DNA from: Marchantia polymorpha subsp. ruderalis
Lineage: Eukaryota > Streptophyta > Marchantiopsida > Marchantiales > Marchantiaceae
NCBI GenBank assembly: GCA_037833965.1
Contig: AP031353.1
Location: 4,156,501 to 4,220,500 of the forward strand
Direction: 5' to 3'
Length of the DNA: 64,000 nucleotides
A program made the position numbers and the translations under genes. Below, one piece after another: positions 1 through 64,000 of this stretch (the first letter of the stretch is position 1; each line of letters starts with the position of its first letter). The notes beneath the pieces were generated by a model. The model saw nothing but the letters and a program-made list of their open reading frames with translations. It was not told the DNA's origin and did not search any database.

Positions 1-1430
1 CATCCAGTGCCGGATTTGGGAGCTCTCGGCCAACCAACCCCCTCCGACCGACCCACTGACATGATGCCTTCCTCCATTTAGGCTCACATTTACTTTTGGG
101 CCGACTTGGGATTGTCCTGGTCTTGACGGGACTCGGCATTCAGTGCAGAGTGGATTCAGATTCATGCCACTCTGTATGGCGGTCGAGGCCCGAGAGTGGT
201 GAGTCGGGGAGCAATAATCAGAAGTGCGAAGTGGTGTGTCAGGCACTCACGGGGACAACGAGGCAGCATGAGGCTCGACGAGCCAGAATCATGATGAAGA
301 AATGACAGAATTAGCAAATCTAGCGAGCGTGAGTGAGATCTGACCGCTCTGACCAGAATCATGCCCCCCGGGGGAGCTACCACCCACACGCCCGCCCGCA
401 CGCACACTCGCACCTACCTCGATTGATCCAGCATATATGCCAACCTTCACTCACTCGGCGGTCACCTAATGGTCATGTGTCTGACATAATTCTCAGTCTG
501 ACCCGACGCTCACTCCATCGGCTTCTTCTGCTCCAGCTCCTTCTCGCACATCGGATTTCTCGTCGTACTCCGCTTCCTTCTTTCCAGTCCAGAACGTAGC
601 TCTGATAACCCTTTCTTTCACTCGAGCATGCACAGCATTGCCCAGTTTGTCCAAGCACATCACCGCAACGACGGCCGTGTCGGTGATGATGAAAATGATC
701 ATGATCACTCGCAAGTCACTCGTTCGTTTGGCTGCAGGGAGGGAGTCGGTTCATCATGACAGTCCGAGTGTTCTTCCACCTGAACACTCGCTAGTATTAT
801 CACGGCAGTCGATCGGTCGATGGGATTGCAGAGCTTATGCTCTGCAGCTTGGAGTCTCATTATCTCGACTCGTCGTTCACCCATTCTCGCCATAATTACC
901 TTTCTGTCGATTCAATCGTTCTCATTGGAACGATCCCCGAGTTCAGGTTCCAATACTACGAGCATATAAATGGTGCTCATAAGTATTTTCAACAATACAC
1001 TACCACAACATCAAAGTCAAATCCAAACTTCCAAACAAAATGCAGAGTTCTTGAGTTGTTGAGTCCTGTCTGAGCATTCGAATATGTTAATCTGGATAGT
1101 ATTGTTTTGTGTCGTTAATATGATCTCATGACCCTTTGAATACAATTAATTAGTAGATTAGCCCATTAATTGGACTCGACTCTGAATTGCCTCAGAACTT
1201 GAACCAGAGGATTGTCGACCCGGACGGAGTTTATTGCTTGCATTTGCACGAAGAAATTTGCATCTGTCTAGTCAAGGCCAGAGAAGACTCGGGACGAAGA
1301 AGCTCGAGCTTCATTGCCGAGTGATGACTATTCAAGATAGCTCGAGCATTAGAGCGTCCACTTCTTCTCAGCGTCCATTTCAAAGGGCGTGATAAAAAAG
1401 ATAATCTCCTCGTAATGTCCGGAAAACTTT
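1..1430. other. Gene-free stretch, mixed composition
   Basis: Only short overlapping frames occur on both strands, none with a family signature. It may be flanking UTR or promoter of a gene outside the window. Confidence 0.4.
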
Positions 1431-1719
1431 TCGTTTGGTGATAGAACTATAGAATTTTTTTATCAAATAACAATGATATGCAAATTGGAATTAGTTGTAT
1501 GGTTTGAAATAAATAATCATATATATGAATGGAATAATATATTTTGAAAATATTTACTATAATATATACACCATGACATCTAAATTATACGACTAATTCG
1601 ATAGATGTATATTTTATCATGCAGATATCGAGACCCTCTGAAAATCAACAGTAAGAAATTCAAATATTTAAATTTTTCTTCGTCAAGGAAACGCAGTCAG
1701 AATATGCATATATGAATTT

Positions 1720-1980
1720 TCACGATCGTCTTCCGCGAATTGACGGGCCTCCATAAAAGTGGGAAGAACCCTTCTCATTCATGCAAGTGAGTCTAAACAT
1801 TATCGATAATAATCGATATTTCAACTGAAACTGATCACATCCCCCAGCAGAATTTACTCCCATCTCTTCGCCAGATCGAATCTCACGTAATTGATCAATG
1901 TATTCTCCTGGGATCTCACGAGTAAGATCCAGAACAGCGGAAGATCGTTCGACTACCTCTTTAGCGTGCTCGACTACCAT
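1720..1980 (-). pseudogene. Coding-like fragment of unknown origin in AT-rich DNA
   Basis: An 86-codon frame begins with a plausible protein stretch (VVEHAKEVVERSSAVLDLTR, then EYIDQLREIRSGEEMGVNS) in otherwise AT-rich intergenic DNA. It has no recognised family and no clear flanking exon. It may be a captured gene fragment or chance. Confidence 0.2.
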
Positions 1981-2645
1981 AATTCACCAAAAAAATATCT
2001 TCATCACTTCATTAATATTACAATTTAATCTGGAGTCCAGATTCGAACACATGGTGATGAAGTCTTGTTGGCATACAGTTCGAGTACAAATTGACCAGCC
2101 CAATTTACCGGCTGCCCAGAAGGTTCCATTCTTGACGATTGTCTACACTGGCCACGTAATATATTTGCTCCATACACGTTTGGAAAAATACAACTTTAAT
2201 TACTCTTAAATTTAAATTTAAATTACTGTTTTTCACACCGTATGTGCGTTAGCTCGATATCTGTGAACTTTGTGTCCACTTAGTAGACATTGTGAACACA
2301 AATCTAGTCATTAATCTCTTCACCGAAAACATGAACACGGATCTGGTGGAGGGAGAAAACAACACCTTTGGGGGTAGATCTTGCATCATCATGGAAAGTC
2401 TAAGAATTTAACATTACACGTGTAGAATGACAGCATTACATACTACGAAGCACATAAACTTTCATGTCCTCATCAGTAGGTACAAAACCTGAGTACAGGA
2501 AGGCTAAACTTAAATATAAATTCGGAGGAAAATGTAGACGCCATTGAAATTCAACAACCTACATTTATTCAACCTATAACCTAAATTCTAACTCCAAAGC
2601 TTATATTCAATCATCTTCTCAGATTGATGATAGTGGTGCTTAGGT

Positions 2646-2723
2646 AAGCGTGTTGATGGCACAGATGTTTCTTAGATGGTGATGATCACCATCTAAGAAA
2701 CATCTATACCAACGACACGCTTT
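2646..2723. repeat. Long hairpin with a perfect 21-bp core
   Basis: Arms 2663-2683 and 2685-2705 are exact reverse complements with one spacer base. The pairing continues imperfectly outwards (AAGCGTGTTGATGGCAC against AAGCGTGTCGTTGGTAT), giving a foldback of about 38 bp per arm. It could be a small foldback element or a precursor of small RNA. Confidence 0.85.
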
Positions 2724-3454
2724 GCTTTAAACTAAAGAGAAAATCTAGCGGTTAAAATCTCATCGGTTACAATTATGCATTATCCTTAATCATCCGAAAA
2801 TTATCACCTTATGATTATTGCCGCACATACTGTCTAGTACAAGTCTACTCCATTCAGAATGAGATTTCACTTTTTACTTAGTAAGACTTATAAAGGTCTT
2901 ATGTTGTTATAATTTCACTGGCTAATAGGTATAAAGTTTCTTTTTTACTATAAGGATGTTAAAAAAAAAAATTTGCACTCTTTTAAATTTTCCTCTTCAA
3001 ATTATTTCAATTAAATAATTATCAAATTGTAATCATTCATTGTTTTATGAATTATACGGAAAAATTAAACAATTATTATAAGATGATTTCTTCTTTCGGC
3101 TGAAAGAAGTAACATGATGCTCATACACTCCTTGTATTTCTTTTCTTGTATTTTTTAATATGTTTGTTCTGTAGATAAATATTCACGTGATGAATATCAA
3201 TCACATAAATCTTGTATCAATTATTTTATTCCCTTTTCTTTTATGAATTTAATCATGAAAATTGAATTGAACAAGCATATATAAAATAATTTTGAATTCA
3301 TAAACTTTATACAGAAACTTAAAATCAAATAAAAAATTTTCTTATATATTGAAAAATATAAGAATTTATTTCTCAGTTTTCATATTGAGTATAGCTAAGT
3401 CGAATTTTGTTAAATAAAAGAGAGTATCGACATAAAAATACATAATATATGAAA

Positions 3455-3491
3455 ATTATTCGATATATTTTGAAAAAATATATCGAATAAT
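3455..3491. repeat. Perfect 17-bp AT-rich hairpin
   Basis: ATTATTCGATATATTTT (3455-3471) and its exact complement (3475-3491) are separated by GAA. It lies in AT-rich intergenic DNA. Confidence 0.85.
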
Positions 3492-4429
3492 ATCTGAAAA
3501 AATTTATCAAATAATTTTCATGAACATTCACATGTCTGTACATGCTTTCGTCTTTTATTTCATGTTAACAGAATTTATGAAAAGTATCTTATAAGTTAAT
3601 TCCCAAAAAAAATTCCTTTTAACTAAATTAAATACTATCAAAATTGATCAAAACTGAATCCTATACTTCGAACATCTTCAATACTTCAACATGATCAACA
3701 AAATACCACTTTGCACCCGGGAAGGTAAGAGGAAGTAAAGATTTAAACTCAGGGTGAGTTGAGTTCATTTGAGGAAAGAAGAAACAAATTATGCAAAGTC
3801 ACCTCAAGTCTTAATAATAAATGTGCTTGAAGTACTTTCCTCATGTGCCCTCATTTCGAACTCCACAGAATATATTCCAAGTTCTAATCAACATTTTAGA
3901 TGCCTCAGCATGTGTGTCGTTTAGTACGGCTAGATAAGCTACCCAAAAATAAAATAAATTTACATATATATTTATAGTTTTTCGTTACGATTTATTATAG
4001 CCTTGAAACGAAAATGCAACTTCTTGAATGAGTACTCCATCATGCTTGTGTTTGGAGTAGTGTAAACTACAAAGGCGGTAGGACAAGAAGAGCGAATAAT
4101 TATTTGCAAAGCGGTTGAGAATCGGACTTGAGTTTGATCAACTTCAGCTGATATAAAATTTTAGTTCTGAGGAGCTTTGACTAATTCTGGCATCCGGAAG
4201 TTGGACAAAGTCTTCGTAAATGAAGTAGTATCTTTCGACTCAACCTGTTTAGAACACCGATTTTTGGAGACTTCTATTATTGTCCATTCGCAAGCAGGAA
4301 CTTCGACATTAAGAGAACAATGTCGGTAGTTGAAGACTTCTGGTGTGTTTCGGTTGTTTGTACAACATTTGTTAATAGTTGGGATATACAGTATATCATA
4401 TACTTGATGTTATGGAACATAGTACCTGG

Positions 4430-4463
4430 AACAAAATGGTAGTACATCTACTACCATTTTGTT
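4430..4463. repeat. Perfect 15-bp hairpin
   Basis: AACAAAATGGTAGTA (4430-4444) pairs with 4449-4463 across a CATC loop; pairing continues with mismatches a few bases outwards. Confidence 0.85.
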
Positions 4464-5245
4464 TCATCCTTTGTAACGTCTGATGACTTCACACCATCAT
4501 TTCTGACATCTAGTTGGCTTCCACTTCTACAGGTTTGAATTGAATGTTTCGAACTTGGTTTTACAAAAAAAATAAAATTCAATAATGACTTCCGATTTCT
4601 ATAAGTAATGAGTATATTTAGACCTCAACAGAAATATTACTTCATCATACAGCTCATAGAGATTAATTTTTGTAATGAAATACATTGTATGATATACATA
4701 ATCAGCTTCTCCTTTCCTGATTGAAGTTCATTCTTTACAAGCTCCTAACAAGAAGTAGTACTCTAACATAGTACTTTAATCTATAGTTATATTAAAATTT
4801 TAAAAAAAATATAGATGAAGTGTTTTTTACCATTTTAACTACCTAAAATTTAACAGAAAGTAGTGTAACAATAATAAGTGCAAAATAATTTACAATATAT
4901 AATTCAAACTAGACGTGTAAATTCTAGCATAGATTTTGTATTCTTAAAATGACAGTAATTTTGAAATGGTTGCAAGATCATGTGTGTCAAAAGATAATTT
5001 TTAATTTACAATGAAGTTTGTTCATTGGACACTCAAGTAAAATATATATATTTTTATTTTAACTAACATATATTGAAATTTAAAGACACCTTTTTTTATT
5101 CGGTTGTTTCAGAATTTCAATAAATTTGCATTAGTAAATCTTAGAAATATGAATAAAATAAACATATATATATTTATTTTTAGTTTTTTTTTTAATATTA
5201 ACACAATTTTAATTTTTAAACAAAAAATTTCATAATGTTTAACTT

Positions 5246-5466
5246 TGTTGAGGTTAATTCCAGTTAAGGAGTAACCTCGGATCATTTATAGTTATGACGG
5301 TAGTCTGGACTATGGATAAATACCTTGGGATTCACTTTGTACAATAAGTTTTCTCTCAGAAGACCTGGAATGAAGTGCTGATTGGACTTATCCTGGACTT
5401 ATCACTCTGGCTGAGGGTGAACCACGTTATTTCTGGTTCGTGAAATTATCGAGTTTTACCGTCACA
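5246..5466 (+). repeat. Left LTR
   Basis: A 221-bp terminal repeat starting TGTTGAGG and ending GTCACA, followed by the degenerate primer-binding site at 5469-5481. Confidence 0.87.
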
Positions 5467-6323
5467 TATGATATTAGAGCAAGTTAAGTGCTTCGGCAAG
5501 GTGGCGTTGCGGGAATTTGTGGTCGGCATGCTGTACCTGTTCCAAATTCGGTTTCAACTCAGGATTACAGAAGTCTATGAGAAGGTTTACAAGTCGTGCT
5601 TCGTCTGATTGGCAAGCCGAGATCAATGGCGCATGTCGACGTCACAAGCCATCTGCCTGTAGACTATGCTCTTTGACGAGTTGGATCTGGAGCCGGACTC
5701 GGATAGCGACCGAGTGAATATGCGCTAGCCGCTGCAAAACGAGTGGTTTCGATACCTGTGAAGGAATACGTAGGCGCCCACCATCGACAAAACGACATGG
5801 AATTTTTGGAATTCATCACCGTGATCAAACCCGACCTTAGCAACTACGACAACGTAGACTAGCCCTTTTGATCAAGGATTTCGTGGACAAGCTGATCATC
5901 ATCAAAACGCTCGACTTTCTCGACTTACTACTAACCAACCTCTCAAGTTCGTTGGAGCGCTGAAACCATGACAGTCCAGGCGGACAACCGGTGCTCTGCA
6001 ATTGTACGAACTCTTGGTGGCTAACCACGCAATTACTTCCCTCATCTGTCTGATCACAAGACTCGTACCAAATTTCTCTGCTTATCACCTCGTGAAAAAT
6101 CTCTCTACGAATAAATTCTTTTAGTTTTGTCGGTCTATACTGAAAACTTTATGTCACAACCAAATCAGGTTAAACTTCTTCTGAACATTGTCGACTAGAT
6201 CATCGTTCAAAACATCGTCGACATAAACTCTTCTGAAAATCGTCGAAGAAATCATTGTTCAGAAAACAGTTGACAATTTGTCACAGTCATAGAGTCCAAA
6301 GCAGAACTAGCTCTGATACCATT

Positions 6324-6550
6324 TGTGACAGTAAAACTCGATAATTACACGAACACAGAAATAACATGATTCATCATCAGCTAGAGGGCTACGTCCACCC
6401 AGAATTCTCAGCACTTTACTCCAGGTCTTGTGAGAAAATACTTACTGTACAAAGTGAACCCCAAGGTATTTATCCCAAGTCCAAGCGACCGTCCTATCTA
6501 TAAATAGCTAGAACCTGAGATTACTCTTTGACTTGAGTTAAAATCAACAT
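6324..6550 (-). repeat. Inverted internal LTR copy
   Basis: A 227-bp copy in reverse orientation. Read on the minus strand it starts TGTTGATTTTAACTC right after the purine tract GGGGGAGA, ends CTGTCACA and runs into ATGGTATCAGAGC, a better-kept primer-binding site than that of the left LTR. Confidence 0.87.
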
Positions 6551-6816
6551 CTCCCCCTTAATTCACGAAGTAAGTTGAGTGATCAATTATGATTGTGCTA
6601 TTGCTATTAGGATCTCGTTACGTGGTTGTAGACTTGCAACCTCTATAACATATATTATTACTCCACGGGAACTTCTAAATAGTATCCTAACATAAAGCAC
6701 CTCTTTACACAAGTTAACTAGAGTAACTTATGTTAAGTTTTTGTCTAAAACTTCCCGCGGAGTAGTAATGTATGTTATAGAGGTTATTGTTACTTAACGT
6801 GAGTTAAGTAGGAGAT
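6551..6816. repeat. Imperfect inverted repeat of the element's 3' internal ends
   Basis: The two polypurine-side internal ends face each other. CCTCTATAACATATATTATT near 6641 pairs with the complement of the segment near 6765-6786; the centre is near 6714. The left half carries about 60 extra bases. Confidence 0.8.
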
Positions 6817-7043
6817 TGTTAGAGTTTAACTCCAGTTAAGGAGTAATCTCGGATCATAGCTATTTATAGCTAGGATGGTCGTTTGTACTAGGGATAAATA
6901 ACTCGGGGTTCACTTTGTAAAGTACATCTTTTCTCACAAGACCTGGAGTAAAGTGCTAAGAGTTATGGGTGGACATAGCACTCTCGCTGAATGTGAATCA
7001 CATTATTTCTTTCTTTGTGTAATTATCGAGATTTACCGTAACA
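6817..7043 (+). repeat. Right LTR
   Basis: A 227-bp terminal repeat, TGTTAGAG to CGTAACA, preceded by the purine tract AAGTAGGAGAT and followed by the target duplication AACTT (7044-7048). Confidence 0.87.
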
Positions 7044-7972
7044 AACTTTATATCTTTTGCAACACATCTTGAATCATTTATCATATTCAAAACAAAACTT
7101 AGATTAACTTTTTTAAATATCATAAAGTAATAATATTATTATTATTCATAAAAACATCTAGAAATTTTAATTTCAAAAAAGCGTTCATAACATGACAATC
7201 AATGTAATACTACATAATCAACTCTACACATCAAATCCAATTGATGATCAAGCATTCAAGATTCAAGAAATATAAAAAAAAGTTAATTATAAATATTTTT
7301 GTCATAAAATATGTAAAATTTAATTATAAAAATATGAATGAAGTTAAGAAAATATTAAAATAAAATTTCTAACTAAATTAATTACACAGAAAATATGTTC
7401 ATTTTTTTGCAAAATAAAAGGGATTTTTTTCATTTTAAGTACTAATTCTAATAAAATTTGCTCATCATTATTTAAATGTAATTATAGTAGCATAGCAATA
7501 GTGATAAAGCCAACTATAATTATTATGTTCATCAAACTCGAATACAGCTATATACGATGTTACGTGAACAATGTAGACTTGTGCAACTCTGCAGATTTAT
7601 GACTAGTCAGAAATAAAAGAAAAATTTCTATTTATACATTTTGAATTCTTTCTTGATGACATTGTACCATTGAATAGCGTTAAATGACCATGGTATATAA
7701 TGACGTCTAAGATAGATGATGCTTTTAGAATTTTTTTTAAAAACCCATTCACTATGAAATATAAACATGTTATTGATTGGCCGAATAGTCCTTACATTTA
7801 TATTTATTTGTTTCTACGGGTCCTCTAGCCGATTTTGTGTTTTTCGTCCAGGAGGCTTGCCGGCTTTGGGCTCTGGCCTTAGACCTTGGGGCAGGCTTAG
7901 AAGATGGATAATCAACTTTAAAAATATCAATTTTTCCTATGTTAGTCTTCTCTTAGAGATGTTTGGATACTC

Positions 7973-8191
7973 GTAGACTATTCTACCAATCTGTTGTGTT
8001 GAGGTTCTTCACAAGTTTTATAGTCTTGTTAATCATATTCATGTCGTAGACTATTCTACCAATCTATTTTGTTGAGGTTCTTCACAAGTTTTATAGTCTT
8101 GTTAATCATATTCATGTCGTAGACTATTCTACCAATCTATTTTGTTGAGGTTCTACACGAGTTTTATAGTCTTATTAATCATATTCATGTC
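7973..8191. repeat. 73-bp tandem repeat, three copies
   Basis: Three near-identical copies start at 7973, 8046 and 8119. Each begins GTAGACTATTCTACCAATCT and ends in CATATTCATGTC. The copies differ by only a few bases, which suggests recent duplication. Confidence 0.93.
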
Positions 8192-9904
8192 TTTTCTAAT
8201 AGTTTCATCCTCCACAAAGATATTTTTAGGAGGGGAAGATATTCGAATTCGAGATCTCGTGATTGGACCTGGAAGAACAAGTAGAAATCCATGTCTTGTC
8301 CCCATTGACCACATCTTAAGATATTGTCTGAATATCTCGAGAGTTGGCCAATACCATTCGTGTCACTGCAGAAGAGCATTCCGTCATACTGCGCGCTATC
8401 GAGACAGCGGGAATCCAACAGGACTTTCAAAATTGCTCCTCTGCTAGATCAGCCATTCCAACATTCTCAGGGATTAGAAGGTATAACGGTCTTGAGTCCC
8501 TTAGCATCGATCATTAGATCTGGCATATGCGACCAGAGCCAGATCCTAATGAAGAAGTTCTAGTCAAAAAAGTTCCCCTGACAACCCTTGTTACAGCAAA
8601 CACATGCTGCCCATATGTTACTTTGTAAATCACCAGATAACGTTTAAAGAGACACAGCGTGGGCATGAGAAGTCAGTTTCAGCAAAGCTTTTCAGTTCTG
8701 TATTCGTGTGCCACCCAAAATGGTTACAGACGATGGGATGTCCACAAGGGACTATAGAAACGTAGATCTGAAAGCACAGCACCTCAAGGTGGAAGGATGC
8801 ATTTACACCATCAGAGACACATGAAAAGTGCGTGGGAACAACTGTTACAAAACGTTACAAAAGGATGATCAGAACCTGCCAAGGAAAGCGGGCCTGCGCA
8901 TACCCGCACAACCGTTTTATAAATCGAAACCTAGATCTGAAAGGGCCCAATACAGATGCTGTTCAAATGGTACACTAGTAGATTCTAATCGGTTCCTAGC
9001 TCGTCACGACGAGAAGTTATCTACCCTGTAGAAGTAAAAGTCAAGTACACTCTCCAACATGATCAACGGCAACTGGGAGGGGTGGCCTGCACATACGTTG
9101 ACAGTAATATCAATGTTATCGATCTCCACTAACCTATACTAATAGCCTTCTCCATGCGAGATACCGTGCACAAATGGTTACACATCTCCGCGAGAGAGAG
9201 AAAGAAAGAAGAAGAGTTCAATCTATCAGCTAAGGTCACACTAGGCTGGCCGCTTGACAACCACAAAGTATATTTCCAGATGGTGGTTACGTGACTATCC
9301 CCTCCCAAGGAGATCGTTCAAAACACATACTACAGTATTAAAAGTACAAAAATCTTCTGTAAAAGAGAAACACATCTTCACTCGGTCACCAGGAACGTGG
9401 TGTGACTTACAGCATAAGATGTGTCGAAAATCCAGCTGCGATACTAGCAAGACTGGCTGTTGCCTCTTGTGACAGACGACGAGATTTAGCCCAGTTTGTG
9501 CACAACTGCCTCTTGGAAAAATGCTAGCCATTTGGCTAATAAATCTGATACTTTCGATCTATGATTCTCCATTCCAAGCCACTCACTGAGACTTACCGAA
9601 GGACCTCCTTTCCACAGATGGAGCAACGGACTCTCTCAGGACAACCATACTGTTGTTCCCTGAAACCTAGGCTTGATGCTTCATCCGCTGGCAAGCAGGG
9701 TCTGCACGTAGAGCTCTAAAAGTTCTGCTTTTCTCTGTATTTGAGTCACCAGAGGCAGGTAAGTTTGCTGGTGTCTGTACATTTATCCGAATCCTTGTTG
9801 GATCTACTACACCACAGTACTCTCCCATATAGGGAAGTCAACGAATTTTAAGGTTACAGGCTTTATCCACTCGAATCGAGAAATGTCAACCAAACACTGC
9901 TCTG
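8192..9904. other. Sequence 3' of KAC, unrecognised; includes its 3' UTR
   Basis: Composition is less AT-biased than the DNA to the left. All frames are short and broken. Parts may be old transposon remnants; the end nearest 9904 must contain the KAC 3' UTR. I find no protein family match. Confidence 0.4.
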
Positions 9905-12900
9905 TCAATGAGGCTCATCTCCACCAAAATCATCGACGTCCGACTTTCTCCTCCCGTGGTTTTGAGCTTGCCATTTCGTGGAGGAGCTCTGAAGGTTTGC
10001 AAGTTCTTTTGCTGATTCCGAGTCGAGACTATTCACAGAGCTTCGGAGCGCAGGAACCCTCACAGCCAGGGTCTTGTAGAGGCGTGTATATCTTGCACGA
10101 GTCCCATCAGCTGACCTTGCCAAAGCTAGATTGCTAAAAGCTTCTGGAACTTGAGACAAAATTTGCCTGATCTCGTCTAGTGACAGTCCATTCAAGGCCG
10201 AGGGAGAAGGAACAACAGAGACCACCTCTTTCCCGTTCTTATCTTGCAACCTCGCAGTGGCTTTCACCACGAGCTCCAAGGATGGTGTGGCACCGCACTT
10301 CAAAACCAACGGAGTGGCACTCCCGTTGTTAAACTGGAGAACACTCCACTGCACGACATCGCCATCTGCATCTTCCAAATCGCCAGAGGTTGGAGGTGCA
10401 TCAGAAGACTCAGACATAGACGACTGCGACCTGTGCTGATGGTCGTTCCCAACCTCCTGTATAGATTCGACAGCTTTCTGGGCTTCTCCTATGGCCCTTT
10501 GTGCACATGCATAATCTATGGGGAGCAGAGTGGGCATTCGCTCGGACAGAGTGCTCATACGACCGGACAGAGACTTCTTCAGACTTGAACTTCCAGCTTT
10601 CTGCCGAGCTTCTCGTATAATGTCATCCGCTTGCTTCAAAATATCCTCGAGAGAAATGAGTGACGCTATACGTGCATCTTCGTTTGCAGACGAGGGCGTT
10701 CGGAACGGTGAACCACCTTCCTCTTTGGTCAGCAAAGCTACATCGGAACGCATCTGCTGCATAACTTTCCGGCGCTTGTGCTCTACTGATTCGAGCCCGG
10801 ACCTCAATTGTGCGACCTGCGCTATTTCTTCTGCTTCTTCAGTTGCTAGAGTTGCGGCCACATCTTTCAAGTGCTGCAATTCTGAACTGTAGACAAGCTT
10901 CGTGTAATCTGAAAGCAGCTGTCCCAAAGCATCCGTGCTGGGACGTTGAGGCACACCGAGACCAGACATCCACCCGTCCATAATGGCAGTTGAAAGAGAC
11001 TCCAGTTGGGCCTCTACTGATTCGCCATTGGGAGTAGCAAGAGGATCGAAGTTCTGGGACAACCAAGCCCGGATCTGACGCTGGAGCTCACCAGCAGGAG
11101 TGTGCACAAACAGAGCAGCTAGAGCTTTATTCCCAATAGCATAATATCGGGCATCGTCACTCGTTTCTCGGAGCTTACCTCCGGTCAAATTTTGTTGCGC
11201 ATGTTGCTGGTCACCACCCCTAAGCTTGCCGAAGAACGAAGAAATTTTCGATTTTTTCTCCTGCCCTAAGTTAACCTTAAACCTCGCCAAGTGATCATCG
11301 ACGTTGGATTTCGAGTGATGAAAAAGTTTGGGAGAGAGAAGGGGAGCCCTTCCTGGGCTGCTCTCTCTGCTGCTACTTCTCCGGCTTGGTGTTCCTGAAC
11401 CAGCTCTCTCGAGAAACTTTTCCACAGGTGGGAGCTGAATCGCCTGCAGCTCACTAGAACGAGAGCACAGTGATCTTATGTAGAGAATTCGCACACGAGA
11501 CACGAGCATGGTGTCCATGACGGCCCGGGACTCCATTCTTCTTATAAAAGTGAACACAGCATCACGAATTTCGGCCAGCATTTCATGCTCTCTTGCTGCA
11601 CCGGCTTTGATGACCGCTGCCAAGACTAGCATCAGGAGCTTGTTGGCTCCGTCACCGATAGCAGCAGGGCTATCATACTGGTCGGGATTGAAATCCAATA
11701 GTGCAGCGCTCAGATACTCGCCCGCTGGAGTGCTCTTCACACTCAAGAGGGCAGATGGTGGAGTGGTGACCATGGTCCCAGCAGAAGGATCCTGACGGGG
11801 AGGAGTAGATACTTCCCTGTCCATGGCAGACCCGTGGCCACCGGGAGAACGATGGGCACTGTCTTCTGAATCCTTGATTCGCTGCTGCTGCTGCTGCTGC
11901 TGCTCAGCCAATGCGGCATTGCGGGCGCTCTCCATTGGTTTGGTGAGCCGCTCGAACAGTTTCTCATTCTCTTCGTGAAGCCTCTCAATCAGCTCGTCCC
12001 TTTTCGCGAGCTCTTCTTCCAGTCTCTTATTGGTCAGAACAGCCTCCGAGATGGCTTGTTTGGCCTGTTGAAGCTCCCAAGCCTGTGAAGACCTGGTGAT
12101 TCCGTCGTCCACCTCCTTGGACTTCTCCTGTGAGTTGGCCTTCTGCAGTGCACTCAACAGAGTGGCGCATTGCTCGTCCGACTCTTTCAATGCTTTCTCC
12201 AGCCTCTGATTTTCTTGCTCCAGCTTTGCAATCTCTTTCTGCTTCTCGGCAAGCTCCAGCTGCGCATCCTCTTGAGCGCTTGAAGCCGCCGACTTGCTTC
12301 GGGCTCGAGTTCCGAAGTTGATGCTGGATAGCGTCTCGGCTAGATCCAGCGAACAGGGGCTGACATTGACGATCACGAGAGTTTTGTTATCCCCGCCGAG
12401 AGAGTCGGCCAGGACACTGGTCAGCAGAGAATTTCTGTAGGGCACATAATCCTCCTTAGTAGTAATGGCTGCAAGCACATCCCCGAGAACGGTGATCGAC
12501 GCTTCCACCCTGAGATGCTGGTCGCTGGCGGGCATATCCACGAAAGATATCTTGCTTTGGTACTTCTCCCTCAACAGAATATTCGTGTGGTGGATGTGAA
12601 TCGTTAGAATCAAGTACGAGGTCGTGCTCTGGTCGAAGCTGAAATTCTCAACAGCACGATTCCTCGTGCCCGTGTTGAAGACACGCGAGAAGTCTCGGGC
12701 ACTGTCAATCCTCTCGCCGACGAGCTTCAGAGTTCGACCTACCTCGCCCATCTCGGCCTGGAACGCCTTGCTGGGATCCACCGAGTGCTGGAGAAGATCC
12801 TTGAACTGCTCATCCTGCAGCTCAAACATGGTGACATGGAACACGGTTCTCGACGCAGGAGAAGCATCGACATTCGACAGCTGAAACAACTCTTCCACTG

Positions 12901-13533
12901 CCCTGTAGAAAAGGCCTGGATCCCGGCTCGTCCCCTCGAGAGTGTAAGTCTTGCCCGTGCCCGATTGACCGAAGGCAAAAATCGACACATTGAACCCATC
13001 CAGAGCAGACTGAATCATGGGCTGCACATCCTCGAAGATGTCCACTTGCCCAATGTGCGGACCATAAACGCGGTCAAATTCGAATTCCATCTTGCCCGGG
13101 AGGGTGGAGCCGGGAGTCGCCGGAGGAGTGAGCCGGATCGTGCTATCGCTGGGATACGAAGTGATGACAGGGCCTTCGTCTTCGAACTGCGGCCGCACTC
13201 GACAATGGACCTGCACATTTCCTCGTTGGTTCAGAAGCTCGTTCAGCAGCTTCTTGCGCTCGTCCCGAATCGGAGTGACGCGAGCTTCCCAGTCCAGCGC
13301 AACTTGGTCCAGTTTCCGAGCTTTGTCCGACAGCACGCCCAAGTACCGAGTGGCTCGCGTAATTTTGACAGTCGAGTATTCCTGCAAGTCACTCGCTTCC
13401 TGCCTGAGCTCCAGACACTCCATGCGTGCATTGGCCAGCCTCTCTTTGAGAGTCAAAATCTTGCTCGTCAGCCCTGCGTTTCCTTTCAGAGACACTCGTC
13501 GACTCGGTTGCGTCCGATAGGCGCCAGTGGAAG

Positions 13534-13564
<31 letters not shown>

Positions 13565-13684
13565 TTGATGTTGATGTTGCTGGCCTTGTCCCGCCATCTC
13601 GTCGTATGTGTCTCCGTGAAATACGTCCGATGCCTTCCGGGCCTCGACGGACGAGTTCCAATTCCAGCTATTCCTCTCTGCCAT
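9905..13684 (-). CDS. KAC: KAC-type kinesin-14 for actin-based chloroplast movement, single exon
   Basis: The 1259-residue protein matches plant KAC1/KAC2 along its whole length. It has a disordered N-terminus with a His/Gln tract (residues about 37-50), a neck coiled coil with the family block LELRQEASDLQEYS (91-104), a kinesin motor fold (about 157-462), a coiled coil (about 470-590) containing RDELIERLHEENEKLFERL, and the KAC-specific C-terminal half (ANKLLMLVLAAVIKAGA; NKALAALFVHTPAGELQRQI; TADGTRARYTRLYKTLAV-like end). The P-loop GQSGTGKT is intact (239-246). Switch I lacks the SSRSH signature (FDQSTTSY, 350-357) and switch II reads DMPASD instead of DLAGSE (383-388). In the family, KAC proteins act on short actin filaments at the chloroplast periphery rather than as conventional microtubule motors. 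The start is the first ATG of the open frame and gives the expected family N-terminus. No intron interrupts the frame, although angiosperm KAC genes have many. Confidence 0.95.
13529..13572. repeat. CAG/CTG trinucleotide tract coding the KAC His/Gln run
   Basis: A CTG run followed by GTTGATGTT-type repeats codes, on the minus strand, the His/Gln tract just before the conserved KAC neck. It lies in the disordered N-terminus. A second, shorter CTG run at 11881-11903 codes another Gln run after the motor coiled coil. Confidence 0.85.
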
Positions 13685-15880
13685 GTCTGTCTGTCGAGAC
13701 GGTCCGAAGAGATTTCGCCCACAGCGAGAGAGAGAGCCTGCGCAAGTGAAGCTCGCTCACTGCCGCGCGCACCACTCCGCTGCTGCTGCTCTCCTGCCAG
13801 GCCCACACTACAGGGACTACAGGGTTCGCAATCCTCTCCTCATGCCGCTTCCTTCCTTCAGCGCCGAGCTCCCACGCAGCAGCTTCCCATACCAGGCGCG
13901 CTCCCTCGTCGCAATGTCAGGGCCGGCTCGGTCATTGACTGCGGCAAACATGGCGCGAGAATGAGAAAAAGGGCGACAATTTGCACGCTTCGGCTTCGAC
14001 GAGCACCTGCTTCTTCAAGGCAGAGATCAAGGTCCGAATGAAGCGCAATCAAATTGGCGACAAACGCGTGCAGAGAGAAGACAAGAAGCGCGCGACAGGC
14101 AGACAGTCTGTTCAAACTACAAACCTCATCATGGTGCGGAGAATAGACGGACATTCTCCTTCACACGGTCAAGGCAAATGATTCAAATCCGAGCTTCTTC
14201 TTCTTCTCACTGTAAGAAAGAAAGGACCCCAACAAATGAGCAAGTAGACCAGGACGCACCGAACTGGACACGGAAAAACACAGAACCTCGAAAACAACGC
14301 AACCCCAGAAATTCAATCTTGCCATTTCCCAAAACCCCGGGACGCACAAGACGACCTCGAGCGACCGCACGAGACGACCACGAACGACGAACGACAAAGC
14401 AAACCGACCGAACGCAGCACGACGATTTCGTCCGTGAGGACGAAATAAATCTCTGGAGCCCACGAAATTCCCCCGTCGCGCATTGCCATCACTCTACATT
14501 ACTCTATTTTCGATCTAGATTCCTCAGAGCAAGCTCCCACTCTACAACCACCACCGCCACCAGCAGCAGCAGAAAACGCCATCACCGTAACACATCGACC
14601 TGCAAAAATCAATCACTCACTCCGAGGAGAGTAGGAATTTGTTTCACCTGTCGAGCGACCTAATCCGACAAGCGCATCATCCATCCTCTCGAGCTCCGCT
14701 GCCTTGGGGCCACTGCCTCTGCCTCTGCTTCTGCTGCCTCGGCCTCGCTCGCTTCGTCCGGCAATTGAAGCAGCAGCGGGGGGGGGCCTGCTAGACGGCG
14801 CGCGGGCAGGCAGGCGCTCCTCCTCTTCTTCCCCCTCAGCGCCTCACGCTCCACTGACTACTACACTACTACGACGCTCGACGAGCGGCCTCCAGATCCT
14901 CCTCCCTCCCGTCCGCCGTACCACCAAATCCAGCCGCGGAACCAGCGGACCGACCGACAGACCGCGCTCCCGAGCTCGCTCCCTCCATCCGTCATGCCGT
15001 TTTTAATATTCAAAGGCTCGCGACAGAATTAGCAATTGACGTTGCTCAGTCCCGCGCCCCGGAGGGTTGGCAGATCGGCGCATCGACGGCTGCAGGCCGC
15101 TGAGCGCACAGGTGGTGGAGTTGCGCCCCTCGTCCGACTGCGACGCGACATCGAGTTCGTCATCCTCGACAGATTCGCGGGTCGCGGAGATGGGAAGCCT
15201 GCGAGATGCTCCCGGCCGTCGATGCTCCGATCCGCTGAGAATCTTCAGTTCCACGTCGGCCGGACGAGCCAGATCACCTTCTGGGTGTAACCGGCTGTAC
15301 AGTGGCAGCCACAGAAAGGGTTGTGGCCACCCGCTCGCTCCGAGACTCTCCTGACCATCATCAGTCTGAAGTCGCCTTGCGACCGCCCTATCAGACCGGA
15401 AGATACAGCTCTCATCTGTTAGAATACTCCCATATCTGACAGATAAGACACCAACCACATCGCCTCATTACTGAGCTGGACCGGTATACGACGTCGAGCC
15501 TTACTCCGCTCCAGCCAGCGCAGTAGACTCGACAACCATAACGTCATATAAGCTCGGATAAGCGATGGCAGCCTACCGTATCCAGTTCGGCCTGTCCGTA
15601 TGCGGCTTGCATATAGGACAGGGTTCCACCTGATTGCCGCTACGCAGTTTCCGGTTTCCTACTGCAGTGACTGCGAGCAGGTTTCATGGTGAACTGCGTT
15701 CTGTCTGTCGATCACCTGGAAGGATCTCCTGGACGGGAATGAATATTGAGAAGCTGCCCATTGCGGTCAACATGCTCTTTTGACCATTGACGGAAATAGT
15801 TATTTTGGTCAAAATTTCACGCAGGTGAAAGAATGTAGGCTAGTATTAACCTAGTGCCGACCCTTTTCAGCCAATTCATG
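13685..15880. other. Upstream region of KAC: probable promoter and 5' UTR
   Basis: GC-rich DNA immediately 5' of the KAC start codon (KAC is transcribed leftwards). It holds trinucleotide runs, a small inverted repeat at 14427-14446 (TTTCGTCC, GTGA loop, GGACGAAA) and a poly-G run near 14780. A minus-strand open frame of 151 codons (15003-15458) has a plausible acidic/serine composition but no recognisable domain, and overlaps equally long plus-strand frames, so I do not call it a gene. I assign no transcription start. Confidence 0.4.
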
Positions 15881-16150
15881 GAGCTAAAGCTTTTTTTTTT
15901 GCACTGTCGTGAACATGATAACATTTGTTCGCGATCATATCCTCGACTTGACTTTGGGTTGAAAGCTGCTGCCCAAGGGATAAAAATCTGGAGAGTGTAA
16001 CCATCACAAAGAATGGAAAGTCGAGCCCAAAAAGGTCACGAGAAGCAAAATCCAAGTCGTGTGCCACCTATGGGATAAAGATCTGGATAGCATAACCACC
16101 ACAAGTCCAACAAAGTGGGGCTCAAAAAGCTCGAGCGAAGCAAAACCCAC
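15881..16150. repeat. Imperfect tandem duplication of about 95 bp
   Basis: GGGATAAAAATCTGGA near 15977 and GGGATAAAGATCTGGA near 16072 head two related segments sharing TAACCA, CACAA, CAAAAAG and GAAGCAAAA. It marks the edge between the GC-rich KAC upstream DNA and the AT-rich block. Confidence 0.6.
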
Positions 16151-19100
16151 ATATCACACTCATTAATGATGATCGCTCTTTACTGCCATTCTTTTTCTCC
16201 TCTTATTTCCCAAAAGAAGAATAACCTTTCCTCCTCCGACTAGATAGGCCACTTTAGTTTCCTACCCTCGAAGGCTACCGGAAGTGTGCACCATCGCTAT
16301 GTGAATTTTCTTCCTTTCCTTCTTCTTTCCCCATTGATTTCCTGCAGAATTCACGGATGTCGTGGCTTGACATGGCTTGACATGGCAGCAACAAACTTCA
16401 AATTACTCATGTCGCTGTATTTGATCTAGTTTCCTTCATCATTCAGAATAGTCCAGATAGACGCCACCCTTTGGCATGTCACACAAATGCACAATCCTCC
16501 TGTAGTTGACAATAGTCTTCATTTTCCCTTTATTCTTTCCTAAGAATCCATATACACCTGGGCTTGACACTGTGCACGAAATGCACAATCCTTCCTTGTG
16601 CATGAAAAGTGATGAGTAGGATGAGGGGACCCGTAGGTAACGGGTCCCCTAGCTCTAATGTATAATATCAATCATTACAAAGTTGCAAGTTCTTTTACGT
16701 TTCCAAAATTCACCATCAGATAAAAATCATCAACAAGTGGAACTCAAAAAAATTTATGTTTCAGTCTAATTTGAATTATCCATATAGTACATTCGTAAAT
16801 TTCAATTGTTGAAATATCTAGTCATTGTAACATTTTTTTAAGTTTGACAAAATCTCTTGACATTAATCTAAATATTTAATCTAACATTAACTGGATTCCT
16901 GTATCAATAAGTAATACTTTGATTAAAAACATGTGAAAATAATATGAACAAAACAAAGCACATCACTTAATTTCAAGCGTTTAAAAATACATTTTTTCAT
17001 TTTGTACTTCAACACTCAAATTTTTTTGAACTCAAATTATCCAAATCACTGATATTATCCTTGCTAACCTTACAGGCTAAGTGAATTAGATTAACGATGA
17101 TACTTTAATTCTAAATTCTAAATTATCACGATTTTTTGTTGGAACCAAAGAGTTAAACATAATGTTTAAAGTTTTAAATGAAAATCAATACATTATTATT
17201 TTAAATCAATATGCATTAAGACTCAACGTACCGTTACATCCTAGTAAAATTATCTAAAAGACTATAATCTAGTTATTTATCATTCCTGAATATCTATATT
17301 CCATAAACATAAATTCATTCATATAAAGCTCAAAGTAATACGTAATAACAAAATTGTGTACAGATGGATATCGTATGCAATCAATCTGTAAAAACTGAAA
17401 TTTGGTTTTTTAAATGGCATTTATTTTCACATTTGTATAACAGAAATCATAATTGCTTTCATTCTTTTCACATAAATCATATAAGTCCGTTGGATTTAGC
17501 TGCAATAATAATAATAATTGATGAAGTAAACTTGTGAAGAAAAACTAAGCAAATGGTAGAAATATCTCATAATATAATCCATATAACAGGTTAAAATCTC
17601 GTTGAAATCAAGAATTATGTGGATCATATTTGGACTCAGTATTGACTATTAGAACACAAAAATCAATTTTTAAAATAAGTTAAACATTTCTATAATTTAA
17701 ACGCTGATAACATGTATATATACATAGAAAAATATGTACAAGAGAATATTTTTAAAGAGAATAAACAAATATAAATCAAAATTCAGACTTCTAAGAATTA
17801 TTAAGCTTTAACTTAGATAAATGGTTAAAATAATTCATTTGTAAGTAAAAGAATAAAAAATTCATTATGTTTAAATTAATTTAAAATCTTAACATTTTAA
17901 TCTAAGAAATAGATTAATTTGAATATAATAAAAAATATTCAAATTGTGTTCAATTGTACCAAATGAAATTTTCAAAACGATACATTTTTGTGCATATGCA
18001 CGATAATAACATACCCCGAAATAAAGAGAGATTTATAAATCAAGTTGACTAAACTTATTTTCAATCATTTTCATGATCATAATTTTCAGAATTTTGTTGA
18101 ATTTCAAAGAAATTTTTTCATTATAGATATTATAATTTCATTTTTATGTACTTAACATGGTGAAAAAATAAAAACATGAATTGAAAAAATTATAACATAT
18201 TGAATCAATTGATAAGAATTTTAAATCTAAGATGTTCAAATTTGATCGCATGATGATTTTCTGATAATCTATTAAATTTTTTAAGTTATAATCAAAATCA
18301 TAGCAACATTAAAATTTTCCAGGCATAATCTTGTAATTATGTATATAAAATAATGTTTCTATCTAAAAAAGTTTCAATTATTCGAATTGCAACTTTTTAT
18401 GAACATCTTCATTCAGAAATTAAAAGTTTTTAGATGTAATCAATGTATCTTTAAAATAAATATCAATTTACTTCAAACAATTTTTTTTTTGCAGGTAAAA
18501 ATTACTTGCAAAAAAATAAGTTTAAAAAATAAAATTATGTAGTCAAGTTTCAAAATCATACTCAATTAGCTTAAAATTTCTATTTCATTGAGGATGTAAC
18601 TGAATTGTACATTAACATGTGTGCTAAATGACTCCGTTAATTATGTACAAATAAATATGAGGCTAAATAACAATTGCATCTTTGTAGAGTGAATTCTTTT
18701 TCATGAATTCAAGCACTTTTTGACTAGATGTAAAATAAAAAACTACTATCATGAATCAAAATTTTTGAATCATATATTGATAAATATTCTTGAAAAAGTT
18801 GCATTTTCAGTTCCATGTCTGTAGAATAAAGTAAATCATTTGAATAAATGAATAATATTTCATCTTTAAAAAAATTTATATATATATATATCACACAAAT
18901 AAAAATTTCAAATTTATCCAAATTATAATTCAAGTTTTACAAGTTATTCAAATTTTAAGTTTCCAAAAAATTATGTGGTTGTCTTCACACAACTGATATC
19001 GAATATTCTACCTTGTTATTGAGATTATTTGGTTACATATGATATATTGAAATGGGAAGTATCATGTGTACTTTGAATGATTGCTTTTTTACTCCAATAT

Positions 19101-20440
19101 CCATTATATCTATTTTAAGTGATAATGATAACATAGTAAAAAAGGTTCAGTTTTTTGAATCTAAGGTCATATATACATAATTAACCATCATTTTTACTTA
19201 TATTTTACGTCTAATAATTATTTATCAAATAAAATTTATATCTATATTTATTAATGATATATTCATGTTAGTATATTTCACAATGTATACATATATTTTC
19301 ATGTTAAATATGTTTAAAAAATGCATAATTTTTATGCCATATATATCCATTTGAAAAATATTGAAAAATTTGAATTATTGAGATTTTCTATTATTAAATT
19401 ATTTTAAATTTGAATAACAGATGTCATATATCCATGACATCTGAAAAAATATCATTAAAAAAATCTTTTTTTTGCAAATAGAATGAATTCGTTTCATTTA
19501 ATAATTTTTATTTGTCAGCATTTGGCTGCTTATAAACAGTTTCGAATATATTTTAATTTCTTATTATTAAATATTATTCTCATCTTTGATCTGGTTTGGA
19601 AATAATATTTAATATTAAACTGAATATTGTCACAATCCTAATAAAATTTTCTGGAGATCAATTTGAGTTATTTACTTGAGTAACATTACAGATGAGCTTC
19701 TTGATATATAGTCTTGTATGATATTCATATCATCTGTAACAAAATATCTTCACCATATAATTAGAATCAAGACACAGTTGGAAAGTGAACCACTTCGAAC
19801 TTTTGGTAGTGAATATGCAAGCTATTGTACCAACATGCGCACAATTGATGTTGGACTCACACCAAATATTGCACTTGTGTGTAAAACATGCGTGCATTTC
19901 ACAATTACATATTCATATATGAAATGAATGATAAAAGATCACATACTAATACATGGATGAAACAAATGGGCTACAATGAGGCAGGATACCAATAGAGTGT
20001 CCATGACATAATATTTACTCATGTTTGAAATATTCAAAACGTCAGACTAAATATGATAGGTATCTTATGGATTACTTAAAAAATTTTATATTTAGAACAA
20101 TTCAGCTTTGTTATTGTCCATATAACTATAAACTTGAAGACTTGAAGAAAATATTTCTTCATTTTTTTTAAAGAGAATAAAGGAGAAACCGACTTACTTT
20201 GTGTCTCTTATGAACTGCAGTGCCTAGTAATGCGAATGAAACATGTAAACTCTCCCAATGCCTTGGTACTTGAAACGAATAGGGTAGAACCGTTCAGTGA
20301 ATAATTACTTTTTTGTGGAAAATTCGATTACATGCATGTGCTCATTAAGAAACAATAAATATTGCGCAAAGTTGGTTTCCATAACCAGCGCTCGCTCTTA
20401 TACAAATATATCTGAAATATTCAGACATGACAACGAAGTG
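16150..20440. other. AT-rich intergenic block
   Basis: Strongly AT-rich from about 16.65 kb, with no frame above about 93 codons and no recognisable gene, RNA or transposon terminus. Confidence 0.6.
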
Positions 20441-22459
20441 TAGAGGTGTGTGCAAGTAGCTCTCGATGATATTGAGACAATAGTGATGCTGAGGCAACTG
20501 CTCTACCGTAGTAGTATTAGTAGTAGTACTCAGGAAAACGTATTCAATCAATGTACGAGAATGAGCGAGAGACCGTATGTGGAGATCTGGCACAACCCTG
20601 TCGTGCTTCATGCACCCTTCATTCATTCTGGGCTCGGTTGTCTCGCACTTTGTCGGGCTGCCGGGATAAGGTTCCCCTCAATTTCTAGACGGAAAGGTGC
20701 CCTCACTCATGGCGCCTAAATCCGTCCCTAAATTCCCCTCCCCATCCAGATGAGTCAGATCTACGGAGAGGATCCAAAACATGCGCGGACGGACCGGTCC
20801 TGGACCCGCCAATGAGGGCCTGAGGGCCGGTCAGGCTGCCCAGATGGATAGATGGATGGAATGTTGGATGGATGTACGGAGCAGTTCTGCGATACAGTAC
20901 ATACTGCAACTACTGGAGGATGAGAGAGAGGGCCCCGGGGGGGGGGGGTACGAAGGGCGGATGGGGATGAATCTAGTGGAAGGGTGAAGGTTCTGTTTCT
21001 TCCACGGCACTTCTGCTTCGCCTTCTTCAGACTCTTCGATGACGTCCGGGTGACACACCATCCTCATGCCAATGGCAATTGAATGGACTTGAATTGAATT
21101 GAATGGAGTGGAATGGGGTGGAATTGCGTCGAGAATGAGTATTTCGGGCACTTTTATGAATCCGGTTTGTTTGTCGTGTGCTGCACTTCAGCAGCAGCAG
21201 CAGTCCCACATATAGAATATCTCTCTGGGCGGCATCATGAGCGCAAGAGCGAATCGCGACGATTCTACGATTGAGTCTGGTCTGGTCTCATCGTGAGCTT
21301 CCATGATCCATCTCATCTTCTCTTCTCTTCTCTTGACGGTAACGGTGTCCATGCACGAAACCGACAGACTCGGAGAGAGAGAGAGAGAGAGAGAGAGGGC
21401 ATTTACGGTTTGAGAGCCAATGGTAACGGAAGCCTGACAGACGAGGATTAGGCTCATTAGGGCTCAGTGAGTCATTATGCTAGTGGCAAAACAAACAAAC
21501 GAATGAACGAACGAACAAAAGGATGGACGGATGTGGGTCCGCTGCAGGGAGAGAGTTTTTCTTGAAGGTGTGCGATGATTTGGAAACCGTGTGCGCGAGA
21601 ATGCCTGAATGAAGTCTATAATTGTGCAGGAATCGGAATAATAAAATCGGAGTTCTGTCCACTGGCGCCAAGTTCTGCGAGCGTTTGCCTTCTGAACTCG
21701 ACATTGGCTGCTCTGGGTCACGTGTGTTTCTCCCTCTCTCTCCCTCTCTCTCCCTCTCTCTCTCTCTCGCTTATCATTCTGCTTCACTCCTCTCCTCTTC
21801 CACCGTCGATCGAGAGGAACACGCTTCGAGGTCGGTAATCGGACTGGACATGAATGGGACATCATAATTTTGCGGAGAGTTGTGGCGCTGCTGTTCTAAA
21901 TGCACGTGCGTGCTTCTGCAGGGTCGTCATCGTCGACGACACAAATTCGATTCTGCCGTTTCTGGCGATCAGTGAAGTGAGGCCATCCATGGGTCGAGAG
22001 TAGGAACATGGAGGTGCAGAAGTAAGAACATGTCCATGATTAGAGGAGCGTGAGGACAGGGACAGGGAGCAGGAGCAGGAGGACAAGGCGTAATCAGGAT
22101 GAATCTGAACATGGAGGAATTGCTGCTGAGTGGACTGCATGGCGAGTACAAGATTGCTGCCATAAGATGTACCCTCTCCACTCACTCTCTGACCAGCTTT
22201 GCATCTGCTTACGAAACGCATGTCATGAACTCGTAGGCTCGGTCAAATCCGTCTCCCAGTTGCCATAATCAACTCTGCCACACAACCTCAATCCCAAATC
22301 GCACACCTCGACCAAACGCTTCTCGTCATTAAGTAATTCGGACATCAATTCGACATCGTCAGCCAGGGGTCGACACTGAGATCAGAAGGGAAGAGAGATT
22401 CTGCAGAGTAATAATATCAATCTTTGATAAATCTCTATCAAACGATCCATAGCACTTTG
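20441..22459. other. GC-richer, microsatellite-bearing DNA without a clear gene
   Basis: It contains a poly-G run (20936-20948), GAATT-type repeats (21085-21115), a GA tract (21372-21398) and a CT tract (about 21731-21769). The frames are low complexity and overlap on both strands. It may include promoter or 5' UTR of the unknown plus-strand gene. Confidence 0.45.
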
Positions 22460-22519
22460 TAATGTGAGGATTGGAAGTGCACGAGAGCACGATTCTCACG
22501 ATGCTTCGTCCTCCTGCAC

Positions 22520-23218
22520 ATGTTGGAAGCAGTGCAGCTGAAACACGGAGAGGTGGAGATCGGCCCCACGCACAAGAAGAAGAAGAAGAAGAAGATGGAG
22601 AAGATGGAGATGGAGATGGAGGAGGAGAAGGGCAGGAGCGGTGACGCTGCCGACGTCGTGCTGCAAGTGTACAACGCCTTCGCGCACGAAGTGCGCATCG
22701 AGTACCAACCTGCAGTCAAGCAGCAAGATACGCAATGGCGATTTGCGTGCGACGGGCTCGTGCTCAAGACTGTGGTGCCCTACCACTTCTGGACCACGTA
22801 CCTGTTCCCGCACGAGCAGCCAGAGCAAGAAGATGAAGGAGAAGATGAAGGAGATGATGAAGAAGAAGATGATGATGCAGATGATGATGCAGATCGGGTG
22901 CCACCAAACCCATCGCCATCGCCATCGCCATCGTCGTCATCTGCAGCAGCAGCAGGAGGAGCATTCACTCCGGACATGGCCGAGTACGAGGCCCCCTCGG
23001 CGCCATCGAGTCATGCCTCGGATCTCTACTCGAGGCTCGGCCGAGGCTCCATGATGCAGCAGCATCAGCAGCAGCACGATCGAAGACCGGTTTGTTCCTG
23101 CAGCATCTTTGGCGTGACATTTATGCAATCCAGATTAATAATCCTCCTCCTCCTCCTCGCCCTCCCACTCCTCCCACATCGCTCTTCATTTCAACCTCGT
23201 GGCTCAGCTTCGAGCTGA
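22520..23218 (+). CDS. Uncharacterised protein, probably the first exon(s) of a plus-strand gene
   Basis: An open frame of 232 codons starts at an ATG shortly after an in-frame stop (22460-22462). It begins with a Lys/Glu/Met-rich charged run coded by AAG/GAG repeats. A globular-looking block follows (VLQVYNAFAHEVRIEYQPA, then QWRFACDGLVLKTVVPYHFW), then a long acidic Glu/Asp stretch and a Pro/Ser/Ala tail. An alternative start at the ATG near 22617 would skip the Lys run. Coding sense fades after about 23090, where a GT (ACCG/GTTTGT) could be a splice donor. Past it, a short coding-like block (FELTQNGPNRFL) appears in another frame near 23212. I recognise no domain. The frame points towards IFT88 (convergent). 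Confidence 0.45.
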   Translation: MLEAVQLKHGEVEIGPTHKKKKKKKMEKMEMEMEEEKGRSGDAADVVLQVYNAFAHEVRIEYQPAVKQQDTQWRFACDGLVLKTVVPYHFWTTYLFPHEQPEQEDEGEDEGDDEEEDDDADDDADRVPPNPSPSPSPSSSSAAAAGGAFTPDMAEYEAPSAPSSHASDLYSRLGRGSMMQQHQQQHDRRPVCSCSIFGVTFMQSRLIILLLLLALPLLPHRSSFQPRGSASS

Positions 23219-23903
23219 CGCAAAACGGCCCAAACCGCTTCCTCACAGCGAGGCCTGCTCACATCGTCGTGGCCGCAATTTCTCCTGCTTTTACTCCATA
23301 ATTATGACGAGGAGGAGGAGGATGATAATGAATGCTAACATCGAGAATTCGACAGGTCGTCGACTCACCATTCATCCCATCGACCTTGAATTAGAGCAGT
23401 TAGACAACTTTAATTCTGCTCTCGAATCATCAACCGAAGCCAGTTTGGTGCACGACGATGAGGTCGTCCCACATTGGAAGCTATGTCAGTGGCATCTGAC
23501 AGGTTTCTGACCCGTCAGTCCGCTGGCAGTGATTGTCACATCTTCCTCTAAACTGACAACGACCAGGTTCACCATATCGTGACCGCCATCGTTGTCGGTG
23601 TGGTGGTAGGTTCCGAAGGTGCTGCTGCCGATCGACGAATTCAACAAACCAGCTCATCATCGTCATTCTCATCGACGCTCGGTGGCGTTTGCAAATTCCT
23701 CAGGTTTTGGTTGCACTTACCGATCCCCCCTCTCACTCTCACTCTCAGTCAGACCACAATTGAATCGAAGCCCAATCTGGCCCCCGTATCGTTCGGTGTT
23801 TCTTAGACAGCGATTCCACGAAGCAGAAGTAGAAATTGGCTTCATAACTTGACAAGTATGCCTTGCAGAGGCGGGGAAGAAGAAAAGCGAATTGACAAGT
23901 GCC

Positions 23904-24839
23904 ATGATCGAAGAAATATCTGAAAAAGAGATTAAGGTGCGATTGTCAAGGCCGGCATCGACGTCGAATCGGGCGAACGATGTCGGATTTGCAGCCACCG
24001 AGAGTATCGAAAGGGTCATCAGAGTCAAGTGCTACAGACCGAGTGCACTCGAAGTCACGTCCCGAGAGCTCTCGCGAGGAACGACGCCCTGCTGCTCTGC
24101 CACAGAGGAGTGCAAATTTCTGGAGGGCAAATTTGGCCTGCATCGTGACAGGTCCGAGGACACTGGACTCCAACCCCTTCGACAATGTTATGGCCCGAGA
24201 GAACTGCCTGCTCCTCGTCTCGAATCTGCCGACGAGCTGATGCATCGTCGAGCCTCAGGACAGCCGACGACGACGAGAGCTGACAGAGCCACCACCATCG
24301 ACGCAGCGACCTCTCCTCTGCGCAGTCCCACGAAGATCGGGGCTCCAGAATTCCAATTCGGGGGTTCAGAATTCGCGCTGGCACCGAGAGCCGAGAAGGG
24401 GTCGCTGTTCGGCTATGGGCAGCAGTACAATGTTCTGACGGTGGGAAAGATTATGTTGGAGGAAGAGCCTGGCGATGGCGCGAGAAGCATGTGGATGAGC
24501 AGCAGAGGTGACGAAGGCCTTTTCGCAGTCCCCGTCGAGCGAATCGATCGAGGCAAAATCTCCGCCGATTCTCTCAAGGCGTTCCTCGACTTCCTCGCCA
24601 AGGAGAGATCGATGTTCTTCCGAAAAGGACGACAGAATCTCGGCGCCGAGAGAGAGAGGTCTGAGCCGACGACTGCAACTCTTTCGTGCTCTTGTTTCAA
24701 ACCTCGAGCGGTGATGGATGTCGACGACATGACTTTTGCCCCGACTGGCACTGCCACTGCCACTGCTCGTGTCCGGTCGCTGTTGGTGCCCAGACGATGG
24801 CGCTTCTGGACATGGAATCAGAAGAAAGGTGCCGATTAG
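23904..24839 (+). CDS. Uncharacterised protein or downstream exon of the same plus-strand gene
   Basis: A frame open from 23853 (first ATG 23904) runs to a stop at 24837-24839. The opening part has a coding feel (EAGKKKSELTSAMIEEIS, EKEIKVRLSRP) and directly follows a CCTTGCAG that could be a splice acceptor. The last 170 codons contain GYGQQYNVLTVGKIMLEEEP and ISADSLKAFLDFLAKERSMFF-like helical sequence. The middle is Arg/Ser/Thr-rich, with a competing frame at 23980-24240. No known domain is recognised. It ends about 420 bases before the IFT88 stop on the opposite strand. It may belong with the 22520 frame as one spliced gene. Confidence 0.42.
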   Translation: MIEEISEKEIKVRLSRPASTSNRANDVGFAATESIERVIRVKCYRPSALEVTSRELSRGTTPCCSATEECKFLEGKFGLHRDRSEDTGLQPLRQCYGPRELPAPRLESADELMHRRASGQPTTTRADRATTIDAATSPLRSPTKIGAPEFQFGGSEFALAPRAEKGSLFGYGQQYNVLTVGKIMLEEEPGDGARSMWMSSRGDEGLFAVPVERIDRGKISADSLKAFLDFLAKERSMFFRKGRQNLGAERERSEPTTATLSCSCFKPRAVMDVDDMTFAPTGTATATARVRSLLVPRRWRFWTWNQKKGAD

Positions 24840-25256
24840 CTCACACCATTGTTTCTGAACTCTCTCAGGAGACGTCCCATACAATCAATGGTGAAGAAAA
24901 GGTCACTCATGATGTGGATGGTCGTTCATCTCTCATCGACTCGACTCGAGATCTGACTTGAGACCATCGACAGAGCAAGTCGAGTCAACGAATATTTACT
25001 TCTGAACAATTCTGATTGCTAACGAAAGGTGTCATCTGGCATAGATAGATTCACGGGAGGGCCAGTGGACATGGCCCGATCCTCTGTCTGTCTCCAAAGG
25101 GCTGCAAATGTCGTTCATAGCTTGGAAAGTGAAAAGCCTATTGCAGACATTTGCTGGAAGCATCTGTTGTTGCTGTGACGTCGATCGATGCATGCAAGTG
25201 AGAGCCAGAGCCACAGGCAGAGGATGTGGACAAGCAGAAGGGAGGCAGCAGCCTGT
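24840..25256. terminator. Convergent 3' region between the plus-strand unknown gene and IFT88
   Basis: This short spacer lies between two stop codons on opposite strands, so both 3' UTRs probably share or overlap it. I see no strong polyadenylation signal on either strand. Confidence 0.35.
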
Positions 25257-28200
25257 CTACAAAGGCAGGAGATCATCGCCCAAGTCGGGCCATTCCTCGT
25301 CGTCAATCCTGCTTTTCCTCGCCGATAATATTCTGGGGATGGAGGACGACTGCTGCTGCTGCTGCTGCTGATTCTGATTCTGGATCTGACAGGAAAAGCG
25401 GTCTGGACTTTGTCCTCTTTTGCCATCGTGAAGAATTCTCGGCGACGGCACGTTCTGCTGCTGCTGGTGGTGGTTGAAGCCATCGACCTTCTCGGATCGT
25501 GGCAATTGTGCTCGCGAGTCTCCTCCCGTCGAGCCTCTGGACGCCGACCGCTCGGCTTGTCGAAGACGCTGCTCGTATTGCTGCAGCTCGTCCTTCCTTC
25601 CGAGGCTGGTGCACATGTGCACCAAGTAGCGCAAGCACTCGACGTTTTCTGGATACTTGGCGTGAATTGACTTGTACTTAGCCAATGCCATCTTGTACTG
25701 CCCCGTTCTGCGGTAGCACGAGGCCACCATCAACTGCCACTTCACCTGCAGCTCCCTCCCACCTTAGAGATGAGATTGATTTCATCCATACTCGTCTGCT
25801 GATTGAGGTGTCATACACCCAAGAGCTTCATCTCTCGAGGGTCTGATTTAGAAAGGACATCACAAATTCTGATATTATTTTGGAGTTTGAATCCTTTGGA
25901 GCTATGATCGATCATTCATGAAACTGTGCTCACCTCGGCTGGTTGGATTCTCGAGGCGAGCTCAAAAAACGGCATTGCCTTTTCGTAAACTTCAGACTTA
26001 ACGTAGAACGCGCCCAACCATGAGATGATGTCCATGTTGGTCGGATAGACTCGGTGCGACTCGCAGTAATAGTGCACAGCCTTGGGCTCATCGTCCAGTT
26101 TGGCGTGCAAGTTTCCCAACATGGCCAGAACTCCGGCGTCATGCATCACCCTGGTGTTCACAATTTCGAGCCACTTTACGGCTTGATGATAGTTTCCCAG
26201 TAATTCGTACACATGCCCAATCTGGAATCAGAAATCACAGCACGATGTATCGGTCAGGTGGCAAGAGGGTCACCCAGCGCAGGTTTGTTCTATTTCAATA
26301 TGGTTAGTCTGTGGAAAAACACCTCAACGAAATACTGCATACTGCAGAAATGGTTAGCACTTTTAATAACATTTAAGATATATCAAGTGTCGAAGTAGGT
26401 CAACATTTTTATTGGCAATTAGGTAGTTTTCAAGGTTATGCACAAGTATTAATAACTTCATGGATTGTAATTACTATTTTATTATGTTTGGCTGTTTTAG
26501 CCACTCGAAATTTACAAACACTTCCATATGGCTTCAGATTCGTCACGCCTTGTCGGTCACTGTTTTTCCCAGAACTCTCTTAGCCCATGAAAACTGTCGT
26601 CCAGGGACTTGGGAAACACCTCGAAGGAAACGGGGAGGCATTGTTACAGTTACCTGGAATAAAACCTCGACATTGTTCGGAAGCAGATAGCTGAGTTTTG
26701 TAAACGTCTGCAAGGCTTCTGCTAGTGATTCGAGTCGCTTCTGAGAGAGACCAGTATTGAAGATGGCTTCCACGCAATCAGCTTCAACCTCCACTGCCTC
26801 AGTATATCGGGCTAGAGCTCCGGCAACGTCACCCTTTCTCGCGACATGCCAGAGATCAGGTCAGGGAATGGGCACTCTTGGAAAAATAACTCCATGAAAA
26901 GTCTGTACGAAATCGGACGAAAGAATGTGAAGAGTGAGCATGTTTTGAGTACCCTGGAGTAGAGGCAGTTTCCATGGTTGACCAGAGCACATGGATTGTA
27001 AGAATTCGTCTTCACTGCAAGTTCAGCATGTTTCTCAGCGTTGATTTGATCACCTTCGAGAAAGTAAAGGAAGGATAAGTTCGTTGCCGCCCGAGCTTTC
27101 AGATCCTTCTCCTTACGCTCGAAATTCTTCAGCAGCGAGATGGCCTGAAATCATTCGTGTGCCATCGTGAATCAAATCTGTCGTGGCAGGCTAAAGGAAC
27201 GATGTGGATTAGAGTTTTCAACAACTTATTAATTAAATGTATACATCAGTAAGCAGAGTGGAGAGAAGGTAACAGATGATCTTCCGATAAGCTTATGGGA
27301 AAAGAGGATGACGCATAAGTCATTGCCTAATTATTAACATCTGGAGTCCATTCATTCGTTCCACCAACATCCACCATCACCTCCACAAGCACCATCCGAA
27401 GTGCCGCAATCTCGTGACGTGAGACTTGCAAACGAAGGTAGCGCGAGTCCACACCTGGACAAAATCCTGTCGGCGAAGAAATTGGAGGGCTTTGTTCATC
27501 TCCATCTCGTTTGCGAGGGCAACGTAGTGCTGATCTTTCAGCATACCTATCAAGCAATCGTATCCCTCCACGAACGTACTCCCCAGCACTGGAGCCACGA
27601 GCCTGGCTGCAGTTAAGATGTATTTGAAGGCGTGGTTCTGTTTGGTGCGTAGCTCTTCCCGCAGGCCGTCGTTCTGTTTCCATACACAAGGCGATCCTCA
27701 ATTTTCCGGGTGCAGGCCAGAAAGTCTCAAGTGCAGAGAAGTATGAAAGGTTGAATGCACACACACACACACACACACACCCTTAAGACAACACTATGAT
27801 CGCCGTCAATGTCATCATCCTCATCGTCGGAGTCGTAGTGTCGCACGAGCAGCATCTTGGTGAAAACACTCTTCGTCTTCTCTAAGTGACCCAATATGTA
27901 GTAGCAGACAACCAGGTTGTAGCAAGCCTGATGGTCAACTTTGATCTCGATGACTGCTTCATAAGATTGAGCTGCATCCTGCCTCCATCTCAGCAATGAA
28001 AACAATTATGAACGATTCAATCTCTCTCATGAACATACAGTCGTTGAAATTTCACACTCACCTTCTATATTTGTAGGATATTGAAGGACATGCGTTGTTT
28101 TTTGTTGATTTCTACCTCTGCCATGATAAACTCATTGTATTTCCAGACACCCTTCTAGCCACAGAAAGTTCAATCAATCTAACTTCAAGAAGATGCCATT

Positions 28201-30956
28201 CAGACAGGAGTGGGGAAGGCAACGGTACACAACAGGTTATGGATTGTGGAGTTGTAAGCAAACACAGTTATATGCAGTTATTATACACTGCTATTATTCC
28301 AACCACACGTTCTAATTAGTGTATGACAAGAATTTGTGATCTTGAATATCTTGGATCCTCCTTGGCAGCATTACCTGATATCTACCGAGTCTCATCAGAG
28401 CATTGCCTATATTGCGCATGACTCTGTATCGAATCTCTTTGTGAGTATTGGGTGTTTGGTCCAGAGCCATGCGATACATTTTCACAGCCAGCGTGTACTT
28501 TTTCTGCTCGTAGTAAATATTGCCCATGTTGATCCTCAGCCGGCCGCCTTGCGTAAACTGCAACCATGCCAATGATGTCCACTTTCCACATGATACGAGG
28601 AAAAGCGATTTTCTCGGCATTTTTTAGCCATCCAGAGTGGAGGTTCTCACAGCTCATCATTATCATCGAAGAAGAAAGTAGAGGACGATGACATAGAAAC
28701 CACTTGTTGCTTGGAGAAAACTCTGGTTTGCGTACACTGTAAATTATCTGAGGTCGGTTGGAACAGTCCTGCTGAATGTAGCTGAGATCGTGAGAAATCA
28801 GAAATTGAAGAGAGTTGTGTAGTACCTGCTTGTTCTTCATGATCTGTGAGTAGGTACTCAGGGCTTCCTGTTGGAGGCCATTGGCATGATATTGATAGCC
28901 CAAGTTGAAACACACAGCGAATGTGAGCTCCAGGTTTATTTGGTCAATCTGCACACTAGAGACAACATATACCCCAGACATCGGAAATACTTTCAGCTCA
29001 TAAATATTAAACTAAATAGATTTGCAAAATCTAAATATTTCCTATCAAAAAATAATTAAAAAATCTTATTTTTTATCAGTAAGTGAGATATTTTTGTATT
29101 TAAAATCATATGTCATGATAAAAAATAAAAAAGGGGATTTTTTAGCTTAATTACATTAAAAACTAAACATCAGTATCAAATAATGATATAATCCATAACA
29201 TCGTTATGCTATGTTTGCTTAAGCATGCTAAAATACCTCTTGGTAATGTAATGTATCCACGCATGGATTCCGAATTCCTGTCATCTTTCCAGTGAGGTTA
29301 GTACTATGCCCTGTTGAGACACTGGAGGCGAGTATGATAAGATTGCAGTACCAGGCCAGCCTGTTCTCTGTGCTTACAGACGAGTCTCTCCCTTCGTCCC
29401 GCCTCCTTCGCCTTCTCCAGAGCTAATTGATGATCTCCCTGCTTTCGCACACATCATACAGGCACCCATACACTAAACAACTGGTTGCTGAACATTAGAA
29501 CATCGAAGTCCGTCTCTTGCACCGGTTCACTGAATCAGCTGCTACAGATCATCTATCCATCGAAAGCTGCCACATGTTAATGGATAAGATCTTACAGCGA
29601 GGCCCGCAGCTGCACTCTCTTCCAGCAGTTGATTGACGAGTCTCTCCATTTCGCGACTCTGATACTCAGGATTGCTCTCTTCCTTTTTAGGAGGGGCAGG
29701 CGTCATTGCCCTTGCTGCTTGGTTCAACGGATCGAACTTACTGCCCTGCATGATTTCCCCCATCCACTCCCTACCTCAGGCCTGGGGCCCAAATTCATCT
29801 GACCTTTGCTAGAATGTTAAAAGTCTATGAAACAGGTGCATATTCGTTGATCTCGAAGTTTATCAGGCAAGCAAACATCACGGCCATCCTGCTGGCATGA
29901 TTAATTCTTCGAATGAATTCGGCAATTGGTGCCTGGATCTCGAGGCTCTGAAGTGATGATGCCATACATGACTGCCAGCTGCGACTTGAGTGAAATTCGA
30001 GCTTCCATACTAAGCCAATCAATGGGCTCGCTCGCGATTTCTATTCGAGATTATATTGATCTGGATCGAGCGATCCCAGAGCTGTGTGAGAGGTACGTAC
30101 CCTTGAGGAGTAGCCTGCAGATCTCACTGCAGTCATGGGGCGGGTCGAAGGCTCGACTGCAGCTACAGATGCAGTCCCCGACAGCGCACGAGAGGTTATG
30201 CCCGTGCTCGGTGGCCGCCACAGCGAGGCCATCATGACATTGGGAGTCGGTGTTCTCACAGTGTATGCCTCAGACTTGCCAACCTGAACACATCCATTGC
30301 TTCGTGATCAAACTCGTCGAGATTTCATCTCTTCCCTAGATTGGAGCATCCAATCGAACTCTCAATCGAAATCAGCCTCTACTCCATGGATCATGACTGG
30401 AATTTTAGTGCTGCAGACTATCGTATCCTGACGAGCAGCCCTGTCTCCAAGTCTTCTGGTGGTTGAGGTGACGATCGTCTGAGTAAACGCACCTGATTTT
30501 CTGACATGGACGACGTTTGGCTGTGGCCCACTGCTATGGGATCGTAAGCCGTGAACGATTCGGGCTTGTTCACAGAACTGACCACTTCCGATTCCGATTT
30601 GCTTCCAATCGACTGCACGCACAACAGAAAAGCAAACTCATGATTCGCTCCAAGTTTGAGGGTGTTCCGTTGGCACGCATGCTTTATGGACTAGTCGAAT
30701 TGGTAGTAGTGCTCACGCCATGACTCGACAGCATTTTGCAACTCTTCTGATCAATGTCATGATGGTGCAGCCTTGTGACCATTTATGGCCGCAGGGTTTG
30801 GACCCAGAACATGCTACGACCTTACAAGAATCTGAAATTGAGAGAGGCCTTACAAGAGGCAACTCAGAAATCTCCTCGAGCAATTGAATGCTGGGCGGAA
30901 TGCATAATCAGGGCTCAAACGAAACGAACGAGAGAGACATGGGACATCGTTTCTCC

Positions 30957-31051
<95 letters not shown>

Positions 31052-31297
31052 TCCGAAGGACAAATAAAATCACTGCCGAATCAGAACTCGACGAGGCGAG
31101 AAATTAACGGCCTCAGGAAAAGGTTGCGAGGGTACCCGGAGGGCTTGAGAATCTGGCCCGAAGGGAATGTCGTTGTATCCCTCGTACAAGTCTCCGAATC
31201 CGGGCATGGCTGCAGCAGCAGGCATCGAGCACGCATGGCCGTGGCTGCTGCTGCTCTCGTTGGCGCTGCTCGCAGTCATCGCAAACGGAGTGGACAT
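25257..31297 (-). CDS. IFT88: Intraflagellar transport protein 88 (IFT-B core, TPR protein), 13 exons
   Basis: The spliced product is about 857 residues, close to animal and algal IFT88 (about 780-830). Exons in coding order: 31136-31297 (3' edge uncertain), 30493-30612, 30101-30283, 29596-29745, 29352-29438, 28826-28948, 28375-28557, 27781-27978, 27455-27673, 26953-27144, 26654-26833, 25934-26221, 25257-25745. Apart from the first, each has GT-AG borders and a length divisible by three. Family landmarks run in order: DLYEGYND near the N-terminus, [55 protein letters not shown] with [37 protein letters not shown], the TPR helices of exons 11-12, [13 protein letters not shown] and the C-terminal GDDLLPL. 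IFT88 is a core of the IFT-B train needed to assemble cilia; in a land plant this means sperm flagella. Lineage-specific parts are the Ser/Ala-rich N-terminus, exon 2 and a Gln-rich stretch near the C-terminus. Confidence 0.96.
27758..27780. repeat. (CA)n microsatellite that forms the 5' splice site of IFT88 intron 8
   Basis: On the minus strand this is a (GT)n run that starts immediately after the last codon of exon 8 (AGG). The donor site is therefore the first GT of a microsatellite. Confidence 0.9.
30961..31049. repeat. (GA)n microsatellite in IFT88 intron 1
   Basis: About 44 uninterrupted GA units (89 bases) lie between IFT88 exons 1 and 2. On the coding strand the tract is a long CT run. 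It is the longest simple repeat seen in the window. Confidence 0.98.
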
Positions 31298-32849
31298 TTC
31301 CCGCCTGTAATCGCTCTCTCGCTCGATCGAACCGACAATCCACTGCACTCCTCCTCAATTCTTGCCTTCCAAATCATCTAACAAGCCCAACTCGCGTCCA
31401 CATTCCAATCTCAGAGGCAGAGGGAGCTTCTGTTTCTTGGGATTGCCCACTCGCAGCAATGATGAATCGAAAGACGGAGAGAGAACGAGAAAGATACATC
31501 GATCGATCCAGTCGATCAGGAACGTGCCAAATCGAAAGTGCAATGGAATAAAACTCGTTCGGAAAGAGCCAGGGTCCCTCGTCGAAGTGGGTTATCACGA
31601 GTACCGGTCTTATGTCCAGGAAATGGCTCGGTGACAGAAAATCTCCAAAGGTTGGTAAAATCTTCTGCTCTGGACAATTCGCACGAGCTAATGTCGCCTG
31701 GTATGAGTTCAGCTTCGGGCCTGTTGTCACATCAAATCTAGCGTGGGCGCTTTAAAGATTCTGAGAAAACGATCGAGAGCTGCAACAAATAGCGCTGCAC
31801 TGAAATCTAATGAGTGCGTTGGGTGGGGGTGGAGATGCTTTTCGGGTCAATTTGCGCCTGTCTTCGGAGCAGTTCGGAGGTGAATTTGATCCGAAGCAGG
31901 AGGTCGGTCCGTTCACATCTGAACCGAGGATCAGAATTCAGAAAATCCGCCATTCCAAGTGGCTTCAGCTCACATAATGAACTTTGGACATTGTCAAGTG
32001 ATGTACATGGCGAGCGATGAGACACGCGATTTGGATGGATCGTATGATTGTTTGGCAGCTTTGGCTGCGAGAGGATTTGATGCGCATGAAGCCTCGTACA
32101 TGAATTCTTTCTGCCTGCGCGAACCAGAGACGAGCGCATGGTCTGTCTGCTGCTCTCCCACAGTCCTATTGATTGATTGTTGCTGCTGAATTAGAGGCCC
32201 AACTCGAGGAAATTGTTGGTTTGGTTTTGACTTTCCTGCAGCTAAATTCTCTCCGATTGCGTTTGGTTGGATCGGTGAGACGACCTCAATCGACGAGAAA
32301 GGGAGGGAGAGAAGGAGCGATGGTAGAAACTCAGTCCTATACAGTTGCCTCGAGGTCTCGTCAGGCTGATGAAAGTATGTCTGCTGTCTGTTGTACAACT
32401 TCACTGTAACTGCACTGGGTTGAAATGGTGAAACTTTGAGCTGCGGTGGGAAGTGCAGTACGTGAAGTGAGCTTTTCTGGAAATATGGTTTCTGAATGGA
32501 ATCACACCGAATGTTCGGACTGAGCATTTGGAGGCCTTTTCGTGGTTTTCATGGCTTTTGTGATTTTTGACTCGGATTCACAACGGTGAAATCTGTCAAT
32601 TTAAGAGTTCTCAGGCTCTGAAACCCGAAGATTGCTCACCTGTTGCGGAGTTTGGAGCTTGTGGAGGACAACTACTAAGTCGGAACTAGTCGATTCGATA
32701 TTGATGGACCTTAAGCTGCGGGAGGTTCACACTCAAGGTAGTGCTCAAATGTTAGAGCTGCAGCCGAGAGACTACCTTGAGTGGTGGCCGGGATATGAAT
32801 ATGGTCAAAACTCTCGTTCTTCATGCTCTTTCTGATTGGAAAATAATGT
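31298..32849. promoter_or_regulatory. Intergenic spacer between CFAP57 and IFT88; probable IFT88 promoter
   Basis: This spacer of about 1.55 kb separates the stop of the Ser/Arg-rich block (32850) from the IFT88 start codon (31297), both on the minus strand. It must hold the CFAP57 3' UTR and the IFT88 promoter and 5' UTR. The ORFs in it are short, overlap on both strands and show no family signature. I see no clear TATA box or shared motif. Confidence 0.5.
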
Positions 32850-34376
32850 CTAGATTTCGGAGGAGGGAAGTTGTTTACTATTCTCAGTGTCCACGCTCTC
32901 GGTGGCATTCGAGGGCTGTATCGTCTCGTCTTGCACCACCTCCTGCGCCGGGGTGCTCACCTCTGCTGAAAGTGGGGCGTTCTCCTCAACAGCCACGGGC
33001 GCCGATACCACCACCTCGTCAGGCTGAGCAGAAGAGGAGGAAGAAGAAATTGTACTCACTCCTTGACCTTCGATCGGCGCCACAGGAGTAGGAGGAGGAG
33101 CATCAGCAGCATCAGCAGCAGGAGCAGCAGGAGGAGGGGTAGCACTACGACGTCGTTCTGCACTAGGCCTTCGCTCCTTCGTAATGGGCGCAGCAGCAAC
33201 AACAGGAGCAATGGCAGGAGCGATGCTACTCACCCTTCGTTGTACCTGTTCCGCTGCTGCCGCAACACTAGCTCGTCTTTCTGTTAGAGCTGCCATGATG
33301 CTGCCTCGACGTTCTCGTTCTCGTTCTCCTGCTCCTCCACTAGCTCTGCGATCACCGCTAGCGCTCGGCTCCTCCACTTGTAAGGTCACACTCTTCCTTT
33401 TTCCGGCCTTTCCGGCTTGGGCTGCCATAGCAATGGCTCGGTGTTCTTCCAGAAGCGCAATTGCACTCATAGGCTCTCCTCGTCCCTGCTCCTGCTCTGC
33501 AGCATCCGTAGCACTGCTGGGGGTCGTGATCCCTGCAGAACTATCCATCGAGATAATCTCATTCTCTTGAGGGAATTTCTGAGCCAAGTCAGTAGTGCTT
33601 CCAGCTCCAGCTCCAACACCAACACCAACACCGCCCGGGGATTCGAGTCTGCTCCTGCTGCTGGAACGCCTCCTGGGTGCGGCTGCGGTGCTGGGCCGCC
33701 GTGGGAGGGGCATGGCAGCAGCAGTCGTGGGGTCTTGAGCTGCCGGGATGGCCGTGGCGTCGTCCACAGGGGCGTGAACCAGAATGCTGGCGCTGCGGGA
33801 TCGAGGGAGGTAGTCGCCCGACACTTTGCGCTGGTCTCGGGTCAGGCGAAGGATCTCCTTGTCCTTGGTGGCGATCTTCTTGCGCAGGTCGATGACCTCG
33901 ATGTTCAGGGCCAGCATTTTGGCCCGGTCGATCTCGTCCGGAAGCTCGGACGACGACGACCACTGCCGCTGCTCGCCCAGCAGCTGCTGCGTGAAGCTGT
34001 AGCGCAACGACGCAGCTTGCGGAACCGAGCCCCTGTGGGCGTACGGTTTGACGATGTTGGCCAGAGGCGTGCTGGAGCGAGACTGCTCGCGCACTCGTTC
34101 CGCATCGTGCAGCAGCGCGCTCTCGAATTTGGCCTGCTGCAATGCGCTGGCCGTCGATGTTCTCGAGCCTCTTCTGGACGAATTCGATCCTGCCGAGTCT
34201 CCCGTCACATGCGCCGATGTCGTCTGCCTGTGTTTGGCCCACGGCGTGTTCTTCGAGCATCTGGAGATGGACGAGCTCCTCTGATCCAGCATCGGGCTCA
34301 CCAGCGATGCTCTCGCTGCACTGAACACCGACGGGCACTTCTTCGCTGCTATCGACTTCCAGTACGCCATTTCTCC
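32850..34376 (-). CDS. Ser/Arg/Ala-rich disordered block: terminal exon of CFAP57, or a separate gene starting at 34370
   Basis: One open frame of about 508 codons ends at 32850. A short coiled coil (MLALNIEVIDLRKKIATKDK and following, near 33830-33930) sits where CFAP57 proteins have a last short coiled coil. The rest is low complexity with many basophilic-kinase-like sites (RRPS, RRRSSS, RRGS, RRAS, RRVS, AHRGSVPQ). For one gene: a phase-0 acceptor (GTGTGCAG, exon from 34376) fits the phase-0 end of exon 22, and the HRGS/RRGS motifs echo the exon 16 repeat. For a separate gene: an ATG at 34370 has a good plant context (GAAATGGCG), and CFAP57 is already near full length at exon 22. The frame stays open upstream to about 34460 and beyond. 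I favour one gene only slightly. Confidence 0.6.
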   Translation of the reverse strand, partial: GEMAYWKSIAAKKCPSVFSAARASLVSPMLDQRSSSISRCSKNTPWAKHRQTTSAHVTGDSAGSNSSRRGSRTSTASALQQAKFESALLHDAERVREQSRSSTPLANIVKPYAHRGSVPQAASLRYSFTQQLLGEQRQWSSSSELPDEIDRAKMLALNIEVIDLRKKIATKDKEILRLTRDQRKVSGDYLPRSRSASILVHAPVDDATAIPAAQDPTTAAAMPLPRRPSTAAAPRRRSSSRSRLESPGGVGVGVGAGAGSTTDLAQKFPQENEIISMDSSAGITTPSSATDAAEQEQGRGEPMSAIALLEEHRAIAMAAQAGKAGKRKSVTLQVEEPSASGDRRASGGAGERERERRGSIMAALTERRASVAAAAEQVQRRVSSIAPAIAPVVAAAPITKERRPSAERRRSATPPPAAPAADAADAPPPTPVAPIEGQGVSTISSSSSSAQPDEVVVSAPVAVEENAPLSAEVSTPAQEVVQDETIQPSNATESVDTENSKQLPSSEI

Positions 34377-37300
34377 CTGCACACGCACCCTTCCCTCCTC
34401 AGTCAATGATCCCAAGCGCTCATAATCCCACACATCCGAATGTTCTGGTTGGTGTAGCAATTTGAACCGCCTGAACGTGGTCCTGGGTGACCATTGTGCT
34501 CAGTTTTTACTCGCTCAGATCGAGGACGCGATCGTTATGCTTGAAGCATCAGCTCAACTATTGTACAGATACTAGAAGACTACGACATATGCCTTTGTTA
34601 GCTTCATAAAATCTGGGGTCCAAGCACTCCTCCAACATCCTCCTCCAACGAGGAGGATGTTGGAGGCAAATAAAGCCGTGCTTATAAATCAGCTCGTCTG
34701 GAACGGGGACGCCAGGATTTCTGTCAGTGGTGGTCTTGCATGACGATATTCAGGACACGATGGCACATCCATCACCAGATCCGAGATGCTGAGGAAACCA
34801 AAAAGTAAGTAGAACCCAATGAAGAAGAACGCAATTCTACCTCATATATCAGGTAATCGACTCGTATATTAGACTTCATGTGCTTCTCCAGGAACGAGTA
34901 CAACACCATAGCTCGTATTTGTACAGTGGGGGGCGAGGGGTGCAGAATGCAGCCAAAATGCAAACTCGAGTTGAAATAAAGTAACGAAGGGAGCCCAGTA
35001 CGTTGGGACGGGAGCTCGTCGAGCTGTCAGTCTGATACGAACCTGATACTTCTGACTGAGAAAAGCTAAGCGCCTGACGTTGCGTTGCGCTTCTCCAAAC
35101 TCGTGTAGCAAGTCGATGTTTTGCTGCATGTAGTGCCTCGAGTCGTTCCAATTTCGTTCCTCGCTTCTGGCAATTTCGCGTTTAAGAATCGCCACGAATT
35201 TTTCCAGATTCTCTCTGCATGCCACACCGTCCAGCTGAGCATCAGTATTCCCGGTTCACTGCCAGCGTGCCAATCGAAGTCGCCTTTCCGGCCGGGTAGT
35301 TCGCCTCTCAGATACGCAACTCACTCAGCATGCTCGAGAAGAATTAAGCTAACGTGGAGAACGCTTCTCAGTGCTTGTCGTTAGCAGTGAAATCATTTTA
35401 AGCCGTTTCTTCTTAGCACTGAACAGCTGCAGCGTGAGCCGGATTTTCCGTTTCAGAATTCCTTTCAGATTCCTTTCGGCTCTCGAAGATTTGGAGAACA
35501 CTGGTTTCAGACAAAAACATTATCGAACCCGACTGATGCTCCTGAGAAGAAGGCAAAGAAAGGCGGCTCCAGAATCCGAAAGTTCCAAATTGTGGTGAGC
35601 TGGAAGCGCCACAATCTGCGTGATGATGGCTCGACTCCCGACGCCAGTGCGAGAAGAGTAGAGATGCCACTCTGCCTTCAATGAAGATGAGCTAAGAAGC
35701 GGGTACCTGGCAACTGCTTCACCTCGGGGTAGACAATGGACCAAGCATTGCATGGAGGATAAAGAGCTCGATGGAAACAAGATTCAGTTGCAGCACGTAC
35801 CTTTGATGCAGAAGGTGAGTGTAGGTGTCGGACCCTTCTGCAACAGCTGTGCGATGCACGTCCTTGACGTAAGTGAAATAGAGCTGTTTCGTAAGCTGCG
35901 GCCACTCTGCAACTTCATGCTCCTGTACCAAGCGACATAAGGCCTGAGTGAACATGTTGACGTAAGAGTCCCTTTCGTGCAGTTGGTTTTCGAGCTCTTC
36001 GGCTTCTTCCTCGAGATTTTGAATCTTGGCTCTCAGAGCTGCTGCTACCAGTCCTTGCCGCTTCATCTCCAGAACGTGGCCCAATTGATGGCTCTCCATT
36101 TCCCGCAGCTTGCTGCGCAATTCAGCAGTCGCTTCTTTCAACGGACCTTCGACCTTTTTGAGCTGCAAGCCATCATTTCTCGGACATATGAGCTCTTCGG
36201 CACCTCTTATACATAATCTTAAGTCACATAAACTGCCTCCTGTCATTGCTAGGGATTCAGTTCTGTGCCTTGTGGATCAGATGGTAAACTTCAATCGATC
36301 CAAGGAAGGCCACAAACAGCTTGTACGAAATGGTGTGCACCTGCTTGATTTTGAAGTCTCGGACGACAGTCTTCGTCTCCTGATCTTTTCTTTCGGAGAC
36401 AAGATGTTGGCTCTTCTCCTCTGTTTCTATCAAGACCTGTCGCAGTGTCCTCTTCTCAAAGTCGAGCTCAGTGGCAAGCTTTTTCAGAACTCCGACTTCC
36501 TTGTTTAGTTTCTCTATCGTAGTGACGTGAGCTATATGAGCTTCCTCCATTTCTTTCATCTGTTTCTCAATGTGCATGACATTTCTCTTCTCCGCCATCA
36601 AAGAATGGTATATGCTGTCAGCTCGATCTTTTTCGGCACTCACATCATGGTTCAGCTTTTCAAATGCCTTGTTCAGCTCGTCGTCACTTATAAGCAGATC
36701 CTCTTCCATTTCCAGCTGAAGCCAAGAGTCTACATTAGGTCGGAAAATGAACTTGCGATCAATTCGCTATGATCTTTCAGTACAGTGGGCACTTTCAAAA
36801 CGTCAGCTATGAACGTAGGACGAGACGTAACCCATGATACAAGAAGAACAAGGAATTCTGCTGAAGATGAATCTTCTCTACTGGGCAGAAGGCTAATTTC
36901 GTCCTCTACAATTCTAGGCTCCCCTGTAGTACTTCATTTATACTTCTGGTGCCAAGAGAGCTTTGCAAGCATGTATATTAACAGCTCACTCCCCAGACTG
37001 ATCATCTTTCTGCGGGATGAGCGGTTCAGATGGGATCGTTGGATTGACTGGTATTGGTATCGAGTGCCAAGCGAGAATCTTTACTATGCAAGTAAGCCGA
37101 AACGGGATTCCCCTCTAAAATCAGATGCACATATAAGACGTGTTTGGATTGCAGAGTTGGAAGGAACCTTGTAATGTTCAATCTCCTTGTTGCATTCCTC
37201 CCTAACTTTATGCACCCTTTCATCTGCACGGGCCTCTGCGTCTTCCAGCTGGCGTTCCAAAGCAACGAGCTTCTCCAGATAAATGTTCTCTTTACTCCTC

Positions 37301-40300
37301 ATTTCATTCTCGAGAGTCGTTCTATCCTTCTGCGCTTGCTTCCTAGAGATGTGTGATCTATCCAACTCTTGTGCTAGCTGCAAAGGAGCATAGTTCCAAA
37401 TTCAAAGGGAGAAATCCTGGAGGTAAAGTGACAGGAAAAGGGAAGGAACCGAGGTGCTTAAGGGAAAGACGAAAATGCAAGCAGATGAAGAAAAACGTTA
37501 TAGATTTCTTCAACGTGTTGACTTCGGTGATTTGCTTTGACCTGAAAGTACTATAATCAGGGAAATGATTCTGAGGATGTGAAGAGTTCACCTTGTCCTG
37601 GAAGTAATCTTGAAGCTGCTGAGTGGTTTCGCTGTGAGCATTTAGGAGACTCTGAATTGTAGCCTCCTTCTCACTTACAGCAGTATGAAGGTTGTGTTCT
37701 AGAATTTTCACCTTCACAATGTAATCTTTTTCTCTGGCCAAAAACGCGGTCTCCCTCTCCTTCATCTCACAGGCCCAGTCTAACTCATCCCGTTGATGTT
37801 TGAAGTAAGCGTCTTTAGCCTCCCTTGCCATTTTCACTTTGAACTCCTGACGACCAAGATCCAAAGCCAAACTTTAGTGAAAAGGCAGAAAAGTGCATCG
37901 GACTATGGAATTGTAGTATACAGCCAGTCATCTGTACAGGCTGTATAATATTGTATAATTGTATCAAAGAATGTATAATTGCAATTTTAGGCGTAAACGA
38001 TCAAATTTGTATGGGCAAAGGAGCGAGTAAATGATTCAATTGCTCTGCAAATCTACCATGCCTTCTTCGTCATCAAACAACTGCGAATCGGCAATTTCGG
38101 CCAGGGGGTTTTCTTGACGAGCGATTCTCAACGCATCCCAGAGGTATTCAAAATCGCTAATGAATCCCTCATCCCAGGGCGCTGCAGCTGCTGCAGCTGC
38201 AGCGCAGTGCGTTGCGTTGCGCACGGCCTCTTGGGCCGAGCCGGGCCTTGAGCCGGCATGACGCAAGTTAATCAATTAAAAAAATACTCCCTGTATCAAT
38301 ACTGCGTGAGGCTGTATTAAACAGGGTTGATACATACAATTCAATACCTCGGACGGACCAGACCTGGTTGACATGTAAACTTCGGGGTCCAGGGAATGAT
38401 GTTTCAGCTGTGGGGAACGAAACTCACAATCAAATCATGTTTCATTTCATCCACCTCATCTCTTTCCAATAGCAAGTTATGGGCATCAGAGCCAGCGTCG
38501 GTCAGATAAAGATTTATTAAAGGCATATCTGGTGGTGGTACTTCTGGAGGAGGTGTTTCATATCCATCTGCATCCTCTTCTTTTGCACCCACAATGTCCT
38601 GTTCAACCGCTGCCACGAACAAAGCACCGCTGTTTGAAGATGCAAAAATCAAACTTCGCTCCACGTCGAGGCCTAGACCAGTAATTTCACCTGGAAGCAT
38701 CAATGGTGTTCTGGCTTCAGGCACATTCCGGCCTGTTAGTAGCTTCGTCAACCTCTTAGATGAAAAGCATATGGAATCTGTTCACATGAATATATCACAA
38801 CATACTTTTGCTGAAAACGACTTGCAATAGTCGGACTTTTAAAACAGGTGCACGACGTACGTGGACCTGATATGCGGTTTTACCTGATGGGAAAAGAATC
38901 ACCTCTTTGAGAAGATTAGGTTTATCTCGGGAAAAAGGGTACGCATACAAGCGCAGGTCTCCATTTGGTGCCGCTGTAATGAGCAATCCCTTTTTGAACA
39001 ACCCGACTATGAAATTGACAGGTTTTTCCAGTGTTAACTCAAATATACAGTTAGACCTATATCTGTGTTGCACCCAGCTACCCTCTAAATTTGTGCCGTC
39101 GCCCTTCTTGGCTTCAACTCTTTCCTGCACCTTCTCTGGAGCCTTTGCAGCATACGTAGAAGTCTCTAAAACATTTTCGGAACTCCCACGATTAGATCTC
39201 TCTGCACGCTCTCTTTGAATCTCGAGTAGACTCCCACGATGAGTTCCCTGTACACTCCCTCTCTGACTCTCTTGCAGACTACCACGATGAGATCCGTGCA
39301 CACTCCCTCTTTGACTCCCTAGGTAACTCTCTTGAGTACGTCCACGCTGTCCACTACCTCTTTGACTGTCTTGTACACTACCTCGGTGGCTATCTTGAAC
39401 ACTTCCTCGGTGACTGTCATGGATACTACCTCGATGACTCTCATGAATATTCCCTTGGGCATCTCCTTTATGAACTCCTTGAACACTTCCTCGGTGACTG
39501 TCATGGAAACTACCTCGATGACTCTCATGAATACTTCCTTGGACACTCCCGCGATGACTTTCCTGAATACTCCCTCGGACACTCCCGCGATGACTTTCCT
39601 GAATACTCCCTCGCTGACTCCCTTTACTTGTCCCTTGTACTGAGCTACATTCACTCCCAGGAGGAGAGTCATCTGGTTCTAGCTCACTGGATGTTGCCAA
39701 GATCTCTGGGAGAAATTTAAATTCCCTCCCATAAGACAGTCCAACTTTCTTGTCTGTATCTATCACTCGTATGGGCAGCGTAGGCCCACATGAGATAATG
39801 CATGTCCGTGCCGGGTCGAAGAGGAGACAGGTATGAATAGACCCCTTGATGACATATTCCAGGTAGCGATGCCCACCATCCAAGAACCAGGCATATATAG
39901 CACCATCTGCACCTGCTGATGCCACATACATAGAGTCGGAGGACCACGCGAGCGTTGTAACAACTCCAGTATGACCCTATCAAGACAGTGAGGCCAAAGA
40001 TTGAGATAAAGCTTAGATATCTAACTCTCTGGTTAGTGATCTCAGCACGTGAATGGAGCAGTTTTATAGCTGTGGTTCGCACCTTAAGAATGGCGGAAAC
40101 CTTCCAGGTATAGGCATCTATGAGCACTATCTCCCTAGAGTTTGCAGCTGCTACCAAGTGACCACTCGGACTGTACTTTAGATGCCTGATATTCTTCATT
40201 GAACTAATGTCTTTACAGTGTTGAAGTCTGTACATAGCAAATCACTGTATATCAGAAATTTTGACTTTCGTACTTTCAAGGTACTAGAGTCAAAAAAGTA

Positions 40301-43300
40301 AACTGCCTACATGACCGCGATCAGATACTGCTCTTTTCTATCACACTTTTAGGGATCTGGTAAGATCAGCCAGCTCGAGTTTTCAGAGACTCCTAACAAA
40401 GGGTTAAATCCAAGAAAAATAGTCGTGAGCAGTCTTGAAAATTATGGTGTCCCTAGATATCGTGATGTAAGAAATATTACTCTGTCTTTTCTTTCCAACT
40501 CTGCAGACTCGTACTCCAATGCTATTCACGAAGAGAAAACTGCTTGGATCTGGATCTCACTTGTAACCAAGAATGCGATAGACCTGGATGCACCGTGCCA
40601 TCGTGACGAACAGGTAATGGCCCCAAGGGCTTACTGTCACCAGCTGCGGCGCCTCATCACATCTGGATCCAAACATTCATCGTGGTTGCAGCTATCAAAC
40701 TTAGGGAAAAGTCCATTCTAAAAGTTTATATGCATTGACTATGTGGATGGTATTTCTATCTGCAAATCCTTTTCCGATGTATTCTACTGGACTAAGCATA
40801 GTGTTCCAGCTACCTACAAGCTTGGTCAGGGTAATTTGACCTACTTTTACATAGAGAGCCTCAACATACTGAAAACTATCATAGATACGTGCCTCTACAA
40901 GGATATGAGATGACTGTTTAAGAACGAGATGTACAGGCTCCGCAGAGGAGGTTGATTCCAGAAAGATGCAAAAACTTACAAATGAGCAATCTCGCAAACC
41001 AATTTGTTGTAATTCCAAACTCGTATGATCTTGTCAGCACTGCAGGTAACTACAATCATGCGCTGTTCGCAAACATCAATCCCAGTAATCCCTTTCATAG
41101 TGAAGACTGCACACAGCACATAAGTAAACCGTTAGTGTATGACTTCTACTGAATTTAATTGATATTTTGGATATTTATCTGAGACCAGTACTTATATCCG
41201 ATGGTTACATTGCAGTGGAAACTATTAGGTACTGGAAAGGTTGTATCGATAAGGGTTTAGAAACTCCTGCGTCGTACACTCATATTCGACCCAAAATCAG
41301 GACAGGGGAAGGATGCGAAACCTGATAGATGAACGGTTCTTGCCAGGTTGGTTTCAGAACCAAGAATTGCATCTTCATCCTCAGAGATGTCCAGATGAAC
41401 TTTGAGCACGGTCTCGCCCTGCCAGAATCTTTTCTCGTCAAGATCACGTGTGAGAAAGTACATCCTCATCCCATAAATAAGCCCTCTCAACTTGCCGAAA
41501 ACATCCAAAAATTTTAGTTTTTTTCATTCAGGTCATTAATTTTGTTAAGAAAAGAGAGAGCTGACCAAGACGCTTGGTTTGAATGGTTCTTACGGATGCT
41601 GACCAAAAAAATGATATTCATAAGTTCCAGATAAAATCAAAACCAAAGCAATTGGTGATATATACCTCAACAATATACAAAAGCTTTTCTCCATGAGGCG
41701 GCATAGCAATGGAAGAGATTTGCGAATATCCACTGTAAAGAGATAGACAAAATCAGCGCTGATATATATTTCTAGAGTTATTCTTGTAATTTGAATATTC
41801 TTGTTTGTAAAATCCTTCACAACCTGATCCACCTCAACAAGAACATATATGATGTACTGGACTGAGAAATAAGCTTTCACATTTGTATCTGGAATATTTT
41901 TCCCCATGTACAGCTCGATTACATCACACAAATCAGGTCCCAATATGTATTGACATTTCATATCTGCTTTCAAACCCTACGCAACTACTCCATAAAGGTA
42001 GAACAGCGACAAAAACTTACAGTTCCTAATGACCCCAGGATATGAAAACAAGGCACCTCAGTAGAGTGACGCATTTGACTTCAGCGTAAGGGCTCTCCTT
42101 CTCCTGCCAAGAAAGGCAGAGTATTAGGCAGGCTTGTTGCACGTATGAAAGCAGAGAGAAGTTTATAGCTGATAATGTGAGATGGAAAAAGGCATCATGA
42201 TGAAAATTCAACCAAAGACACAAATATTACCTGCATCTTGACCTTCGCCAGTTCAAATCCGATAAACTGTGTTAAGGTTCCATCAGTTCGTCCACAGAAA
42301 AATCCGCGGCCAATGCTCAACAAACATATAGTGTGGCCGGTATCTGTGTATTTCTGTACATCGCAACGAGTGTGCGTATGATTCAGAACCACTGCAACAC
42401 AACTTCCCCATTTCTTATCTCGAGAGAATTGCTAAAGATCCAGTCAGAGAGGAATATTGGCATTTCCACAATACAGCCAGGAAAGAGGGTGTGTTACAAT
42501 TTGCAGTATGCGTACATGTTGCACAACATTATCTCTCACGATGAATATAAATCCTTCAGCAGTTGATATTGCGACGCTAGTATCAGCCAACCAGACGTGG
42601 TCTGTGATCGTCATCTTTTGATCGTGACGACCATTCAATCCTTGAATGCTCGTTTCTTTTTTAACACCTCCTTGGATGCTCCAAAATTTAAAATGCAGGG
42701 GACCTTCAAAAACCGTTAGGGAAAACTCTTCAGAATAGACATCCTCGCGAATACACCACTACACATTCTCTTAAGCTGATGACCTAGATGCACCTGTTCA
42801 CTGCAGGCATTGTAACACAGATGGCATTGAGAGAGTATGCTATAACCATTGTCATGCACCTGTACATCTAAATCTTGCAGAACGTACCACTCATGGCGCT
42901 TTCTTCATCATCAAGGGGATTGATCGTAATTTTGTTGACTGCGTATGGAACCAAACTAGTGATCAAAACCTAAAACAACACGACCTCTACTTAGAACTTG
43001 GTACTCACATACAAGCAGTTGGGGCTTGAGACCCCAGACTATGATATACGGGAGTATATGACTACTCATCTCCGAGGTTAGACATAGTAAAGTAGATTAC
43101 TAACTCCGCATTCAAATACATCCAATCAAACAGTTCCCAACAACCTAGAGAATGTGAAAGCATGACTAGTTTGAGATTAAGAACGCACCGATGGTATGGC
43201 ACTGAGATACTTAAATGTTTAATACAGCTCAAGGAAGTGAAACAAACTCAGAAACACTTGTACTCTTTAAGACGACTTTCATGTTTAAATTTATCTTGTC

Positions 43301-45541
43301 AGTATTTCTGTGTCATGATAGTTCGTATGAAGCATAAGACCCAGTCTTTAATAGAGATGGAACACAAAATCTAAACAGCTAACAGGTATGTTGTGTGCTT
43401 GTTAGACAATTAATAAACGTTTGACATCCACTCTCAGCCTGTCAGGTGTACAGAAGGATGAAGTTTTTCGAGTCTTCACATGACGTTTAATCTAAATTTA
43501 AAATTCATGATTATCATTAAGAACCGCAAGATTTTACGGTCACTACAGATGTCGAACATACCCTGCCTTCTTTGAGATCCCAGAAGTCCACTTGGGCACT
43601 TTCGTCAATATTGCAAGCAGTTATGACCAGCCTCTCATTCTCCGAAAATGCACAGGCTCCGTACTCTTCAGCATCACAATACAACATACATTGTTATATC
43701 TTCTATTCATCAAGAAGAGACAAGAGAAATCGATCTTCTAACTCCGGCCATTGACTGTCAAAGCGAAAGTGGACGAAAAGAACAATTAGAAAACTTATTT
43801 GAACAACCTTTCCTGGCTTAATTTGCACGAAATACCCGTAAGAGGTTTGTTGCCAACCTCCCGTAACCAACCCTCCAATAGTCTGAACAGCTTCCAGCTT
43901 TTTTACATCAATTATGGAAACCTGCAGTAACAGTGTCTTAAGGCATGAAAACTTGAATCATACGTTTGTAATTGGGTACATAGTCTGGTTGATTAATGTG
44001 TGGGATATCAGCTAGAAAATGGAGCCCGTTGCAGCAAATCTCGCAGTCATTAAGTGACAAATAGAAGTTAGGGGATTCTTATATGATTTAGAAGCAGCTG
44101 AATGAAAATGAAGGACACGCTTGGATGCAAGAGTTGCGAGAAGTACCTGATGATGACCTGTCTTCAACCTCTCACATGCTGCAACTAGATTTCCTCCTGG
44201 TGATGACGTTACCCAAACAATTGACTGAACAAGAACACCGAAAGTCAGAATCGTTCGCTTTAACAAATGTGCTCTTCTGTCGGTGCAGACAGAAGAGCAC
44301 ATTTGACTCTGCAAATTTATGCAGAGTTTGGATAACTCTTCAGTGTCCCACTGAAGAGTTATCCAAACTCGCGTAAATTTCTCCTTTGTCTCTAAGATTC
44401 AATAAACAACCCATTAAGGTAAACTCAAAGTTCAGCTGTTAACTTGCCTCAACAGAAACACTGGATGAAAAGAACCGCATCGATTTTTCACCGGAGACAC
44501 TGCAGAAAAGATGACGGTTTGATGAGTTATAACATATCCAGCTCATGTAGAACACTTTCGCAGAAGGAACTCGGTGGGACAGGTAAAGATCGAATCCTCA
44601 CTTGTGGAAGACGAGACTCCCTCCGATCGCGTAAGCGATGAGATTCGAGTCCACACAAGCAATCTGTGCCCTTTTACCAGGAATGCCTTCGAATCCGAAC
44701 GCATACCTGCCATGCAATCAAATGAAGCACCGGGAGTAAATCTCTGTGACTTTTCTTGTCAATCTGCGTGCAGCATGAATACTGACACTGTGGCTTCTCC
44801 TGTCTTTTCTAGAGTTGTTTGTACAACCATCGAACTTATCAGGCCCACAACATTTATGATATCAAGGTCACGTACAGTGGGTAGAATTTTCGCTGAATCT
44901 GCTTGACCAATCCCGCAGCCAAGACAGGGTCCTGCCATCGGCTCTTACGATGCCTTGACTTAGTCATTTTTGTAACTTCTTCCAGTCACGTTCAATGCAG
45001 CTATCTCACAACGCTGCTTGTTTCGATCGAAGCACCTGAAGTACACCAAATAGAAACCACAGACTCATCTTCCTTCGTGTTAAAATTGTTCACCCAGGTC
45101 CATATGCCTCCGAAAGTTAAGTAGGTTTTAATCTTCTTCCTCTTTTGCTTCGGTAATTTCTCACTTTTAATGAAGTTCCTCAACCAAAAGGCTGCGCTCA
45201 TGGCAATTTCACACCTGCTCCAGCTCAGCTATGGCAGACGACAACGAGCGAGGAATTTTTAGAGGAAAACCTTTCTCAAAAACAATTGGAGCATGTATTA
45301 GGCCGCAAGCAAATCATGGAGCCCAGAGCATGAGTGTTGCTGTAAGAGATGATCTCTCACAGCAATTTCCGATATTTTCTCCCCTTCCTCTCTTACTGAA
45401 CACAATTGTACTCCCGATTGAACCGAGACACCGAAGTCAAATACTAGTGCATTGCCTGCATCGCGCTCCTTTTGAAGCTTGAGATGTTACAAGTTTGGAA
45501 TGTTCTTACTCGAACTTGGCAATCATTTGGCTGACTGACAT
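32850..45541 (-). CDS. CFAP57: CFAP57/WDR65-like axonemal protein: WD40 N-terminal half, coiled-coil C-terminal half, about 23 exons
   Basis: Exons in coding order: 45510-45541, 44602-44706, 44448-44499, 44147-44224, 43808-43921, 43562-43663, 42888-42969, 42516-42703, 42231-42413, 42057-42103, 41666-41732, 41322-41490, 41000-41106, 40870-40937, 40083-40227, 38867-39976, 38428-38754, 37592-37846, 37168-37377, 36341-36715, 35797-36162, 35043-35234, then a possible terminal exon 32850-34376. Phases agree between neighbouring exons. The N-terminus (MSVSQMIAKFEYAFGFEGIP) matches the CFAP57 start; later blocks such as GITGIDVCEQRMIVVTCSAD with IIRVWNYN, IRHLKYSPSGHLVAAANSRE and ADGAIYAWFLDGG are WD40 blades in CFAP57 order, followed by about 450 residues of coiled coil. 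Without the repeat insertion in exon 16 the first 22 exons give about 1300 residues, close to the usual CFAP57 length. In algae and animals CFAP57 supports assembly of a subset of inner dynein arms. Uncertain: exon 13/14 junction, exon 17 start, terminal exon. Confidence 0.87.
34629..34666. repeat. Perfect 16-bp hairpin in the last CFAP57 intron
   Basis: Arms 34629-34644 and 34651-34666 are exact reverse complements (CCTCCAACATCCTCCT and its complement) around a 6-base loop. The hairpin lies between exon 22 and the Ser/Arg-rich block. Confidence 0.9.
38036..38275 (-). CDS. Small open frame of 79 codons inside CFAP57 intron 17, unknown
   Basis: The intron between exons 17 and 18 contains a frame with coding-like composition: an Ala run, then WDEGFISDFEYLWDALRIAR and an acidic tail ending DDEEGMVDLQSN. 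It ends in a stop, so it cannot be an internal exon in this frame. The flanks are AT-rich with short related motifs (CTGTATCAATAC near 38290, GGTTGATACATAC near 38325). It may be a gene fragment carried in a small mobile element, a nested gene or a chance frame. I recognise no family. Confidence 0.25.
   Translation of the reverse strand: MINLRHAGSRPGSAQEAVRNATHCAAAAAAAAPWDEGFISDFEYLWDALRIARQENPLAEIADSQLFDDEEGMVDLQSN
39182..39622 (-). repeat. Coding tandem repeat (octapeptide S-H-R-G-S-x-x-x) inside CFAP57 exon 16
   Basis: Within the 1110-base exon 16, about 146 residues are built from a basic octapeptide SHRGSVQD/SHRGSIHE (24 bases), with variants carrying an extra GSIQ or GSVQ step. I count about 14 RGS cores, written SHRGS, SQRGS, THRGS or SNRGS. 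The stretch is rich in Ser, Arg, Gly, Gln and His and should be disordered. Clear propeller sequence lies on both sides: upstream ADGAIYAWFLDGG, downstream KKGLLITAAPNGDLRLYAY. Animal CFAP57 has no comparable insertion at this position, as far as I know. Confidence 0.93.
44225..44447 (-). other. CFAP57 intron 3: GC-AG intron with three hairpins
   Basis: Read on the minus strand, exon 3 ends GTTGAG and is followed by GCAAGT, the consensus 5' site of the rare GC-AG class. The acceptor is TTGTTCAG before exon 4. Splicing here restores the phase and joins two blocks that are contiguous in CFAP57. Perfect inverted repeats lie at 44264-44281/44288-44305 (18 bp, 6-base loop), 44306-44313/44320-44327 (8 bp) and 44325-44344/44350-44369 (20 bp, 5-base loop). 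Confidence 0.8.
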
Positions 45542-46500
45542 TCAGTAGGGTTTCCTGCGTTCGGAAGTTGTAAATGCAAATCCAACGCAGTTTTCACATG
45601 CTCTGTTCAGATTTCGGACTTTCCCCATCACCTCAAAAATGTGAATGCTCAACGATGAATTGGTTACAAACAGATTCCGGTCGCCTACTACTGCCCTTCA
45701 AAATTCTTCTGTTGTCTGCTAAACCATTAGGGTTTGCACTACAGACTAATCCTGCCATCTCCTGATAAACCTCGTTTCGGTGCTTCCAAACGCACATTCA
45801 CGGGGAGACGATTTCGTGTCCTCTGTTTCGTTTCCCGTGAAGAGAAGCAATGGTGTGGATTTTAACAAACAACGAGAACCATGTCGAAAACGGTGAAATA
45901 TGACCAAGTGAAACAGGTGCTCAAATAGCCTCGGCCGTCTCTCCCTCTTCCCCTTTAATAAACCTTGCGGGCTTCATTAATGCCACGGAAAGAAACCCCC
46001 ACAACTTCTAGTTGCGCTCCAAGTGCAAGCATGCTTGAAATAGAGCAACACATCCTCGAAGTTGCTCGAATACGGCCCCTACGATTCCAGTCCTGCAGCA
46101 TAATGGATCTCTGTGTGCATTCTCGACAAAAATGATAATCAGCAGAATCACGTGCGTTTCGTATGCGTTATGGAAAGTATGGATTTCCAGGCAAGCGATT
46201 TGAAAGTGGTAATGAGAAGCAATGTCGAGTTTGGTGTATTTGCAGAATGATTGAGTTCTTGTCTGGCCTTACTTATTTGCCGTGACGATCATTAATTATT
46301 TAGATTGCCAAGCCTCATCGTGCATGATTGAACGATCCCCAGGTACAGCACGAAGGCGACCGACCCCTCGCAAGCGAACGAGTTAATAATTCTCGGTTGC
46401 TGTCACATCCACCACGCGGGCGGATGCGGGAGCGATATGGAGAGGAGTCTCTGTTCTTTTACAAATATTTAACACATGAAAAAGCACCTGGAAATAAGAA
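45542..46500. promoter_or_regulatory. Region upstream of the CFAP57 start codon: 5' UTR and promoter
   Basis: CFAP57 is transcribed leftwards from about here. The context upstream of its ATG reads AAACCCTACTGA. The stretch is of mixed composition, has no convincing gene, and passes abruptly into AT-rich DNA near 46.5 kb. A 61-codon plus-strand frame at 46328-46513 has no recognisable feature. Confidence 0.45.
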
Positions 46501-49136
46501 GTTTTTTAGTTAGATTTAAATGTTCGTATATGATATTTTTTCAATGAGATTCTCTGTCTAAAATTTAAAGAAATATATCAAATGTTACAAGCATATGAAT
46601 AACATGAATATGTTATTTCAATAGCTGAAGTTTGGTTCTATATAGAACACTATCTAGTGTTTATTTTAGAGTGATGCACCTTCTCCTTCTTCTATTTCTT
46701 CTTAAATCCAAGAAATTAAAGGTTTCATATGATAGTGGGATTCAGAAGTTGTACAGCCTAAGGATGATAAATTTTTTGAAAAATAATTTTACCAAATAGA
46801 CTAAAAGAAAATATCCATGCTACCGTATAAGATAATAAAATTGATTCTTTGGTCTCATTGACATGAAAAATATGCCCAGTAACGTACTTCTCCAATGCTA
46901 ATGAAGAATTGTAAGTTCAAAGTGTTGAACTAATAATAAAATTACTTCAGGTATAATTTATTCCTCAAGTAATACATAAAAATGAATCAACTTTTTCAAA
47001 ACCTAGTATCATATGTTCTTGTTCAAGATTACTCAAGATCTAGAAATATGATTTGTGTGATATATGATTAAATGATATGTATTTTTATTATTTCTTTGTT
47101 GTTTATTTTTCAACTCATGAAACAATCTATTGTGATGTGCTGTGTCATTTATTTAGACTCCTCTTTTTATCTCTAAATAAACATGATTGATATCATTCAG
47201 TTTTGAACATGAAATAATATCAAAAAGTAAATTTCATTTGAAAATAAGTATTCAATATTGAAATGTTTTTCTATTATTAAGACTTGAAATCGAATAAAAT
47301 TTTCGTCATTATTTCAAATTCAAAACTTTTTTAGATTGTATTTACATCTAAAGTAATTTTTTAATTATTCATTATGCTTTTATAAGCAACAAATATTTTT
47401 TTTTAAATCATTTGATAAATTGATTTTAATAAAAACTGGTAAATTATTAAAAAACATAATACAATAATGATGTATTTGTATTACAAAATTGACATGTTTG
47501 CCTTGATTAAACAACAGCTAAATTTAAAAAATTTAAATTTAGTTTCCAATACAAATTAAATTTGTAAAAATTAATTTGATTGAAATTGAGTTTATATGAT
47601 ATTTATGATTTGATTCAGTTCAAAAAGTATAATTGAATGAAGAATCAAGACAAAATTTTGAAACAAATGAATGTTTTTATATATTTTATTCATCAATGAT
47701 ATAATAAGATTTATCTATTTATCAAAATAATCACCATAAATAGATGAATAAAATTTGCTTCTTTTTATTTGCAATCTAAGAGTTACAAGAAAAAAAGTTA
47801 GAAAATTGCGTATAAATGAAATTATGTTTTTTTAAATGATTTTTAAATTAATGTTCTTTTTATAATTAATATACTATATCAATTAGTTTAGAAAATAACT
47901 TGTTGTTCATGAATTAGCTTTGATTAGATGTAAATTTTTATTTTGTTATTTTGTTATTATCACTTATCATGAAGTAATTTTGTTGCATCTCGTTAAAATA
48001 ACGATGCAACAACGTCATCATCAATTCATTCAAATTCAATTTGAGATTATCAAACTTACTTCAAAATCAGTTAATTATTAAACATGGCTAGGTATATTAA
48101 TAAATTGAATTTTACTTATATCAAAATGCTTCAAAATATATCATGTGCATTCATCATGGAAATTTTTTCAAATCTCATCATAGATAAGTGAAAATAATAT
48201 TTTAAATTTGAAAAAATTCTCATAATTTGAAAAAATTCAAATTAAACTTCTATTAAAAAATTTATGCTTACAAATCAAAATATCAATCATTAAAATTTAT
48301 TGTGAGTTTTTTGTAACTATTTAAAAAAATTTCAATGTCATCAAAGTGAAATATAAATTTTTTTAAAAAAACTTTATTATTAGGACTTAAAATTATGTTG
48401 ACAAAAAACTGTGTAAAAAGGATTTATTTGACAATTTCTCTTTTTATTGATTTATGTAAAAAAATTTAACGTAGGATTTAAAAAAGTTATCATACTATTT
48501 ATAAGTTTTTCATGAAATACAATATGAACATGTTTCAGATGCAAATGAGATTATGCATTAACAAAAAAAGTGATTAATATCAAATATTTACAACATATTG
48601 CATGAAATTTTAATTTTTAGATTATTATTTTTGTAATTTAATTGTGTAATTACCATTAACATATTTTAATTTGAAATAATTATTGAATGATAATTTATTA
48701 TTATATTTTCAATATAATGCTTAACAATTGATATTCTAAATGTTTCTAAAAATATATATATGTTTATATATTTCAATTTGGTTGGATTATATTGACTCAT
48801 TGATAAGGTTTGGAACATTTTATCTTAACATTTTTGCATTGATATACTTGCTTGTGTATATCTTGATTCTTAGTATAATCGAATATTTATTTTATTATTT
48901 CTTGATTAATTAATAAATTTAAATATCAATATCAATATTAATAAAAAAAATTTAAACTAATATTTTTATGATTGAAAATAAATATTGAAATAAATTAAAA
49001 TATTTCTTTCAAGTTAAATAATTATTGTCAAACAATAAAATCTTTTCAAATTGAATCATGCATGTCATAAAAATTACAGGTTCAAAATAAAAACTTTCAC
49101 TTTAAAAGCTCTAAATACAACCAACACAGAAACAGT

Positions 49137-49174
49137 AAATATCAATATGCAAATTTAAATGCATATTGATATTT
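49137..49174. repeat. Perfect 15-bp hairpin and related short duplications
   Basis: AAATATCAATATGCA (49137-49151) pairs with 49160-49174 across 8 bases. Related copies of GTAAATATCAATA recur near 49371, and ACTTTAAAAGCTCTAAA occurs at about 49098 and 49245, so the area was locally duplicated. Confidence 0.75.
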
Positions 49175-52100
49175 TTTGAAAATAAAAAAAATATTTGCTC
49201 AATATTATTTTTTACAATATAAGCTCAATATTATAATTAACATAACTTTAAAAGCTCTAAAAACATCAATATGCATTTTTAAAAATTTTGACACTTGCAT
49301 GCATGTAAATTTTTTCTATGTGCTAATTTATATAAATAAAAAAATGGTGCATTGTTATTTATTGAAGCAGTAAATATCAATACAAATTTTATTATCTACA
49401 AATGTGATGTGTTGAAACATTACAATTCTATTTATTATTGTACATCAACATGAAAGTATGTTTAATATTTGTAGTCGAAATAATTGTAAAATGAATTAAT
49501 GTGTTGAATTTGTTGAAAATGAAAAGCTTGTAATTTAATTATAAAAAACTAATGTATTAAATTTAATATATACTTGGAATAATTCATTTCTTGACTTGAC
49601 ACTTGAAAATCAGGTCCATGTATAGTTGTAGTCACAACATCAAAAAACATGCACTATGCAAGGTCAAGAGTATCATGATTTTATTCTTACGAGGTTTGCC
49701 TATATGTATTCATTAAACTCATATTCAAGATTTACGTCGCATGAATTAACACATTTATAAAGTGTTTTATGTACCAAAATGTACAAGGAATACTCTGTTC
49801 TACGTGTGATACAAACAATAGTTCTTGTTCTTATCAATCATAGATACTTTGCAACGGTTCAGCGTTGTCCAAATTGCGTATGTTATGAGAAAGAGTGAGA
49901 GGCAATAGAAGTAATGTAATTAGGCAATGCGAGATATTCGGAATCCGCCAATAGAAATCTCTAAAATTCTTTACATCAGACAGTGCGACTCCAATTTAGA
50001 TGTCAATGTAGCCTACAGGCCAATCTGGCCCATACTCCAAAATTGTATGGGATTCCATGAGCAGATCGAGGTCTCTCCTCAGACATATCATTTAGTGGAC
50101 AGCAGATGTGCACCAACCGCTGATACTAGGGCAAAAACCTAACAGGTTTTATGTGCAACATCTAAACATTTAATTGAATTACATGTTTCAAAAGCTCCAA
50201 AGTAAAAAAAAACTATCTGGATGATGTGCACTTCTTAGGATGTTCAATGCGTTTGGTTTTTAGTGTTTCAAGATTGGAGATTTTGTGTTTTTTTATTGTT
50301 TTGAAATTGGAGATAGTGTGCTTCATTTTTATAATTTCAAAATTGCAGAAGACATAATAGATATTTTAATTCTAAAGTGAATCGTTTTTTTTGTTTTTTA
50401 TCTTCAAATTTTTATGAGACAACAATGAAAATTGAGACGGAAGTGATAGATTAGTAAGAATGAAATATAGATAATTTATTGTCTTAATAATGTAACTAAA
50501 TAAAATTATATAAATTCAAACTGTTAATTTAGATTTGTGTTTCAAGGTGGAATATAATTCACAATATTCATTTCCTCCTTCAAACCTGAGCATGCAAGCA
50601 CTGAAATACAAATGCCTCAAGAATTGGGGCACGAGAAGCATTGGAAACGTTGAAGCATTGGAAACGTAGGGTTGAGACTTCAAAGTTTGTAGTCATACAG
50701 ATTCAATGCAAAGATGAAAGAACAATTATTTATATGAATAGATCGATAAGAAGAATACATGGTGTATATATTTACAAACATGAATAGTTGCATGGGTCAT
50801 CAGTGCAAAACATTTGTTGTGATTTCAATTTAAGACCTTATAGTCAAAAATTATAGTTTGTTAATTTCAAAAACTTAAAACAATGCATACAGAATAAATT
50901 AACATCCATCAAAGAATATGATAAACTCAAATTTTATAATATAATCTAAATCATGATTCATTCATAAACTCGAGAGCAATTTTGTTTCATTATTAGAATC
51001 AAAAACTTCCAAGTCATGAAGCAAAAAAATTTTACATATCATTCATATCAATTGTAACAATTAGTGATTGAATATTTAATAGATTTAAAATTTAATATGA
51101 TAATATTTATAATTATATATACATAATTAAATCAGCACATGTTTTTTTTATCATATGCATTATAATTATAACATAATTCAGAAAAAAAAATATATATATG
51201 TTAAATAAAATAAAATATCAATTTTATATTTAATTATAAAAAATTTATTTTAAAAAGTATTTAAATATTAATTTCTATTATTTGAAATTATGAAATATAT
51301 TTTTGTAAATAAGAAAAAATGGAAAAAAATATTTTGCATGTAATTTAAAAAACTTAAAATAATAAATTTATCTTTAAATATACTATTAATTATAAAAATA
51401 TATAAAAGCTGTAAAATTGTTTTTTTCAAAGTATATATATAAAAAGTGAAAATACCATACTTTTAAAAAATCCATCATATTCAGATGTTATAATAATATT
51501 TATTCCTTGATGTAATGTTATGAATATGAAAAAACTGTTTTTCAGATTGATTTATAATGTTTAAGATATTAAGTTGAATGTTTGTTTCACATAAATTAAA
51601 TTTTAAAGTATTTCACCCAATAAATTATTTTCAATTTTTAATATGAAAAAATAGTTTTTCGTTTTTTGCACAAAAATATTTTTATATTTATCATATTTTA
51701 AAAATATATTCAATTTACAGAAATATTTATTTAAAAAAATTAAAATTTTATTTTTCATTCTTTTATATCATATTTTTAAATTATTTTTTAGCTAAATTGA
51801 AATTCTTCTAAATATTAAATCTTTCATTCTATATAATTAAAAGTTGTAATCCAGATATATATAATCTTTTGATTACAACTATGAAAATAAAGTTTTTTTG
51901 TGATTATGTTTTGATCATCTCAATTGTTTGTAGTATCTCTTGTTTATTGGTTCCAAAGTGTTTGTAAAATTTAGAGTATGATACACATTTTAAAAATAAA
52001 TTGACATTTATATCTTTATTGCTGGATGTAAGATAGTTGATTTATTTATTTTTATATATAAGTGTCTATTATGAAGATAGTATGATTGATTTGGATTAAT

Positions 52101-54219
52101 CGGTGTATACTGCATAGAGTAATATTCAATTGTTTCAAATCTGATATTTTTCATTGTTTATCTCCTATAGTTAGAGTGATTAATATTATGAGGATATTAT
52201 CAAAATAATATTATCATATAATAGTCAAAATGACATTTATTACTTGTGACTATGATCTTTAATTATATGAATGATAAATTGAAAGAACTCAAAAATGATG
52301 ATTCAAAATTTACATTTGAAATCAAAGATTTCAGTGTATTATGATATGTGATTGTGATTTTCATTTTAAAGATATGTTTTACATTCATTTGTTTAAGAAT
52401 GTTGTAAGATAAAATTCATTATTTTCAATGTATAATAAAAAATGTTAAACAATTCCAAAATGTTGTTAAAAAATATAAGACATGATGAAATTTCATTAAT
52501 GTGCACAAGTTGATGGAACAAAGTCTTGTCTATTTTGACAGAACTAATGATCCAATACTTTTATATTTTATGTTCTAAACTTTAATGTTAGTAGTTAACT
52601 CACATCATGTTTAAGTTAGTGTTCATTCTGTTAATAGGAATGAACTTTGTTTGTTCTATATACATAAGCTGATTGTTATTTTATGTAACAAAAATTTATA
52701 ATTTCATAAAGAACGTACTTGTGTTTTTAGTAAAGTACACTCATTGAAATAAATCATGTAATTTTTTTGTTCGATTCTCCATTTTCATTTTATGTCATGC
52801 AAATTCCTAACAATTTGTTTTAGAGCTTTGCGTTGCAAGGATAGTCTTCATGCTTAAGCTGGTGTTGAAAAATGATTTTTAAAGATGTGTTTAAGTGTTT
52901 GTTAAATAATGCATGACAGAAAAGAATTAGTTACATTTTCATGATGTTTTCAATCAAAATCAAAATATGCACAAAACACTATTATTGTCAATCAAAAAAA
53001 TTTATAGGTTTGAATTGATTGTAAATGACCTTTGTGAATTATTAGTTTTTATGTACGAAAACTAGCTAAAAACGAGAGAATATATAATAATAAAAATTCA
53101 AACGTTCATTCTTAGAAAAAAATCTTTTTATATATGATAAAGTGAGTTTTCATTTGTGATGGGTATGCTACGTAAAAAGTTATTATCATATTAAAAAATA
53201 AAAATAATAATGATGGCAGAAGCAAGAAAAAAGAGCTTGGAGTATTGACGCTTTTACATGAAGATGAATCTATTTTAGATATTTTGGTGAAGTTTGAATT
53301 GGGAGATAAATTGAGTAAGAAGATGAGTATTGGACTTACGACAAGGATAGTATGATAGAGGTTTAATCTAGAAAACTTTGTTACTCTATGCAGATGTTTA
53401 ATATACATAAGGTTTGAACAAAGACAAATTACAAAACAATTAATAAGAAGTTAAATTAGATTGTTGTTACTCCATTTTATGACTTTAAGGAGCAAGATGA
53501 AAATGCCAACGACAAATGTAACTAGATAGATTATGAAAACATGAAGCACATATTTAAAAAATGTACTATCAAAAGACGGGATCATGCAACTTTCTTCTTA
53601 CCAACAAGAAACATATTTCAAATAAATGTTTTTTAAACTTGAAACATCATTTGTTTTTAAATAAAATACATGATGTGTAGATACTATGCAATAGCTCTTA
53701 TGATGATTTTTACTACTGAATGTACTACTTAAGACTTGAGAACAAATTAGTTTTTAAGTCTCATTTAGCAAATCTCACAAAAAACTTGAAAGTTACATTT
53801 GCAACATACTTTTCATGATTAATAATGTCAAAAAAGAATTTTTCGTATTTATTTTTAAGATATGCGGTCAATGCGTAAGTTGGCAATTTTAATTATAAAA
53901 ACGTGATTGATTATGATATTATGAATTTGCCAAAGTTTTTGCAAAAAGAGCGATTTATTTCATGAGATATCTATTATCAAATTACATACAGTTTCATCTT
54001 GCTTAAAGAAGCAAAAACGTCATCATTATGAGTTCACATTACCAGAAGAGCTATAACTTTAGTAGCACATGTGATTACTATAAAGTACAAAGTTCTAAGA
54101 GACTTTATGAAATGTAGATCATGCCTTTTTGGATGATATGCATATCAAAAGAACTACAGGAGATGAAAATGATCAGATTATGGATTAGAATGATTGTTGA
54201 AAGTTTTTAAAGATGAGAT

Positions 54220-54415
54220 GGGCTAGTTATAACTCACTTAGAGCTAATTAGCCCCCGCCCTACTAAACGCAATTCTTTGATTGGTGGAAGATACTATTTA
54301 GAAATAGTTGCTATATTCACATGAATACTTAAACCTTGCATCGACCAATCAGAGAATAGCCCTAAGTAGCCTAGTAGAGTGAGGGCTAATTAGCCCTAAG
54401 TGAGGGCTAACTAGT
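54220..54415. mobile_element. MITE-like element with long imperfect terminal inverted repeats
   Basis: The left end (CTAGTTATAACTCACTTAG, then GCTAATTAGCCC, CCTACTA and TTTGATTGGT) is mirrored by the complement of the right end (ACTAGTTAGCCCTCACTTAG, GCTAATTAGCCC, CTACTAG, TCTGATTGGTCGA). The inverted repeats are about 70-80 bp each around an AT-rich centre of about 50 bp. No transposase is present. I could not fix an unambiguous target duplication. Confidence 0.7.
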
Positions 54416-55719
54416 CGCTTGCTTAAAGAATCATATCAAATATTCATATAAGTACACTATGAAGGTGGAAGAAAGTTCGCTTTTACTTATTGGAGTAAGA
54501 GTCTACATATAGAATAAATGAGTTTGTCATTTCTTTGGATGGTATGGACAAAAATCAGATATCATCAAGATGGATGTGATTTAGAGTATGAGAAAAGTTT
54601 GCACTTTTTTTTATAAACTTGAGATTGTTTTTGCATGTTGTGGTATTTTATCATAGATGGATACCTCATTTTGCTCATATAGATGAGACAGTATATGATA
54701 TCATATGTCAATTTATTGAACATGCACTTTTGATCAAATAATTGATATATTAAATATTAATAGCAAATTGAATCCAATTGATGCATTGATCAATATTATA
54801 TCTTCAAAAAGTTTAAGCAAATATTAAAATAATATGCAAAATAGTTATATAAAATACACAAGTAAAATTTATTACAATTTGATATATATATGATTTACTA
54901 TATCATATTTTGACTACGACTGTAGTTTATATACATAAGTTTGTCCATAAATTATAACAGAAACATAACTTTTTTCTAATGAAATTTCCCATAGAATGAT
55001 CATATGATTCATCATCATTTGAAGATTACAGATTTCAGAATTCGATTCAATGATAGAATTGTTAGCCTTATTTTTGAATTCACGTTAGTGCTACTCTAGT
55101 TAGTATAACCAGGGTTAGTCTATCTAGGGGTATGTAAGAGCTCGTCTAGTCGTATCTCTACATGACACAAACGTAGGGTTTCATAAATTATATTAAAAAA
55201 ATTTGGTGTCCGTAGCGTCGCCATAAACGTAAACCACTGATATTTTTCCTGCTTTCACTCTTTACATTTACCTCATGAAAATTCCCAACATTTATTTCTA
55301 CATATATGACATATGATAATGCTATGGTATTAGATTTCATTACCTTATTTATGTCTTGTTGTTTGAAATGAACTCAAACCATACACCAACAAAAAAAAAT
55401 ATATATATTCAGAAAAAATAATTATGAGTATGAAATTGTAGTTATTTTGTATCAGTGAAATCCTAACATACGTTGTTTCTTAATCTTGTTAATATGATGT
55501 ACATAGAGGTTTGATAGTTGTAAGTATTTCAAGATTAGTTTGTCAACTTAAATTTCTTGAGCGCTTGGAGAAGACTATGTAAGGTATGTGGACAAGATGC
55601 AACTCTAGGCTCGCTTGGGTGCGTGTCCACTTCACTCCTTGACATAATTTTTGAGTTGTAAGATGCCCTAGAGTGAAGGAAGGCTTCGTGGATATTAATA
55701 TTCAGATAATAATACGGAT

Positions 55720-57200
55720 ATGGATATGAAGATATTAAATTGTATGAGGCAACATGATTACCAGACCTTGAGTAGACGAGACTGCGCATTTATGGGACAA
55801 AGCAACAAGAATCTAACCTTTCACGATTTACTAAAGAAAGACACACTTACAAAACCAAGACACAACAGAAATGATGCTCGAAATGAAGATGTGGATGAGT
55901 ATGCGGAGTATGCCCACAATGATCAGGCCATGTTTTGCGGCAAGGTGATCCAGGGCACGGGAAAAGATTTTTGCCTCGCTAGGAATCCATCCAATTCAAT
56001 CAACGCCTCGTTTCGTTGGACTCACTTTTCTTGCGTCCGATGTCCATGTCAGGACGACAGAAAAAGAAAGATATGCGCAGCAGCAGCAGCATCAGAATCG
56101 CGTTTCTCTTTCCTCGCGTTCGTCTTTTAGACTTATTTGCAGCCACCAAATTGGTTCCACGGATCTGTACGGCTTGAAATAATCTAGAGAAAAGAATACT
56201 GTAAAGAAGCTCATCCCATGAAATCCAGCACGAACCGGGCCATAGCTGCAACAGAAACCCAGGATTCGGATCTGACCGACTCTCCGGGACGGATTTCGAC
56301 CAAAAAGTCAAGGAACCAGGCTGGTTTCCATGGCCATGGCCGGTAAAAAGAGGAGCAGATGACAGAAATCGGGAGAAGGAGAAGTCGAAAATCAAGCACG
56401 AAGCAATTGAAATAAAGAAAAGTGTCGGCAAGTCAGTGGATTGACGATTGCAGCCACACGGATGGAGCGATTGATGCAAGGCAAGGCAAGGCAAGGCATG
56501 GCGAGGAAAGGAAAGTCGAGAGGATAGGAGAGTTATGTAGAGACGGGGGAGGGCGGGGCCGTCCGTTATGCTGCAACACGTGCATGGGGGGCGATGATGG
56601 AGCTGAGCTGGGACTGTGACATGCAAACAAAAAGGAACAGAGCAAAAGAGATAGCGAGATCTGGTACTAGATACTCCCCATCATGATTGCTCGAGTGTTG
56701 CATGATGCCCACGGTATTACAAAACCCCCTTGCGTCCCACCTCATTCACCAGCTAGTGAGTGAGTGAGTGACCAAGCCAGCAAGCCAGCCCCTCGCCATC
56801 TCCCTTCGCAGCACTCGCTCTCTCCCGTTTCGTCCATTCCGTTAAGAATCGGGGCCCTGGCAACTAACTAATTATTGCTATTTCCGGTATAATCCTTCTT
56901 CTTCTGGACGACTCGTCACTCCATCGACCTGGACATCTCTGCATGGCGTGCGGGCTCTGGGATCCCGTCCTCCTCTTCCTCAATTAGCAAGCGTTCATGA
57001 TTAGATTTATAGTTTATGGCTGGACCTGAGCTGTTTCGTGGTAGGAGGAGGAGGAGGAGGAGAGAGTTTTTGGGTGTGGCGGGTTATTAGCGTGCAAATA
57101 TGTGTGGGTTGTTTTGTTAGTACAGACTTCGATTGAGAGCAGCATGGTGAATGGGAATGGGGTGTCCGAGTAGACCTGTTTGTCAACTAGTGAGACCATG
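55720..57200. other. GC-richer stretch with weak ORFs
   Basis: A plus-strand frame of 136 codons (55720-56130) and a minus-strand frame of 208 codons (56000-56626) overlap each other. Neither shows a domain or biased composition that would decide between them. A GGCAA repeat lies near 56480-56497 and a GGA run near 57045-57062. Confidence 0.35.
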
Positions 57201-57297
57201 GAGATCGTTACCGATTCAATGCCTCGTGTAGGCCAGTTTGTTTTATGCGTGCCAGATTTAGGCCCATGGCTTCATCATCGTTCCGGAGGTGGAACAT

Positions 57298-57486
57298 GGC
57301 GGATGTCATCGAGCTGGCGCAGAGTCAAGTCGCGCTTACAGTAGTTGGTAGGAAAAGATTTTGCAGGATCTTCTCGCCCAGAAATATAGCCACTCATCAA
57401 CGGAGAGAATTTCCATTCCCTCGACCAGAGAAGACTTCTGTGATAGACCGGGCTCGGTCGCCCATTCTAGTTCTCGTGGTCTCATG
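57298..57486 (+). CDS. Small uncharacterised frame (about 62 codons), doubtful
   Basis: It starts at an ATG in good plant context (GAACATGGCGGAT) and reads MADVIELAQSQVALTVVGRK and on to a TGA. The composition is reasonable for a short protein or a first exon, but there is no family match and no supporting neighbour. Confidence 0.2.
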
Positions 57487-57499
57487 ACCACTTATGTCT

Positions 57500-59210
57500 C
57501 TCTCTCACTCTCTCTCTCTCTTGCTCATCATCCGAGTCGTGCTCCTCCCCTCTCGGTCCCCAGTAATAGTCCTCTTCCATTGCCGATCTTGCAAATCTCC
57601 CTCAACACGACCAATCCTTCCTCTCCTCCACCTCCATCTCGGTCATCATAACCTATGACTTACTGGGGTCAAGACAGTTGAATATTTGGTTCGGAGATGG
57701 TCTTTCGTGGGCCTGTCCGGCTTTTGACAGGTCCGTGCACGAGACTTTCATACAGCACGTATAGGTCCCCTTCTTTAATTGTGCCGATGGTGATGATATG
57801 CCCCCTGCCTCTCCATCCCTCTGAAGACTCTCGATCTTTTTATGCCTGCCCACACACATGCCCAGGGCGATAAAATTAGCAAGGTGTGCACTTTCTAACA
57901 AAAGTTGCAGTGCGCGGCTTCGATCCGAGTCTATCAATCCAGCTTTCTCTCTTTTTTTCTCTCTCTCTCTCTCTCGTACAAATCTTGCCGAGGGTACAAT
58001 ATTGTAAAAGTGCAAGTGAATGCACTGGGTGCATGTTCCAAATCTTTCTCGGTCACTGCAGTGTGTCCGACTGCATGAAACGAAAGACTTCGCTTCACGT
58101 CACTGCCAAGCCAAATCGGTAGACCGTGCAAAAGGGCAAACTCAGCAAGGGTCGCGAATTTTAATGGCAGGAGGTATGCTCGATCACACAAGATCGACCA
58201 TGGATTCATTATTGGACTTTACGCGTCATTATCCATGCGACAGCCTTGTTTTCTTGAACGGACCTCGACAACCTTGCAACTTTCTGGTTTCTGGCTCCAG
58301 GTTATATGTTAGGAGGATCGGATGTGTGATATGTAGACATGTTCGTGATGACATCATGCAGATTATTGCTCTTTTCACTGGTTCCGTTGGAATCCTCATC
58401 TCCTCGAGGGTACCTTGCCACTTTTTTCTCCGTTGTGCACTCTTGCCCTTCGATGTACTTTTTTGCCTCCATATTTTTATACTTTCGACCTTCCTCACTT
58501 CACGGAAATACGCAGAGACAATGAATTCAACTGACGCCGTGCACTTCCAGAGGTCTGCACCGTCCATGGTCATGACATGCGGATGGTGAGAGAAATGAAA
58601 AGTCGTGAACCAAAGATCAAGTGAGATGAACACAAATATATATATCCAGAAAAGGTTGAAACATCGTGACAATTGGCTCACACCCTTCAAGTGCATAGGC
58701 ACAACAAGCCATTAATTATAAATGATCAGATGATTCGAAGTATCTCCTCGAGCACAAAATCGGAGAGGGTCAGGAATCACTGTTGGTTGTCGTGGATGAT
58801 ATGACGGAAAATTGGCACACAATTGGCGTATCTTGAACCATCCAGAGGTATATTTCTCCGGCGCAGGCAGCCGGGCAGCACATGTCCTTGTAAGTCTACA
58901 TATTTACAGGAATCGATTCCTTGACGTTCCTTGACGTTCCTTGACGATGATTTCTAAATGGGGCTCGAGAGATTAGATGAGAAGTCCAGTGAGGGCAGAA
59001 GAACTGTTCCATCTAAAAGGAGCACAATCTAAACAGGAAGATGCAGTCCTTTCGAGGATACACGATACGCTGAGGTTCGCATCGCGAGTAATTGTAAGGA
59101 TGCTTCGGAGCAATATTTTATGGCCTTTTAATGGGGAAATAACTCGAATCGTAGGCTTGTGGAGGCCAGATGTTCGATGCACACGCTCGATTTGGTGATG
59201 TGGTGAGGAT
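57500..59210. other. No supported gene
   Basis: Frames up to 189 codons (58020-58589 plus, 58229-58702 minus) overlap on opposite strands and look like chance. It holds CT runs (57498-57521, 57950-57974) and a triple TTCCTTGACG repeat near 58917-58946. Confidence 0.35.
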
Positions 59211-59221
59211 GTGGTCAAACG

Positions 59222-59464
59222 TTGAAAACGGAAAATCTTGCTTTGCCACATGATCCGAGGAAAGATAGAGGATCCTCCACTGGAGGACAAAATGATACAA
59301 AGTTTGAGGAGAATGAAGAGCCGAGCAGGACAAGGTCGAGAGTCCGGCGACGGGGTAGCGATGGCGATTCAGCAGAACAGCTGTTGGATGACTCGGATCG
59401 AGAGCTGGTCATGGCTTGGAAGAATGGAAACTCCAAACGGACGAAGACTGTACCTAGGCAATAA
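59222..59464 (+). CDS. Small hydrophilic frame, doubtful
   Basis: About 80 codons without an ATG start, ending in a stop. The polar stretch (TGGQNDTKFEENEEPSRTRS, then DSAEQLLDDSDRELVMAWKN) reads like protein more than its neighbours do. It could be a terminal exon or chance; no partner exon was found. Confidence 0.2.
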   Translation: MKTENLALPHDPRKDRGSSTGGQNDTKFEENEEPSRTRSRVRRRGSDGDSAEQLLDDSDRELVMAWKNGNSKRTKTVPRQ

Positions 59465-60096
59465 ATCCTGCAGGACGATCATGGGATTCATGGGCAGTCG
59501 TCGTCGTCGTCGTCGTCCCTCCGTCGCTCGCTCGCTCGCTCTCTCGCTCAGCAGCGGCACTGATTGCATATCTTCGCACCAGGATCAGTGTTGACTGAAT
59601 TATGTTCAGAGTCTAGACGCACGCATTGAAAGTCTCACTCCAGATCTCAATCCTCTTTGGGCTGGGTGCCGTTCAAGACAAGCAGCACTCAGTGCATGTA
59701 TGACATAACGCCTAATTAATGATAACTAAGCAACATTCGTTTGAAGCTGAGCTTTCGTACAATACACCTACTCGATCGACCTCCCCCGCAATGTCATTAC
59801 TGTACACTTCTGCACTTACTGGCTGTGGCTACTTACTTACTGATACTTCCGTCGCACCGTGATTTGTTCCAGACTCCAGACCTCCTCCACTCGGTCCTCG
59901 GTACGCCAGTGACCGAGCGTACTCGAGTATAGGCGCTTTGTCTGTCAGTCAGTAGGTCTCAGCCTTGACACGGACGTTCACCCAGCTCTACGATCGATCG
60001 TACATACGTTTGCTCTGCTCGCTCTCCCTCCAGAACTCGAGAGCCCTTGTGACCTTTTTTTACTGCGTCAGTCGTAGTTCGTTCGTTTGCTGGACC

Positions 60097-60351
60097 GCAG
60101 GCAGGCAGGCAGGCAGGCAGGCAGGCTGGCTGACCGCTGGCTGGGGCCGAGAGGAATATCTCCAATCTGCAGAATCGAAAGGAAAGGAAAGGAAAGGAAA
60201 TGAATTGTATTGAATTGAATTGAATTGAAGTGAAGCAGCTCTCGAGTCAGAGCTGGACGGGTCAGTACGAATCAGATAAAGCTGCCGCCTGCTGCTGCTG
60301 CTGCAGCAGCAGCAGCAGCAGTTCGTTTGTGTTGACATTTACTCTCTGAGG

Positions 60352-60383
<32 letters not shown>
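60097..60383. repeat. Cluster of five different microsatellites
   Basis: (GCAG)n at 60097-60125, (GGAAA)n at 60176-60200, (TGAAT)n at 60201-60233, (CTG)5 followed directly by (CAG)6 at 60289-60321, and (GA)n at 60355-60383. The CTG/CAG pair is itself a perfect hairpin. No gene is supported here. Confidence 0.93.
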
Positions 60384-60387
<4 letters not shown>

Positions 60388-61284
60388 CAATCCACAACAG
60401 TCTGGTCTGGTCCTGTCTGGCGTGCTCTAGCCTAGTCTTGTCTTGTCTTGTCATGCTGTGCCAGGCTAGGCCATGGCATGGCATGCCACGCCGAGGGCTC
60501 GTTCGGGCACTTTTGATTATTGTGTGGGGACGGAGAGAGGCAGGCCAGGAGAGAGACGAGACGGAAAGCGCTGCTGCTGCTGCTGCTGCTGTGGGGGCCA
60601 AGCGAGAATCTTATTAAGCTTGTGCAAGGCGCGGTCCTGTCTCAAAAGCAGAGCAGGATTGTGGAGGCCTGGAGGCCTGGAGTCCTGGAGTCTGGCTCCG
60701 AGCTCGACCTAGCTAGCTAGCGTCTAGGGCCGCGCTCGAGTGCTGCTGGCACGAACGGACGATGATAGATGGGCAGCCATTCATTCAATCCTCTTGGCCT
60801 CAGCAAAAGCATCAACTGCAAATCCTCTTATCATCGACGCCCCGAGTCATACAGCCAAAAGGCATGCGAACCCCCGCCCCATCATCGATCGAGTCGTACA
60901 GCGAGGGATGAAATCTCCAAAACATCTTGTACTTTGCTGCTGCCGAAAGATTCCGCTCTACCAAAAGCAAAGCCAAAAATCCACATCGCTCTTTCCCCCG
61001 CTCTTCCCTCCCTCCATCTCTCCCTCGCTTGTCGTTGCAAGTGAGCGGATTTGATTCCCTTCCTACTCTCGTCCAACATGCTTTGCTCAACAGTCCGTTG
61101 TCTTCATTCTCGAGCCTGTCCCGACTCCAGGCTGCGCCAGGCCGGCCCACGACGACGTCGTCGTCGCTCGCTGAGCATCTCGCGAGCATGCCCGAAAGGC
61201 CCAACAGTTCCGCAGCTACGACCATAGCTCCGAGCGCGTTGCAGAAGATCGCAGCTAATGTAGGAGCGACGAAAAGCTAGCACG

Positions 61285-61755
61285 GCCTCGGAGACTCGGC
61301 CCGGATCGGAGTCACAGTCCTTCTGTTCGGCACGGATCAGACCCATGCACGCGATGCCGACCGGCAAATATCGGCAGGACATCTGAGGACATCTGAACAC
61401 ACACGAGCAATCCATCCATCCGTTCGTCCGTCCGTCTCGAGTCGGATCGGAGTCGGAGTCCTTCTGTTCGAAAACATCAGTAGGACATCTGATCACACAA
61501 GAGCAACCCATCCACCCATCCATCCATCCATCCATCAATCCGTCCGTCTGGACTCGGATCGGAGTCGGAGTCCTTCTGTTCGGCAATATCCGCAGGACAT
61601 CTGAACACACAAGAGAATTCCATCCATCCATCCATCAATCTGTCCGTCTGGACTCGGATCGAAGTCGGAGTCCTTCTGTTCGGTAATGTCGGCAGGGCAT
61701 CTGAACACACACGAGAAATCCATCCATACGTCCGTCCGTCTGTCCATCCGCGAAA
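61285..61755. repeat. Minisatellite of about 100-145 bp, four copies
   Basis: The block GATCGGAGTCGGAGTCCTTC (with minor changes) recurs at about 61302, 61446, 61556 and 61658. Each is followed by a TTCTGTTCG segment, CAGGACATCTGA, CACACA and a CATC run. On the minus strand several frames stay open through the repeats, giving DGWMDGWM and FRCPADI motifs. I regard this as repeat, not gene. Confidence 0.85.
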
Positions 61756-61859
61756 GACTGGCCTTTCCTGGATCTAACCCCAGTACCTACCCCAACTTCC
61801 ATCGCCGCTCTCTCTGTTCATTCCCCTCGACGGATATGAATTCATGACGGGGAAAGGTG

Positions 61860-64000
61860 GAGCGGTATGATCCAAATATCATTCGCCCAGAGCTGCAGCA
61901 GAAGAATACGATGTGATGAGGGCCTTCCAGAAAGGCCTGACGGCGGACGATCGATCCGTCGGCCAGCAGTTGGACGGAAAGGAAAGGCATATCCAGAGCC
62001 CGGATTTTATCCGTCGTAAGGCAGACGGGAGAAGCTCACTGGTGCGCGAGCTGCAAGAGCCCGTAGGCACGACTCTATTAATCTGAGACCAGTGCGCGGG
62101 TCACGGTCACGGTGACGAGAGAGAGAATGCACATGAAAGGTGCTGCTGCTGTCGCTGGCGAGATTGCAGTCCCGAATTTAGCGGCTCTAGGAGGAGGACT
62201 AGGACGACGATTGGGACGACTCCGATCTGATCCGGCCCCGACCATCTGTCCATCCGACGTGAGCAAAGTGCTTCGTGGAGCCCTTTGTGATCTAATATTC
62301 TGGGAACATTTTCGCATCACAACAAAATGTCGAAATTATTGGCGAGATGTGGATGTAAAGAAGGATCTGCTTGCTTTTTCGAGCGGCCTTGTTGCCTCCG
62401 TGGAAACTCCCACAGAAAACTTGTGCGCCGTCGAGAGCTTTCGGTCATCTGCACTGCGAGATTTGATTTTATTCATTCGGAATCGGACGATCGGGGTTTC
62501 GGTTAACGAGGGGCACGCCGGAATGAGTTTGGAATATTCTGAGCAATGCACACTCGGACGCACGATGTCCATCTGGTGGTGGGACGTGGTCGCTTTGCGA
62601 TGTCCTCATGCGCAGGGTGGCCGCTGGAGAGCGAACGATGATGAGTCAGAGTCGATGACGTGGCGGTGACGTGGCGTGTATCATGAATGACGCCGATAAC
62701 ATGGTACGACTCCTCGCAGTGTCTCTCACTCGAGCGCTGTGAGATCTGGTGAGGCTCGGCGACAGCCACGGCGTGCAGCAGCAGCAGCATCAGATCAGCA
62801 GATCACCATCACCAGCAGCTGCAGCAGCAGCAGCAACGAACGAAGTCGGAAACAGAAGGGAGGGAGGGAGAGAGAGAGAGAGAGAGAAGAAGAAGAAGAA
62901 GAACGGCTCGGGCCTTTCGGGTCTCGAGGGCATTCAGTCACTGATCCGGCCCATCGATCAATCAATCATTCACTGGCTCGATCGCCCCACTCGCACGACA
63001 ACAGCAAGATGAGCTACATGACACCTTCGCATGATCGAATGATTCGGATCTCCCCTCCAGAGGGCCGCAACCAATTTAATCCCCTCGCCCTGGCCTGGAT
63101 TGGGTTGGGTTCAGTTAAATTGGGTGGGGTCTCCTCTGGCCTCTTTCGAGACCGCCTCCGCCAGCCACAGTATCTATCCTCCTCCTCCTCCTCCTCTTCC
63201 TCCTCCTCCTCTGCACGGGTCTCGTTACGGTGCGAATCGCAGCAGCCTCGGGCATCAGTGCTGCAGCAGCGCCCGCCCTGCTGTTCACTGAATCCTACCA
63301 TGCGCATAATTGACCTGGAAAGATTGCGCCCGAGACCGAACCGGACCACGTGCATCACAAGTCTTCCTGACCGCAGTTAGCCGACGACCGCAACCGGAGT
63401 TAGGCGAGACCCGGGCCACGAAACCCATGGCCGTCGCTGCCGGACCCTCCGGATAAGAGGAGAATCTGATGGACAAAAGCCCGAGCTGGATCGGACCAGC
63501 GGTACAGGGGTTGCGCCCCAGCGCTGCAGCAGCGCAGCATCTGCTCCAGTGTCTGACTGACAGACTGACAGACTGACAGACTGAGGACGACGAGGAGGCG
63601 CAGATGGTTCTGATGCGCCAGAATGTGACGACGAGGACGACGATGCGAGCACGAGCACGGTCGGAGAACTTTCTCGCACGACAAAAGCGGGTCAGTGAGT
63701 GAGTGCGTCAGTGGAAAGAGCACCAGATTTGCGCGAATCTTTCGTCGCAGGCCGGGAAAGTTGAAATCCTCATGAGAGGCGAGGGCAATGGCGATGGCGG
63801 GCAGGCAGACTTCTCGCCCCTCGCCCGGATGAGACATACGGTCTGACTCCATGCGTCGTATCGGCATACATACCGTACTGACGATCACTGGGTATGGCGT
63901 ATGCTGTACTGTCCTGTCCTCTCTCTATTCGTGTGGATGTTTACAGGTTTGGCAGGACGGATCCCGAGGGAAAGTTCGCAGGCCCTTCCTGGCAGCCGCT
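61860..64000. other. GC-rich end of the window with weak ORFs
   Basis: A plus-strand frame of about 180 codons (ATG 62127, end 62669) has moderate composition but no domain. A 213-codon frame (62739-63380) is built largely from CAG, GA, AAG and TCC simple repeats. A GACTGACA repeat lies near 63552-63582. This may be the promoter or 5' region of a gene beyond the window. Confidence 0.35.

Follow-up and report, generated by a model that had tools for sequence, protein, structure and literature searches.

Repeat insertions in conserved axonemal proteins raise the question of whether the added sequence has acquired a role or is simply tolerated. The window, by which we mean the whole stretch of 64,000 nucleotides of Marchantia polymorpha DNA that was analysed, offers such a case: a gene that best matches CFAP57 and is predicted to encode a sperm-tail protein, with two WD40 propellers followed by a coiled coil, carries an array of S-x-R-G-S repeats within its WD40 region. 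The following features, given in window coordinates, are the ones on which the analysis relies.

39182..39643, minus strand: array of 154 residues with 15 RGS cores and a 12-bp base unit
38884..39976, minus strand: exon with the array and two flanking WD40-like stretches; open, its phase matching that of its neighbours, the part before the array resembling CFAP57-type chains
40083..44967, minus strand: upstream exons with the first and most of the second propeller; model made by eye with PDB matches, 42057 to 41732 provisional
38428..38732, minus strand: next exon, with the last propeller blade and the beginning of the coiled coil; by-eye assignment, no HMMER alignment
35043..37871, minus strand: coiled-coil exons, joints partly provisional; last exon 35234-35043
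32850..34427, minus strand: probable C-terminal tail exon of 525 aa, frame open from 34499; assigned to the gene by strand and order

Gene model and relation to CFAP57

The spliced model was drawn by eye from GT-AG borders, one of which is GC-AG. Between 44967 and 38428 it reads as WD40 sequence without stops, except for one stretch between 42057 and 41732. As the first-pass annotation of this DNA had it, the array lies in frame within a single large exon: 39976-38884 measures 1093 bp, contains no stop, begins after the acceptor gatag/GGTCAT, ends at the donor TCAG/gtaaaa, and has WD40-like sequence on both sides of the array.

Compared with the sequences in PDB, the WD40 part of the model has as its first four matches (E 1.9e-37 to 2.3e-26) long axonemal chains that combine WD40 repeats with a coil. 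Two of these are labelled CFAP57, one WD_REPEATS_REGION protein (8glv_Cp) and one Dynein axonemal intermediate chain 3 (9fqr_Hy, 1266 aa); the latter label we take to be wrong, the chain aligning like CFAP57. Some of the matches are chains that we assume to be from Tetrahymena and from trypanosomes, and the naming of others as animal or human is presumed in the same way. Judging from these alignments, the WD40 part is closer to CFAP57-type chains than to other WD40 proteins. This identity rests on the full model, because RACK1 and other WD40 proteins score similarly when the array exon is searched by itself. The earlier proposal that the array interrupts the WD40 region of CFAP57 agrees with both the flanking sequence and the best matches of the full model.

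The solved CFAP57-type chains share with the predicted product the order of two WD40 propellers and then a coiled coil, and they are the best PDB matches over the propeller part as well as over the last coil exon. For that exon (35234-35043), joined to the end of its predecessor, there are eight matches, of which the top five are chains that also occur in the list for the WD40 part, at weak scores (best E 5.1e-4); a query with the whole coil gave no PDB match at 0.001. The C-terminal half of the model is a sketch, because three further coil joints and the joint to the tail are provisional and the last segment is joined out of phase. In the literature collection searched, no paper combines CFAP57 with Marchantia.

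Two presumed introns of the model contain perfect hairpins. At 44264-44370 two of them adjoin each other (22-nt arms with a 3-nt loop, 18-nt arms with a 6-nt loop), and the intron before the tail exon has one at 34629-34666 (17-nt arms, 4-nt loop). Elsewhere in the window there are an open frame of 1283 residues that contains a kinesin motor domain (9905-13756, minus strand; Pfam E 3e-61), tandem repeats of about 100 bp and of 73 bp in approximately three copies each (61410-61727 and 7971-8191), and a perfect GA dinucleotide run of 45.5 copies (30959-31049).

Structure and divergence of the array

The array runs on the minus strand from 39643 to 39182 and reads SVQGTSKGSQRGSIQESHRGSVRGS onward, ending SNRGS; its 154 residues are in frame and hold 15 RGS cores. 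The first-pass annotation had recognised the array and placed it at 39182..39622, with some 14 cores in about 146 residues; its start lies approximately 20 bases further. SHRGS occurs eight times and S[HQN]RGS 13 times. Whereas 0.69 RGS would be expected, and none of 5000 shuffles of the same residues gets to 15, the 15 cores do not amount to 15 independent events, because the growth of a repeat multiplies any motif of its first unit. Every RGS serine has an arginine at -2, as had been observed before for each unit.

The base unit of the array is four residues (12 bp), since serine-to-serine gaps are mostly of that size (exactly four residues in 25 of 31) and the DNA resembles itself at multiples of 12 bases: self-identity is 58% at lag 24, 56% at 48, 51% at 36 and 46% at 12, with a mean of 27% over lags 6-199. 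S-[HQ]-R-G alternates with S-[VIL]-[QH]-[GDE], and longer blocks have been duplicated, their copies having diverged. The octapeptide by which the array had originally been described therefore fits only part of it. Growth along a 24-base period, suggested on the same occasion, finds support in multiples of 12 and 24 bases, both from self-identity and from Tandem Repeats Finder, which independently reported the stretch with periods of 48, 24, 84 and 36.

The opposite strand of the array is open as well, over 174 aa. The other frames of the same strand were rejected as coding because WD40 sequence continues in phase from the true frame on either side, and not on the basis of pN/pS. A spread of the array over the genome (241.5 Mb in 9 contigs) was likewise rejected: AGYCAYCGNGGNAGY has 27 matches in 241 Mb, seven of them within the array and 20 scattered elsewhere, against 41 for a reversed-pattern control. 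At E<=0.001 neither the array exon nor the tail has a match in the genome other than to itself, which is no proof of uniqueness because the search scored only the best candidates.

Copies 24 bases apart differ by 0.33, 0.38 and 0.56 at first, second and third codon positions (146 codons), and pN/pS at this lag is 0.55 in frame versus 1.26 and 0.93 in the other two frames. For the remaining five lags the values are 0.65-0.81 in the true frame, 0.99-1.34 in frame 1 and 0.64-0.88 in frame 2. Because the ratio of frame 2 falls below that of the true frame at four lags (4, 12, 16 and 24 codons), these ratios argue only moderately for constraint at the level of the protein. A selection measure on 14 units picked by [ST][HQN]RGS had given a pN/pS of 0.21 for the S-x-R-G-S core, 0.04 for R-G-S and 0.54 for the linker, with 1.34 and 1.40 in the other frames. 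It was dropped for the motif-blind lag comparisons, which are weaker, because the choice by motif partly forces a low ratio and drops slots from which the motif has been lost.

Probable position in the second propeller

The HMMER alignments with CFAP57-type chains stop in the query at ...CGPTLPIRV, or slightly before or after it. Query residues 584, 583 and 581 correspond to residues 580, 578 and 577 of three animal-type chains; in 8glv_Cp the alignment ends with query 598 at residue 547, query 584 being paired with 533. The blade after the array (EITGLGLDVERSLIFASSNSGALFVAAV) gave no HMMER alignment, even with the array removed from the query, and was paired by eye with the last blade of the CFAP57-type chains. 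With this second anchor set by eye, 308 residues lie between the anchors in the Marchantia gene, whereas 9fqr_Hy has about 59 there and 8glv_Cp 62. The insertion is absent at this place from both, the two chains that are readable on both sides, in line with the earlier remark that no such insertion was known from other CFAP57 proteins. The Marchantia gene thus differs from the CFAP57-type chains in this spacing (308 versus about 60 residues) and in its long basic-serine tail. By eye, the array would sit between two strands of the second propeller, in place of a short loop, and it is apparently a lineage-specific repeat loop.

Human Arg588 is 11 residues past the last aligned human residue (577), and by the same placement the insertion would be near its position. 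A change of this arginine in human CFAP57 to a stop is reported to cause primary ciliary dyskinesia (PMC7444499); the product is described there as a protein shortened by 58 residues, which fails to enter the axoneme. Because it would lie near this stop (PMC7444499), the insertion may help to show where the CFAP57 propeller can tolerate alterations.

In a single-sequence structure model of the exon, strands extend to residue 63, neither helix nor strand is found in 64-248, and a short helix and then strands appear again from 281. The model is poor throughout, since its mean pLDDT is 42 and no residue is at 70 or above; it agrees with a loop that is probably disordered, and proves nothing.

R-x-S sites in the array and the probable tail

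R-x-S occurs 15 times in the array, where 4.15 are expected, and 18 times in the probable tail, where 6.54 are expected. The tail also contains ten RR-x-S (0.59 expected), in the contexts RRGS, RRPS, RRRS, RRAS and RRVS. For each of the three counts, none out of 5000 shuffles was as high. The rest of the model, 1223 aa with the last coil exon left out, has two R-x-S (3.81 expected) and no RR-x-S. Within a set of 63 open frames of at least 150 aa, taken from the window and 13 other genome loci, the array frame ranks first and the tail frame second for R-x-S (z 5.8 and 4.7; next 2.7), and the tail ranks first for RR-x-S (z 12.5; next 3.9). Most of these frames have no known coding status, and because many are surely not genes the set represents a background and not a proteome.

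It appears, then, that two sequence-unrelated regions of one gene share the R-x-S motif, the second being a probable tail that strand, order and the preceding coil exon assign to it. We regard this as the strongest new evidence on the array; the excess of R-x-S and RR-x-S in the probable tail is itself new here. R-x-S alone among the motifs tried exceeds expectation in array and tail alike. Motifs of the CK2, GSK3 and PKC types were rejected as a shared feature, being enriched in the array and not in the tail: S-x-x-D/E occurs nine times in the array (2.88 expected) and five times in the tail (8.37), S-x-x-x-S 25 times (6.33) and 11 times (9.7), S-x-R/K 14 times in the array (4.54) and S-x-R four times in the tail (6.57). 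For the array alone, sites of these types are possible. The array has no [RK][RK]xS, and because its serines have an arginine at -2 only, they would be weak PKA sites.

Components of cAMP signalling in the genome

CAPE is present in the genome. The forward MpCAPE primer has one exact match (none for its reversed-pattern control), the reverse primer matches exactly in the adjoining stretch L017, phosphodiesterase domains lie between the two primer sites, and cyclase-like sequence is legible by eye in L017. Searches of the genome with the Pfam profiles RIIa and Guanylate_cyc gave no match; these results do not signify absence, because RIIa was also silent in the control genomes and Guanylate_cyc missed CAPE itself. 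The CAPE phosphodiesterase frame (L013 5701-6240, minus strand) contains one RR-x-S site, KRRASV.

A PKA query hit 118 places in the genome, from which a multi-exon kinase at C2:1.57 Mb, third by E-value, was chosen because of its identity of 51%. By eye, two further places looked less PKA-like or like other AGC kinases, and these were set aside. Among the best 60 of its 156 matches, the kinase at C2:1.57 Mb scores best with cAMP-dependent kinase (5.6e-53), followed closely by cGMP-dependent kinase (6.2e-51).

In M. polymorpha, CAPE is described as antheridium-specific; activity of its promoter was detected in the antheridium, where a cAMP-dependent kinase is said to be expressed as well (PMC5159850). 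MpPKAR is said to contribute to the formation and the motility of sperm flagella (PMC13190419, citing Yamamoto 2024). A literature search by title retrieved no sperm phosphoproteome of Marchantia.

Possible functions of the array

Tentatively, we favour the view that the array is an insertion specific to the lineage and probably disordered, and that a basophilic, PKA-type kinase phosphorylates it at multiple sites. A 12-base, four-codon unit would have expanded within CFAP57 of the Marchantia lineage, with 150-250 residues forming a disordered loop at one propeller face. The R-G-S serines of this loop, together with the R-x-S and RR-x-S serines of the tail, could form a bank of phosphate acceptors. 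The basophilic kinase that uses them would most likely be the cAMP-dependent one kept by liverwort sperm. Phosphorylation would make the loop and the tail, both net basic, neutral or acidic, and through this change of charge it would alter, in a graded fashion, the docking or holding of inner dynein arms by CFAP57 during sperm swimming. The excess of R-x-S in array and tail, the predominance of third-position divergence at the 24-base lag, and the presence in the genome of CAPE and of a kinase that best matches cAMP-dependent kinase speak for this proposal; the multi-site phosphorylation put forward in the first-pass annotation gains indirect support from the probable tail. The near-equal match of the candidate kinase to cGMP-dependent kinase (6.2e-51 versus 5.6e-53) counts against the PKA-type part of this proposal. 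We consider it rather unlikely that regulation goes as far as a cAMP rheostat, in which about 30 R-x-S serines of loop and tail would sum PKA activity and so set the anchoring or output of inner dynein arms in the swimming sperm.

Nearly as likely as a kinase substrate is a passive spacer: slippage or unequal exchange would have enlarged a tolerant surface loop, kept in frame merely for read-through, and the motif would have no role of its own. Such an origin is in line with the clear tandem structure and its several nested periods, with a site that is a loop between strands (placed by eye, in a poor structure model), with the lack of any full RR-x-S site in the array, and with a pN/pS of frame 2 that is equal to or below that of the true frame at four of six lags. 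It accounts less well for the tail, which is unrelated in sequence and yet enriched in the same R-x-S spacing, and for third codon positions being the most diverged at the main period. The latter pattern fits translated sequence and, together with an exon that is open throughout, also argues against the array being spliced out, always or partly, as an intron within the exon, so that most of the protein would be made without it. We hold this to be very improbable, although 96 donor-acceptor pairs in the exon score above a lax bar, e.g. the donor GAG/GTAGTT at 39513 (5.9; median of real donors 5.6) with the acceptor TTTCCATGACAG at 39497 (6.1; real median 5.9). These pairs may be due to chance, because the small matrix was trained on few and inferred sites (21 donors and 20 acceptors of this model), without a shuffled control.

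Slightly less probable still is that arginine is the target, a PRMT-type enzyme methylating the RG dipeptides and the array being an RG-rich binding loop. Fifteen RGS cores in 154 residues would suit this idea, a form of the arginine modification raised in the first-pass annotation, for which the RG dipeptides are the one sign, but the R-x-S and RR-x-S sites of the tail occur in many non-RG contexts (RRPS, RRAS, RRVS, RRRS). The common feature of array and tail is therefore a serine two residues after an arginine, and not RG.

Both main readings have parallels in other classes of proteins. Multi-site PKA-type substrates of the sperm axoneme resemble the Marchantia product in having many R-x-S, in low-complexity sequence and in RR-x-S sites such as those of the tail; the predicted sites of the array differ in that they have no basic residue at -3 and arise by tandem duplication. 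Low-complexity tandem-repeat insertions in loops of WD40 proteins are similar in having a period that is a multiple of three and a position in a loop, the reading of the flanking strands being unaffected, whereas in the present gene the motif also occurs in a separate region.

Implications for sperm motility

The gene described here is a concrete candidate for a target through which cAMP signals could act on the axoneme of plant sperm. Many sites are predicted in its single product, and the liverwort is genetically tractable. If the rheostat were true, the liverwort would possess a layer of control on the dynein scaffold that is without counterpart in animals and green algae.
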